Shown: positions 1-64,000 of the stretch, in pieces | Layout of the letters: each line of letters starts with the position of its first letter | Position numbering within the stretch: position 1 is the first letter of the stretch | Assembly (NCBI RefSeq): GCF_008831285.2 | Contig: NC_045138.2 | Location: forward strand, 33,722,769 to 33,786,768 | Origin: Nymphaea colorata | Lineage: Eukaryota > Streptophyta > Magnoliopsida > Nymphaeales > Nymphaeaceae | Reading direction: 5' to 3' | Length of the DNA stretch: 64,000 bases | Notes under the pieces: model-generated | Databases searched by the model: none | Told to the model about the DNA's origin: nothing | The model's input: only the letters and a program-made list of their open reading frames with translations | Position numbers and translations under genes: made by a program

Positions 1-761
1 CCCCCTTTTTTTGTTCTTTTCAGTCGGTCGAGTGCTCTTCAATAAAACCTACTGTATTTCCCTCAATATGAGATGTTGATTCTACACTTGCACGACAAGC
101 AGGGCAGGCCTTGCCCTCTGTCGATGTCGTTCAGGGCTGCCCTCTCCTTTTTATTTTGCAATTGTGTTATTACGTTTTATCCCTGTATAACTATGTTTAT
201 CTCTCCGTTTTTCTTCTGTAGTTGGTTTGAGAGACATGCTCTGTTTTTGGGTTGATTGTAGTTCTGGTTTCTCACGGATGAAAGCACATAGAGGTTTCAA
301 AGTTCAACCGATACCAACATGCCTTACACCTAGCATGCTTTGTTTCTTGAAAATCACAAGGAACTACAGGCATAAGCATACATAGACGTACATGTATATG
401 TATCTACAAAATCAAAAGAAAGTACATGGCTTCATGCTATTCATCACTGAATATTCTCATACCTCTGAAAATCTTGGCAGCAACTTCTGCTTCTGGTTCC
501 TTTCCAGCAGCCACGAACTTCAGTCTCAATCTCTCTCAATCTCTCTGTTGTTGGACGTGCCCTTCTAATGCTAAGTAAAACGATGATTTCCCCTTTGCAT
601 TTACATCATTATCCTTATCTTTTCCCAAAAACATCTCATTTATGATAAACTTGACAGTTGAGATGTTCATTATAAATCATTTGATCTTCCATTTGATAAT
701 TCATCCTCAAATTAACGTTCCAAATGTTTAAGGAAACTTAATAAAAATCGTGGGTCTTACA
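1..761 (-). repeat. 3' LTR (partial, cut by window start)
   Basis: Matches 4158-4918 at an offset of 4157 with one visible difference, a T at about 600 against a G at about 4757. On the minus strand it opens with TGTAAGACCC directly after the polypurine tract. About 1.8 kb of this LTR should lie left of the window. The 60-aa ORF inside it is repeated identically in the other LTR and is not a gene. Confidence 0.93.
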
Positions 762-773
762 TCCTTCCCCCCT
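762..773 (-). other. Polypurine tract (plus-strand primer site)
   Basis: On the minus strand this reads AGGGGGGAAGGA, immediately before the TGTAAG that opens the 3' LTR. It marks the orientation of the element. Confidence 0.88.
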
Positions 774-808
774 AAAAAGAAATTTCGTCCTCGAAATTTG
801 AGCATACT

Positions 809-1020
809 TTATTGAAACAATTGGGGATAACTCTTTCTCATGTCCTCTTCTAACTCCCACATACATTTTTTTGATTCTATGATGTTGTCATTCTATTTGA
901 ACTAATGAGATAGTCTTATTTCGCAACACGTGTTCCTTTCGATCTATTATCCGCAGTGGTTGTTCTTTTGTTATGTCTTCTTGCAAATCAACTTCTTCGT
1001 AATCTATCACCTTCATTCAC
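809..1020 (-). pseudogene. Remnant of Ty3/Gypsy pol C-terminus (end of integrase region)
   Basis: Minus-strand translation gives the typical end of a Tekay-type polyprotein: a stretch like DYEEVDLQEDITKEQPLRII, then DRKEHVLRNK, KTISLVQIE and WELEEDMRKSYPQLF followed by a stop at 811-809. The usual Trp after QIE is a TGA stop, and a one-base shift separates that segment from the final one. The fragment joins gag directly, so an internal deletion removed everything between the gag tail and the last ~70 codons of pol. The junction lies around 1010-1040. Confidence 0.8.
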
Positions 1021-2123
1021 ATCAGTGGATCTCAAATCTTCAACCGTGGTTGCGTAAACTCTCCCAGGTACCTTCTTCTCCGCTGGTTGGTTGGCTACAC
1101 CTCGCCCCTGTTCTGCCTCTTTCTTCTTCGGGCACTCACGAATAAAATGTCCTCGCCTTCCACAATAGAGACATGCCCCGACCTCTCTGTAACATGGTTT
1201 GCCCGGGTGTTGGCGATGACATGTGGGACATTCATCGTCCTGCCTGGATGTTGATGGCCTCTGTCTCTTGAATCTATCCCTTGGTTCACCATGTCGCTGC
1301 GCATGTCTGGCCTCGACTTGGATCGCATAAATTCACTCCTCTTGTTTGTCCCTTGCATCCTGTTCCAGCCCTCCTCAAGACGTGTGGCCATGTCGATAGC
1401 GTCGTCTAGATCTCTCGAACGACTACTAATTACTTGGTTCTGCAACCCGTCTTTAAGTCCTCTGACGAACTTATTTGCTCGGTCCGCATCAGCAGTATAC
1501 ACATGGGGGCAATATTTTTCCAAATGTCTGAATTTGACGATGTATTCGTGCAGACTCAGACTCCCTTGTTGAAGGTCCAGGAATTCTTGCATGCGTTTCT
1601 CCCGTGTGAAGGTTGGAATGTAGGCATGTGTGAAGGCTTCCTTGAATTCTCCCCAGGTCGCTTCGTGATTTGCGAACTTCACCTCACGTTGCGTCCGCCA
1701 CCATTCCTTAGCATCTCCTTTTAGCATAAAGGTTCCATACCGAACCTTCTTGTTGTCAGGCACTTCCAGGGTGGTAAAGATCTCCTCTGTTTCATTTATC
1801 CATTCTTCGGCATCGTCCGCAGTGCCTTTCCCATAAAACTTCGGAGGATGCAAACTCATAAACTGTTGGTGAGTTACTCCCCTTGCCTCACCATTTGTCG
1901 TTCCGTTTGTGTTTGTACTAGTTCCTCCTGTAGAAGCATTCTGCACCAGACCCTGCATCACTCCCGTCATCATATGCAATGTGTTCATGATGAACGCTTG
2001 TTGTTGTTGATTATTTCCAACACGTGTCCCAGCTCTGGTAGAACGAGTCTCCACATTTTGACTCCTAGTGCTGCGAGGTCCTCTGCCTCTGCCTCTAGCA
2101 CTTCCTCCTCTAGTACGTGCCAT
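1020..2123 (-). pseudogene. gag: Retrotransposon gag (capsid and zinc knuckle), frameshifted
   Basis: The ORF starts at MARTRGGSARGRGRG (start codon at 2123; an upstream in-frame ATG at 2150 is less typical). It contains the Retrotrans_gag capsid domain with the motifs FYGKGTADDAEEWI, MLKGDAKEWWRT and FTHAYIPTFTREKRMQEF. The zinc knuckle C-x2-C-x4-H-x4-C (CLYCGRRGHFIREC, 1173-1132) and the preceding CPTCHRQHPG segment are in a different frame. A single-base indel near 1275-1290 therefore separates capsid from nucleocapsid, and the open frame runs past the knuckle out of frame to 1095. Gag would normally package the element RNA into virus-like particles in the cytoplasm. As it stands the protein would lack nucleic-acid binding. 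Confidence 0.85.
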
Positions 2124-2314
2124 TGAACTACACCACACGGAGGAACACAAAATATAACTATTGTATTCGTAAGTAAAACAATTCGTTAAAGCTACTCTAA
2201 AATTTTAAAACTCAATATTCACACTAAATCAAAAACACATTCGTTAACAGGCTTGGATGACCTTTCCTCTGCTTGTGATCGACCTTGGCATTGGACATTG
2301 ACTCTAGACACTGT

Positions 2315-2326
2315 GCTCTGATACCA
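2315..2326 (-). other. Primer binding site for tRNA-iMet
   Basis: On the minus strand this reads TGGTATCAGAGC, the complement of the 3' end of plant initiator tRNA-Met. It lies 4 bases inside the end of the 5' LTR. It fixes the LTR boundary at 2331 and so shows that the LTR is 2588 bp, much longer than the 761 bp repeat visible within the window. Confidence 0.9.
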
Positions 2327-2330
2327 AAGT

Positions 2331-4918
2331 TGTCACGACCCAATTTTTGACACCAAAAATTTTCTTTCATTTCTATAATAGCGGAAGCAATATTGAGTCA
2401 TGACCAGAACATAAGACATTGTTTTATTTCAATAATAAAATACTTGGACCCAAACAAAAATAACCACAAATCCCCAAAACCGATGCAGTGTCCAGAATGC
2501 CAATGACCGTCCATCACAAGACTGAGGTCGTCGCTCCAAAGCCAAAATCTATCAATGACTACCTGTAGATAGAAAGAAGGGTCAGAATTCCTCTGAGTAT
2601 GAGAAAATCCAGCCATGAATGAAACATGGCCCAAAATAATGTTTAGTTTCGTAAAACAATTCCAAAAAGACCTTATGAACTACAACCATAGGTTTTCTGA
2701 AACTTAATACATATCACATCACCAAAGACAGAACGAGGTGTGCACAACCTCCAAAATTTCGTAGGCTTCCAACCGTGGTCCTCTGACAATGTCAAGGTCA
2801 TCGTGCCGAGCAACAGAAATCCCCGTGGGCACTCACGGGCAGAACATAACATCTCTTCACCAGGCGATCCAACGGATCGAGGGTACCTGAAGTGAAGCCT
2901 CCTGAGATATCCCAGATCGCCGCTGCAGCAGCATGGCCCCTCTAGGAACCCGGTTTGAGGGACCAGGAGATGTCTCTCTCCCAAAACAGCAGCAGTACCC
3001 CGGGCCCTTGTGCCGCCCAATACCCTGTGGGCCCTCCAGTACAGCCAGAGGAGCGTGCGTCAACAGTGAGCTCAGACGCACCACTACCTCCCGGGACGAA
3101 ACCGATCACTGGGCAAAACAGAAAGCTCGCACTTGCATAAACCATTGCACAAAGTCCACGTTTCGCCTTCGAATTTCAAAAGTGAGGGTTTACCAATGCT
3201 AGACATCGTCTAGTACCTCTCACAGAAACCGCCCGCCCTCAGGCTCGGTTTCCCAAACAGAATAATTCAGCTATTTTAAATCTTAATTTAATAGCAATAG
3301 AGCAAAACTCATTGCATCTAGAAACATCGATTAACAATATCATAATCTTTTTTTGAAACAATAAAATTTATATTTAAATTCTCCAAAGCATGGCTTTCCT
3401 CCTCTAATGGTTCCAAAGTTACTTTCAGAACTATATTTCTGAAATTTTAAACACCACAACGAGCATCAAAAAGTAATAAAACATATCATTTCGTTTTTAA
3501 TTTGTAACAACCCTCTTTTGGAAATTTCAAGAATCCGGAGGGTACCAAATCGCAACTTCATATTAAAATCTGGTTCTTATTGAAAATCACTTTCGCAAGC
3601 CTCTTTTTGAAGAGGTTTTTTAGCAAAAATGATGCGGCATGAACATTTACAAATTTTAACAGCTTATCCATAAATTATTGCTAATTAGTGGACCCGTTTT
3701 GAAATTTTTCCAACTTAATATAAAAACTGCCGACTCTCTTTTTTTTCTCTCATTTCACGCCTCGTTTTCTCTCTCATACGAGCTGCTCCTCCGTCTTCTT
3801 CTCGCTCGACCAGCGGTGGGGATTCCACCGTTTCCAGCGACCCAACACCGGCACGAGGGAGATCTCCCCGTCTCGCGCCAGATCCAGCGTTAGGCTTCCT
3901 GCTGCGGCTCCGTCGACCGTCCGACGCTCTCATTCGCCGCCGCCTCATCCTCTCCTCTCGTTCTTCCAGCGGATCCACAGTGTGAAAACCAGCCTCCCCA
4001 AAAACCGGTGCTTCAATGGCGTCTTCCTCAGTCTTCACCTTCGCTGCGACGGGGATGAACTGACAATCATAGAGAAACGACGGGAGGACGCCTGCAACTT
4101 CAATGTCGTCGTCCTTGTTTTCCCCAACTTGCCTCTGCTACCACCATGAAGAGGCAACCCCCTTTTTTTGTTCTTTTCAGTCGGTCGAGTGCTCTTCAAT
4201 AAAACCTACTGTATTTCCCTCAATATGAGATGTTGATTCTACACTTGCACGACAAGCAGGGCAGGCCTTGCCCTCTGTCGATGTCGTTCAGGGCTGCCCT
4301 CTCCTTTTTATTTTGCAATTGTGTTATTACGTTTTATCCCTGTATAACTATGTTTATCTCTCCGTTTTTCTTCTGTAGTTGGTTTGAGAGACATGCTCTG
4401 TTTTTGGGTTGATTGTAGTTCTGGTTTCTCACGGATGAAAGCACATAGAGGTTTCAAAGTTCAACCGATACCAACATGCCTTACACCTAGCATGCTTTGT
4501 TTCTTGAAAATCACAAGGAACTACAGGCATAAGCATACATAGACGTACATGTATATGTATCTACAAAATCAAAAGAAAGTACATGGCTTCATGCTATTCA
4601 TCACTGAATATTCTCATACCTCTGAAAATCTTGGCAGCAACTTCTGCTTCTGGTTCCTTTCCAGCAGCCACGAACTTCAGTCTCAATCTCTCTCAATCTC
4701 TCTGTTGTTGGACGTGCCCTTCTAATGCTAAGTAAAACGATGATTTCCCCTTTGCAGTTACATCATTATCCTTATCTTTTCCCAAAAACATCTCATTTAT
4801 GATAAACTTGACAGTTGAGATGTTCATTATAAATCATTTGATCTTCCATTTGATAATTCATCCTCAAATTAACGTTCCAAATGTTTAAGGAAACTTAATA
4901 AAAATCGTGGGTCTTACA
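2331..4918 (-). repeat. 5' LTR (complete, 2588 bp)
   Basis: Begins (plus strand) TGTCACGACC and ends GGGTCTTACA, giving TG...CA on both strands. It is flanked by the primer binding site on one side and presumed host DNA from 4919 on the other. Only 4158-4918 can be compared with the other LTR in this window. No coding region of its own is supported. Confidence 0.85.
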
Positions 4919-5922
4919 CAACAAGCAAGCATAGGAATGCAAGTCCTGTAGTTCTTTGAAGAAGTAGTCCAATATGGTTAAGTGGAAAATCAGAATACGA
5001 TAGATTCTAAGTCAATCCTTTCTTTCCCTACTTACCATGTACCTTAAGCCCTTCATATCCATCCATCCATAGGACAATATTGTTCCTCAACTTTAACCTC
5101 CTTCAAACGTGAACCTGTCTCACAGGTGTATGAAGCTACCTGTTCAATTTATGCTTGCTGCTATTTCACAATCCTGATAAGGTTATCTTTAATGATAACC
5201 AGCTTTTCTTCGTTCATGTGACTGATAGCATGTTAAAGAGTACTGTTCCTTTCTGAAAATAGTAGCTGCTTTCGATCAATTGTTTTTTCTATCAGCTTTA
5301 ACATTAAGCAAGTTAAGATTGCAGTCAGTTCAATCTTCAAGATATCTTCTAAGCCAGCATGTCCGTTGCTTGTTGTTGGCAGCCAGGAAAAAACTCATGA
5401 CGGTGCCATCTACAAAAATCCTGAAGGATTTCATTCAGCACAATAGATTCAGCCTAATTCTTTCCGTGCGCAAAAAACCTGATGTTTCCATCCCCAAAGA
5501 TTCACTACTCTCCTCGAGTTCTTGCTGCTGGTGACGAGCTGAATGCTGAGATCTTTTGTCTGGACCGATGGCCACACCACAACGAGCCCTGAATTGAGCC
5601 ACATTTCAAGCTCCCGACGGTCTCTTGTGTCTTTGCTGAATTCTAAGATGGAAGCACATACAGACATGCACACGCACTGATGGTAATGGTACCCAGCCAA
5701 TAAATACATCTTTTTTCATTTATTTCCGTAAGAGTGTATCCATGCCTATGGCATTGCAGGACCCTCTAATCCAAGGATTAGATTCTTAGAATTAAACTCT
5801 CAAGGTGGCTTCTGTCACAAGAACTAATTTGTGGACATGGAACCATATCTCATTCCACTACTGTGTTCAACTTATGAAAGTGGGATTCTAATTCCAGATT
5901 CAACTTGTCGACAATCAAGAAG

Positions 5923-5972
<50 letters not shown>

Positions 5973-7064
5973 GAATAGATATCATGATCATTCACTACGG
6001 CACTCAATTTCCATTTCTTCCTAAAACCAAAAACTTTATCGTGTTTCTGACGGTTCCCAATAGAAGTGAATCGTAAAAGGTTCATTATTGACTCCATGCT
6101 TTGTTCAATTTGAGGAACCACACCAAGTGGGCAGCTTCAGTTTGATAAAACTCGTTAATCATCTTCTAACTCACATTCAGGATGAACGATCACGCCTCTG
6201 GCAATTACTGCCTTTCCCTGACTGCAATAGTACTGCCACACCAGATATGCTCCCTTGAATGCAATGTCTTCAGATTCACAGAAACTGGCAACAGGTTGCA
6301 GTAAGGCCAAATCTCTAGCTATGGTCTAGTTAAGCAAATCACCAAATATGTAAGGGAGTGCTAAAAGAAAAACAGTTTACGAAACGTGAATCGTAATGAC
6401 AACTAATGATGCACACCGAACAAGGACTATGAATATCACTCGAACAGGATACAGATGCCAAGATAAATTGAAGGGGCGGAGCCCGATATTTTTTTTTTCC
6501 ATGGGGCATTGAGCATATAGTTAACAAAGTTATGAGGCAGTGACCTAGGTCCTGCGGGGCTGTTCTTCATTAACTAGACCCAAATCCACCAAAGTTCAAC
6601 CATTAATTTAAACTTTCATAGAATGCGCTCTGTGGGACATACGCCTCACGGAGCCCCCACTTAGTATAATTAAACCAAGATGCAGAAAACCAAATTTAAT
6701 TATGAAAATTTAGCTTCATTAACCACCTATATGCAGAAGTAAACGTAAACCAGAAGAAATATTCACCAGAACCAATTCTTAAAGGTAAACCAGTAAGGAA
6801 ATTGGAAGAACAAAAAACTGCAGTCACCATTGCTGTCACCCCAAGAAGCGATGGTAACCAGAACTGATGCGGTAGTTCTATCCTTTCCGATGGTGACAAA
6901 AGAAAAGGAGAAGGCACAGACTGATCTTTCTAAGATGTTGCTAAGGTTAAGTATCAATGACAAAGCTGTTGAGGGAATACCACTTGATCAATGTGATAAT
7001 GTGATGTCAGTGTGGCTGAAAATTCATCAGTCCGTAGTTCTACAAGGAGAAAGCACCCCTAGGG
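4919..7064. other. Intergenic, no supported gene
   Basis: AT-rich sequence with short ORFs only. It contains a (CT)n microsatellite at 5926-5966. An open stretch at 6830-7069 (+) ending GESTPRA has a mixed, protein-like composition but no family I recognise. It may be a broken exon belonging to the duplicated segment that follows. Confidence 0.5.
5926..5966. repeat. (CT)n microsatellite
   Basis: About 20 uninterrupted CT units. Confidence 0.97.
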
Positions 7065-7571
7065 CGTAAAAATGTGTTGTGAAAGAAATACTTCAAAAGG
7101 AAAAGTGATCCTTGAGCTCACCGAGATCACCAAACCATAGATTCGATGTGATTGACAACCTGCCACTTCTAAAGGATAGAGAGTTTGAAGAAGATTACTG
7201 TAACAGATCAAGGAAATGTGATTTAAACGAAGAAAAACTACAAATTGGCCATTTGATAGTCACCAAGTGACATTTTGGAAGCAAAACGGCTACAATCAGA
7301 AAAACCAAAACATACTAAAAATTTCCCGGTACAATTTGTGAAAGAAAAACTTCAAAACTGTGCAGCTAAGGAGATGGGATTCATAAGCTCACAGAGATCA
7401 CCAAACCATAGATTTGATAGGTTTGACAACCTGTCACTTCTAAAGAATAGAGGCGTTGAAGAAGCTAATTGTAATATATCATGGACATGTGATTTAGCAA
7501 AGAAAAACTACAATTTGGCACATTTAATAGTCATCAAGTGACATCTTGGAAGCAAAACGACTATTTTAGAA
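7065..7571 (+). repeat. Degenerate tandem duplication, ~271 bp period
   Basis: Two diverged copies lie head to tail, about 7065-7300 and 7336-7571. Shared anchors include TCACCAAACCATAGATT (7127 and 7398), CACTTCTAAAG and GCAAAACG, all offset by 271 bases. Unit identity looks near 80-85 percent. Neither copy holds a long ORF; I cannot assign it to a known element. Confidence 0.8.
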
Positions 7572-8978
7572 TGTCATCCATGGACATCATGTAAACAAAT
7601 ATGATACTCATGGTACAATTAGAAAAACCAAAGTATACTAAAAAATTAATAATACAATCTGCAACATTTTAAAATAAAGTTCTTGCCGATATATCAACCA
7701 AAGTGGTATCACCTCCTCCGTTTAGTTCTTAGACACTTGCTGTATTCATATATAGTCCGAATATTCAAAGCTGGTGGACACAACAGATCATTTTTCTCAA
7801 CTTAAGAAGACATTGAAGCCGCTGCCTCCCTTAAGTCTTACTTTAATTCATGATCATAATTTGCTAGTTTTTGCACCGCTAACAACCTTGCCGATCTTAT
7901 CACCTTCACTAGTTTAGTGACGAACGAACTTCCGCCAACCTGTTAATTAGTTGAAAGGTGGGTTAATAATTCCTTTGGTTCATGGATCCCCACAAAACCC
8001 TTCATATTTTATCAATTATCACTATTGAGGGCTAATACTGCAGTACAACGAGTAAACCAATAATTGGTAAAAAAAGGATTGAATGTCGAAAGGTTATCTG
8101 TACCTACATATGCACCTTGAGCAGGGCCATTCAGTAGGTCTGCTAAACAACATAGGAAGGACAAGGAGGAGAGAAAGATACATGGCATTTGCAATATGCT
8201 ATGACAACTAAAATTAGTTTAAAGCTCAACGCCTGGAAATTAGTCTACTTAGTTTACAAAAAGCGATCCGGATTTAAGAAACTTACAAGAATTAGAATTC
8301 AGGTAACTGGCCGAAACTGAATCCAAAAACAATGAATAGGGAACCATGGGAAATGGGAATTCAATCTTTTCGTCTTCGTGACTCCAAAAACAAGCTCAAG
8401 GGAAACTTTTTGCAAAAAAGGATTAATAAGAATTTGTTTTTCATGCTCAATGCGGATAAGTAAATGACAGTACTTTACAATTTTCAAAGATAAAACTTCC
8501 AAAAAAAAAAAAACCAAATTTTCAGCCACGCCTCTGAGGCGGGCGTCGGGGGACATTCTTCACCTGCAATCATACGCATCCAAACATTGTTTTTTGGACC
8601 TCCAAGTCTTGGATGGTGACAAGGACAGTTAGCTTATCCACGCTTTCGAGATGTGTTTCGGACCACAGGCCAGTAGAAACATGGGGACTCTCTGTTCAAA
8701 GATCTTCTGAAAAATTTCAACAGGAATCCAACGGCTGATAGCGAAACTCCATAAACTCTCTTACCTTCTTCTGAGATCCCGGCAGAAGATCGGCCCCCTG
8801 CTCCGGTGGTCAACTTATCCACACCCAAAACCACCAAACGCCGCCTTTTTTTTTTTTTCCGGTGGGTGGCTTCTTGAGTTCTTTGACTTTCGAAAGCCTG
8901 ACCCTGAAATATAACCACCTACTCTTCTGCTTATTTATAACTGAGACGCTCAGGCCCCCCACTCGGCAGCTGAGAAAG
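7572..8978. other. Intergenic and amino acid permease promoter region
   Basis: No gene is supported in 7572-8900. The last ~80 bases hold TATA-like sequences (ATATAA near 8908, TATTTATAA near 8932) that could serve the permease gene starting at 8979; neither stands out clearly. Confidence 0.4.
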
Positions 8979-11900
8979 ATGGAGATTGAAGGGAAGAGTG
9001 CTGACGCGGAAGTTGCTGCTAAATATTTTTCAGAAGATGGCGAGGAGTGTAAAAGAACTGGTACTTCCTTCTTCTTTTTTTTCTGTTCTGCTTGACATGT
9101 TCGATGTCTTCCATTGTTGCGGTGATGCTGAACTATGATGAGGCAATCCGCCATGTGGAATCCTGGAATGCATTTGGTCTATATTTAGTCAAAATCGCTT
9201 CCTCTTGGCTCTTAGTAACAAAATGGACCGATTTCCAATCTATGTAAATGCTGTAGCATCTATTGTATATGTGTAGATACGACTATGTGGGGTTTCTGTG
9301 CAACTCGAATTCCCCTTCTTGAACTCTACTTTGGCTTAACATCACTCACCACTCTCTGCACCCCTTTCTTCTTCTGTAATTGGCAGCAGGGGCTTGGCAG
9401 ACATTGAAGGCATATACTTTTTAACTTGAATGCCTTGTGTCTGATCCGCTAGCTAGTTCACTTAACGCCACCGTCTTCATTAACTTGCCTCGCTGATTAA
9501 TTTTCAACGGGATGAGTTTTAGTACTGTTTAAGCTCTCACTGACCGTGGAGGTCTGTCTTACCAGGTACTTTGTGGACATGCATCGCTCACATAGTCACT
9601 GCGTTGATCGGCGCTGGGGTGCTGTCACTGCCATGGAGCGTAGCCCAGCTTGGTTGGATCGGAGGCCCTTTAGTCATGGTGATCTTCGCATTCATCACGT
9701 ATATATCTGTTCATCTGCTTTCAGATTGTTACAGATCTCCCGACTCTGTCACTGGCAAAAGAAACCGAACCTACATGGACGCCGTGCGCGTAAACTTAGG
9801 TAAATTTGCTCATCTCTCTCTTGATTCAAGTTCATGTGAATTTAGATCATCCATTCCATCGTTCCTTACACTGACTATCATATGTATGAGAAAAAGATAA
9901 ATTACATTGAAATATCCGGCAAATTGTGAGTGCTACCGACATTTAAAACGGAGAATGTCAGTGAACAGGAAAACATAGGCAAATTCTGTGACGATAATGA
10001 AAGTTTGCCAATAAGCTAGTGTCATGATAATGATAGTGATGATGGATGATGACAATGTTGTGGCTGTGGAATAGGTAAATCATTCGAGTCATTATCAGAG
10101 CACATTATAAATGTTTATTAATGTTTTTCTAAAGTTGTTGTTCCCGTGTGTAGATCCAAAGATATACCAACATGCGCACACCCCCTTGTGGAATACCATC
10201 AATGGTTGATCGAGTTCTCAGTATTTAATTAGATGAACAGAACACCAATCGAGGACAACCACACATGTCATGTGCGCTTGAATTTAATATAACGTATATG
10301 AATCAGTACTACGAGGCCGGCGTGCCATTATTTTATCGTTGACAATATCAAATGAGCTGTTTCTGATACATGCCAAGCCTACACGACCATGGTTCTAATA
10401 CGAAAAGAAATGCAAAGTAATTAATAAGATCGATGATCTTGCAGTAGTTGATCATGCGGGTCTGCATATCCTCACCTGTCAACTCATGGCCACCTTTTAA
10501 GGAAGCCAGAGGAGTTGGCATGGCAGCTTAACTCTCTGGTTTTCGTCCGTTTCAGAAACAACGGGCCTGGTGATCATCTGCGTATCCGCTTTCTGACCTG
10601 TTGGACTCTTCGACAATCCTTTGAACGGATTCTGCCTTTTGTGTTGTTCGTCAACCACGAGCCCCACCCGCCTACTTAAAAATATTCTTCTTATTGATAA
10701 AATGTCGGCGATATATATACATATAACAAGATGGGTAGTGGGACATGAGTCGGTAAGTTGTTCGAATCGAGGCAGATTGAGGCGCTACTGAGTTTGGAGT
10801 ACTTGGAGGTGTCATGTTTTCAAAGTGAATTTGGTTCAACTAGCTTTTTATTAACGTCAAACGTGAAACAATTTGATTAATCATCTATTTTTTTCTCTTC
10901 ACTGCACTTTCAATGTTCATGAAATAGGCACGGGTTCCTCATTTTCTTTTCTTAATTGTGTTAATTTTCAGGGAAGAACCAGATATGGGCATGTGGGCTA
11001 CTGCAATATCTGTATATGTATGGGATTGCTGTAGCCTATGTCCTTACTTCTGCAGGGAGCATGAGGTCTACATAAACTCTCTCTTTTCTTTATTTGTTTC
11101 TCAAGCTTATGTGGTTCTGAAGTCAATACAACGTGGCTGATGCAGGGCTATACGGAAATCAAATTGTTTTCACTCGAATGGGCACAATGCTGATTGCCAG
11201 TTTGGGAACACTTTCTACATGATCTTGTTTGGGGTGATTCAGATATTGTGCTCCCTCATCCCAGATTTTAACAACATGAGTTGGCTTTCTGCTGTCGCTG
11301 CAATCATGTCTGTCTTCTATTCTACAATAGGATTAGGCCTTGGAATTGCTAGAGTAGTAGGTGGGTTTCAAGTTTATGAGTATAGACACATGTATGCTTT
11401 TCTTTGCCCAAGTCGGGCAATGCACAGCCTTAGTCTTTCCTTCTGCTGAAAATTCAAAAATGATGTGTTTCAGATAATAAACGAATTTATGGGAATATTA
11501 GAGGAGTTCAAACGGCTACCACAGCGCAGAAAGTGTGGAGGGTCTCTCAAGCAATTGGTGACATAGCTTTCTCTTTCCCTTACTCTTTCATCCTCCTAGA
11601 GATTCAGGTGAGGACCCGAACTTGTGCTTCAAGTCAATTGATCAAGAACTTTTATTTCATCGTCACTAGAAGTCCAGATAAACATGCATATTGACATGCT
11701 GTAAACCAACTGATTGTAGGATACCCTGAGGTCCAAGCCTCCGGAGAACTTAATAGTGAAGAGAGCATCGATTGTCTCCATTTCCATAACAGCATTGTTC
11801 TATCTTTCTTGTGCCTGCTTCGGTTATGCAGCTTTTGGGGACGACGCACCTGGAAACATTCTCACTGGGTTTGGATTCTATGAGCCATATTGGCTCATTG

Positions 11901-12559
11901 ACTTTGGAAATGCCTGCATTGTGTTGCATCTTGTTGGTGGTTACCAGGTGAAGTACTTTCTATCACCTACCCTAATTTGCTTCTAAAGTGGTATTCCTTA
12001 CTGATGCTCGATCATGAAAGTAGGTAGTTTTACAGAGAGGGGGACAGGGCAAAAGTTAAGCGGCCATCTGGTTTTGCTTTTTCTTTTTTTAAAAAAAAAA
12101 AAAAACTTCGCTTCTTATTTCGTCTGTCAATTGTACAATTTGCAGGTATTCAGTCAACCAGTGTTTGCGTTTTTTGAAGGATTAATAGAAAAAGTTTTTC
12201 CCAAAAGCATGACGTTCCTAAAAAAGAACTACAGTATTTGCCTCCCGTGTTTGCCAGTTTACCATTTCAATCTAATCAGGCTGGTCTTTAGAACCCTGTA
12301 TGTGGTCTCCACAGTTGCACTGGCCATGTACTTTCCTTACTTTAACCAAGTGTTGGGCATCTTAGGTGCCCTTAACTTCTGGCCTCTGGCCATATATTTT
12401 CCAATAGAGATGTACATGGGGCAGAAAAGAGTGAGATCATGGAGTACCAAGTGGGTGGCCTTTGAGGTGTTCAGCATCTTCTGTCTTCTCATTTCATTGT
12501 TTGCCCTGATTGGCTCGGTTGAAGGACTTGTAAGAGCCAAACTTGGTTGGGCTTCATGA
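8979..12559 (+). CDS. AAP: Amino acid permease, AAP family (AAAP transporter)
   Basis: Predicted H+-coupled amino acid importer of the plasma membrane (AAAP superfamily). Exons: 8979-9060, 9566-9799, 10972-11065, 11146-11360, 11474-11607, 11720-11947, 12146-12559. All introns are GT-AG, phases agree, and the total is 1401 nt, 466 aa, a normal AAP length. After a short acidic cytosolic N-terminus comes the hallmark GTLWTCIAHIVTALIGAGVL, then LPWSVAQLGW of the first helices. Later segments include SNCFHSNGH, the AAP signature QAIGDIAFSFPYSFILLEIQ, DTLRSKPPEN and the terminal helices with NFWPLAIYFPIEMY. The start at 8979 gives the usual short N-terminus ending KRT-G. AATAAA follows the stop at about 12585. 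A second, intact copy of the last exon lies 1054 bases downstream. The individual AAP member cannot be named from sequence alone. Confidence 0.93.
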
Positions 12560-13895
12560 TGTGAAATCTTAGTGTAATTATTTCAAATAAATGTTAATGA
12601 GGTCATTTTTCAAATAGCCAATGGTGCCATTTGATATAATTTTATTGTGTGTTCCAAGGGGCAGATTCATGAAACACTTTGTGAGTGTTTTGGCTGTCAA
12701 ATAATATTTCTGTTTGACAATGAGAATGGTTTGTCATTGGCCCATGAATCTACCTCACAATTAAAACAAATTTATGGAACATTTTATGGTAGGCCTTGAT
12801 GAATCTCCTCAATATTTAAAGTAGATCTGTGGAATCATTTCATCGGCTCCCTCTCTATCTTTTTGTCTCCTGCTAGTCTTGCTTTTTGTTCTTGTTCTTC
12901 TTTTTGCATGTTTTATGTTCTTGTTTTCTTTGCTAATTTTTCTCCTATTTTTTTTGCCCTTGTTAATATAATCTCTGTTAATATAATCTGGCAATAATCC
13001 GGCTAAGCCCCGAGAGAGACAGAGCCTGAAAGAAACCACGTTTACTATCAATCTTAAAACTGGTTAATTTTGAATTTATGAAAGAAACCAGCCGACAGGC
13101 GTGCATTCTTTTTGCTGTTTTTAGCTTATTCTTTTTCCTGTTTTTAGCTTACCATCAATGTTAATTTCATAAGATGAATTTTTTTTTTTTTTTTTGCAGG
13201 TATACAGTCAACCAGTGTTTGCATTTGCTGAAAAAGTAATAGAAAGGATGCTCCCCAAAAGCATGACGTTTCTGAGGAAGGATTTCTGTATTAGCGTACC
13301 ACGTCTGCCAGTTTACCATGTCACACTACTCAGGCTATGCTTTAGAACCCTGTATGTTGTCTCCACAGTCGCACTGGCCATGTACTTTCCTTACTTTAAC
13401 CAAGTGTTGGGCATCTTAGGTGCCCTTAACTTCTGGCCTCTGGCCATATATTTTCCAATAGAGATGTACATGGTGCAGAAAAGAGTGAGATCATGGAGTA
13501 CCAAGTGGGTGGTCTTTGAGGTGTTCAGCATCTTCTGTCTTCTCATTTCATTGTTTGCTCTTATTGGCTCAGTTGAAGGACTTGTAAGAGCCAAACTTGG
13601 TTGGGCTTCATGATGTGAAATCTTAGTGTAATTACCTCAAATAAATGTTAATGAGGTCATTTTTCAAATAGCCAATTGTGCCATTTGATATAATTTATTG
13701 TGTGTTCCAAGAGGCAGATTCATGAAACACTTTATGAGTGTTTTGGCTGTCAAATAATATTTTAAGGTCTCTTGACAATGAGAATGGTTTGCCATTGGTC
13801 CAACCTCACAAATAAGACAAATTTATGGAACATTGTATGATAGGACTTCTTGAATCTCCTCAACAGTTAAAGTAGATTTATGGAATCATTTTCTA
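12146..13895 (+). repeat. Tandem duplication: terminal exon plus 3' flank of permease gene
   Basis: Segments 12146-12845 and 13200-13895 align at an offset of 1054 near the exon and drift by small indels in the 3' flank. The homology starts at or next to the exon 7 splice acceptor; the intron sequence just upstream of each copy is unrelated. It covers the coding exon, the AATAAA signal and about 280 bases beyond the stop. The spacer 12846-13199 is unique, AT-rich and free of genes. Confidence 0.9.
13200..13613 (+). CDS. AAP: Duplicated alternative terminal exon of the amino acid permease
   Basis: A second copy of exon 7 follows a strong acceptor (long T run then GCAG at 13199). It is open for 137 codons plus stop and is in the same phase as 12146-12559, so exon 6 (ending 11947) could splice to either copy. 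Encoded residues 1-47 of the exon differ from the upstream copy at 18 positions; residues 48-137 differ at only two (Gly/Val and Ala/Val). No frameshift, stop or lost splice site is visible, which argues for use or recent origin. The alternative reading is a dead tandem duplicate, since the upstream copy has its own stop and polyadenylation signal. Confidence 0.75.
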   Translation, partial: VYSQPVFAFAEKVIERMLPKSMTFLRKDFCISVPRLPVYHVTLLRLCFRTLYVVSTVALAMYFPYFNQVLGILGALNFWPLAIYFPIEMYMVQKRVRSWSTKWVVFEVFSIFCLLISLFALIGSVEGLVRAKLGWAS

Positions 13896-13910
13896 GATTT
13901 CTACTTTAAG

Positions 13911-16060
13911 CCCCTTCGCTTCGAGCCCCGTTGCCAGATTTTCACCTCTCCTCCCTTTCTGTCTCATGTGCGATCGCTCTTGAGCTGCCTTTCCTGCACC
14001 AAGAGATCAAGAATGTTGTCTGAGCCCTTGGCTCTGGTAAGGCGCCCGGCATTGATGGCTTTCCTATTGAATTTTTTTGTACCTTTTGGGAGGTTTGTAC
14101 CGCTGATGTGTTTGAGTTTTGTGATGAATTTGCCTCCAACTCCGTCTTTCAGGAATTTAATCAAGCCACCTATGACTTGGTGCCTAAGCATTCTAACTTT
14201 ACGGACGTCACTCACTTTCGCTCGATCTTCATCTTAGACACTCCTTACAAGATTATTGCTAAGTTGCTTTCCTTACGGCTTGCGCCTGTTATGTCGTCTA
14301 TCATTAACCTCTTCCAGGTTGCTTTCATCAAGGGTCGGTGTTTAGAGGACGTTGTGGTCCTCGCCAATGAGGTTGTTCATTCCCTATACTCTCTGTGTCT
14401 TCCTTCCTTCATCCTTAAGTTGGACATCTCTAAAGCTTTTGATTCGGTTAGTTGAGAGTTTCTTTCTGACCTCCTCACACGCCTTGCTTTTGGTCCGTCG
14501 TTTAGGCAATGGATCCTTTCAATTGTCACTGAGGCCCAACTAGCGGTCTCCTTCAATGGGTTGTGTGGCGATTTCTTTTGTCTAGGTCGTGGCCTTCGTC
14601 AGGGTTGTCCGTTATCGCCGTTGCTCTTCAACTTAGTTGTTGAGTGCTTTTCAGCTTTATTTTGTCACGTTGCGGTCGTAGGCTTCCTCACTCCGCACTC
14701 ACTCCCCCACTTACAGGCTCTCTCCTCCCTTTAGTATGTTGAGCTGATGATTTTTTCCTGTTTGGCGCTGCTTCCCGCCAACAGATTGTAAGAACTTGGC
14801 TTATCCTTCGGGTTTTTGAGCTCATTTGGGTCTTTCTATTAAATGTCACATTTCTCTCATTCGCGCGGATCCCACCACGATGATTATTGCGGAAGTTTGC
14901 TTTGGGTGCAAAGCTACTGGTCTTTCTATGGACTACTTGGGTCTTCAGTTTACGTTGTCGTCTCATGCACCCTCCTTTTGGAATGGAATGGAGCAGAAGC
15001 TTGTTGATCGCCTCTAGTGTTGGCAGGAAAAACTGTTTTCTCTCCTAAGTCGTATTACTCTTGCTAAGCATTGTCTTGCGTCTGTCCCTCTCCATGCTTT
15101 TGCGGTCTTTCGACCTCCTGTGGCTGTTCTGAAAATGTTTGACAAGATCATTTCTAAATTTATCTGAGATGGTGACCGACCTTCAGATCGCCTTGCGCAT
15201 TGGGATGTGGTTGCCTTTCGCGTCTTCTTGGGGGCGTTGGGATTACCAACCTTACTCGAGCTTGTGAGTCTTCTCTGTGTTCTTGGTGGTGGCGTCTAGC
15301 AACTAAGCACTCTCTCATCACTTTGTTCATTTGCTCCAAATTTGACATGTCTTTCCCTAGTGATTGGAATACTTCCATCTCTCACACCTCTCCCTCTCAG
15401 TTTTTGTGCAATCTGCTTTCTGCCCTTCCTCTCTTCCTCCGCCTTGCTAACCTTCCATCGTTCGCATCCCCATCTTGGCCTCTTTCACCTTCTCATGAAT
15501 TCACTTTTTCTTCTTGCTACCTGGCTTCCTTTGGTTCTTCTGTGGCGTCGCTCCCACCCTGATCCCTTTGGTCCTCTGGCCCTTCTCCTTGTGCCACTGC
15601 TTTTGTTTGGCTTCTTCTTACTGACCACATCAACACTTTTGACCACTTGCAGCGTCGGCTTAACTAACCAGTGTCCCCTTAGTCTCGCCGCGACTGAGTC
15701 TCGGATCTACCTTTTTACTTTTTGCTCTTTTTTCTTTAGTGTTTTTGCCTCCTCCTGGCCTTCTCTTGTTAGTAGCCTTCCGGACCCACCCCCATTCATC
15801 TTTTTTTTTTTCTCTTCTGTCCTTCTCCCCTCCTTACGGTTTCTTGGGGTTGTGTCTAGAAGTTGTGGCTCATTTCAGTTTGGTGGCGCATTTGGAAAGA
15901 GCGCAACAACAGGGTCTTCAAGAGTACCTTATCTTCGTCTGAGTCTCTGGCTCGTCTTGTGCAAGCAAAACTTCATTATCCAAACCTCTTCCATAAATAT
16001 ATTTATGTCCATGCTAGTGGGAGTACTGATCCGTCAATGGTGTCAAATGATATCTTGTAA
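13911..16060 (+). mobile_element. Degenerate LINE (L1-type) reverse transcriptase fragment
   Basis: Translations in shifting frames give the ordered landmarks of a plant L1-type reverse transcriptase: GKAPGIDGFPIEFF (about 14038), FRSIFILDTPYKIIAKLLSL, VAFIKGRCLEDVVVLANEVV, LKLDISKAFDSVS (about 14418), GRGLRQGCPLSPLLFN (about 14590) and a broken YADD box near 14730-14750. A C-terminal W-x-IW-x-ERN-x-R-x-F segment lies near 15870-15910. Several stops and frameshifts interrupt it. The 5' part (ORF1, endonuclease) is missing, as is usual for truncated LINE insertions. The 5' end abuts the duplicated 3' flank of the permease gene; the exact 3' end and target-site duplication are not clear. Confidence 0.88.
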
Positions 16061-16245
16061 CGGGCCAATGTCAATGATTTGGATACTATCTTCTGACTCC
16101 GTGCATAAGGGTTTTGGTGAGAAAGTCTCTATCCAACTAGTGATCAAATTCAAATTGGACATGGAATGCAGATTCCACTAAATACCTGAATGTGACTATA
16201 TATGAAAATTTTGAACTTGGCGTCTTGCATCTTCAAGATATGAAC

Positions 16246-16438
16246 TAGTCGCCAACCCTACAAGCAAAAGCAACAATTCTCAATAGCAGTTCCGCCATCG
16301 AAAAACCCTAGTTTGAGAATGCCCAAAAGAAAATCAAGAAAAATGAAGTGGAAAGAATACTTGATCTGAAGATCGAGGGGCGCGCTTTCCGCTCCCGATC
16401 GCCGGTTGGGACTGCGTCCACTGTAAGCATGTCGCCAA
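16246..16438 (-). pseudogene. Displaced fragment of the PI31 gene (end of exon 2, intron 2, start of exon 3)
   Basis: Nearly identical to 23000-23192 of the PI31 gene on the same strand. It includes the first 12 bases of exon 3, all of intron 2 and the last ~77 bases of exon 2. Because the intron is kept, this is a DNA-level copy rather than a retrocopy. A two-base insertion (GGGGCGCGC against GGGGCGC) breaks the exon frame. Homology stops at about 16438, where an A-rich stretch begins. Confidence 0.9.
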
Positions 16439-16639
16439 GAGAAAAAAAAAAAACTCGGGATACGCATACAAACAATAAGCATGATGTAGGAAACATGAGA
16501 AAAAAAGAAAAAAACTCGCCACTTTTCCACGGAATTGGAAATCAGAGCAAGAATTCCGAAAGATTAAAGCCCGATAATTAGATTTCACCGTGGTTATCGT
16601 TGCTAAGCCTAGCAAGAAAAAAGGCATACCTTCACATTC

Positions 16640-16783
16640 GAGATGAACTTCACCGAGACGACTTGGCAGCTTGATCTCGCCCTTGCAAGCCCTAGCAGAC
16701 ATCACCGTCGGCGGCAATGTTCCTCCCGTAACAGTCTCATTCGATACAAACGATCTGACGCACATAATTTGATCGGTCTCCAC
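16640..16783 (-). CDS. Orphan exon-like ORF beside the PI31 fragment, function unknown
   Basis: Minus-strand reading from ATG at 16783 gives about 48 residues beginning METDQIMCVRSF and including ARACKGEIKLPSRLGEVHLE. The codon composition looks more protein-like than the surroundings. It ends at a plausible donor (GAAG|GTATGCC, about 16639). Downstream on the same strand lies only the PI31 fragment, so it may be the first exon of a chimeric or captured gene, or a relic. I do not recognise the family and cannot identify a continuing exon. Confidence 0.3.
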
Positions 16784-17572
16784 TCAACACAAGCGGAGAT
16801 CAAGAATCGAGGAATGAGTCTGAAAGCGAGCAATCGGCATCAAGGCTACTACTGGAACGGCGTCCGGGGAGAGAGAAAGGGACACCCCATGATCACACTA
16901 AGATGCGAAAAGGGCTGCGGCAAAAAGCTTTCAAGAATCAAAATCCTTTTTTCTTCGTTGGATGACGACGCGGTGCATGCGGGGCTCATGGTTTGATACA
17001 AGTGGGTCTGGCGGGTAGAGAATATATTGCAAATGAATTTTTTTGAATTTGTGTTTTTCCCATGACTTCGGTTGCATCCAATTATTTAACTGTTTCAATT
17101 TTCGTGATCCAACCGCAACTTATCCAAGTCAGTGAAAAGAATATCCAACAACTCACTTTACATTTACTTTTTCAAAACATTTTAAAATCTCTATGATAGA
17201 GGTCATTGGCACCATTGTTTCGGGTGAGCGAGACTTATTAATCCCTGGTCCTGAGTCGGTGTCAACGATACAACGGTTGGTAAAAAAAAAAAAAAAAATG
17301 CATTGATGACCCCTGATGGTTATGACTAATACTGCGCGCAATCCCCATTTATTCAAATTGGGAGTCAATAAAGAACGAAACAGTGGAAATTATAAGAGGT
17401 CAGAACTGAAGTTAGAGATGCCTCACCTCCTGCTCCCGTGCGGGGACGTGGAATCTTGGAGAGTGTTGCATTTACGTTGCGCTTCCATGTATTTTATATT
17501 GTGGACCGATAGCATAATTCATAATGCGATGGGGCCACCATCAAATGGTGGAAAGTAAAATGGAACAAAATG
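16784..17572. other. Intergenic, no supported gene
   Basis: GC-richer up to about 17000, then AT-rich with an A17-type run near 17282-17298. No coding signal beyond the orphan exon's possible 5' leader. Confidence 0.4.
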
Positions 17573-17654
17573 CGTGGACGGCAGGATTCGAACCTGCGCG
17601 GGCAGAGCCCACATGATTTCTAGTCATGCCCGATAACCACTCCGGCACGTCCAC
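17573..17654 (-). tRNA. tRNA-Ser (anticodon AGA)
   Basis: The reverse complement folds as a type II tRNA of 82 nt. The acceptor stem GTGGACG pairs with CGTCCAC and is followed by discriminator G. The D arm contains GGAGTGGTTATCGGG, the anticodon stem-loop is CATGACTAGAAATCATG with anticodon AGA, there is a long variable arm, and the T arm is GCAGGTTCGAATCCTGC. No intron and no encoded CCA, as expected for a nuclear gene. On the transcribed strand a T-rich run lies about 15 bases beyond the end and could act as Pol III terminator. Confidence 0.97.
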
Positions 17655-18791
17655 ATAGCGCGTCCATTTTTGTCATATGCAGTTACTTATCTACTTTTGC
17701 TCTTATTGAGTATTAATTCCAAAGGGAAAGGAAGACGCTTTTCTCCTGCATCTCGACTTCTAGACCACCACCTTTGTCTTCCGTATATAGTAGAGGTGAA
17801 AAAAAAAAAAAAATCTGCTGCTTAAAACCCTTAACCCCATTGGAAACAGGATTTCTGCTCTGCCAGGCTAAAAACACCACCCAATGCTACAAAGCACCAG
17901 CCGGTCCAAGGGAGCAAGTCTAATGTAATTCCCCCAAAAAAAATTATGCAATTACGTTCTCCGAATCAAACGTCCTTTTTCTAAATTTGTAACTTCATAA
18001 ATGCTGTTTGCATGCTTTAAAACCTCCATGTCATTCTTCAACTAGTCTTTCTCGACTGAAAGATTCCAAATTTCCGAGGTGATAAGACGGGAAAAGTTAA
18101 ATCCCACTTTGTAAGTTCTGGTTAAAGTTGTGAAAAACAAATAGATAGTTGTGTCAAAAGCACGGACGACATGTGTATCACTCCCCCTTCTCATCATTTT
18201 TCATCTTGTGAACAAAGACACGTAACAACCGACTTAATTGACTTTGGTTTCACGTCATTCATTATTTTTCTTTGTTTCGCCTTAAGGTCCGGTGAATACC
18301 TGAAGACCAAAAGAATCTAAACCGAAATGCCAAACAAACCTGACACAGTCACACTCGATGAATTCTTGACGCGCGAAATTCATGCATTAGATGGTGGAAC
18401 AGACGGTACAAACTTCAAACCATATTTTCGTTCGTTTTTTCTTTAAAGCCTAAAAATGTAATCGCCGTCTCTTTGCTATATTTTATAGAGAATCGTACAA
18501 GAATTTTTTGTTGCCCCCATTCTCCAAGTTTCTGGGAAATCATACGCAATGACCTGTAAATCAATCTCATCTAAATGAAAATTTGACCAAACCATCCATG
18601 CCGAGTCCACCTCAATATTCAAGATATTGGAACTCCAAATTATTATTAAACGTATTTACAAGTAATAAGTTCTATATGTATCCTGTAGCACAAAGCCTCT
18701 CGACAACTTCCGTGAAATGTATCTATAAGCTCGTCAACATAATCCACATCACTCGCGTGAAAAGGAACATAACAAGAAGTCCTCTCTTTCA
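17655..18791. other. Intergenic and 3' flank of PI31
   Basis: No gene is supported. The segment nearest 18791 is the presumed 3' untranslated region of the minus-strand PI31 gene. Confidence 0.45.
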
Positions 18792-21700
18792 TCAGAACGG
18801 AGAGAAGTGCTGCAGATCCGGGTGTACATTGCTTCCAGGCCGCCGCGGGTTCCTATTAAAATTGCCAAGAAATTTCGTAAGACAAAATAGAAAAAGACGA
18901 AGGAAACATATTGAAACGAGAAAGACAACTCATCTTCCACCGCTTCGTGGATCCGGTCATGCATACTTACAACTACATGATGATCCCCATGGAACCAAGA
19001 GAGCATAACAAGCCTACTTATAGCAAAGGTCATGGTCTCCATGCCATTAAAGAATCTCATTTGAATATTTCAACGTGGTAGACCTCATATAAATTTGCAA
19101 AGGGACAGAATAGGATAATAAAACAAGCAAGTTCAGGAAGCCCAGATACCATGATGACCAAGGTAATAAATACAAATTGATGGCAACTAAAAAAGAAGCA
19201 TTCGAAGGAGTTACTACTTACTACTATCATACAGCATTTTAATGTCACAGTACAAATATGCACTAGAGCAGATCATGTGGGATACTAATCAGTTACTTGG
19301 GAAGGGTGAACTAGCAAGCAGCATGTACCATGCCACTAACAAAATGTCTTCCCTGGATGAATTTTCAGTAGCAACCTGAATCTCTTTCATCTGAACTGAT
19401 TCCTCTCTCTTCATCACATCCTCCTCAATGGACCCAATTTTCAAGAGGGACACTGACTAGAGGGCAATCTTCAAACTCAAGTACCCCCCACCCCCTAACA
19501 AGACCTTCAAGGCTGAAGGTAGTGCCTTAAATGCTGACCAAGTTAAACAGACAAGATGGTTATATATCTCTTTGGCAAGGGTCCAGCAAGGGTTGCCAAA
19601 GGCTAAGCGTAGTATAACCAATAAGTTTTCAGGTCCAACTTTCACTGTGTCACGTGAAAGAAAAGGCCCACAGTGTCATTGAAGCTCATTGCGTGAAGCT
19701 CTTTAATCTAATCAGGTCTAGATGATTAAAGGGCGTTGGAATAACAAAAGAAAGAGGAATGATTTGTCTCTGTTTCCAACCTCCATGGGACATATCCAAC
19801 GTTACATACTGACGACGGAGTCAACATGCAGAACAAGAGACTGAATGCGAATCCTAAATTTTTCAACCTGATTGGTCAATAAATCAGTTTGCTGACAAAA
19901 TAAACTTCTAAAGAAAGTTCAATTTCGAACCATGATGAAAGAATGCTTTTGTCATTGCCATGCCCTTCAGCAAAGCCAGTTCTAATGGAACAAATCACGT
20001 TATGTTTCCACTCATGCACCAAAATAACATCCGTCCTTAAAAATAATTAAGCAGCCACACTTTTCAAACACCCCAATGCATTCATCACCATTCAACGTTC
20101 ATGGATACATTTTTACCAATCCAAGACATACCTCACAAAACGACTCGGTTCAAAACCGGGAACATCAGGAGGACCATATGGATCAAACCGTGCTCCAGGC
20201 GGCACAAATCTATGAAGAACAGAACAGAATATCAGCATATTCACAATAGTGGATATCCTATCAAAAATTGAGAGAAGGATAAAGCTTACGGCACTCCGCC
20301 AGACATAGGATCAGGATCTCCATGTATCCCGTTCCAGCGTGGATCATTTGGTCCTGTTAAAACAACAAAAATTAGGTAGTAGTTCAAGATTAACTTCTTA
20401 AGTATAGGCATATTCCTAAAGATCACATTGGTTCATGTGGTACAGACCTAAAAGCATTCCTCCATAACTCCCATAAGTATCCCTGGATAAAGAACAGAAA
20501 AAAGAAAAAAGTTCTAACAAATTATGCTCATTTATCGAGGAAAAATGACATATAGTGGATGGAACTAGAACCTGGCAGGATACATGCCAGCACCAAGACT
20601 TGGATAAAGATCGTTAGCTCCAAGAGGTGGGATTGGTGGGGCTGGAGCAGGTCTACAGATAAATGAACAAAGGATCATCTCATGTCACAAGTAGAAAAAC
20701 GAAAAGAAAAATGGAGAAGCAAAAAAACTTGCTCTAAACATATAAAGGCAAAGAATAGGCAACAACCATAGCGCCCGCCAACAATTAGATAAGAGCACAC
20801 AAACTGGAAAAAAAAAAGTTTATTCTTTCCAAGACCCAAAAAGGAAACTGGTCAAGCCTAAACGACGACGGTATAATTTTCTAGTGAGAAGCTAATCTTT
20901 GTCAACAGTTATAGCTACCAGAAATATATGTTGAACTGAAGACAATAAGAAGTTTAAGAAATATATTCTGCAGAAAAATGTTAAGGCACATCCATTAGTG
21001 ACAAAAAGTAAAGAGTCAACCATCAAAAGATTTATTTGAGGCTCCACCCAAAAATAGTGCAAATAGTCAACCACAAAAACTAGATTGATCACATGAGAAA
21101 CTCAGTGCTAGAAGTTCTGGATGGTGGAGGAGATTAAGGAAATTCAACCTTGTATTTAACTGTCAATGTTTGAAAGAAATGCAACATATGCATAAGATAT
21201 ACGAACAAACACACAATTGTCACCAGGGTGCATGGATCTGCATTGTCCTCCAACCAGTTAAAGCCAATCAAGATCCAGCTTCAACATTTATTATCACTGC
21301 TAGACACTAATAAGACAAATCCGGCTCCACTCACCCCCTTTCCTCTTCGCCAAAAACATAATGAAAAAAGACAGATACAAAAGTAAATGAAGAACACAAG
21401 AAAGCACCATCCAGAAGAACTTAAGAAAAGAAGGAAAACAGATCTCATAGAGAAAAGGAAATGTAAGACAATGCCAAATGGCCTCAAAATTTACTTCAAT
21501 ATCATCAAGTTTGCGAAATAGGATGAGAGATTCACATCTAAGTTGCAATGAAAATAAAGTTTATATCAGACTACCTTATCGAAGTTGTACCAGGCTCTCG
21601 ACCAAACCCAATATCAGGTTGCCCTTGACCATGTTCTTCCCCTATCTGTAATCTACATGCAAGCACATAATTGGATTCAGACAATGAGAGAGAAAAGCTC

Positions 21701-23330
21701 ATTGTTTTTCAAATAACCAATAATATCAAACAAGCCTGAATAAAGAATTTTAGAGGTATAATCATATTTATCATATGACAAATCTAATGAATAATTTCTT
21801 CTACTAGCACCTTCATATGCATTCAATCTCATTTATGAAATGATTTAAATGATTAATCTTTTCAAAAAAAATCTTATTGCATCATGCCTTCCATTTGAAA
21901 CCTCTTAATAATAAAGAGAAAGAGAGAGAGAGAGAGCCAAGTGACACAAAGTTGCTATTTCGTTCTTTTATTCTCCCGACCTGGCTTTATTACAATTTAA
22001 TCTAGAAATTAAACCCAAATAATAATGTCAGCAGGTTAATGAGTTTATAATCCCCTAAGTGACTAATTTCATAGATAAGCTGTTGAAAGGATAGGAAAAT
22101 CTTAGTCAGCGACTCAGGAAACAACTACTAGCTCAATTCAAAGACCAAATACAAAAATAGCAACATAATAATGAGCTCGACATATTGTTCCACCTAGATC
22201 ATGCCCAACAAGAAGATAAATCACATGCTAGAAGGAGACCAATAAAAGGATATAGCAGGTTCTTACTCAAACAAGCCACTTCTTGGCTCCCAATAATTAC
22301 TTCTTACAATATTCATTCATTAGGGAAAGGATCACTTCACAGACCTCGTCTCCAGTTCAAGCTGAAACATGGGCCCCTACATATATGGAGAGGCGGCTTG
22401 GACGCCAAAAAGGCTAATCTTCTGCAGCGGGGAGGAATCCAAGAACCCTATCTAGATTCAGTCGTCAAACTGATCTTGATAACACAAATTAAGATGGCAA
22501 GACCCGTGTATGAAGTTGAAGCTTTTTCCATGCATTATCCAATAATACACATCAAACATCAATTGAGCAAACACTAGAATATGACAGTTTATGGTCTGAC
22601 AAAGATGAATGTCACAATCGAACTAGCCTATGGCATCTTTGTTGCTATCAAATTCGATAAGTTGCTTCCTCTGTGATGCAGCATTTTTTTCATCTCATAG
22701 CAGAAGAATACCCATTCTTGTAGCTGATTAAAAGAACTAATATTTCTCGCATAAACAAATTCTCAATACAATACTCGCAAAGGATTTCATATCAATTCAG
22801 GGATTGTCGAACTATCAATTTAATGACATCTCAATTAAAAGTAGAGCTAGGATTTACACCACACCTAGATTTTGATGAACTAGATCCCTCCTCTGGCTGG
22901 TCCTCAAGTTTCGACAGAATAGAACCATTGATATTCTTAACAAACTCGGGCAGATTCTTATAAAGTTCACTATAGTTTGCTGAAGAGCCATCGCGGACGT
23001 AGTCGCCAACCCTACAAGCAAAAGCAACAATTCTCAAATAGCAGTTCCGCCATCGAAAAACCCTCGTTCGAGCATGCCCAAAAGAAAATCAGGAAAAATG
23101 AAGTGGAAAGAATACTTGATCTGAAGATCGAGGGGCGCTTTCCGCTCCCCATCGCCGGTTGGGACGGCGTCCACCGTAAGTATGTCCCCAAACGCCAAGC
23201 ATTTGACCAACACCGTCTTCTTCCTGCCTTTGTCATCGGTTTTCTTGTAAAGGAACCCATACGAGTCCTCCAGTTCGTTCCACCCCTCTGTTCCCACTTC
23301 CTCTTCACCTAATCAACCAGGAAATGCATC

Positions 23331-23367
<37 letters not shown>

Positions 23368-23548
23368 ATCACCTACCGATGGAAAGAAGCGAAGAAATTT
23401 CACCGAGAGCGGATTTCCCGGCAGCAGTAAGGACATAATCGGCTGAGAAGAAGGAGGCGTGCACCAGGAACGCCACCTTGTCGTGGTCGTTCCGGAACGA
23501 CGGCCGGGACGCCCTTATAACCGCCATCACCGACTTGTCGCTCGCCAT
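18792..23548 (-). CDS. PI31: Proteasome regulator PI31 (PTRE1-like)
   Basis: Homologue of the 20S proteasome-binding regulator PI31 (Arabidopsis PTRE1), acting in cytosol and nucleus. Nine exons in transcription order: 23548-23377, 23308-23116, 23011-22865, 21652-21575, 20652-20572, 20482-20448, 20353-20290, 20209-20132, 18852-18792. They join in frame with GT-AG introns to 909 nt, 302 aa, which matches the family length. The N-terminal PI31 domain (about 1-160) carries SVMAVIRASRPSFRNDHDKV, EGWNELED and VLVKCLAFGD. The C-terminal Pro/Gly-rich domain (about 185-302) carries RPAPAPPIPPLG, GPNDPRW, FDPYGPPDVPGFEPSRFVR and HPDLQHF. Intron 1 is only 68 nt, and about half of it is a CT/GA microsatellite. 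A partial copy of the gene sits at 16246-16438. Confidence 0.95.
21908..21935. repeat. (GA)n microsatellite in PI31 intron 3
   Basis: Short imperfect AG run in the 1.2 kb intron between exons 3 and 4. Confidence 0.85.
23335..23366. repeat. (AG)16 microsatellite filling half of PI31 intron 1
   Basis: Sixteen AG units on the plus strand, CT on the sense strand. It occupies 32 of the 68 bases of intron 1 (23309-23376), starting about 10 bases from the donor. Confidence 0.96.
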
Positions 23549-23559
23549 GTCACCTTAGT

Positions 23560-25287
23560 GACTCTTCTTCTTCCTCTTCTTCCTCCCTCTCTACCCCTCT
23601 CGACTGATCGATGCCAACTCGCAGAACCTAGATAACAATCCAAGAGAGCCTCGTGCCGCCTTCCCTCTTTCCCTGGATGTTCAATCTTAGCTAGTCAAAC
23701 CGGAGACGTGTCTTCTCGAAGCGAATCCATAGATAACTTGCACATAAATCCGAAGTGGGACTTTTAAGATCCAGGTCTGGTTTTATGTGTGACCCGCTTC
23801 ACAACGATAGTTCCAGCAAACGGACAATCTGAAAATCAAACTCAAGATTTAATATCTCTCAAATCTATAGACTGAAGATTTAATATCTCTCAAATTTATA
23901 GATTTCAAGTCTCAAGGGGTAATTGGCAAAAATTTTGAATCTTAAATATAATTTAAAAAAAAATCTAAAAGGTCATTTTATTGTTGTTGTCCACTGAGAT
24001 AGGACAGACAGAATGTTATGTTATGTCTATCACACTACTGTCTTATCCTCATAAAATTTCTTGTTCATCGTTTGATGATTTTAGGAACAAAAGACTACGT
24101 TTTTCTTATCTGATGTTTGTTACTCTTCTGTCTATTCTATCTGGTGGCGTTTGTTTTTATTCTGTCTGATTTATTTGTTATGTCCAATGTTTGTGTCTTT
24201 CATCGTCAATTTTGTCTATATTGTCTAGTATTTGTTTATATAACAATCTTTAAGAAACCAATATTATCCTTAAGAAACCAGTATTGTAGGTAGCGGAATG
24301 GATTTATTTTATTCAAAAAATGGGTCCATCCAAGTCGCAATTATTAGTTTTTAATAACTAAATCAATCGATCCTAGTGCTTGAGTTAGACTTCCCTCTCT
24401 CTCTCTCTCAGAGCAGTTGATGATGTCAATGCAGTGAATTACATTTTTTAGGTTGATGTATATAAAAGTCGACAAGGTAGAAGGCTTAAGCTCAATTGTT
24501 TTAAATATAAGACTTCGTAAATAAGTGCTACTTGTAAGTATGCAAAAAAAAAAAAAAAAAATCTTGCTTTCAAGTCAACAACTAAATAAAATAATCATAA
24601 GCCGTAGTACAGAAGAAACTTTTAGAAGCCTATTACTTCTCATAGACATATCTTTCGTTTGACTCCATGATGGAGCGCAAGAAATGAAAGCATAGACCTG
24701 TCAAGTTACATCTTCCTCTGATTCGCTGTTTATTGGCTATCTATTTGTGCAACAAAGCTCGCAAGAGAGAGAGAAAAAAAGAGATTGCAGATTTGCGGTA
24801 CCTTTCGAGATTCACCATTCTAATTGTTTATCAACCACAACTCCATAGAGAAAGCACTTGTTTACGAATGGCACCACCTAGGGAGTTCAGAGTCTGAATA
24901 ACCTTTTGCGCCTATTATCTACTGATAGATATGATACATTTATCTTTTCCTAAATCTGTTTCCTTTGAAAATTTAGTTAAAGGCTAACCGAACATACAAG
25001 CTATGTCGCTGTAAAATTGAACTTTCAACTAAACCCATAAATTAAATCATCGTGACATTAGACTCAGCTGCGTCGAAGCTTAGCACCTGAGTTGGTTTAC
25101 TGCCCGACAGTCAAATTTTAACAAAGAAATAAAATCCCTATTGAGAAAGCACAGTAGTCTGCAAGTTTTCTTCCCCCAGGAGTGGAGCTACCACCCCTTG
25201 ACCATTTGTACCACCCATTTCATCTGACTGTGTCTTTACTTGTTGTTCACCCCTTAGTTTGGAAGTAGTAGTCGCTGACGTAGTAGA
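23560..25287. other. Intergenic, PI31 upstream region
   Basis: The first ~80 bases are CT-rich leader and promoter of PI31. The remainder is AT-rich, with an A18 run near 24543 and no supported gene. Confidence 0.5.
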
Positions 25288-25289
25288 AT

Positions 25290-25590
25290 GAGGAGAAGGT
25301 GGGAAAGAGAAAGGGTGAGGGCAGCTTGGGGGCAGAGATGGAGGAGGAGGAGAGAAAGAGAAAGGGCAACAACGCGCTCAGGGGTGGAGACGGAGGAGAA
25401 TGAAAGAAAGAGAAATGACAACAACCGTTCGGGGGCGAAGACAGAAGAGAATGAGAGAAAGAGAAAGAGCGAGGGCCGAGACAGAGGAGAATGAGAGAAA
25501 AAGAAAAGGCGACGGCAGCTCAAGGGCAAAGACGAGGAGAAAGAGAGAAAGAGAAAGGGCAAGGGTAGCTCGGGGCCAAGAGGTTGTTGT
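25290..25590. repeat. Purine-rich minisatellite, ~50 bp unit
   Basis: About five to six degenerate units. Each consists of a GGGGC(A/G)AAGAC-like core followed by GGAGAATGAGAGAAAGAGAAA-like purines. Unit length is about 49-52 bases, with one shorter unit. Nearly all purine on the plus strand. The several open frames here are consequences of composition, not genes. Confidence 0.85.
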
Positions 25591-27280
25591 GTCCCATGTT
25601 GTTCTGCTTGAAACAGTATGAAACATAGGATAATTTATACTCCCTGTCCAATCGTATGTGGTGTTCATCTTGTATGTTTGATAAAAAAATCAATTAAACA
25701 GGAGGACACGCGTCTTCTATTCCACGTACCATCTGGCCATCAAACACCTTCTTAAGGGCAAAACTGAGTGGCACAACAAATTTTTCACAATGGTTGGCAC
25801 CATTTGCAACAGCGAAAAAAGAAATACTCAAACCATGGTAAGTTTTTAATATTAATGCTTATCAAGAACATTCAATATTTTACTCGTTGGTTTCAAAAAA
25901 AAAAAAAAAAAATTAGTGTGCCCCACCGCACGTGTGCGCTCGTGACTCGTTAAATTAACACCGTAGTCAGTTCCCTATCTCACCTTAGTTAGACTGGATA
26001 GTTGCCACTTTTCTGCCCATAACCACGTCTGTGACCCCTAGTTTCTAGGTATTATATATCTCCTCAAGCTCAAGTTGTATTTCAAGGGAAGAGCAGAACC
26101 AGGGGAGTCCGGACCCAGTTGACTGAGCCAGTTGGCAGTCAAACCGTGACCTTATCTGCCAGCCCCGAACTGACTGGGCCCGTCAAGTATTGGCTCGTTG
26201 CCATTAAAGGATGTGCGCACTCGGACGAGTTGCTCGTCGTCCAGCGATGCAGTCAACAGCCCAATCTCTTCAGGTGGGACTGGTTTCAGTGCTCTCTCAA
26301 TTATTACCCTACAAATTCACGGGCTGAGTTAGTTAGACTAATTCGCGTGTGCAAGCTACTTCTACTATAATTTGTTACTTTTAATATAAAGTTTTAACAA
26401 TTAGTGGTGTAGCCAAATGGTGGCTGGTGTGGGCTTCACAAAATTAGTTATTAGTTTAATATATATGTTAATGTTTTGATATATTTGATTGTTATACATG
26501 AAAATGCCGCAAAGAAATTATAGATATTGAATGAGTGCTCTACTAGAAAAAATTCTAACTCCACTAGTGTTAACAACTAAAGCTTAGTTAGAAATACAAG
26601 TTGAAGCAGTTTGCAGGAGGAAAAGGGCATGCCGCAAGCATTTTAATGTGGGTCGGGACTCTGCTTCAACAATGACAAATAAGGAGCTTGATCACACTTC
26701 CTTTGCTAACCTAGCGAGGAATTGAAATCAGCTGGCTGCCTTATGTTGTTGGATGATAAAATATTTAAAAATTGTTACTAAAAATGCAGTGCGACCGACC
26801 GACAACAGTTTATAGTATAGCGACAGTTTAAGTTTCATTTAAAATATTTAACCTAGCCGGCATATTTCAGTTTTCCATAACATAACATAAGTTCTCAATC
26901 TCATGATAATTTTAGTGTGTCAGAATGACGAAGAAACCAATCACCGCATATAGGAGACAATACTAAAGGCACGAAAGGATCGGATTTGGGTACGTGTTTT
27001 CCAAAGACCGCATATACAACATACCGAAAGATTGGGTAATAAAAGAGAAAAAAGTAAGTCCGGAAAATTTACTCCTTGTTGATTATTGATCTCACATGGA
27101 AAAAAGAAAAGGGGGTTAACTCGCTCAATATTTACAGATAGAATCAATCAACTGGAAAATTTTTCCTATACATCGGAAATGTTTTCCGATTTCCACAAGC
27201 ACTAGTTTCCGATTAGCTTCATCACCAGGATGGTCCATTAGTTTGTAGCTCCAAACGGAAGCAAGGTCGAGAACGAACTT
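25591..27280. other. Intergenic, no supported gene
   Basis: AT-rich with an A18 run near 25897. The ORF at 26119-26370 (+) has no recognisable motif. The portion just below 27281 is the 3' flank of a small membrane-protein gene. Confidence 0.5.
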
Positions 27281-27622
27281 TTACTTTTCACTGCTGCAAG
27301 GGCAGGTGCTAGACGTCCTCGTGACCCGAATGTAGCAAAATATGACAACAGCAGCGGTGACGCCGAGGCCAGCGAGTATGGCGCAACCGCCCAGAAACGA
27401 CCGATCACCGGCCTCGTGGCCGCCGAACCGCCGGCCGGACATCACTCCAGCTGGCTCAACCTGCACGCGCTCACTAGCTCGGTGTTTGGGGAGCCCCCCC
27501 GGCAATTCGTTGCTCGAACCGGGCTGTGGCGGGGAAGGACCGGACGCGGGCGCGTCGGCGCCGAAGGAGGCAACGCAGAGGAGCGCCAGAACAAGGAGAA
27601 GGAGACACCACCTAGCGGCCAT
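27281..27622 (-). CDS. Small secretory-pathway membrane protein (tandem family, copy 1)
   Basis: Intronless 113-aa ORF. An N-terminal signal peptide (MAARWCLLLLVLALLCVASF) is followed by an Ala/Pro/Ser-rich segment (APASGPSPPQPG), a charged linker with RRFGGHEAGD, one hydrophobic helix (LGGCAILAGLGVTAAVVIFC, about 81-100) and a short basic tail CYIRVTR. Related to the ORFs at 30655 and 36265 through R-R-x-G-H, a Gly-rich helix and C-Y-[IV]-R-V-T-R. The ectodomain resembles arabinogalactan-peptide glycomodules, but the helix followed by basic residues suggests a type I membrane protein rather than a GPI anchor. Higher GC and more divergent than the other two. Function unknown to me. Confidence 0.75.
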   Translation of the reverse strand: MAARWCLLLLVLALLCVASFGADAPASGPSPPQPGSSNELPGGLPKHRASERVQVEPAGVMSGRRFGGHEAGDRSFLGGCAILAGLGVTAAVVIFCYIRVTRTSSTCPCSSEK

Positions 27623-27701
27623 TTGAAGCCGAGAGGAAGGAAGTTGCTGTCAAGGGTTTGGAGCTCATGCTATCATGAAGCGGAAGGGAGACTGAGCGTG
27701 C

Positions 27702-27714
27702 GGTTTTATATGGG
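27702..27714 (-). promoter_or_regulatory. TATA box of membrane-protein copy 1
   Basis: On the minus strand it reads CCCATATAAAACC, about 80 bases upstream of the ATG. Confidence 0.6.
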
Positions 27715-27719
27715 AGAAA

Positions 27720-29054
27720 TGGCGGAGGGGACCAAAAGATACAACTGTTGCCGAGCTAAGTGCCAGCAGGCGACTTGATTTTCAAGGTAAGGAAAACGCG
27801 GAGGTCGAATTTAAAGAAAAGAGCGGACAAACTTTCTTTTGTGTGTTCTCGGTAAGACAGCTTGTGATTGGGTAGGTGCCCCTTGTTATGAGGGCCGATG
27901 CACATATCCTGCAGCCCAACTTTAAAAGCTGTGATAACGACGTTTAGACCATACACTTAAGTCGGCATGATCTATCTTATCGGGCGATTTTCGATAATTT
28001 TCACTTCATTATATCGACTGATATATTCATAAATAAAGGTGTTCCCGGATTGAACCCTGGTGTTTGATAATTATAATTTGGACCCACATCGGTCAGGGAC
28101 ATGGGCAATTGAATTCCTCTTGATTGGTGGTCCAGCACCCACTGCTGAGTCGAATGTCCCAATTATGTCATTTTGGTTACAATACAATCAGAGTATTAAT
28201 TCGGACATCCATTTCGCGGCTGAGACTGAGAGTGACCCATACTCCAAAGGGATGGCGTAGGAACGATCCGCCAGTGGTCCCAGCTCGTTCTCTAATTTGT
28301 GGGTGTGCTAATTGGGACTTGAGTAGTTGTTGTTGTTGTTGGAGTGTGGAGCTTGATAGTTTTTTTTAATTTTTATTAATTTTTTTTAAAGACATTTATG
28401 TTTTTTTTTTTGCTTTGCACGTTTTGCTTTAATTTTATGTTTATGAGGGCACAGTTTTTGTAATTTTCTGTGATAGTAAAAACTGCCTTGTATGGCGGTC
28501 CGAACAACGTAAATCTTTGTGTGTGTTTTTTTCTCTTTCCCTTCTTCCGATTTTCATTCTCTTGGAGTATTAAGAAGAGAGTCTGAAAGAGATTTGTTTC
28601 TACAATTGTGAGAGTTTTAAAGGCTCTCCATGAATGGGTCAGGACCAAGTCCCAACTAAGAGCTGCTGGCAACTCCCTTTGAACATACTGAAAGGTGTTT
28701 TTGAAAATCTCTCCGCAACTCGGAAGAATGCCGAAGAAGAAATTACAGATAATTAAAGCGCTCGAACCTTTGTTGGATTTAAATAAAAAAAAATAAAGAA
28801 CTTTGTGTTCCCCTACCAAACCATACACTCTATGGGCTCCTGCATTGAATAAGGAGTTTCCACCACGAACACACATTTTATGCCTATATTTTACGTATAC
28901 ACGTGCACCAATTATTCTTCTTGTCAAAGATTGCGAACACATACTGATACACATAATATGACAGTGCCTGCAACTCATTAAAGATGAGAATCGAACTCCA
29001 TCAGAAAGACAAAAGATGCTCCTTGGCATAAAATGGAAAATATAAGAGTAACTT

Positions 29055-29097
<43 letters not shown>

Positions 29098-30654
29098 ATT
29101 GAAGATATATTTATAATGAAAAGGTATACTGCTGCTTGTGGTTGGTTTTTTAAAATTTTGCTTTGCCGGAGAATCTTTTCCATATTTGCTCGGAAAAGTG
29201 ATCCTTCAACCTGAGAGGAAGCTTCGTAAAATCAGCTTTTTCTGCGAAAGAACATCCGTGTGTGGTAGGTCATAGTCATTCCTTGCTGGCTGTTTGCTGC
29301 TGAGCTGTAGATGTGTTACGTGTCTGATATCAACATATCGGCTGGAAAGATTTAGTTCGCTTCCGTTTGCAGATGGATTTTAAGAAAATCAAGGGGTTCC
29401 AGGTCTTGTCAGACCCGCACGTTGGGCTCATTCAAAGCGCCTAGCTGTTCTTTTAGACCCCTCTGTTGTCCTTTGCTGTTCCTTTAGTTGGCAACTGCAC
29501 ATGATTTTACTTATACAAATGTGAACAAGAATCGAAATTTTTCATACCATTTTTTTGTTCATTCCTGCGGTTGAGTTATCTCGCTGTAAGACAATAATTT
29601 CATTCAACTTGTGAGAATCAACACAGATCAGTAAGATGATGTGTTAGATTAAGCTAGAGGGAATGGTATCTGTCAATTCTTCAAATCTACTACTGCCACC
29701 TTGCTCACCATTACTTTGAGTTAGAATAGAATCTTTAGCACTTCCTTCAGATTAATGATAATATGACTCAATTGTGATGAGGTAGAGTGAAATCAGTCCC
29801 CCCTAAGATTAACATAAGGATGAACTTTAACTGGTAAAAGCATGTAAGTCTCTCGAATATATCAAGGAAAGGATCATTAATCATTTGGTCCTCTACGCCA
29901 TCACCTCCTATTCGTGCCTGCCGCTTGAGCTTTAACAGCTCGTGATATGACTGCTCCATTTGCAAGCGACGTTTATGGAACATGGCAGAGCAACTAATGC
30001 AAATTAATGGCCGCCTATTTTCAGAGCCATCACTCGTGATGGATCGCCTGATAGACGCGCAGTGGATCGTTGCAATGAACGTGTTAGTTGTATGTGTTGT
30101 TTGGACATTAATATGTGTATGCAATTCAAAATTACCTAGCGAGTTTTTTTGTTGCCATTCACTAAAGGAACTTCCGTGCTTCGATCGGTTCTTTTGAGAT
30201 GTTGTAATTGAGAGGCTATTACTTGCAAAATTTACGAAATTTTAGATGGATGAGCTTCTATTGATAAATATATCCTATTTAGACATCAAAATAAACTGGG
30301 CCAAGCCCCATTTACGCCCCCAAATCTGAGAGAAGATATTCTTTGATTGTGTATACCAGGAAGATTGGGGAAATAGGAGATTAATGAAAACCGAATAAAA
30401 AATTAATGTGTGTTTCTATGCAAAAACCAACTGAATCACTTCATAACATATTCAAGATGAAATATTCTTGGCGCTGTAACTGAGCACTTTTTACTCTCCC
30501 GCACCTGTGGGAGAAAGACTAAATTTGGCTTGGAGCAGAAGACATTGATGCGCAAAGACAGAGAGAGAGAGAGAGAGATCCAATTGAACCAATGTGATAT
30601 TCCTCACTTCTTTGATTTACAAGGCACTGTACATGTTCTTTTGACTGCTATAAT
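27720..30654. other. Intergenic, no supported gene
   Basis: AT-rich DNA with a long (AT)n repeat at 29063-29091. A 240-codon minus-strand open frame (28376-29098) starts inside that repeat and looks like chance. An ORF at 29768-30124 (-) is unrecognised. Confidence 0.5.
29063..29091. repeat. (AT)n microsatellite flanked by AC units
   Basis: About 14 AT units with ACAC at both ends. Confidence 0.95.
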
Positions 30655-30981
30655 CTAAACATTATCTAAAGTTTCCCTTCTAGTGACACGAACGTAACAA
30701 ACAACAGCAACAATCATGGCGGTGCCAAGGCCACCAAGGATGATTCCACCAGCAGCAACAGATTTACTGCTCTCGTTATGATGGCCAAGCCTCCGGGCAG
30801 CCGGTGCTGCAGCTTTCACTGCCATGTGCCTAACAACCTCACTTCCTGCAGGAGAGGCAGCCGCCGGTCTTCTGCTCGGAGACAATTGCTGCTCCTCCAG
30901 AGCAGATGCATCTGATGCCATTGAAACTGCACAAACTGTTGCCAGAACTAAGCAGATCAACTGCCACGGAGCCATGGGCAT
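30655..30981 (-). CDS. Small secretory-pathway membrane protein (tandem family, copy 2)
   Basis: Intronless, 108 aa (start at 30981; a second ATG two codons later, MAPWQLICLV, is also plausible). It has a signal peptide (MAPWQLICLVLATVCAVSMA), an ectodomain with SPSRRPAAASPAG and RRLGHHNESSKS, one helix (GGIILGGLGTAMIVAVVCYV) and a short tail RVTRRE. NES is a possible N-glycosylation site. Strongly similar to copy 3 at 36265, with shared promoter sequence. The role is unknown; the pattern suggests a membrane-tethered small glycoprotein or peptide precursor, which is inference. Confidence 0.8.
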   Translation of the reverse strand: MPMAPWQLICLVLATVCAVSMASDASALEEQQLSPSRRPAAASPAGSEVVRHMAVKAAAPAARRLGHHNESSKSVAAGGIILGGLGTAMIVAVVCYVRVTRRETLDNV

Positions 30982-31077
30982 GGTAGAGGACCTCTACGAG
31001 ATTTACAGAATCGCAGCAGAGCTAGAATGGAGGATGCTATGACCCTGAATCATGAAGAAACGAGTGCACTCGTGAGT

Positions 31078-31089
31078 CCTTTTATAGTG
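31078..31089 (-). promoter_or_regulatory. TATA box of membrane-protein copy 2
   Basis: CACTATAAAAGG on the minus strand, about 100 bases upstream of the ATG. The same 12 bases occur at the same distance upstream of copy 3 (36696-36707). Confidence 0.75.
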
Positions 31090-31191
31090 TCCTCTTTTGC
31101 CAATCTGTATCACCGTTTTCATTATTAAAAGAGTAGTCCCTTCGTTATATTGGTTTTCTTTCTGACGTTGGAATGATTTATACGATATAAT

Positions 31192-31225
31192 GTGTTGGCT
31201 TGGTTGGTACTTGTGTTTAATATTT
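31192..31225 (-). promoter_or_regulatory. 34-bp conserved promoter element, copy 2
   Basis: Identical over 34 bases to 36813-36846 and at nearly the same distance from the ATG (211 against 216 bases). Weaker similarity continues to about 31290. This is either a retained duplication remnant or a constrained cis element. Confidence 0.65.
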
Positions 31226-34200
31226 GTTAAGCAATAAAAGGTGCAGAGTCGCCTATTTGTATATAAGAAGATGACAGGGTGCCAACTTGCACCTCCAGAT
31301 GGACAAAAATGGCGGAGATGCTTTTGCTAATGGAGATGATCCCTGGTCCTCCTCGTAATGACAGTTTGCAGCCATTTCGTTATTGCGTGAAAACTGAAAA
31401 ACATTGTTTTACTTCATTGACGATCACAGCATATTGTTTAGGAGACAGTGTTATTGACCACTAGTCTTGGAAATTTGTGGGGACCCTCAAGTTTCCTTTT
31501 TATGCATCTGTAGCTAGTGAATCTCAACCACAGATTCATGGCGTATTAATTATTTTGACTAATTAACTTAATATAAGAATTATGTGCTTCAAAATGCATG
31601 ACATGAGTAAAAATCTGTTGACGAACTAAATACCCTAAGGAAGAAAGGAATTGCATAATGGCGGGCATCTAAGGGCTTGAAGGGAATCCGAAGCTTACCA
31701 GAAGATTTTCGTAAGCTAGGTTTTTTTCCTGTTGAAATGGTCCAAAAGGCCATTTTGCTTCATGTTTGTGACCTCGTGAGCAGGTTTATTTCCTGCCTAT
31801 GATTTTGTGAGCAGCACAACTTTTCTTCCAGTTTGTCTGCGTCTCTTTTTTTTTTCCCTAAGTTGAGAATGAAGGAAAAAAAATTCACTTCCCCCTTAAT
31901 CCAGGAATCTTTTCCTGGATAAATAATATTCATGAAATTTTTTCTGTGACCATCAAAAGGTTCCTGATTCTTTAATGATTTAATTTCAATTTTGTCGTCA
32001 TACATGTTGCTTGTTCCAAGTTCTTTTCATTTCCTTATTCCAAACATATACTATGCGATGTGTTTTATGTTGGACTTATTTAATATCTCTGCCTGCACAT
32101 TCGCCTTCAATGGTACCAATGCAGGTGAATATGGAAATTCTTCTTTGGAAACTTGCAGTTGATGATGAAATTGAATAGCTAGTATGACGGTCCGCTTCAT
32201 GTTGCAAATTAATTAGAATTGTAGTCATTTTTGAAACGTGAAATTGAATAGCTAGTATCTCTGCCTGCACATTCGCCTTCATGTCTAGCTGATCCTATTT
32301 ATTTCGTGCGTTGAACACCTCAAATTTCACATCACAAAGTTTACACAAATTTTCTAAAGAAGTCAGGTAGTACACATCAAAAGAGATGTAAGTTGGTCTT
32401 GCTAAGATCTGACTACATCTTCTTGGTTTTACATCTTTTGTGATCTGGCACCGGACATGCAGATAAAATTCATTTACTAACACTTGGTTTTCATGAAGTA
32501 ATTGCTGTACAAGATGTTGATTTTTCACCTTATGTGAGTGCTGTATGGCTTGTTCATGCAATATGAACTCTACACGAGAGTGTATTATGTGGGAGTCGTG
32601 TGACGCCAAATGCAAGCTTCGTCATACAAGTGCGAGCATCTCTCATAAGAGGTCTCCAGTTAGGTAGGTGTCTACACAACAATTGGATAGAAAAAAATTA
32701 TCAATTGAGAGAAGAGGAAATAAGAAACCTATACTGGTTTCACCGATGGTTTTCTACAAAGAAGCGAACCCTCTTATCAACGATTGAACCCAAAAGAAGA
32801 GAATGATAAGCAAAAGAGAAGGTCTAAAAGTCTAGCTGGGCGGCTTGACCTTTTGTATAATGGGCAAAACCGACGAGTGTGACCATCTATGGAATCTCTC
32901 GATATCTTAAAATCATCTGCACATGAAAGAAAATAAAATAGAGCATTTCTTCATTTCTCTGTTTGCAGGTTAACAAAGTATAGCCCAACAACGGACAACC
33001 AGCAAAACACATCAGAAAACACAGAGATTTTGCAGACGAAGTACTGACACCCATGAAGGTTCCTCGTGAGTTCAAGGAAGATGTTGCTTGGAAGTTATCT
33101 TCCAAGCAGAATTGGAAAAGGATCTGTAGTAGAATAAAGAGAAAACCTGTGAAATGTAGGAGCATTATCCTTGCTGAAAAGATTCCCTTGTTCCCCTATG
33201 TGGCTACCCATTAACTGCAATTTCCTTTTCTTGTCTAATGTAGGTCCACCACAGTTGTCACCTCCAAGAAGGCCAGACTAATGGTGAACTCTGCATCTTC
33301 CAATAGTCTCTCAAGGGTGTTTGATGGTAGTAGGACAAGTTTTTTGCGGTTAAATTTTTTTCATGGTGTACAGTATCGAGAAAAAAATAGTCCGATCCCT
33401 CTGGGGCCAGCTTGCTTTCCTGGTTTCTAAGCCATAACCGTTGTACAGCAGGAGAAATTGTTTCTGTTGGTCTACTGTACGGTGCTAAAAATCTTGCACT
33501 AAAGCCGTCTGTCCCTGTATGTGAGAGAGAGAAGGAGAGATCTGTGGAGATTCACAGTTGCAGTACGCACACAAATGCAATGTCTGAAAGGAAACATCTG
33601 TCATGTCCCGATATTAACTTTTGTGGTACGCACTTCGAATAAATTCAACCTCTGAAAAGAAAGAGAGAGTCTTCGTGGCAGAATCATTCATGAGTGCATG
33701 TGCACATGAAAAGGGCCTCAAAACTTGTTCACAAGGCACCAACCCCACGTGAAGCCCAAAATACTTTGCAGTTGGTGGTGAAATAAAATGGCAGCACACT
33801 TGTAGGTCCACTTTTCTTCTTATTTTCAGTGCAAAAGGAATCGATCAGATAGCTTTGGATGATGTGTTGCTTCAGTAATATTCATCCAACTGCCACCTTA
33901 GCCAACGGAGTTACGGAGGTTTCTTTCTGAACATGTATAAAAAATTTCTTACAAAGATAAAATACTGAGAACTTAACTTAGAGAAATACAAATAAGGTTG
34001 ACCCCGACAGCTCTGACCTTTCCCAAGTCAACTTTGGATAGCTTACTAAAACTCTCACCAAGTCTTGAACTCAGATGGATATGCAGTGCTTTACTGACAG
34101 TTCTTAGCTGGATCTGTTTCCTGATCCAAGAAAACCATTAAAACCTTGTGTCACCACACCCTTTTAAATGAGTCAATATTTGGGCATGAGGAAGAGCTGA

Positions 34201-36264
34201 TTTGCTATTGTCCAGGCACACAACAGGACCTGCCGGCAAGTTTGGGCTTCCAAGGAGTGTCAATTCATGTGACGGGCATTAACTACACTTACGGTAAATA
34301 TTTTTTAACATGGTTTGCTGAAATATCGAGTATGTATTCTTAAATCATTCAAAAAACTGAATTCCATGTTTTTAGCTTACTGTTTTTCGGGAAACATGAA
34401 CTTAAAGAGTGGTACCGCATACAGGATTTGCTTACACGTCAAATCATACCCATGATACATGTCTGCTATTCTTTCTTTAATTTAATTGATGTCATTATGC
34501 AACACATTTTAAGTGAAGACAGAGAACTTTGTAGTCTAAGATTGAGACACCCCATGATCCATGCTGGGTTCCTGCTGTTAGAGAAATCTCTCTCTTTCTC
34601 TCTTTCTCTCGCTCTCGCTACGTGGAATTACATGATTCGTAGAGCAAATAACTTCGGAATCAACCAAAAGACATACCTCTTCTCTAACACCTACCAGCCC
34701 AGCTATTTATAAAGAATAGATCGACACAATGTTTCTTTCAAATTCAGAGTCATTTTACGAAGTGCGCGTCATCGTTACCATCAAATAAATGATGGAATAG
34801 ATAATAGGATTGGTCTACTTTGTTCAAGAAGTGGGATCCTATTGCAACTGTCTGTATCTAGCTCATTCCTTGGAACGGTGACGATCTTAATGTAACGAAA
34901 CTGGATTTGTTCTACAGGGTAATTTGCTGAGTATGGAATCATTCAAATTTAAACTTTTGTCCTTCTGATCCACAACCAACATAACTGATCTCCTGCTTAA
35001 TATGATGGCAGTAATTGTCGGAACACTTGGACTCATATTTGGTTCGGCTAAAATGTCTTCAAGGAAATGAAATGCTGATCTGTTCAAGAAGGAACAATAT
35101 GAAGCAAACAGGCTCAATCACTTCGGCTCAATGACAGTGGCAATCTTTTTTCCGGACAAACAGTGGCATTTTTTTTTAAAGAACTGAATAAGTATCTCTA
35201 TTGTTGGTTTTTATCAATTCGACAAATGCAGAAACAAAAGTAAAATAATATCACAGTTCATGGACATTTTGTGCGCATCCATTCGGCGTACAATCATGTC
35301 CTGCTCATCCTTTTTCTGATTGAGTTTAACAGGAAAACTGCGAATTGCTAGTCGGACCGATTGATCAAGACCAAGCCATATATGGTACAACCATCCCTCT
35401 GTTTAGAGAATATCAATTGCAACCAAGATCAGAAGTCCCCATGATGTAGCAGTGAAGAGCTCTAAGCACTGAATATCAACTAGTTATTTTCCTGATTAAT
35501 GTACAGAATCCACTATCGAAGATCTTTTTCTGGTCCTTCAGCGAGACTACAGCCATTAGAAATGCCCAATTATGAGAGCTACCGATGTGATCAATATGCT
35601 ATTCATATTGCAGTAAATTGTTCTAGCCATTGAGTGTCGTTCCGTATTTTCTGCTGTTTTTGCCATAATATAACAATTCATCATTGCAGATCTTTCTTTT
35701 ATCATATATATATATATATTTAGGATAAAATGATGGAAGTGCAGGAAACACGATTAAAAACATCTACTTGAGGATGCAATTCATTCTGGAAACGCTTATA
35801 CCCCTGTTTGGATGCTTCGATCCTCACACCATATAATCTTTCTCCGTGTACTTCATATCAGGAAGATGGATAGAGTACAGGGGCCTAATTTACCTAGTAG
35901 AGGCCATAAAAGGGGATTCTCCTGAGGATTAAGGCCCTTGTTGATTCTTTCTTGCTGCACCATGCCTATTAATAGTGCATATAAAGGATGGCAGTGAAAG
36001 TCTGCCAGACTACCAATAGGCAATTCCTCAGGAAATTTTTCATGTGGAAGCAAGAGTATAGAATGAAGAAAAACATATGCCTTTCCATATGGGCCTTTTG
36101 GGGTCGCGAGGATGCCAAACAGATATTCATTTAAATCAATGATACAATACAATATCAGTTTCTTCTATTTCTGAAAGAAAGAGTGATCTATTTAAATCAA
36201 TATACAGTTTCTTCAATTTCTATAATGTTACAGAACTATTGTGAATCCTATAATATGCCGTAGT
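31226..36264. other. Intergenic, no supported gene
   Basis: AT-rich DNA with short unrecognised ORFs. Contains interleaved small duplications (32083-32284), a CT-rich run near 34588-34620 and a short (AT)n near 35705. Confidence 0.5.
32083..32284 (+). repeat. Interleaved short direct repeats
   Basis: TATCTCTGCCTGCACATTCG occurs at about 32086 and 32259. GAAATTGAATAGCTAGTAT occurs at about 32168 and 32240. In the downstream location the two blocks are fused end to end, as if stitched together from the upstream sequence. Confidence 0.8.
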
Positions 36265-36597
36265 CTATACATTTTCTTCAGGACTCTCCCTTCTAGTGAC
36301 CCGAACATAACAAACAACTGCAATAATCATAGCAGTACCAAGCCCACCAAGAATAACACCACCACCAGCAGCAGATGAACTGCTCTCATGATGATGACCA
36401 AGCCTCCGAGCTGCTGCCGGTGCCTCTGCCATCACTGCAATGTGTCTGACAATCTCATCTCCTATAGGAGGAGTAGCTGCCCCCTCTGTGCTTGGTGCCG
36501 ATTGATCCGTTTGCACTCCAGGTGCATCTGATGCCGTTGAGACTACACAAGTTGCTGCTATAACTAAGCAAATCAGCTGCCACTGAGCCATCGACAT
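36265..36597 (-). CDS. Small secretory-pathway membrane protein (tandem family, copy 3)
   Basis: Intronless, 110 aa. It has a signal peptide (MAQWQLICLVIAATCVVSTA), an ectodomain with SAPSTEGAATPPIG and AARRLGHHHESSSS, one helix (GGVILGGLGTAMIIAVVCYV) and a short tail RVTRRE. Closest to copy 2; identity is highest in the signal peptide, the RRLGHH motif and the helix-tail block, while the middle of the ectodomain differs. All three copies lie on the minus strand, 3.0 and 5.3 kb apart, with no other gene between them. Confidence 0.8.
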   Translation of the reverse strand: MSMAQWQLICLVIAATCVVSTASDAPGVQTDQSAPSTEGAATPPIGDEIVRHIAVMAEAPAAARRLGHHHESSSSAAGGGVILGGLGTAMIIAVVCYVRVTRRESPEENV

Positions 36598-36695
36598 GAT
36601 AGCGATCCTCCAAAGGTATTAGAGAAGGAGCAGCAGAGCTATAATGGATGATGTTTCGTCTCTGCGTTGTGCAGGAATGAGTGCACCCGTGTATG

Positions 36696-36707
36696 CCTTT
36701 TATAGTG
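36696..36707 (-). promoter_or_regulatory. TATA box of membrane-protein copy 3
   Basis: CACTATAAAAGG on the minus strand, about 100 bases upstream of the ATG, identical to that of copy 2. Confidence 0.75.
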
Positions 36708-36812
36708 CTTCCTTGCCGATCTTCGTGATCTCTATGTTCAATTATTGAACCAGTAAGAAGCAATAATTATTGAACTAGTGGAATCTATTGATAGACCGAA
36801 GCATCATGTGAC

Positions 36813-36846
36813 GTGTTGGCTTGGTTGGTACTTGTGTTTAATATTT
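36813..36846 (-). promoter_or_regulatory. 34-bp conserved promoter element, copy 3
   Basis: Identical to 31192-31225. Similarity continues, with substitutions and indels, to about 36910. Confidence 0.65.
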
Positions 36847-36910
36847 AGTGAGCAGTAGAACAATCAAAGCGACATATTTGTATTGGGAGATAATGACAGG
36901 TTGCCGACTT

Positions 36911-36976
36911 GTTTTTTTGAGATTGAGAAATCTATATCCACCGGTTTTTTTGAGATTGAGAAATCTATATCGACCG
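36911..36976 (+). repeat. 33-bp tandem repeat, two copies
   Basis: Units 36911-36943 and 36944-36976 differ at one base (ATCCACCG against ATCGACCG). They lie just beyond the conserved promoter block of copy 3 and have no counterpart at copy 2. Confidence 0.92.
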
Positions 36977-39346
36977 GTGCCAGATCTTGTGATGTCTAGA
37001 TAGAGTAAGTTATAAGATGCTACTTTCTTAGTACTACAGTTTTCAATCACCATATAGTTCATGATTTGCATGTTTTTGAAGCAGTACTGATGTTGGAGAT
37101 ATCGGATCTTTTATTTACCATGTATATATATATAAACATTCTAATACATTTATAAAAAAACACATTTTGATGTAAAACATGGTTTGGATCAACTTGTTTT
37201 TATAGGAACCAGGTGCTTGCAAAATGAAGAAGAATGAACTGATCTTGTACATTTCTCAAACTCTTTGTACAAAGCATTTACTTGTTACTAATAAAGTTAA
37301 ATAAATAGACGGGGCCGGCAATAAACAAGCACGAACCATTTCCCAGCGAAACTCTTTCCCGGTCGATCACCCGCTCTTCGGACTTTTTGCCGTAAAATTA
37401 GGGGGTTCCTTTTTTTTCTTGTCATTCAGAATCCATCCTTCCGATTTGCCGGAATTCGTGTTCGTAACTGATCATTATCGGCCGCCTTTGCTGGCTCTAG
37501 CTGATTAGGAAGGAGCAACAAAGGCTCAACAGCTGAGGGGAAAGTTCATCGACTGACGGCAAACTGCAAAAATCGACGCCCTCCCCTCCGCTTGGCACCT
37601 TTTTTTTTTTTTTTTTCATTTTGTAAGTTAAAAACTTACAAAAAGAATGCGACGAGGAACAGAGCGAAATTATAAAACGTTTGAACACAGCATTACTAAT
37701 TGTCATCAAGTTTGAACACTACCCAATTGTCCTTGGGAAAGCTTTGCATAAAAAGAAAAGGTTTTTTAATCATAAGAGGAACATGTATGATTTCATTCAA
37801 CATAAATTTATATCCACAACCATCAACGGAACATTGGCTCTAGTTCAGCTGTCTCCGCGGCTCCAAAAGCATGGGGAAATTGCACCAAAAGGTTGCTCCC
37901 AGTATTAGAGATTGACAAACCTGTTCTACTACCAACTTTGATTGATTCTAAACTTGAGATTCCGAGTACGTGCTTAGAGCATTTAGATTCAGGCTAATGT
38001 GGTGTGTCGCATCATAGTTTAAGTACAAGAGTTGTCACCTGAAACAAGGCTATTCATAGCTGTGTGACGAACATGAGGAAGGACGTTACGTTGTTTTACT
38101 GAGATTACAATTTGAAACAGGTTTTCCGACAATTCTCAACTGGTCAGAGATCATCTTAGCAGATTGCATGTACTCATTAATCGATGTGCTGCCTTTTTTT
38201 AAGCATTGAATCTATTCTTTTAATTGCAGATTCCACACCTTAAGCCAGGTTTCCGAACCCATTACTTGGTTGCGAACAGACTCAGAAAGTGACGAGATGA
38301 TCCAACTTTAGGTGAAGCTGCAAAGTCGCCAGCCATTGGCCATTGCAGCTCTCATGCCAACACAAATTCTCATTAGATTCACTGTTCTTTATTAACTACA
38401 TGTAATCAATTGCGTGGATAAGACAGATAGACTTGATTGAACAATACATAGAACAGCAGAATGCCACATGGACTGTGGGTTACTTAGCAGCTTGTGGCCT
38501 ACGAGAGAAGAAAACTGCATATATCCTGCAATTGATTGTGACTTGCAAATTGACAACATTGTTGCATTAGTCTCAAAATTGTATATGTAAAAATTGGAAT
38601 GATGGACAAGAAAAACAAAGTAAATCTGTACTCTTGTAAACACAGTTTTTGTTGCAATAGAATTTATTTATGAATTAGTGGTCTCATTCTCTATTATAAA
38701 ATTTGCTTTCTCGAGATAGCTAGCTTTATCGCTGATGTAAATATTAAGTGAACGTTTCATGGATTGGAATCAAAATTCCTTCTCAAACTGAAATGGAATC
38801 AAATTTCTATGTTTCAGTTTCTTGATTCCAAAAATAAAATATATCGTTTGTCTAATAATTTTAATTTTTTAAAATTAAGTATTTTGATTCTAAAATTGTG
38901 TGATTATGAATATATCAAATGCCCCTTAAAGTGACACCGCTAAATGGTTCATGTTACCTAAGTAGCGATGTCACTATTAGTGATAGAAACATTAATAATG
39001 GCAATGGTTTAGCCGTCGCCATATCTCATATTTGTCGTAGTGTTTGTGTGATATCTCAAAAATTAGGTTTTGCATGATTGTATAATATTTATAAGAATAG
39101 TGGATGGAACAAACAGACACAGTGTTCTCGTTCCTAAAAAACAGGTGGAACAATAATGGTCGGACACATGTATGTCTCGTCCTCCCGAAGCCACCCACCC
39201 TTCAGGAGACTACATAAATTAAAGGAAAATTTTACGAAACACCGCCCAACTGGATAATATCTAGCGGTGTCGGGCTCAGGGAGAGGGGAGAGAAGAGTAT
39301 CCTTGCGGAAGGGAACGTTTCCCGGCGGCCGGAGGCTATCAGAAAG
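36977..39346. other. Intergenic, no supported gene
   Basis: AT-rich; T-run near 37600. The last ~150 bases before 39347 are GC-richer and probably hold the leader and promoter of the next gene. Confidence 0.5.
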
Positions 39347-42300
39347 ATGGGAGGAGGGACGATGAGGGCGGTTGGAAGGGTATTTGGCGTCGGAGCGGTT
39401 CGGGGTGGGGCGGTGATCCCCCGGATGCAGCAGCCCTCGGGCGTCCGGAGATCGTCTTATCCGTCCTCAACGTCCGTCTCCTCTGCAGGAGACGGCGATA
39501 AGGGGAAAGTCGTTGTCTCCTCTCCGGGAAACGCGGAAACTTCAGTAGCGCGGGGAGCGTCCTGGGAGAATGACGATTGGGAGTTTGCTGACTGCGATCT
39601 CTTCGAGCCGGAAATTCCACCACCGAGGTTCGTTTTCGGACCGCCGGCATCTTGGGAGGAGGCTGTCAAGGCCACCGAGGAGCTAAAGGAGACGGTGAAT
39701 AAGTAAGAATCTTATACCATACGGTTTCTTTCCATAGGTTTTTCTTCGTTTCTAGTTGTTGTATGTTCATCTTGTGAAGTTTTAGCGTGATCATGGCGAC
39801 GGAGTAACTGTATGGGCTTCATTTCCGGCATCTCTGCATTTTGTTTATCGAGATGCTTGTGTTGATGGTATTTCTTAGTTTCCTTTCGGAATATTGGTTC
39901 AAAGATGGGTTAGGACTTTCTTGGTAGATATCCAAAAATTCCATAGTTTGTTCAAATTCGATGATATTTTTCTCTGTTTTTTATGTTTGCATTCATTTTC
40001 TTGGGCTGTTTACGGTTTGTTTGAAATCCTGTGGTCAAGTATTGGTCCTTTCTTAGCTACTTCTTTCCTACCCTATCATCGGCGTGGTAGAAAAAGGAAT
40101 TTTTTTCTGCTTCTTCGCGTCTTTACAGCTATCTAAATGTTCCTTTTGGGGTTACTGGTTCTACCTTTGGCATTGCGGACGCTGTTTTTGAGTCTGGGCT
40201 ATTGGTCTAACTTTAGCGTTAATAATTTTCTTATTAGGTTTAGGGCCTGTTTGGATGGAGGGAATGGGAAAGAAATGGAGAGAAAGGTTTATCAATCCTG
40301 TATTTAGTTGGTTAATGAGGAAGAAGGGAAAGTAAAGGAAAACAAAAAAACATGTTTGGTTGCAAGGGAAATGGAAGGAAAGGAACAGAAAGGAAGGATC
40401 CAAAATTGGAAGGAAAGGAACAGTGTTTTTGATGATGTCGGATGGGATATAATGGAGCATTGAGACTGTGGAACTCTGTTCTTACTTGGCGGTTGGCTGG
40501 CAGGCGGTCTCAAAGAGAAGCATTGTTTTCTGGTTCTAGACAGTGTTGAAATCTCTGTCAATTATTTTTTTATTTTGGAAGTTAGACTCACCTTAAATAT
40601 CGAACTATATGAAAAGCTAGACTCACCTTAAATATCGAACTATATGAAAAGCTAGACTCACCTTAAATATCGAACTATATGAAAAGTAATAAAGTTTGGA
40701 AGAATATTTTTTTAAAACTTAAATGTCTTAAAGTCGTTTGTCTCGCATGACTGCCAAGATAATGTTTTCATAAAGATGTGAAAATTTGAAAATTTTTTTG
40801 ATACTTCTACTAAATTAATGGTTGAAAGTATCATACCTTAGCATTTTGATGTTTTCAATATGATGTCTTGCTTGTCCAAATTGCAATTAGTTGGTTGGAT
40901 TAGATATGAACGGATCTTTGTTCCAAACCAACGAGTGGTTGGTCAAAGTAGTCAATTGGTCACTGCAGTCATTGGTCAACTAACTAATCCCTGAACTATA
41001 AATGTATATGTGCATTCTTAATAAAGGTTTAATTTTTCTGTATCTTTTCTCCATATGAATATATGTATTTTATTTATTCAACTTGGGCCGAGTTGAACTG
41101 GCTAGTCCTAATTAAGTTTTTAGGGTCTTTGAAAACCTGTGTCCAACTTCTAATTTTGACGACGTTGATTGATATTTATAACAGAGACAAGTGATTCTTG
41201 TGTTTCTTCCACTTGTTTTTCGGTGCATTCCTTGAAATTATGTTGACACTTCTATTCACACATTACAGTTAAGACTTCTCTATTGTTATCAGAGGCATTG
41301 AACCAGCTGCTTCTGGATTACAGCCCCTAGTATATTATTGATCTTAACTGTCAAGTATAAAGTTGCATGTCATTGTAAGGTCCTCTATGTATTCCTGGAA
41401 GAACGAATTGGAAAGTGTATATTCATCATTTCATCTTTTACTAAAGCTTTAGGAACATGACATCCTGTACATAATTACAAAATTTTATTTTATTTTATCT
41501 GGTTGCAGGTATTCTTATACGGCATTTGTACTGTCAAAAGTGTTGGTACTTAGGAATTTTTCTGGGGACATAGAAAAGTTAGTTTATTTTGGGTGCAGTG
41601 AAGATTAAACAATTCCTCATTTTACCAGAAAAAAAAGAATTGTATAAGTCTGAGAGTTTTATTAGTCAACCTTTCTTATCACGGTGCTCGTCAAAAGAAT
41701 ACAATGCTGCATATTTTCAGGATTTATATGAAACAAAAATATTGGATAAGTCTGTACCAAAACTTCATGTGGACCAAATATCCAGAACGAGTTTTTACTA
41801 GGTTCTACAATGTGCCTCCCTAGGAAGAGAACATACCAGTGGTGTGTAGTGTAGGTAAATTTTGGACCTGCTTATGAGAATCGTCCTTGTGAATAATTTT
41901 ATAATTTTATATCAAATACATTTAGGGATTTTGAATTTAAGATGTTATGTTTCATGCCTTACTTGACTTGGATTGCACTTTGCAGCTGAATCTTGTGTAC
42001 GAAGTATGAAGTCTATACTTTTGACCGATTCCTTGCAGAAGCATCCATCTGCTAATTATTTTATTTATTGATATGCAGATGGATTTTGATGACCTTTATT
42101 GCTTGTTTTGGCTCATATATACTTTATTCTGTGAAATCTTCAGGATGTATTTTCTATCTCCTACTGATGGTAGTGTGGCACCCCATGCTTTGGAGACCTC
42201 CAAAGCATCAGAAGATTTGATGTTAAACGAACCTGACACCAAACTTTGCGTGGCTAGTGGTCATGCAGTCATTGCTCCCCAATGAATAATAATGTGTTGC

Positions 42301-44457
42301 AGGCATTTTCTTTGCTCAATGAGAGGCCCGATGTTCAGGTGGTCTACTTGCTGTGCTATCTTGTCTGTGTTGCTATTATTGTTACTGTGATTAGTTGATG
42401 CTGTTTTATAGCTTCTTTATGGTACAACAAATACGAAGCATTTATTGGTTCCTCTTGAGTATCATGGTTGCTGATATCTCAAGTTTACTTAAGAAAAGCT
42501 TTGTAAAAGGCAAGAGGCTGTGTTGATTTGAAGGTCGTATTATTAACAAAACTATCGTCTTGGATGTATCAACATGAACTTACTTTACCTGACATATTCA
42601 AACATTCAAGGAGCCTGAGAACTGTCTATGGCCTGCTATAAGTTACCGGTATTCTCCTGACACTTGAAGATTGGTAAGTTAACTTGCCAAAGGATCTAAA
42701 ATCTGATGCAATAAGATGGCCACAGATGAAAAGGCCCTCAACCTTATAGGCTTATACAAAAACCAGCACCGTTTGGCCTTTAGGCTTTGGCCATCTATGT
42801 GAATTATACAGTCTCTAATTGACCAATACATCATTATGTTATATAGAGAAGTCATTTTACCATTTCCATAGACCCATGGTTTCATATATGAAATGATAAT
42901 AAAGGGCATTATAGGACTTGGTGAGTTGGAGGGCATGGGATTGCAAAGGGGAGTGAAAAGGGTATGGTTGGTTAGGATAATATTGTTGGTGTTCTCACCT
43001 GAAAACTCCTGGTTGTCCTTTGTGGAATCTGATGCAAAGCTTGGATCCTGAACAGTCTGAACCTACTCCTTCTTTCTCTTGCACAGACACCAAAAATTCC
43101 ATTGCACATTTGTGTCTTTGTAGCCCACCCCATATTTTATGGTGGCTTTCTGCATGTTTTCTGTTTTCTTAGCATATTTGCTCTTGGCTCAAAAGCTAAT
43201 CATTTTCCTTTTGTTGGTGAATGCAAATAAATCTCTTATTTCTTCTTCTAGTGCTTTTGCAGTGCCATCTTCTGTTTTGGCCATATAGCTCTTGGACATG
43301 GCCATGAGCGACATCATTACTGTAATAAAAGAATTATAGCAACTTTGTCATCTGATGAGATCATAACTTTTGTCATATGATGTTATCATAACTTTTATCA
43401 TCTGGTGATCTCATTAGGGAGTTCAAACTTATTTTGAAGCTTATACTTTCTTGTTTATTTATTTTCTTTTATAGCAATATCTCAACCCTTCAGCTTTCTT
43501 AAAAATATGGATATATGAGAGTGGTGGAAAAGTCAACCATACTCATGTGGATGAGGGAAATTGTGTAATAGAAAACTGGAAGTTCCAATAAAAAAATCAT
43601 CCTTAGTTATCTTTATGTTTTGTGTTGCTAATGCTTGAATGTGAGGACAAATCCTACAAGCAATCCTGGTATTACCATATGCCTTATGTTGTGTGAGCAA
43701 TAATCTGCAGAGTATAGTAATATCTTCCACATTTCTCAAGATTTCTTTCGATAATTTAATTATGCCTCGTTGGTGTACAGAACATACTTGTGAGTTAAGA
43801 CTTGAGAATTAAGACCAGTATGGTTCATGTTGTACCAGGTTCTCAACGTATTGTTTTAGCAACTCTAGGGTATGCCCCATCAAGTGTCACTTGGTGTTCT
43901 GGTTTTCATGTAGGGTCAATAACACATGGGTATTTTAATGAAGCAGTTTTCTGTGTGTTTTCCTGATTTGTCTGTTCTGCAGAATATGGTTGTTTCACTT
44001 GCATCAGACCCAAACATTTGGGAAGCTGTTCTCAATAATAAGAAGGTTTTGCAGTTCTGCCAGTCAAATAATACAAGTTAGTGGTGCTTAATCACAATTT
44101 CTTTTTCATTGCAGAGTGTAGACGTATCTCGTCTAATAGCTTTCTTTTCTTTCAGGTCTTTTCACTAAAGATGCTGCTGAGAGTGTGTCAATAAGTGAGA
44201 ATTTTGAAAGTCTTGGAGTAGATGATGCAACCTCTGATGGAAAAGAAGGTGGATTTCAGACCTTCTTGAGGGAGATGAAGCTGAAAATGTCGGAATTTAT
44301 TGGCAAGGTCTCTGAAGTTGCTCTGAGTTTCATAGGACTGGGCCCTAAGGAAGACTCTAGGGACGCCAACAAGGACTTCGTTGAAACAGCAGTTAAAACA
44401 TCTTTCATGCTTGCTGTGGTGGTAATCTTCGTGGTTGTCCTGAAGAGGATGCCCTAG
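39347..44457 (+). CDS. Tail-anchored protein of an uncharacterised plant family (possible one-base frameshift)
   Basis: Exons 39347-39702, 42144-42338, 43983-44076 and 44156-44457, all with GT-AG borders. The N-terminus is Arg/Ser-rich and transit-peptide-like. Then come DWEFADCDLFEPEIPPPRFV and FGPPASWEEAVKATEELKE, a QAFSLLNERPDVQ and ASDPNIWEAVLNN block, an acidic linker, and a C-terminal helix (MLAVVVIFVVVLKRMP) that would anchor the protein by its tail. I recall this arrangement from uncharacterised plant proteins. The exons sum to 947 nt, one short of a multiple of three: frame 0 stops at 42283-42285 right after APQ, while the family-like NNNVLQAFSLL continues one base out of phase. One extra base near CCCC (42277-42280) would restore a 315-aa product; a 53-nt intron (42250-42302) is a less likely explanation. 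Confidence 0.75.
40583..40686 (+). repeat. 35-bp tandem repeat, three copies, in intron 1
   Basis: Three essentially identical head-to-tail units (starting 40583, 40618, 40653) containing ACTCACCTTAAATATCG. Lies within the 2.4 kb first intron. Confidence 0.95.
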
Positions 44458-44829
44458 GAAGCAGGTCTCCTTGTATAATTTGCTGACAATACTACAAGCA
44501 TGGGTATGTTCTGAAAATTTGGCCGTAGTGTTCTTCTCCTTGTACATATGCCGGAAACCGTAACTGGAAGATTTGAATACCTCTTCTCTCTGACATCTGG
44601 GAAGAAAAAACTAGTATATGCGCTTGCTTGTCTATATATTTATCTTAGGATATTATTACGTTAATGCTGCATATGATAGCTGTTACCTTTCAGTTGCCCT
44701 TCTATCGTTGGTTTCTTGACATGAACTTGTTGAGACCTCTAAGCTGATGTCGGCTTATGAAGTTCAAGTTGAAGGCAGTTATTACTTCAACGCGCAGTGT
44801 GCTTAACTGCTTATGGGATCATTTCTGGG

Positions 44830-44831
44830 GA

Positions 44832-44865
<34 letters not shown>

Positions 44866-44935
44866 TATTATTATTACTATTGTTATTGCTATTATTATTA
44901 TTACTACTACTACTACTACTGTTGCTTTTACTATA
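44830..44935. repeat. AAT/ATT/ACT trinucleotide microsatellite
   Basis: A run of AAT units is followed by ATT units and then ACT units. AAT next to ATT is self-complementary and can form a hairpin. The open frame through it (poly-Asn then poly-Leu) is an artefact of the repeat. Confidence 0.93.
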
Positions 44936-47900
44936 TCTAGCCTACCCTTCATTTTGTATGATGATGATGTTACTGGATCACAAACCTTAAGGTCTTTGGG
45001 AAATTGTTGAGGCAGTTACCAATGTGAAGCTTCGGCAGTGGTGCATACAATGGAATGCGAAACGTCGTTTGCTCTTTCAATCGGAAGATGGCTGTTAGGA
45101 ATGAGAAAAAGGTTCTTGTTTGAAGTATTGGCTATAGGTCCGCTACTGGAGTGAAGTGAGGTGCGGAGGTTTAATTTCGTATTTGAGTAAAGGCGGAGTG
45201 CTTGTACTAGTAGAGCTTTCAGAACCGTGGGTGAGTAATCGTGGGGCAGAACTACCGCATTTCAAAGCCGTCGTTAGTGTACACCAAGAAAGTTGAGCGG
45301 CCATCTAGGAAATGTGGCCGCCCCTGGCAGAAGATCCGACCAGTGGTGGTCCTGTATCTGGCTGTGCTCTCCTCCGCCTTACGCTACAACCATGAAGCCA
45401 TTACATATGTTCCCTTCACAGGTATTTAGCCTATCAAGAAAATGACGTCTTTACATTGTTTGGTTACGCCGTGGGAAGCCATTTCTAGGCGAGCATTCCC
45501 TTCATGGTGAAATTTAGGGTTGTTAATAAGTCCAATTTAAATCCGATATCTGATCAAACGTTATCAAAAATCAGATACAGAAAAAAGATTTAGTATCTGA
45601 ATAAGATTTCAAATCAAATTCGGATATATAAATGACATCCAATCGGATTTGGATCTAAGCAAATATTGTTCAGACTCGAATTTGGGTTTGGATTAGATAT
45701 AGTTTGAATAATATGTTATGTTCAATATGCATAATCTGATTTGGATTTGAATGTTAATCTAAAAACTGGATTCAGGTCAGTGTGGATTATGAATTTGGAT
45801 TTTGGAATCAGATTGTCTATACATTTTTCTTTTTCCTAATTGAATTTTGAATTTGAATATATCGATATTCAAACAAGCGGTCTAATTTGAATATGGTCAG
45901 TTGACATTCCTAATGAAATTGATTGAGATGTCTGGGGATGAAACATTCACGCAGCGGATGTGCAATTTTTCTCTAGTTGTCTTCTACAAGTTCACTGTTT
46001 TTCGCATTGAAGACAAACTGTTGACTAAAATTTTGCCAGCAGCAAAAAATAAAACGGGTGGTCTTAGTTAATTTTTTGGAGGCATTCAAATTATCCTTGC
46101 CCTAGTTAATGTGGTTCACTGCAGTGAATTTGAGTTTTATGAATTTACTTCAGCAAACCACGCAATTTGATGCCGCCTTCAGTCTTCAACTTGGTGGCAG
46201 CCTACATCCTTATGGTGTGGCAGAAGGCTGGGTTAAAAAAAACTCGGAGAACAAACTACATGTATATGATGCTTTTTTGTTGCTTCCTTTCGTTGCACGA
46301 GGAAGAACAGAAAGGAAATTGATTAGCACGAGGCATTGTCTGTTCATGTGTTCAAAATGGAGCAGAGTCACAACGCAAACAGAATTTTGGCAGTACGTAA
46401 TACATTTGCAGGAGAGAACAGTGATGGCCCGATGACCCCTCCTTGGTTGGTTGATCATGGCGACTAATTCATGCTCTGTGTCAGCCATGATTGATCTAAG
46501 GAAGAACAGGAACCCCCTTGAGAAGGTGGCCAAGTATCAAACCAGGCAGATGAGTGGAGTCCATGAATTGACAAGTTAGGTTGCTACATTCTCTTCAGTC
46601 ATCATTCTGCACCTCTGGTGATGAGTTCCTCTATGGGTTGCAAGCTTTTCTTGGCTGGAGAGCCGTTGGTAAAGTAAGTGAAGCACTGGTTCCATTCCAC
46701 CGAGGAGCAAAGCCTGGCAGAAAAGCTCTTTGGAACACTGAAAAAGTGCGCCTATGCGTTCTTTTCTTTTTCTCCTCCGAGCTTGTGATTCTTTTTTTGC
46801 AAACTTTAATAAGTGAAGGCCTGTTTGATCTTTTCTTGGCAGATAGGGAGATTCTCTCATGGATGCCGTAGCAATTTGTTTGTGCCTTCTGGGCATTAAT
46901 ATTCTAAAATTCATGCTGAAGGGCCTCTTCTTTGAACTCTCCAAGATGAAGCTCTAAGTGATCTTACAGTATAATGAGAAACCACGACATAATTAGTTTG
47001 TTCTTGCCTTGGAGCTTTCCTGCTATTGGGATTCAATAACAAGAAGACTCAAACTCTATAAGAATCTCCAAGTAGTCTCAACTGAGCAATGGTGAGACTC
47101 TATGGGAGGCATAAGTTGCCTTGTTGAGTCGACCTACTCTTACCACAAAATTGTTCCGTGGTTTTACATGATTTAAAGCGAATGATTTTGGCATTTCATC
47201 CTACTGTAAACTGTGGGGCGATTTCTTCTTTCATCTTTTGCGAGACACGTTAATAAAAGCGAATTCGTCCAAAGTGGTGGCCATACTAAAGTAAATGGTT
47301 CCTTTAATAAGAATCTCTCTCTCTCTCTCTCGCTCTCATATGGAATTAGTAAAATTCTAGGGTTTTTCACTAATCAGGAAAGATGGTGGTTGTGATATCC
47401 TTTCAAGTTGTTGTGAGAAGAATTGAAGCGAATGCTTCTTAACAATAAATGTGAAACTTATGAGGCTCCCCATCTCACAACTGCTCATTTCAATTCCTTG
47501 TTAGAAGAAACTTAACTGTCATAAATGAGAAGCCCTGAATCCAAGCCGATTTTCACTCGCACGTCGAGACGAGGGGTGACAGATAGCGACTTGATGTGTA
47601 ATGCAACCTACGTACAAGAGGAGTGGGTGGCCCTCAATTTATGAGTTTCGCCGGACCCAGACGGATCCCCTCCCGTGTGGGGCTCTTAATAAATTAAGCT
47701 CTCTCTCTCTCGCTCTCTGCGCCAATTAATCTACCACCAAGTTCATTTCTCTCTAAAATTCTGTATTTGGCATATCTAAAAAACCATTATAATATCCTAA
47801 TGACTCAATTCTGGTATAATATCTTGGCGCTGCAATTGGTGTGGCTGCAATCTTTATTCGAGTGACAGTGACAATCTTATTCGAGTGACAGTGACCTGAG

Positions 47901-48689
47901 GTTTTCTTTTTTATTGGCAACCAGTGATCAGGCAGATTCCTGACGAAATAAAGAAGTTGAAGCTTATCATCGCATAGAAATGGAAGAGACCTTAAACCTC
48001 AACACCAACAACTTGGACAGGAATGAGAAGTGTGAAATGAATCACGAAAGGTGGAGCACCATTTTTTCAGTCATAACTGAGATGCATCCGTTTTAGATGC
48101 CCCTCCACTGTGGATTCCCTATATTTCTGTTTTTACTGTTCTGAACATCTTAAACGCCCAAAAGCAAGCCATTTATTTCTTAAACAAAAAGAAATTGATA
48201 AAAGAAACAAGCGAGGTTTTCTCTCCTGTTTTGCCTTGCCCAGAGACATGCCTCGTAAAAATGGGACTCAGTTACTCAAGTCCGAGGTAAGGGGGCGCTG
48301 ATTTAATTACGCAAGCAATCACCGGATTCAATCACTGCTACGGCATTCGAAAACAGATACGCTAGAGAGTCGAGTTCCTTGCCTCCTTCAACGACACTCT
48401 TAGCTGCTGAAGCAGATTGCAGCAAACTCCAAATAACTTTTCTTTTAGCAACACAAACCACAAAAGGACGCAAAAATGAACAAACCGACATGATTGATTA
48501 AGATTCCTGAAGGCAAAGTTTTACAGCTGACAGTAAAACCAAAAAGGAAAACTAAAAAAACAAAGAGCGCTACCCTTTTTCTTTTTATATGTACAAAAAA
48601 TACCCCCACCCATACGTGTCAAAACACGTTGACACGTGCGACGGAGCATGCCGCCAACGCCACTACCAGCAGCAGTATGGTATGGATCA
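44936..48689. other. Intergenic, no supported gene
   Basis: About 45530-45900 is made of variants of GATTTGGATTTG / AATCCGATATC-like words, typical of decayed repetitive DNA. The 46109-46950 ORFs on both strands are unrecognised. CT microsatellites lie near 47312 and 47699. Confidence 0.5.
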
Positions 48690-51162
48690 TCATCTCCGCT
48701 CGCACTCCGCTGGCTTGGTCGGGAACCTCGCCGTGTCAGTGCAGTAGTCGTACACGAGCTGCTTGGCCCGTACCCACATCAGCTGGTGGGTCTGGTGCAC
48801 GCTAAGCTCGGCCATCACCGGCTTCTCCCACCAGAACCTCTCCTGGTCCGTCTGGCCGCCTGTCTGGCACCTCCCCATCTCCTCCGGCTTGCCAGAGCAC
48901 TCGCAGCCGTCAATCTCAAACCCTCTGTAAGTGGAGATGAACGGCGCGTGGCTCCAGTCGGTCTTTACCCTTCCCCCTTGGGTTGCCCAATCGTCTGCGT
49001 TCCAAATGGAGCTATATACTCCCATGGCTTGGTCCTTGGGAAACGGAATGCCTTGTTTCTCCTTGTTGGAAAAGACTCTTACAGGCGTATCATCCACCAT
49101 GAATCTGAAAATGAACATCAACATATTAGATTTTCAAAACGGTAGTGGAAGATTGTGGTTTTCTTCAGGAAAGTAAAAGTACGGTCAGGTCCTGTACACT
49201 GTTGGTGAGCATTTGAGCTGGTAAGCAGGTAAGATAGTTCATGCTATTTGCTTTCTTACTTGCTGTTATATTGAAGAACATTGATTGTGAAAGTAAAGGA
49301 AAAAGAAAAAAACAAAAGACAAATATGGAAAAAGAAAAAAACCATTAGATTGGTCTCGTTTGTGGTAATGTGGAAAAAAAAAGCAAGTGTAAGGTTGCAT
49401 TGATTAATAGTTTTGCAAAGCATGACAAAGAGACATTAGGAAGACAAAGCACTTCAGAGTGCCATATGCGGATTCAGAAGCTCAAATTTCAAACAAAGCA
49501 CGAGATTGAGTATCCTAAGTACTGTATTGAGAAATGGAAATGGCATTAATCTACGTTCAATAAAAGACGAAGCACTTCAGAGTGTCATATGCGGATTCAG
49601 AATCTCAAATTTTAAACAAAGCACGAGATTGAGTACTAACTACTGTATTGAGAAATGGAAATGGCATTAATCTACGTTCAATAAAAATGGTCGTAGGAGG
49701 CTTTTTCAGCTTTTCATGTGCTTTTTGTAGATAAAAAAGAGTACACTGTAAAAAGTAGGCACATGGTTTTGTCATTTTCTCTTGCAACGAGATAATGCTT
49801 GTACTTGAAAAAGAAATCCACGATGAGAACAACTGGCTTTTGAACGGGAACAAAGCAAAGCATAGAGAAAACACAGTAATTCAGACGTGGAGAAATGGAA
49901 ATGAAAATTTCCTATACATTGCATTACAGAGAAATGAAACCAAATGAAAATTCATGACTCCTGACCCCCGTCGCTTGTGTTCCTATGCCAACTCTCAGAA
50001 CACCACGCAGGACAGAAGGAGTGCGTATGGTGGTCGATTTTTTCCCATATAACTGAGGATGATTTTCACCATGACAACTGACAAGAATCATGACTCCTGA
50101 CCCTCTTCATAATTCTGTCAGACTTCCCCAGCTGTGTAAAAAATTATGAAGTAATGCACTAAACACCTTTATCACATTTTACATCGCGTATTTATTCTCA
50201 TTGCAGGACTTACAGAAGTATTCTTCAATAACTCCAATCATTCTTCAAATGCCAAACAAGATTTTTGAAAAGAAAAAGAAAAAAAAGAAGGAGAGAGAAC
50301 GATGACCTCTCTTGATCACCTTTTGGCATCGCCCGGTTAAGTAACTAGCAATGAAAAAGAAAGACAAGAACTATCAACTCTTTTTAAAATACACCAAAGC
50401 ATTTGGCAGATATCTAGCAAAAGACCTCTACAGTACGACTGATGAAACGAGGGAGAGAAAGAGAGACTTACACTACTTGCTGGTGATTCCAAAGCAAAGA
50501 GTAGTAGTGGAAATCCTTGGTTGGATCAAACCACAGATTGAGCCTCTGCTCCCTATTCCCCACACCATTGACATAAACATTGGTCTGCACCAGGTATGGT
50601 TCACCGGTTGTGTTCCCCAGGAACTCAAAATCAAACTCATTGTGAGCAGGACCATCGGAAGCCATCTAGAATAAAACAGCACCAACAAGATTAGAAACCA
50701 TCAACAACCCATATCATCAAAACCCAGTAAAAGCACAGAGAAACAGAAAAAGAGAAGCGCAACAGAAACACACGTAGAATGCAGTGACAGTTCCAGCAGA
50801 ATCCCCCTCAACAAGCTTGATCTGCATAGTCGCCTTCCCGAACAGATACTTGTTCTTGGAGGCAAAACCGGCCCCTGAAATCAAACGGAAAAAGAAAACC
50901 AACGAGTCAGGAACTTCAACGGAAAAAGCGTCAAACACTCTGAAAGTTAAAAGAACAACAAGAGTCGAAGCAGACACACTGAGCGTTCCACAACATTCCT
51001 ACCGGAAGAGCTATCAAGCTTGAGCTTCAATGTCTCCCCCTCGTATTCAAGGTGATCGGAAGCCCAGCTGGGCTGAAACAGCTCATCGAACCTCGCGGAG
51101 TGAACCCAGATTGAGCCCACCATCAATGCATAAACGAGGAACCAGGAGAGCCTGGACTCCAT
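48690..51162 (-). CDS. XTH9: Xyloglucan endotransglucosylase/hydrolase (XTH9-like)
   Basis: Secreted GH16 enzyme that cuts and rejoins (or hydrolyses) xyloglucan in the cell wall during growth. Exons 51162-51003, 50874-50774, 50665-50472 and 49104-48690 join in frame with GT-AG introns to 870 nt, 289 aa, a normal XTH size. Signal peptide 1 to about 22 ([20 protein letters not shown]). The catalytic motif [11 protein letters not shown] (about 95-105) supplies nucleophile Glu97, Asp99 and acid/base Glu101, directly followed by the conserved N-glycosylation site NTT. Substrate-cleft segments [15 protein letters not shown] and [20 protein letters not shown] are intact, and the XET_C domain has paired cysteines and [20 protein letters not shown] with GVGNREQR is closest, from memory, to Arabidopsis XTH9. 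Orthology is not proven. Confidence 0.94.
49441..49685 (+). repeat. 123-bp tandem duplication in XTH intron 3
   Basis: Two copies (about 49441-49563 and 49564-49685), more than 90 percent identical, sharing GCACTTCAGAGTG and TGGCATTAATCTACGTTCAA. Located in the 1.37 kb intron before the last XTH exon. Confidence 0.92.
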
Positions 51163-51249
51163 GTTTTGTTCAAGAAATGATGAGAAAGAGCAGCTAACAG
51201 AAAGAAACGAGCTATGGATGAAGACGAGAGACCGTAGCCAACACATGTC

Positions 51250-51260
51250 CATATATATAG
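51250..51260 (-). promoter_or_regulatory. TATA box of XTH gene
   Basis: CTATATATATG on the minus strand, about 90 bases upstream of the ATG. Confidence 0.65.
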
Positions 51261-51288
51261 CTGTAGGGAACAGTGCCACGTAGGAAGG

Positions 51289-51298
51289 TGGGCCCACT
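51289..51298. promoter_or_regulatory. Palindromic TCP-type site upstream of XTH
   Basis: GTGGGCCCAC is a perfect 10-bp palindrome containing both the class I (GGNCCCAC) and class II (GTGGNCCC) TCP consensus. It lies about 30 bases upstream of the TATA box. The match is exact; regulation by TCP factors is inference. Confidence 0.5.
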
Positions 51299-51299
51299 C

Positions 51300-52940
51300 T
51301 AGACCCGAGTAGAGCGGGGTCCATGTCAGGCAGGTAGCCGTTGCCACGCACGCTCTTGCTGAGCTGTGAATTGGAGCGCACGCTCTCGCTGAGCCAAAGG
51401 CAACCCGTTTTCGGGTCACGGTGCAAAAAATGAATCTGGGTAGGGAATCCGGATAATTGCTCTGGCCTTAGGGTCCACCAAGATCCGACCCGTTTACATC
51501 CGGCGTTCAGCCTGGTGGCCGAGGGAACGTTGGACACGACACGTCGCTTTCTTACTCGAACCAACCAACCAACCAGAGAAAGCCACGCGAGCAGAGACAG
51601 CTGCTTTGGAGCAGACTGTACAGCTGGCAAGAAGCCGTACGGGGTGTGGGGGCCACGCCAGGGCCAGGCGGAGCCCGCACCCTCTGCCCCCATTTAAAGG
51701 AGAGCGATGACGTTATCGGCCAGCTGGCTGGCAGCCGGGCCGATGCGGATTTTACTTCAATACCCTTGGAGCCCGTTTACTCGGACGGTCGTGGGTTGTC
51801 TCGGGGGAAATGACTGGATTGTCCTTGCCGGGTTGGTTTTTAACCACTACCCAACTTCGCTGGCTCGATCGTAGCCAAAATATAATTGTAAGTTGCGTAT
51901 TTTTCAAGAAATGTTTTTAAGTAATCAATCAATCTATCTAGGGGGACTCTTTAATTTGGCATTTTAAGAAGACAATCAATGCATTCATCATCAAACTAAA
52001 AGGCTAGGCTAGGTTATAAACGACAAGGAAGAGGGTTTATAACGAAAGTAAGTCGGCGTCGCTCGGTTGACTACAAGAGAAGCCAAACGTCTCTCTCTTT
52101 TTTCCGGCTTTGTGTATTGGCTTTCGTGCAAAAAACAAAAATATGTATAGTGAGACCGCCTTCATATTCATATTCATATTCAAGGAGAAATTTATCCCTT
52201 GCATCTCCATCTCTGCGTTCCCAAGAAATTGCCTTTCGTATTTCATTTCACCGCAGGTTAAAAAAAAAAAAAAATTACCACGGCCTTGCACTTTGTAAAA
52301 AGAACGGGCGTCCTTGCCCCCTCGCCCTAGCTATAAATTCCCATTTACGTTGCTACCAGAGCTCAGTACACCCCTAGGTATGCGTGTAATTTTCAAGTCA
52401 AGCAGGCCTACTGTTCGGTACTAAATGCACGTAACTTTTACTGCAACTGCAATGCAATGTGGCCGTTAAATTTAGAGCAAAGGTCAGTAGTAGCGTTTCT
52501 TTCGGCTTTACTTTTGATTTCAGATCTAAACTCAATATTGGATCCGATTATGCACCCCAAAAAGAAAAAAACCTAATGTTGTGGGAGCATATTTTCTGGA
52601 CGCTTGTGAAGCATATAAGCGCCATGCACGTACCCTCTTTTTTTTTTTTCCCTTTTTTTGAACGTATGAGCTGGACCATGTTTGGCAGGAAGAAGTGGGA
52701 CCCGGAATAAATGAAACAAAACCCTAAAATCATATTTATGAACCCGGCCGCTGCATTTTCCGTTCACCGGTGAAATTTGAATCTCAGGAAAGACGAAAAT
52801 AGTGAAAAGGGAAAAAACCGAGGGTGGAAACGTCATCTCGAGAATGACAATGACGTCTCCAAGTTTTTCACGTGAAGAAAAGGAGTGCAAGTTTTGGACT
52901 ACTATGTGGATGCTTCTTTGCAACCAAAAGCTTCCACGGA

Positions 52941-52971
<31 letters not shown>

Positions 52972-55900
52972 CAGATGAGGATTGTACAGCAGATGTACTT
53001 TGAAAGCAATGGAGATCGCGAACACCAGACTTCCTAATAATCTGTTCATCTTCATGAAGTTGGTCATTCCTTAAAAATATTTTGGTTGACAATCGAAACT
53101 GGGTTTGTGAATAACTCAGTTTTGATAAAAAAAAAAAAAGGTTAGGATAATTTAGCCCGTGATCAAGTCTTTCATAGAAATCACCGTTTTCACCTTGTTA
53201 CCCAAACACAAACCAGGTCCCTAAAACCGGTTTAAAAACTAGCTTTTGGGAAAACCTGAGTTTCACAAATGATGTTTTCTACTAAGAGTATACTCCAAAC
53301 ACAATAAAAAAAACTTTTGTGATAATATTGTTGCAGTATTTTTAAAGCCAAAGTTAATTCCCCACATCTTCATAATATATAGTTATGACATTATTAACCC
53401 CAAAAATAATCGAAGCTGCAGATGGATCATGATCTTTATGCGTTAGATCATGAACTATACGTGCAGTTTAGGAACTTTGTCATGACTCTGCGGTTACCGC
53501 ATAAACTCCAGGGTCGAGGAACTTAATTGGCACTTACAAACTGACGTTGTTGCAGAACTTCTTTACTTTCCATTAAATTTCGATGAGGAAGTTCCAACCC
53601 CATTTCTATTGAATGAACATTTAGGGTTCATGGATGACAATGGCCCATTATTTAAGTCTCTTGGATTTTGATGCCTTTTATCAAGCAAGGATGCTTTTTC
53701 CGAAAGAGACAACCGCCATAAAAACACTTGGGTGGTGTTGTTAGGAGGATGCGGAGCTTAAAGAATTCACGGATACGCATCCCAATATATGCTGTTCACC
53801 CAACTTGGGGATGAAGTTTGATAAAAAAAAAAAAAAGAGTCAAGTTTCGTATATTTTATTGAGCAGTTCATGCATTAAACATGACCAAGTTGGTAATAAA
53901 GCTTACAAGTTATAAATAAGAAAAAACTTAATCGCTTTTCATCAGGCATATGGGATTAAGACGATTGTTAATTTGTTGAGATGTGAAATTTGTAATAGTT
54001 AATTGAATCTTACAAGCTGGATTGCAAATGGGTCTGAGCTAAGTATGTTGGAGATCGAGTTAGACTTGGAGCCACCGTAGCTAAAAAATGACAAATGCTT
54101 AACGGCTAAATGAACGTCTCTCGCTACAATGCCAAAGCTTTTGATGCATTCGAGAACAGATCGAGTAAAAGAGAAAGCTGTCAAAGTCTTCTTAATTAAT
54201 GGCCTGCTAATTGTGAATGACCAACTGCATCTAGGAGTTGATTTCTCCACTTGAATGCCGCATAAAGAAAAGAAGAGAATTCTTAACACCATACGACTTG
54301 GATCCTCCAGTGTATGAATTTGAAACGTCCTGCTTACTCACTGGTTTGAATCTGTTCTTTCGTATATTCGGCTGATTCATATATTAGTTCATTTCCTTTA
54401 CGATATTTATGTGATGTAGGAGCGCATTTATACGCAAATATTTTACACAAATACACGCAGACAGTTCATTCAAATCAATGGTTGTCTTCATTTATGCAAC
54501 ATTTACACCATTTTCGATAAGGTACTGCTGTCTCCACCGAGTTATTTAGATGTTTTTATTGACTTACTTAAGTGCAGTTTCAACGGTTCACGTGTGGTGG
54601 ATTTGCACAAGAGCGCCCACCAACACACACACACATTCATCGGCCTTGGGTATATTGTTATCTCATCTGGAACATGGTTGGCAAACATTACGTCAATATC
54701 AATTTAAAAAGAAGAAGAAATTTGCCCGTTTCACTGGGATGTGTTCACGTGCAATCTTGCGCGTGATAGATCTAACCATTCCCAACCTTCTGCACCATAC
54801 GAGCGGATTCCAAGGAATTACGAATGACGAAACCAGGAGGTCTCTCTTTCTCACACGCACACACCAATTAACCACATAAAATATGTTTCGGATGGATAAA
54901 CGAAAGGACTTTTGAATCATTTCGTTTGCGTAAATGTACGTAGAAGGAATTCTTGATACAAAAGCCTCACAGAATGGGTCAAGGTTGCTTCGTTGATTTC
55001 ATATAATCTCAAAAGCTGGATTCGTTCTAAACCATGAAGATAACACGGAGATTAAGAAAAACTGAAAAAATTAACAAGCTTTCTGATTTCATGATACTAC
55101 CGACGGGATCCAACAGGAAACCTTCGCTTTATGTCATCACCTCACATTCCATTTGGTTCCGGTTGAGAACGACAGCAGTCTCTTGCTTTTAGTAGAGCGT
55201 CAACTTGCAGATTCTCACAGAAAAAATGGCGCACAATTCATCCATGCGGGTCCATCAGTTTCAAAATTTCAAATAGCAATTCCCTGCTAATGAAGTGCCA
55301 TGGGGTCAGGCCGAGGAAGAACCCAAGGAACTCAGAATGGATAAGCATGAAAAGGGGTGCAGATGTTCTGAATCTCAAGCAGAGGGGCATAGTGAGGCGT
55401 ATAGGCTCTGAATATGCATCAATCGGATTCATAAATGGAGAAAATATGACGCGTGAACTGCCCAATCATTCAGAATGATTCGTCAAAATCTGAGACAGGT
55501 CGCCAAAAATGGTATATATATAGAGAGAGAGAGAGAGCCTTTATGACAGTCAGGAACAGGCTGTAATAGTCATCATCTTCCCTTGTATTTATTTGCTGCA
55601 GACCACCAAAACCCACGCCATCTGCATTCCCTTACTAGTTCTCTGTGTCAGCTAGGGAAGAGGGGTTGAGAGGACACAAGTAGAGGTGGTAATCCGGCCA
55701 ACAAGGCAACATAAAACAGCTAGCAACTGGGTGTCTTTGGGTGCAGTTGATGGGCTAATCCATGGGTTTCTTTGGCTGCAGTTGATGGGCTTTCCAGCGG
55801 GGCCTCAAACTTTTCACAAGATTGACAACAACTTTTGGACCTGGTGCAGGCCGCAATGGGCCTCCTCCCTTCCCCAAATGGCATACCAAGATTAGATAGA

Positions 55901-57000
55901 TAAGAGAGAGTGAGAAAGGGAGAGAGAGCAGGAACCTTTGGACTCGAAGTGGTTTTTTCTTGAGAGTGAACTTCAAGTGAGCGCTGCTCGCCGCCAATGG
56001 GCAACCAGGACAGCGCCACGAGGGAAGCTCACGGTAAAAGGCCCGGGGAGACGAGAAGAGGAAGAAAAGAAATGAAAATAAGTATTGAACAAATGGAATT
56101 TGATTAGTTTCCTCAATCTGTCCTTGTGTGCGTGCTTTTTGGTGGGTTTGTATCTCTATGAGAAGGAAACCAACATTGGTTTAGAGTACAATCAGAAGGT
56201 AGATTTCAGCTACGTACATCTGGAGAAGATAAAATCTTACGATAATAAAATCTTCCCCGTCAAACATTGCACGACCTCAGCACCAAAAGAAAACTCAATA
56301 GTATAAGCCAAATAACAGATGCTTAAATAATATATTTCTTACATGAGAGAATAGCAACATTCGTGTTTACGAATATAAGTTAAGTGTCCTTACGCGTACA
56401 TATGTATGCAACGCAATCGCAAAGGTCATCAAAAATCGATGTGATAACATGACGTTTTGATGCGACATCTGACTTCAAGGTTTTTAACCCATACGAAAGC
56501 TGCAGACGACCTCAACTCGCATACGGTTCCACATGAAAGAAAAACAGAAAACGAGTGAAACTCTTTTCTAAAGCATCAACTACGAGGCGACGTCCTGATG
56601 GAGGTGAGATAATGCGGTGGAAGGTCAGGTGGAGGAGACTCCTGCAAGGGCTGGTATAAGCTTTTAAAGAGAAGTGAAGTCAGTTGTTGGCGGTGTCGTC
56701 AACATCGAGTTCGCGCATGTGAATCATTTTATTAAAAGATACAGAGAATGGCATGCATCAATGGTATGGGCAACTCTAAGATGCCTCTTTATCTAGCTTA
56801 AAATGCAATCCTACTATTTTCACCAGAAAAAGACTCAAAGAGGCCAATATATGGGCTGAAATGGCATATCAGCCTTAGTTTTACCAATTTTTTCTTGCCC
56901 CTTTGCATCGTTTCAGTGAAATGATGTGTAAATCGACTGATAGGCCGATAAAAACCGACGCTGACAACTACCGTTGGAACTTGGATAAACTACAGGCAAG
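51300..57000. other. Intergenic, no supported gene
   Basis: 51300-51800 is GC-rich XTH upstream sequence. The rest is AT-rich with A-runs, an (AT)n at 52940-52968, a GA run near 55522 and unrecognised ORFs (for example 53999-54292 minus and 56085-56306 plus). Confidence 0.5.
52940..52968. repeat. (AT)n microsatellite
   Basis: About 14 uninterrupted AT units. Confidence 0.95.
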
Positions 57001-58901
57001 CAACGGATGACAGAAAGGATCCTCAGAGAGAGAGAGATAGAGAGAGGATCCAGTCTGGCCTACAAGAGTGTCGCTTATCCGCCAGAGGCAGCTCGCAGGT
57101 GTCACTGATGGAAGATGTACCGTGGCTCATTCTAGTCCTGTCTCTGGCTATTTACGTTGCACTTCTGTCTTAAGAAATCATGCATGCTAAATAGTAAATA
57201 CCCGCTTGAAGGAAACGAGCAAGAAAAGCCAAAAGCTCTCATATAAAAGGTAGTGAGAGGCCACAAAGAACAAATGCTTCTACAAATATGAGAAATTAGA
57301 TATTACAGCATCTCAAAAGCAAAAGAAAATTTGACCCGCTTGCCCCCTTAAAGATCATTACAAGAAATGAGAACTAACAGACGTGCTTGGAATTATAAAA
57401 GGTATGGCCCATACAAGCACATCTTCAGATTAACCACCCATTTGGGTGAAAAAGGAAAAAGGTGTTGACAAAGATTTTTCTAATATACAGCACCTTGGGT
57501 GAAATAAAATACACTACCTACTTGGTCAACCGATTGGAAGTAAAAGAAAAATAACGGTACATGTATCCCCTTTCTTCTCTGCTCTTGATCATTCAAAAGG
57601 TGCATTCAAATCCATGAGCTGGTTAACTTTGCAACTCTCCTTGAAGCGAACTTCCAATATAGCATATATTATGCTGACTGCAGATTGATGACAGCACAAA
57701 GGATAAAAAAGAAAAAGAATAAATGGAGAATCAAGTTGACATCCCAATCCATCTGAGAAAACCGCCATCTAGACCTTTCTGTAGAAAGTGCCAGTTGCGT
57801 CAAATAATTTGCACTTTGAACCCACCTGAAATCATCAGAACAAGGAAAAGTAAAGCAAAACAAAGAACCAAGAAAATGCACTCTCTGTTATCTTAGAATG
57901 AAAATCATAAGTTATAAAAACGATATAGCCACTAATTAAGCCAAATATGCAGGTTAAATAATGAAAGAGCATTTTAAAGGGACATTTTGAGAACAAGATT
58001 GCCAGCTGAGAGCTGCAACAGAGGTTTGTTTTAAAGCTCCGTAGACATGCAATAGCATAGTTTGCCTAAAGCTACAGCCACTCCAAGTAATCATCCATAA
58101 CCAAAAAAATCAGGATATGATGACATCAATCAGTCAGGAAAGCTTAAAATACAGTTACCAAAAGCCATGATCCTTTGTCCAGGTCTCCCTGCTATTTTGA
58201 AACTAACCAAATAAGCCAACACTAACCTTTTCCAGTAAATGACAAAAGCAGACACAACATAAAAGGTCTACAAGGGGAGGAATTTATAACTCAATGTTAT
58301 GATGAAACTGATTGTAACTCCCATCACTAGTAGGCTCCCCTCTAACGAGGTCAACAAGGAATTGATAAAGAATGGTTGATTTCATCAACAACAAACTGAA
58401 ACTTTTATCAACAACTCCTACCAACACAGAAGAATTCCCATCTTCAGGAAACTTTGTCTAAATACAGATGAATCCTAGGGAAAATGTCACTAATGTGTGT
58501 TAAATAGTCAGAATGAAAAATCAGAAAGACAGAATATTCATACAATTGACTCGTTATAGTTGTCCTGATCTTCATAGGTGGAAAAGAGTTTTTAGCAAGA
58601 TAAGGATGATACCATACAGAGAGAGCAGACAAAATTTACATAACAAAAAAAAGGAAAAGGAGAAGAACAAGATTTGAAAAGTGAAAAAACTTGAATCAAG
58701 GATCTTCCATATATCAGAGTCTAGGTCACATTGGTACGGTGACTTTACCCAAGTACGAGCACAGCAGTGGCACATTTGGATCGGTTTCGGTAGGAACCAA
58801 TGCAAACCATAATTGTTTGTTTTGCTTTAAGTTTTAAGCATTGTCTTTGTAATGTATTGAGTATGAATTTTGTTTTAAATTTGTGTTTTTGTGGAATCTT
58901 G

Positions 58902-58938
<37 letters not shown>
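58902..58938. repeat. Compound (CA)n(TA)n microsatellite
   Basis: About nine CA units run directly into about nine AT units. Confidence 0.95.
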
Positions 58939-60239
58939 GTAAACACACTTGTGTATATATATATCTCATCCATACATTCTTTTTTGCCACATCTGCATAA
59001 ATCGCCATATCAGTGCCCGTTTCCCCATACATGCCTATGTGACTTAGATCAGAATGCTACCAGCAAAAACATACTTCACATAGTTATTAGATTAAAGCTT
59101 CACTTAAATAGAAAAAATAATGCTATTGGTGTCTATTCACCTCAAGCAAGACTAAGTGGAAAGGTTGGAAAAAGAAATCTCACATACCGAAAAAAGAAGT
59201 AAACTAAATGAATATCTTAAACATTGGAGCACATGCGTAGGTACATTTTTTAATTTGCATACAAAATTGGCAAAAATCATTCACTAAAACAGTAGATTAC
59301 AGTAAACATTTGGAGACAAGAAAAGAGACAGATTATTCCCATCATTGCAATATAATTTATACTTATATAGCCAACAGCTAACACCCAAAAGTGATCAGGA
59401 AAGACACATGAAGACTTTCTAGATTGGCACAACTTGACACAAGGAGCCTATTTAAACAGCATGTTCTTTTCACAAATTTTAGGTATCAAGTGACCATAAT
59501 TTTACCCACCAAATATATATTCAAATTTCAAACATTTAACCTACATCTACATAATATGTTTTCAGAATTTCAAGTTAAATGAACAATGATAATTCTATCT
59601 ACACTGTCAAGAAGTTGCCATTCACATAGTGAGTCTGGACTTGTTTTTGGCTCATGACATTGGTTAACTGTGAACATGAGCCCATCTTGAACAACACTAG
59701 AAACTCAGGAATTGTATACCAGCTAAAAGACATGCAAAGTGAGAAGCCAGTCGATGAAAAGAGCATGACAATATCAACCTCTCACAGAAATGGTTGGTTA
59801 CACATGTTCAGATATAGACATATACATATAGATACATGCAAAATGCACAAGTATGTGATGTTTCTTCATTCAATCTTATTGCATATGAAGTAATAGACTC
59901 CAACTAAGCTAAACATCTAAAGCACTGCCAAAGGTTTAACACCTAACTATACACTTTTGGGTAATTGCAGGAAAAAGGAAAAACAGACAAAAAAAATAAG
60001 CAAAGAACTTTTGACATCAAGGATAGACAACAGGACGGTAGAAGATGGATAAATGGGTTAGCATAATTTTAGATGTTAGTCAACGCACACATCCTCTAGA
60101 TAGAAGTCAAACTGGAAGTTTCACAAAGATGGTCATAATCCATGTAAAGATAATACGAAGGCGAAGTGGAAGCACTAGCCATATCAATTCAAGCCTATTA
60201 TGACCATAATTATGGAAATATCATTAAATTACTAAGTCA

Positions 60240-60700
60240 CATGGGTACTTCAGTAAGGTCTACATACCCGTGTCGTTGTACCTGTACCCAAAATGGGTAC
60301 TTTGACACTTGGGTACCTATAGATCCAAACTGCTTAATTTTACTTTGATTTACTTTTTCTCACCTTACTTTTTATTCTATTCTTTGGAATCTTAGATGTG
60401 AAAATTCAATTGATGTTCATATTTGACTAGGGGGTTGCTTGGTTGTCCATATGTTTAAAGTTTTTCATAGGTTTCTTAAACACACTGTTGCATGAGCCGT
60501 TGATATATATTTTCTATGTTATTTATTTGTTTATGTTGATGTATATTCTTTATTTTGATACATATTTTCTAAGTATTTCTTATTGTTTATATATATATAT
60601 ATATATATACGGCCGTACTCCCGCACATAAGTTTTTTTAAAATAGTCAGTACCCGCACCCGCACCAGTACCCATACCTATGCGACATAGCATTAAAAGAA
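60240..60700. repeat. Repeat-like segment with GGGTAC/GTACCC words, split by AT-rich core
   Basis: Clusters of GGGTACTT and TACCCGTG at 60241-60320 and of CAGTACCCGCACCCGCACC at about 60646-60680 flank an AT-rich core with an (AT)n at 60589-60609. This word usage recalls common dispersed plant repeats. Ends are not defined. Confidence 0.4.
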
Positions 60701-61033
60701 TAATAAGATTTCAATATACATTATTGTGGTTATAGTCATTGATGCAAATAAAATCTAAAACGATAAAAGAAAAAGTCAATTATCTGTAAAAAATTTTCTA
60801 GATATCGATTTTAGAGTGCTGACCCATATGTTTACTATCTCTTGCAAGTATTTCAAAGATATTAGAGTTCAGGTATGCTCTAAAACTTAAAAGAAAGCCT
60901 TCCCATAATACATGAAACCATGGAAAGAGACACCTTTTCCGTGAAATCTCGAACTTGTGCATGAAACACTTTGCTTTATAAAGGGAACAATAGTAAAAAG
61001 GATAAATAGGGAAATGGAGTAAACATCAATACC

Positions 61034-63231
61034 TTAACGCATGCCAAAAATCTCTTCAGGAGGGTCATAAACATGGCGATCTGGAAACATCTCCTCAAAA
61101 TCTTGTTTAACTCTGTTTCTCAGCAGAGGATGTGGAAGTAGCCCTTTCAACAAAATTCTGAAGGGCAATTCCTGTGGTGGCTCAGGAGACTTCTTCATAT
61201 CTTCATATATATTCATGGCATCAGCAGGTGAACCATACTTCAGAAAGCCTCTAATCACCTCAGCATAAGTTTGAGAATCAGGAAACAGGTCATCCTTCCT
61301 CATCATTTCCCAAACTTGCATTGCGTCATCCATTTTTTTACAATTAGCCAAGGCAATTATTAAATCTTTGTACAAGTAAACATCAGGCTTGTACCAATCT
61401 TGTTTCTGGATTATCTTAAATAACTGAGAGCCAAAAACATTATCAGATAAGCAAAGTCCAAGGATAACACAAATAATAAGCAAGTGCATGAAAAACTTGG
61501 GAACTACAAACCCAAAAAATTGTATGATAAAGATCTTAAAGAAATGCCTATACACACCAGATCAGATTGAAATACTCAACAACATTTACAAAGTTGAAGA
61601 AGTCATTGAGGTAGATCACAGATCTCAAAAAAAGATTCTAAACTACTCTTTAGGAAATCTTGAATGGTGAAGGATTCCAACATTGTTTACACAAGTATGA
61701 CGGAGTAGAGGAACTCAATAGAAGAAGTTAATCCTGAAGGAAGAGCCCACTAAGATACGTTGATCGTAAGCCTTTCAGGGAATGGCACAAACTAGTGTAC
61801 AGTGTTCCGTAGTAATTGCATATCCAAAAGAAATATTATGCAGCAAAATTTCTTTAATTCAATTATCCTAGGACCAAGCTATGAAAATCCTTCCACCTTA
61901 GCAAATCAATTGCGATGACCATTGAAGCAGCAAGACAACCGAGTAACATGAAGCAAAACAAAATAAGGAAAGTTCACATTGCTGACATCCTAAAAATTAT
62001 AACTTGCGAAATGACCTCCCGACACTTAGATTCCAGAAGATTGGCACATCCTCATGTTAAAAAAGGTAAACTGAATCAATCAACCACAAATTCCGTTAAC
62101 CTCCAAAGCTTAGATCGCCAAAACCAATTCACCAACTAACCACTTTCAGAAATCTTAGCAGAAAACCCCCAGTAAGATAAAACGCATAATGAGAGCAAAA
62201 AATAACGGAATTAATGAACATAAATCGAACCAAGGGAATAGATAAACCAAAATCCACAAAATCTTTTTCACGTCTCTATAGGTGATTTGATAAACCAATG
62301 ACTTTTTTCCATGTTCTAGAATACTGTTAACCAACACCTTAACTAGTCGATTACGAGAAACTGGATCAGATTTTGCAGTTTTTCTTCTGTAGTACCTCGA
62401 CGTGACATAAGCGTGAAAAGTCCAACAATTCAGAACTGAAATTAGCACCAATCCAATCCCAGAGGTCTCGCCAGAAGCAGGAAAGTTGACAAGAAAACAC
62501 GTTCGCCTAACTAATTGCATAAGCTCACAAAAATTCTCAAAACAGGAATTGCCATCTACTAATTTCAGAGATCTCGCGTAGGAGGCAAAAACCACATTCA
62601 ACTGTTGAACCAAAGGAAAACATAAAAAGGTTCCCATGAGAGACGGGAGACAGCAAAAACATGCCTCGCGAGGACTCATAAACGCCTAAAATAGAACAAA
62701 GCCATCCATAAGGGCCCGTTAATCTTCAACAACCACATTACAAAGACAAAATGACTGTTTACCAATTCAAGGAATCCAACCAAAAAGCATGTGTGACGAA
62801 GATAGATGGAAAAGAACGAATGAACGGACCCTGAGAGCCAAAGGAACCTCCTGCTGCCGCTCAAGCTCGATGAGGACGGCCACCATGTCCATCTTCAGCA
62901 GTCTCAGAACGTGCGTCCTGATGAACTTCTCGAGATTGTCCTCATCATCCTTGAACCGCTTAAGCCCAAGGATAACGAAGAGAGCCTCCTTTCCAATCAT
63001 CTTCTTCCCTCTCCAGAGGGGGCCCCTCGGCCTTCCGTCGTGATAATGGCGGATCCAGACTGAGGCGCCTTGTTGGCAGTGACCGTCGGAGCAGAGAAGA
63101 CGGAGGAGAAGCGACTGACGGGAGGAAACCGGGTGATGGGCAGGAAAGATTCGTCGGGGATATGCCGCACTCCGAAAAAATCCGGCGAAAATGGCAGAGG
63201 ATTTCGACCTCCAGAAGGATCGAGACGCCAT
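61034..63231 (-). CDS. Short P-class pentatricopeptide repeat protein, THA8-like
   Basis: Two exons, 63231-62830 and 61423-61034, joined through a 1.4 kb GT-AG intron in phase 0: 792 nt, 263 aa. The N-terminus ([20 protein letters not shown], continuing Arg/Ser-rich and without acidic residues) looks like an organelle transit peptide. The mature part begins [20 protein letters not shown], followed by a few PPR helix pairs: [60 protein letters not shown]. The C-terminus [20 protein letters not shown] and PPEEIFGMR is highly characteristic. From memory it matches the small PPR family of THA8 and THA8-like proteins (such as At1g62350 and At3g46870), which bind organellar RNA and aid intron splicing. 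The specific target here is unknown. Confidence 0.9.
62260..62408 (-). pseudogene. rps7: Relic of plastid rps7 (5' part) inside the PPR gene intron
   Basis: The minus strand reads MSRRGT from ATG at 62408 and then, one base out of frame, [20 protein letters not shown] and [20 protein letters not shown]. This is the start of chloroplast ribosomal protein S7 with scattered substitutions. One A is missing in the run near 62374, which breaks the frame. Similarity begins at the start codon and ends after about 50 codons at 62260; flanks are not recognisably plastid. Best explained as an old plastid-to-nucleus DNA insertion. It lies in the same orientation as the host gene and within a 174-codon open frame (62155-62679). 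Confidence 0.8.
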
Positions 63232-64000
63232 AGCAGTCGGCCGAAACGCGGGATACGCCCAGAAACCCCTCCTTAAACCCCTCGATTAGTGTCTTTCTGG
63301 GTCGACTCAAGGACCCATCACAATGTTCGCGAGTCGGACAAGAAAGTTGGGATTCGGGACATGGTTACTAGGACACTGACTCTGTTATAAAGTTTGCTTC
63401 TTGTTTCCAAGCAGATTCTCGCTTCCCATCTCCTTCGGAATGTATGGTGCCATCATCTTAGTTGGCAGAAGCCAAAAAGAGATTGACATGAAAACTCTAG
63501 ATTATCTCAACTTAGATACAAGACTTTGTAATAGTTTTCAAAAACTTGCTCATTTAGTTTCACTTCAGTGTCATTTTTATCATTCTTTCATTTACTGGCA
63601 AGTAAAGAACCTTCAGTTCCTTTAAACAGAACCTTCAGTTCCTCCAACCCCTGTTCGTAGGGTTGAGAAAAGAATTAGTCAGGCATCTTTTGTTTCGGTT
63701 CAGCTTGACTTTGGCTTGCAAACAGTTTGCTCAAACTCATGGAAGAGAATTCTCATGCTAAGTATGAACGATAAGTATTCAGCTCAGCACAGGTAAACTC
63801 CATAAAAATGATCCTTGGGTTATTAATACAATTAATTATTAAACATAATGCTTCTTTTGAATTTTGAAAACTGACGTGAAGCCCAATGACTGCTTTGATG
63901 GCGCTCGTGGGCAAGAAGCTGAACGACTGCTTATCTCATGATGGTTCAGAGTTCAGACTTTCATATGCTCTCTTCCTTACAAATACCCTGGTCTTCATGA
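63232..64000. other. PPR gene upstream region and intergenic
   Basis: 63232-63340 is the probable leader and promoter of the PPR gene. Nothing supported beyond; the ORF at 63401-63625 has no recognisable motif. Confidence 0.45.

Follow-up and report, generated by a model that had tools for sequence, protein, structure and literature searches.

In Nymphaea colorata, gene C, identified by its sequence as a plant amino acid permease of the Aa_trans family, is followed by a second complete terminal exon, and we consider it probable that the gene as a whole is a permease gene carrying the fused last exon of a deleted tandem paralogue. It lies in a stretch of 64,000 nucleotides (C1:33722769-33786768, referred to as the window) that is part of a 407.8-Mb genome of 783 contigs. 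Positions without a contig name are window positions.

Structure of gene C and its two terminal exons

Gene C (8979-13613) has seven coding exons separated by GT/AG introns. Two genes with the same seven-exon structure, A and B, are located upstream.

C1:33704965-33708532: gene A, with the seven-exon structure of gene C
C1:33710762-33714337: gene B, with the seven-exon structure of gene C
8979..9060, plus strand: exon 1 of gene C, ATG at 8979, 97.6% identical to gene A exon 1
9566..9799, plus strand: exon 2 (gene model, comparison with gene A)
10972..11065, plus strand: exon 3 (gene model, comparison with gene A)
11146..11360, plus strand: exon 4 (gene model, comparison with gene A)
11474..11607, plus strand: exon 5 (gene model, comparison with gene A)
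11720..11947, plus strand: exon 6, with the donor common to both possible last exons
12146..12559, plus strand: terminal exon 7a, native to gene C and A-type; 137 codons and TGA; 96.1% identical to gene A exon 7
12586..12591, plus strand: AATAAA behind 7a
13200..13613, plus strand: terminal exon 7b, 137 codons and TGA, B-type in its first 140 nt and largely A-type from about nt 189 on
13640..13645, plus strand: AATAAA behind 7b

When exons 1-6 are joined to either last exon the frame is uninterrupted and the product has 466 residues. The Aa_trans profile (PF01490) matches the whole protein with 350.5 bits (cut-off 25.6, E 1.4e-104) over residues 27-457, corresponding to profile positions 2-408 of 410, and each terminal exon is recognised by itself (67.9 bits for 7a, 70.3 bits for 7b). 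A comparison of the protein with PDB chains gave no match at E 0.001.

The preliminary description of this locus had reported that the last exon is present twice, each copy with 137 codons, a stop and a polyadenylation signal, behind a good acceptor and in the same phase, and its exon count, phase and junction coordinates agree with our gene model. Both exons are preceded by a TTTGCAG acceptor, both follow exon 6 (end at 11947) in phase 0, and in both the AATAAA is found at stop+27. Exon 7b starts 1.25 kb downstream of the exon 6 donor, in the same orientation and phase. The structural elements of alternative last exons are thus present, namely two terminal exons with an acceptor, an in-frame stop, a polyadenylation signal and a common phase. 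The pyrimidine share of the 17 nt at the acceptor is 0.94 for 7b and 0.53 for 7a. The two exons are 90.1% identical across 414 nt, which is far beyond chance (E 2.8e-159).

Between the proteins ending in 7a and 7b, 20 of 466 residues would be different, and 18 of these fall within 331-376. The claim that the differences are confined to the first 47 residues of the exon (330-376) is therefore correct for these 18, but not for residues 421 and 434. The variable stretch 331-376 is mostly N-terminal of a helix predicted from hydropathy at about 372-390, and exon-7 homologues elsewhere in the genome also vary in the corresponding stretch.

Origin of exon 7b

Collinear blocks were identified by a self-comparison of C1:33690001-33786768 (96,768 bases, none of them N). 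Window positions 8015-12963 are collinear with gene A and its flank, while 12971-13598, followed by 15973-16246 and 16470-16854, are collinear with gene B and its flank. The features around the junction are as follows.

12964..12970, plus strand: 7-nt filler at the deletion junction, A-type flank to 12963, B-type intron 6 from 12971
12971..13199, plus strand: remnant of intron 6 of B', the putative deleted paralogue, with its own acceptor, matching gene B intron 6 at 191 of 205 aligned positions (93.2%)
13614..13891, plus strand: A-type 3'UTR and flank behind 7b, sharing 251 of 273 aligned bases with the 3'UTR and flank of 7a
13886..15972, plus strand: fragment of a LINE, truncated on both sides, with copies of this repeat family across the whole genome
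15973..16246, plus strand: B' downstream flank resumes, 91.7% identical to the gene B flank

What a fusion by deletion would leave behind is found here: a unit duplication, collinear flanks, and a single junction at which an interval is missing. In the intact upstream unit, the stretch equivalent to the missing one measures about 4.8 kb (18912 to 23721 of the compared region). The introns of A and C are identical at 1865 of 2022 positions (92.2%), whereas those of A and B (801/1711, 46.8%) and of C and B (782/1680, 46.5%) are at background level. The homology between 7a and 7b begins only 7 nt upstream of the exon in the self-comparison. Because the intron before 7b pairs with gene B, while the introns of A and C pair with each other and 7a and 7b become alike only at the exon, 7b is, as judged from these alignments, the surviving last exon of B', a deleted tandem paralogue once located behind gene C.

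According to this explanation, the A-B permease gene pair would have been duplicated in tandem, and a deletion in the downstream unit would then have joined the flank behind A' (which is gene C) to intron 6 of B', with the 7 nt as filler. Exons 1-6 of B' would have been lost with about 4.8 kb, judging from the other unit, and its exon 7 would have been left behind gene C with its own acceptor and in frame. The composite gene appears to be young; dS over exons 1-6 is 0.056 between A and C and 0.49 between A and B.

A search of the whole genome with the DNA of exon 7a gave 4 places of 4 candidates, all on contig C1, which are 7a, 7b and the two upstream genes (C1:33708119 and C1:33713924). With the 7b protein, 15 places of 25 candidates were obtained, and the 11 outside the array are 37-58% identical. 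A second exon close to exon 7 of gene B (B7) was not found by the genome search beyond this array. Gene B itself has one in-frame TAG, at codon 322 in exon 6 (C1:33713299-33713301; L006:3299-3301), and is otherwise open over its seven exons. Because of this TAG, gene B is probably no longer functional, unless the stop reflects a sequencing error or an allele of the sequenced plant.

Other features were observed in the second unit and elsewhere in the window. The left part of the unit holds a 2.6-kb repeat in three copies about 1.6 kb apart (window 1-4918 and C1:33716776-33722768); the copies are 99.65% identical over 2598 bp, and the repeat with its spacer is 99.8% identical over 6756 bp. The arrangement resembles an LTR retrotransposon in which an LTR-like sequence occurs three times, and an ORF at 1095-2204 on the minus strand matches Retrotrans_gag. 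A tRNA-Ser gene (anticodon AGA) is located at 17572-17654 on the minus strand. In the intron piece before 7b, a 23-bp unit occurs twice in tandem (13105-13151), with one copy fewer in gene B.

Mosaic composition of exon 7b and its flank

Exon 7b does not resemble B7 throughout. Its nt 1-140 agree with B7 at 135 of 140 positions and with 7a at 106, while in nt 187-414 it matches 7a at 223 of 228 positions and B7 at 203. The B-like pattern is found at 28 sites before nt 140 and at 3 beyond it as far as nt 399 (nt 275, 314 and 372, retained in the A-like part), the A-like pattern at 2 and 17 sites, respectively (Fisher p 1.6e-8). The best breakpoint lies between nt 140 and 189, and 0 of 5000 permutations reached it. 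For the 17 sites of nt 187-399 where B7 alone differs, a comparison was made with L014, the closest exon outside the array (58% protein identity); it has the B7 state at 7, the state of A, 7a and 7b at 5, and neither at 5. By this comparison, the contrast at the later sites is in part due to change in B7 itself and in part to replacement in 7b, so that a conversion across the entire 3' half of 7b is only partly right as a description.

The 3'UTR behind 7b is identical to that of A at 232 of 257 positions, compared with 243 of 259 between A and 7a. Since the introns of A and B are at background level, such a 3'UTR must have been acquired. We propose that recombination with A-type sequence swapped the 3' half of 7b and brought the A-type 3'UTR with its AATAAA. 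To place an A-type 3' part and a LINE fragment inside B', one additional rearrangement or more must be assumed. Among 40 matches scored of 149 candidates, 37 are copies of this repeat elsewhere and the other three correspond to this locus, 7a and gene A. In six copies that were fetched the element extends past both ends of the window fragment, and in the three reaching that far the window match ends at 15945-15977. A derivation of the gene B flank from the 3' end of the LINE was also considered and rejected, as 24251-24700 of the compared region matched none of the six copies.

Two further observations concern exchange and order within the array. In 7a, nt 141-192 (window 12286-12337) have the state of 7b and B7 against gene A, at four sites in nt 141-186 and at nt 192, a pattern suggestive of a short exchange in the opposite direction, from 7b to 7a. 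The B-flank pieces 16470-16854 and 21319-22369 are in an order unlike that of the upstream unit, the latter being displaced, which shows that the second unit is rearranged at its right end.

Selection on exon 7b and alternative explanations

In its 414 coding nt, exon 7b carries 5 changes seen in no other copy, compared with 13 across 252 nt of its 3'UTR (p 0.005). Restricting the coding part to the matched A-type tract leaves 4 or 5 changes in 228 nt (p 0.05 or 0.10 against the same 13 in the 3'UTR). Four coding changes can clearly be assigned to 7b, and a single one of them is nonsynonymous (binomial p 0.045); this value would be weakened if nt 94, which cannot be assigned, were counted. Over the first 48 codons, 7b and B7 differ by 3 synonymous and 2 nonsynonymous changes, a ratio of 0.195 based on small numbers and on B7, which is not a neutral yardstick. 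The data thus lean towards selection having kept the coding part of 7b, with a weak signal. The counts do not show the neutral pattern that the preliminary description had named as evidence against its proposal, but they may still be compatible with one, as the signs of constraint are weak. For exons 1-6, the C side has 6 nonsynonymous and 5 synonymous changes and the A side 1 and 3, with 5 unassigned; the difference is not significant (p 0.57), and relaxed selection on these exons of gene C was rejected as an explanation.

An explanation to which we give somewhat less than an even chance accepts the same origin but regards 7b as an inert relic, never or hardly spliced in, its frame being open through youth and through past selection in B' and in the A-type donor. 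The open frame indeed proves little, because the copy is young (as reflected in the A-C distance) and stops were infrequent when 7b was simulated with 6 or 10 random substitutions, appearing prematurely in 24% or 37% of the copies. It would also agree with such a relic that the 7a acceptor and AATAAA upstream are intact, that the matched contrast between coding and UTR rates is marginal, and that gene B already has a stop, so that B-type sequence is dispensable there. The lower rate of 7b-specific changes in the coding part, the single nonsynonymous change among four, and the acceptor of 7b, which has been kept with 16 T in the 17 nt before the last bases of GCAG, argue against it.

We find it very unlikely that the locus is an assembly artefact in which reads from the copies of genes A and B were collapsed into a chimaera. 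The 12963/12971 junction is known from one assembly and may also be a variant of a single plant, and an array of units 88-97% similar to each other, with a 6.7-kb repeat at 99.8% just upstream, is error-prone terrain. The pieces at the junction, however, are several percent different from A and B and are therefore not copies of those reads; the region contains no N, and a filler at a junction is typical of end joining.

Least probable of all is a simple duplication of exon 7, in which the exon and its flanks were copied in place within gene C and diverged later: the copies are indeed direct, 1054 bp apart and 90% identical, with near-identical 3' halves and 3'UTRs, but the intron before 7b is that of gene B and unlike the one before 7a, the first 140 nt of 7b are B-type, and the flank beyond the LINE fragment is that of gene B, which refutes it for the 5' part, while the 3' half could stem from such an exchange.

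Possible use of exon 7b and relation to known systems

Most transcripts would be expected to splice exon 6 to 7a and end there, and those running past the polyadenylation site of 7a could splice exon 6 to 7b instead. Exon 7a is probably the main end, because it comes first and has an intact acceptor and polyadenylation signal. Use of the second junction would yield this permease with a stretch of B-type sequence linking the helix that precedes exon 7 to the following helix. The preliminary description had proposed two permeases produced by alternative last exons and polyadenylation. This is structurally possible, both exons being complete, in phase and open. We regard the actual use of 7b as a conjecture and put a regular, detectable use at about an even chance. 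That the choice between 7a and 7b is regulated and functional seems unlikely, and it is just as doubtful whether gene C acts as a working composite of two paralogues, using 7a and 7b according to tissue or condition, with a single promoter and six common exons giving rise to an A-type and a hybrid A/B permease.

Alternative last exons, tandem duplicates of plant amino acid permeases (AAP) and deletion fusions between tandem paralogues are all known kinds of arrangement. Gene C resembles alternative last exons with coupled alternative polyadenylation in having two complete terminal exons behind one donor, but differs in that the second exon stems from a neighbouring gene, now deleted, and not from the gene itself, and in being known here from the DNA only. 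Fusion by deletion between tandem paralogues is of the kind seen with unequal exchange in gene arrays, and as in such fusions the genes have one orientation and the flank of one is joined to the intron of the next. Unlike in the usual case, the upstream gene C stayed complete, and the donor exon was added as an extra without replacing the native one. It is less usual for a whole upstream gene to gain its neighbour's last exon as an in-frame extra, with the parental arrangement still readable beside it.

Tandem AAP duplicates in other plants include 3 pairs in Amborella and 5 in rice, according to PMC7275304. Compared with these permeases, gene C, a candidate AAP, has two possible C-terminal parts from one gene. 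An AAP gene of this type was not found in a literature search that was thin on subscription journals, and the accessible parts of PMC7275304, PMC11678306, PMC6700725 and PMC7015852 contain no comparable case.

The locus offers a snapshot of how a second terminal exon is gained: the parental arrangement is still present alongside, and both the break and the subsequent recombination can be traced base by base. Duplication is usually seen as relieving alternative splicing. If 7a and 7b were both in use, gene C would represent the reverse, tandem paralogues merging into one alternatively spliced gene. Exon 7b would then be the sole remaining route of the B-type segment into a full-length protein, because exon 6 of gene B contains a stop and the genome search gave no other exon close to B7, and two neighbouring genes would have turned into one gene that chooses its last exon.
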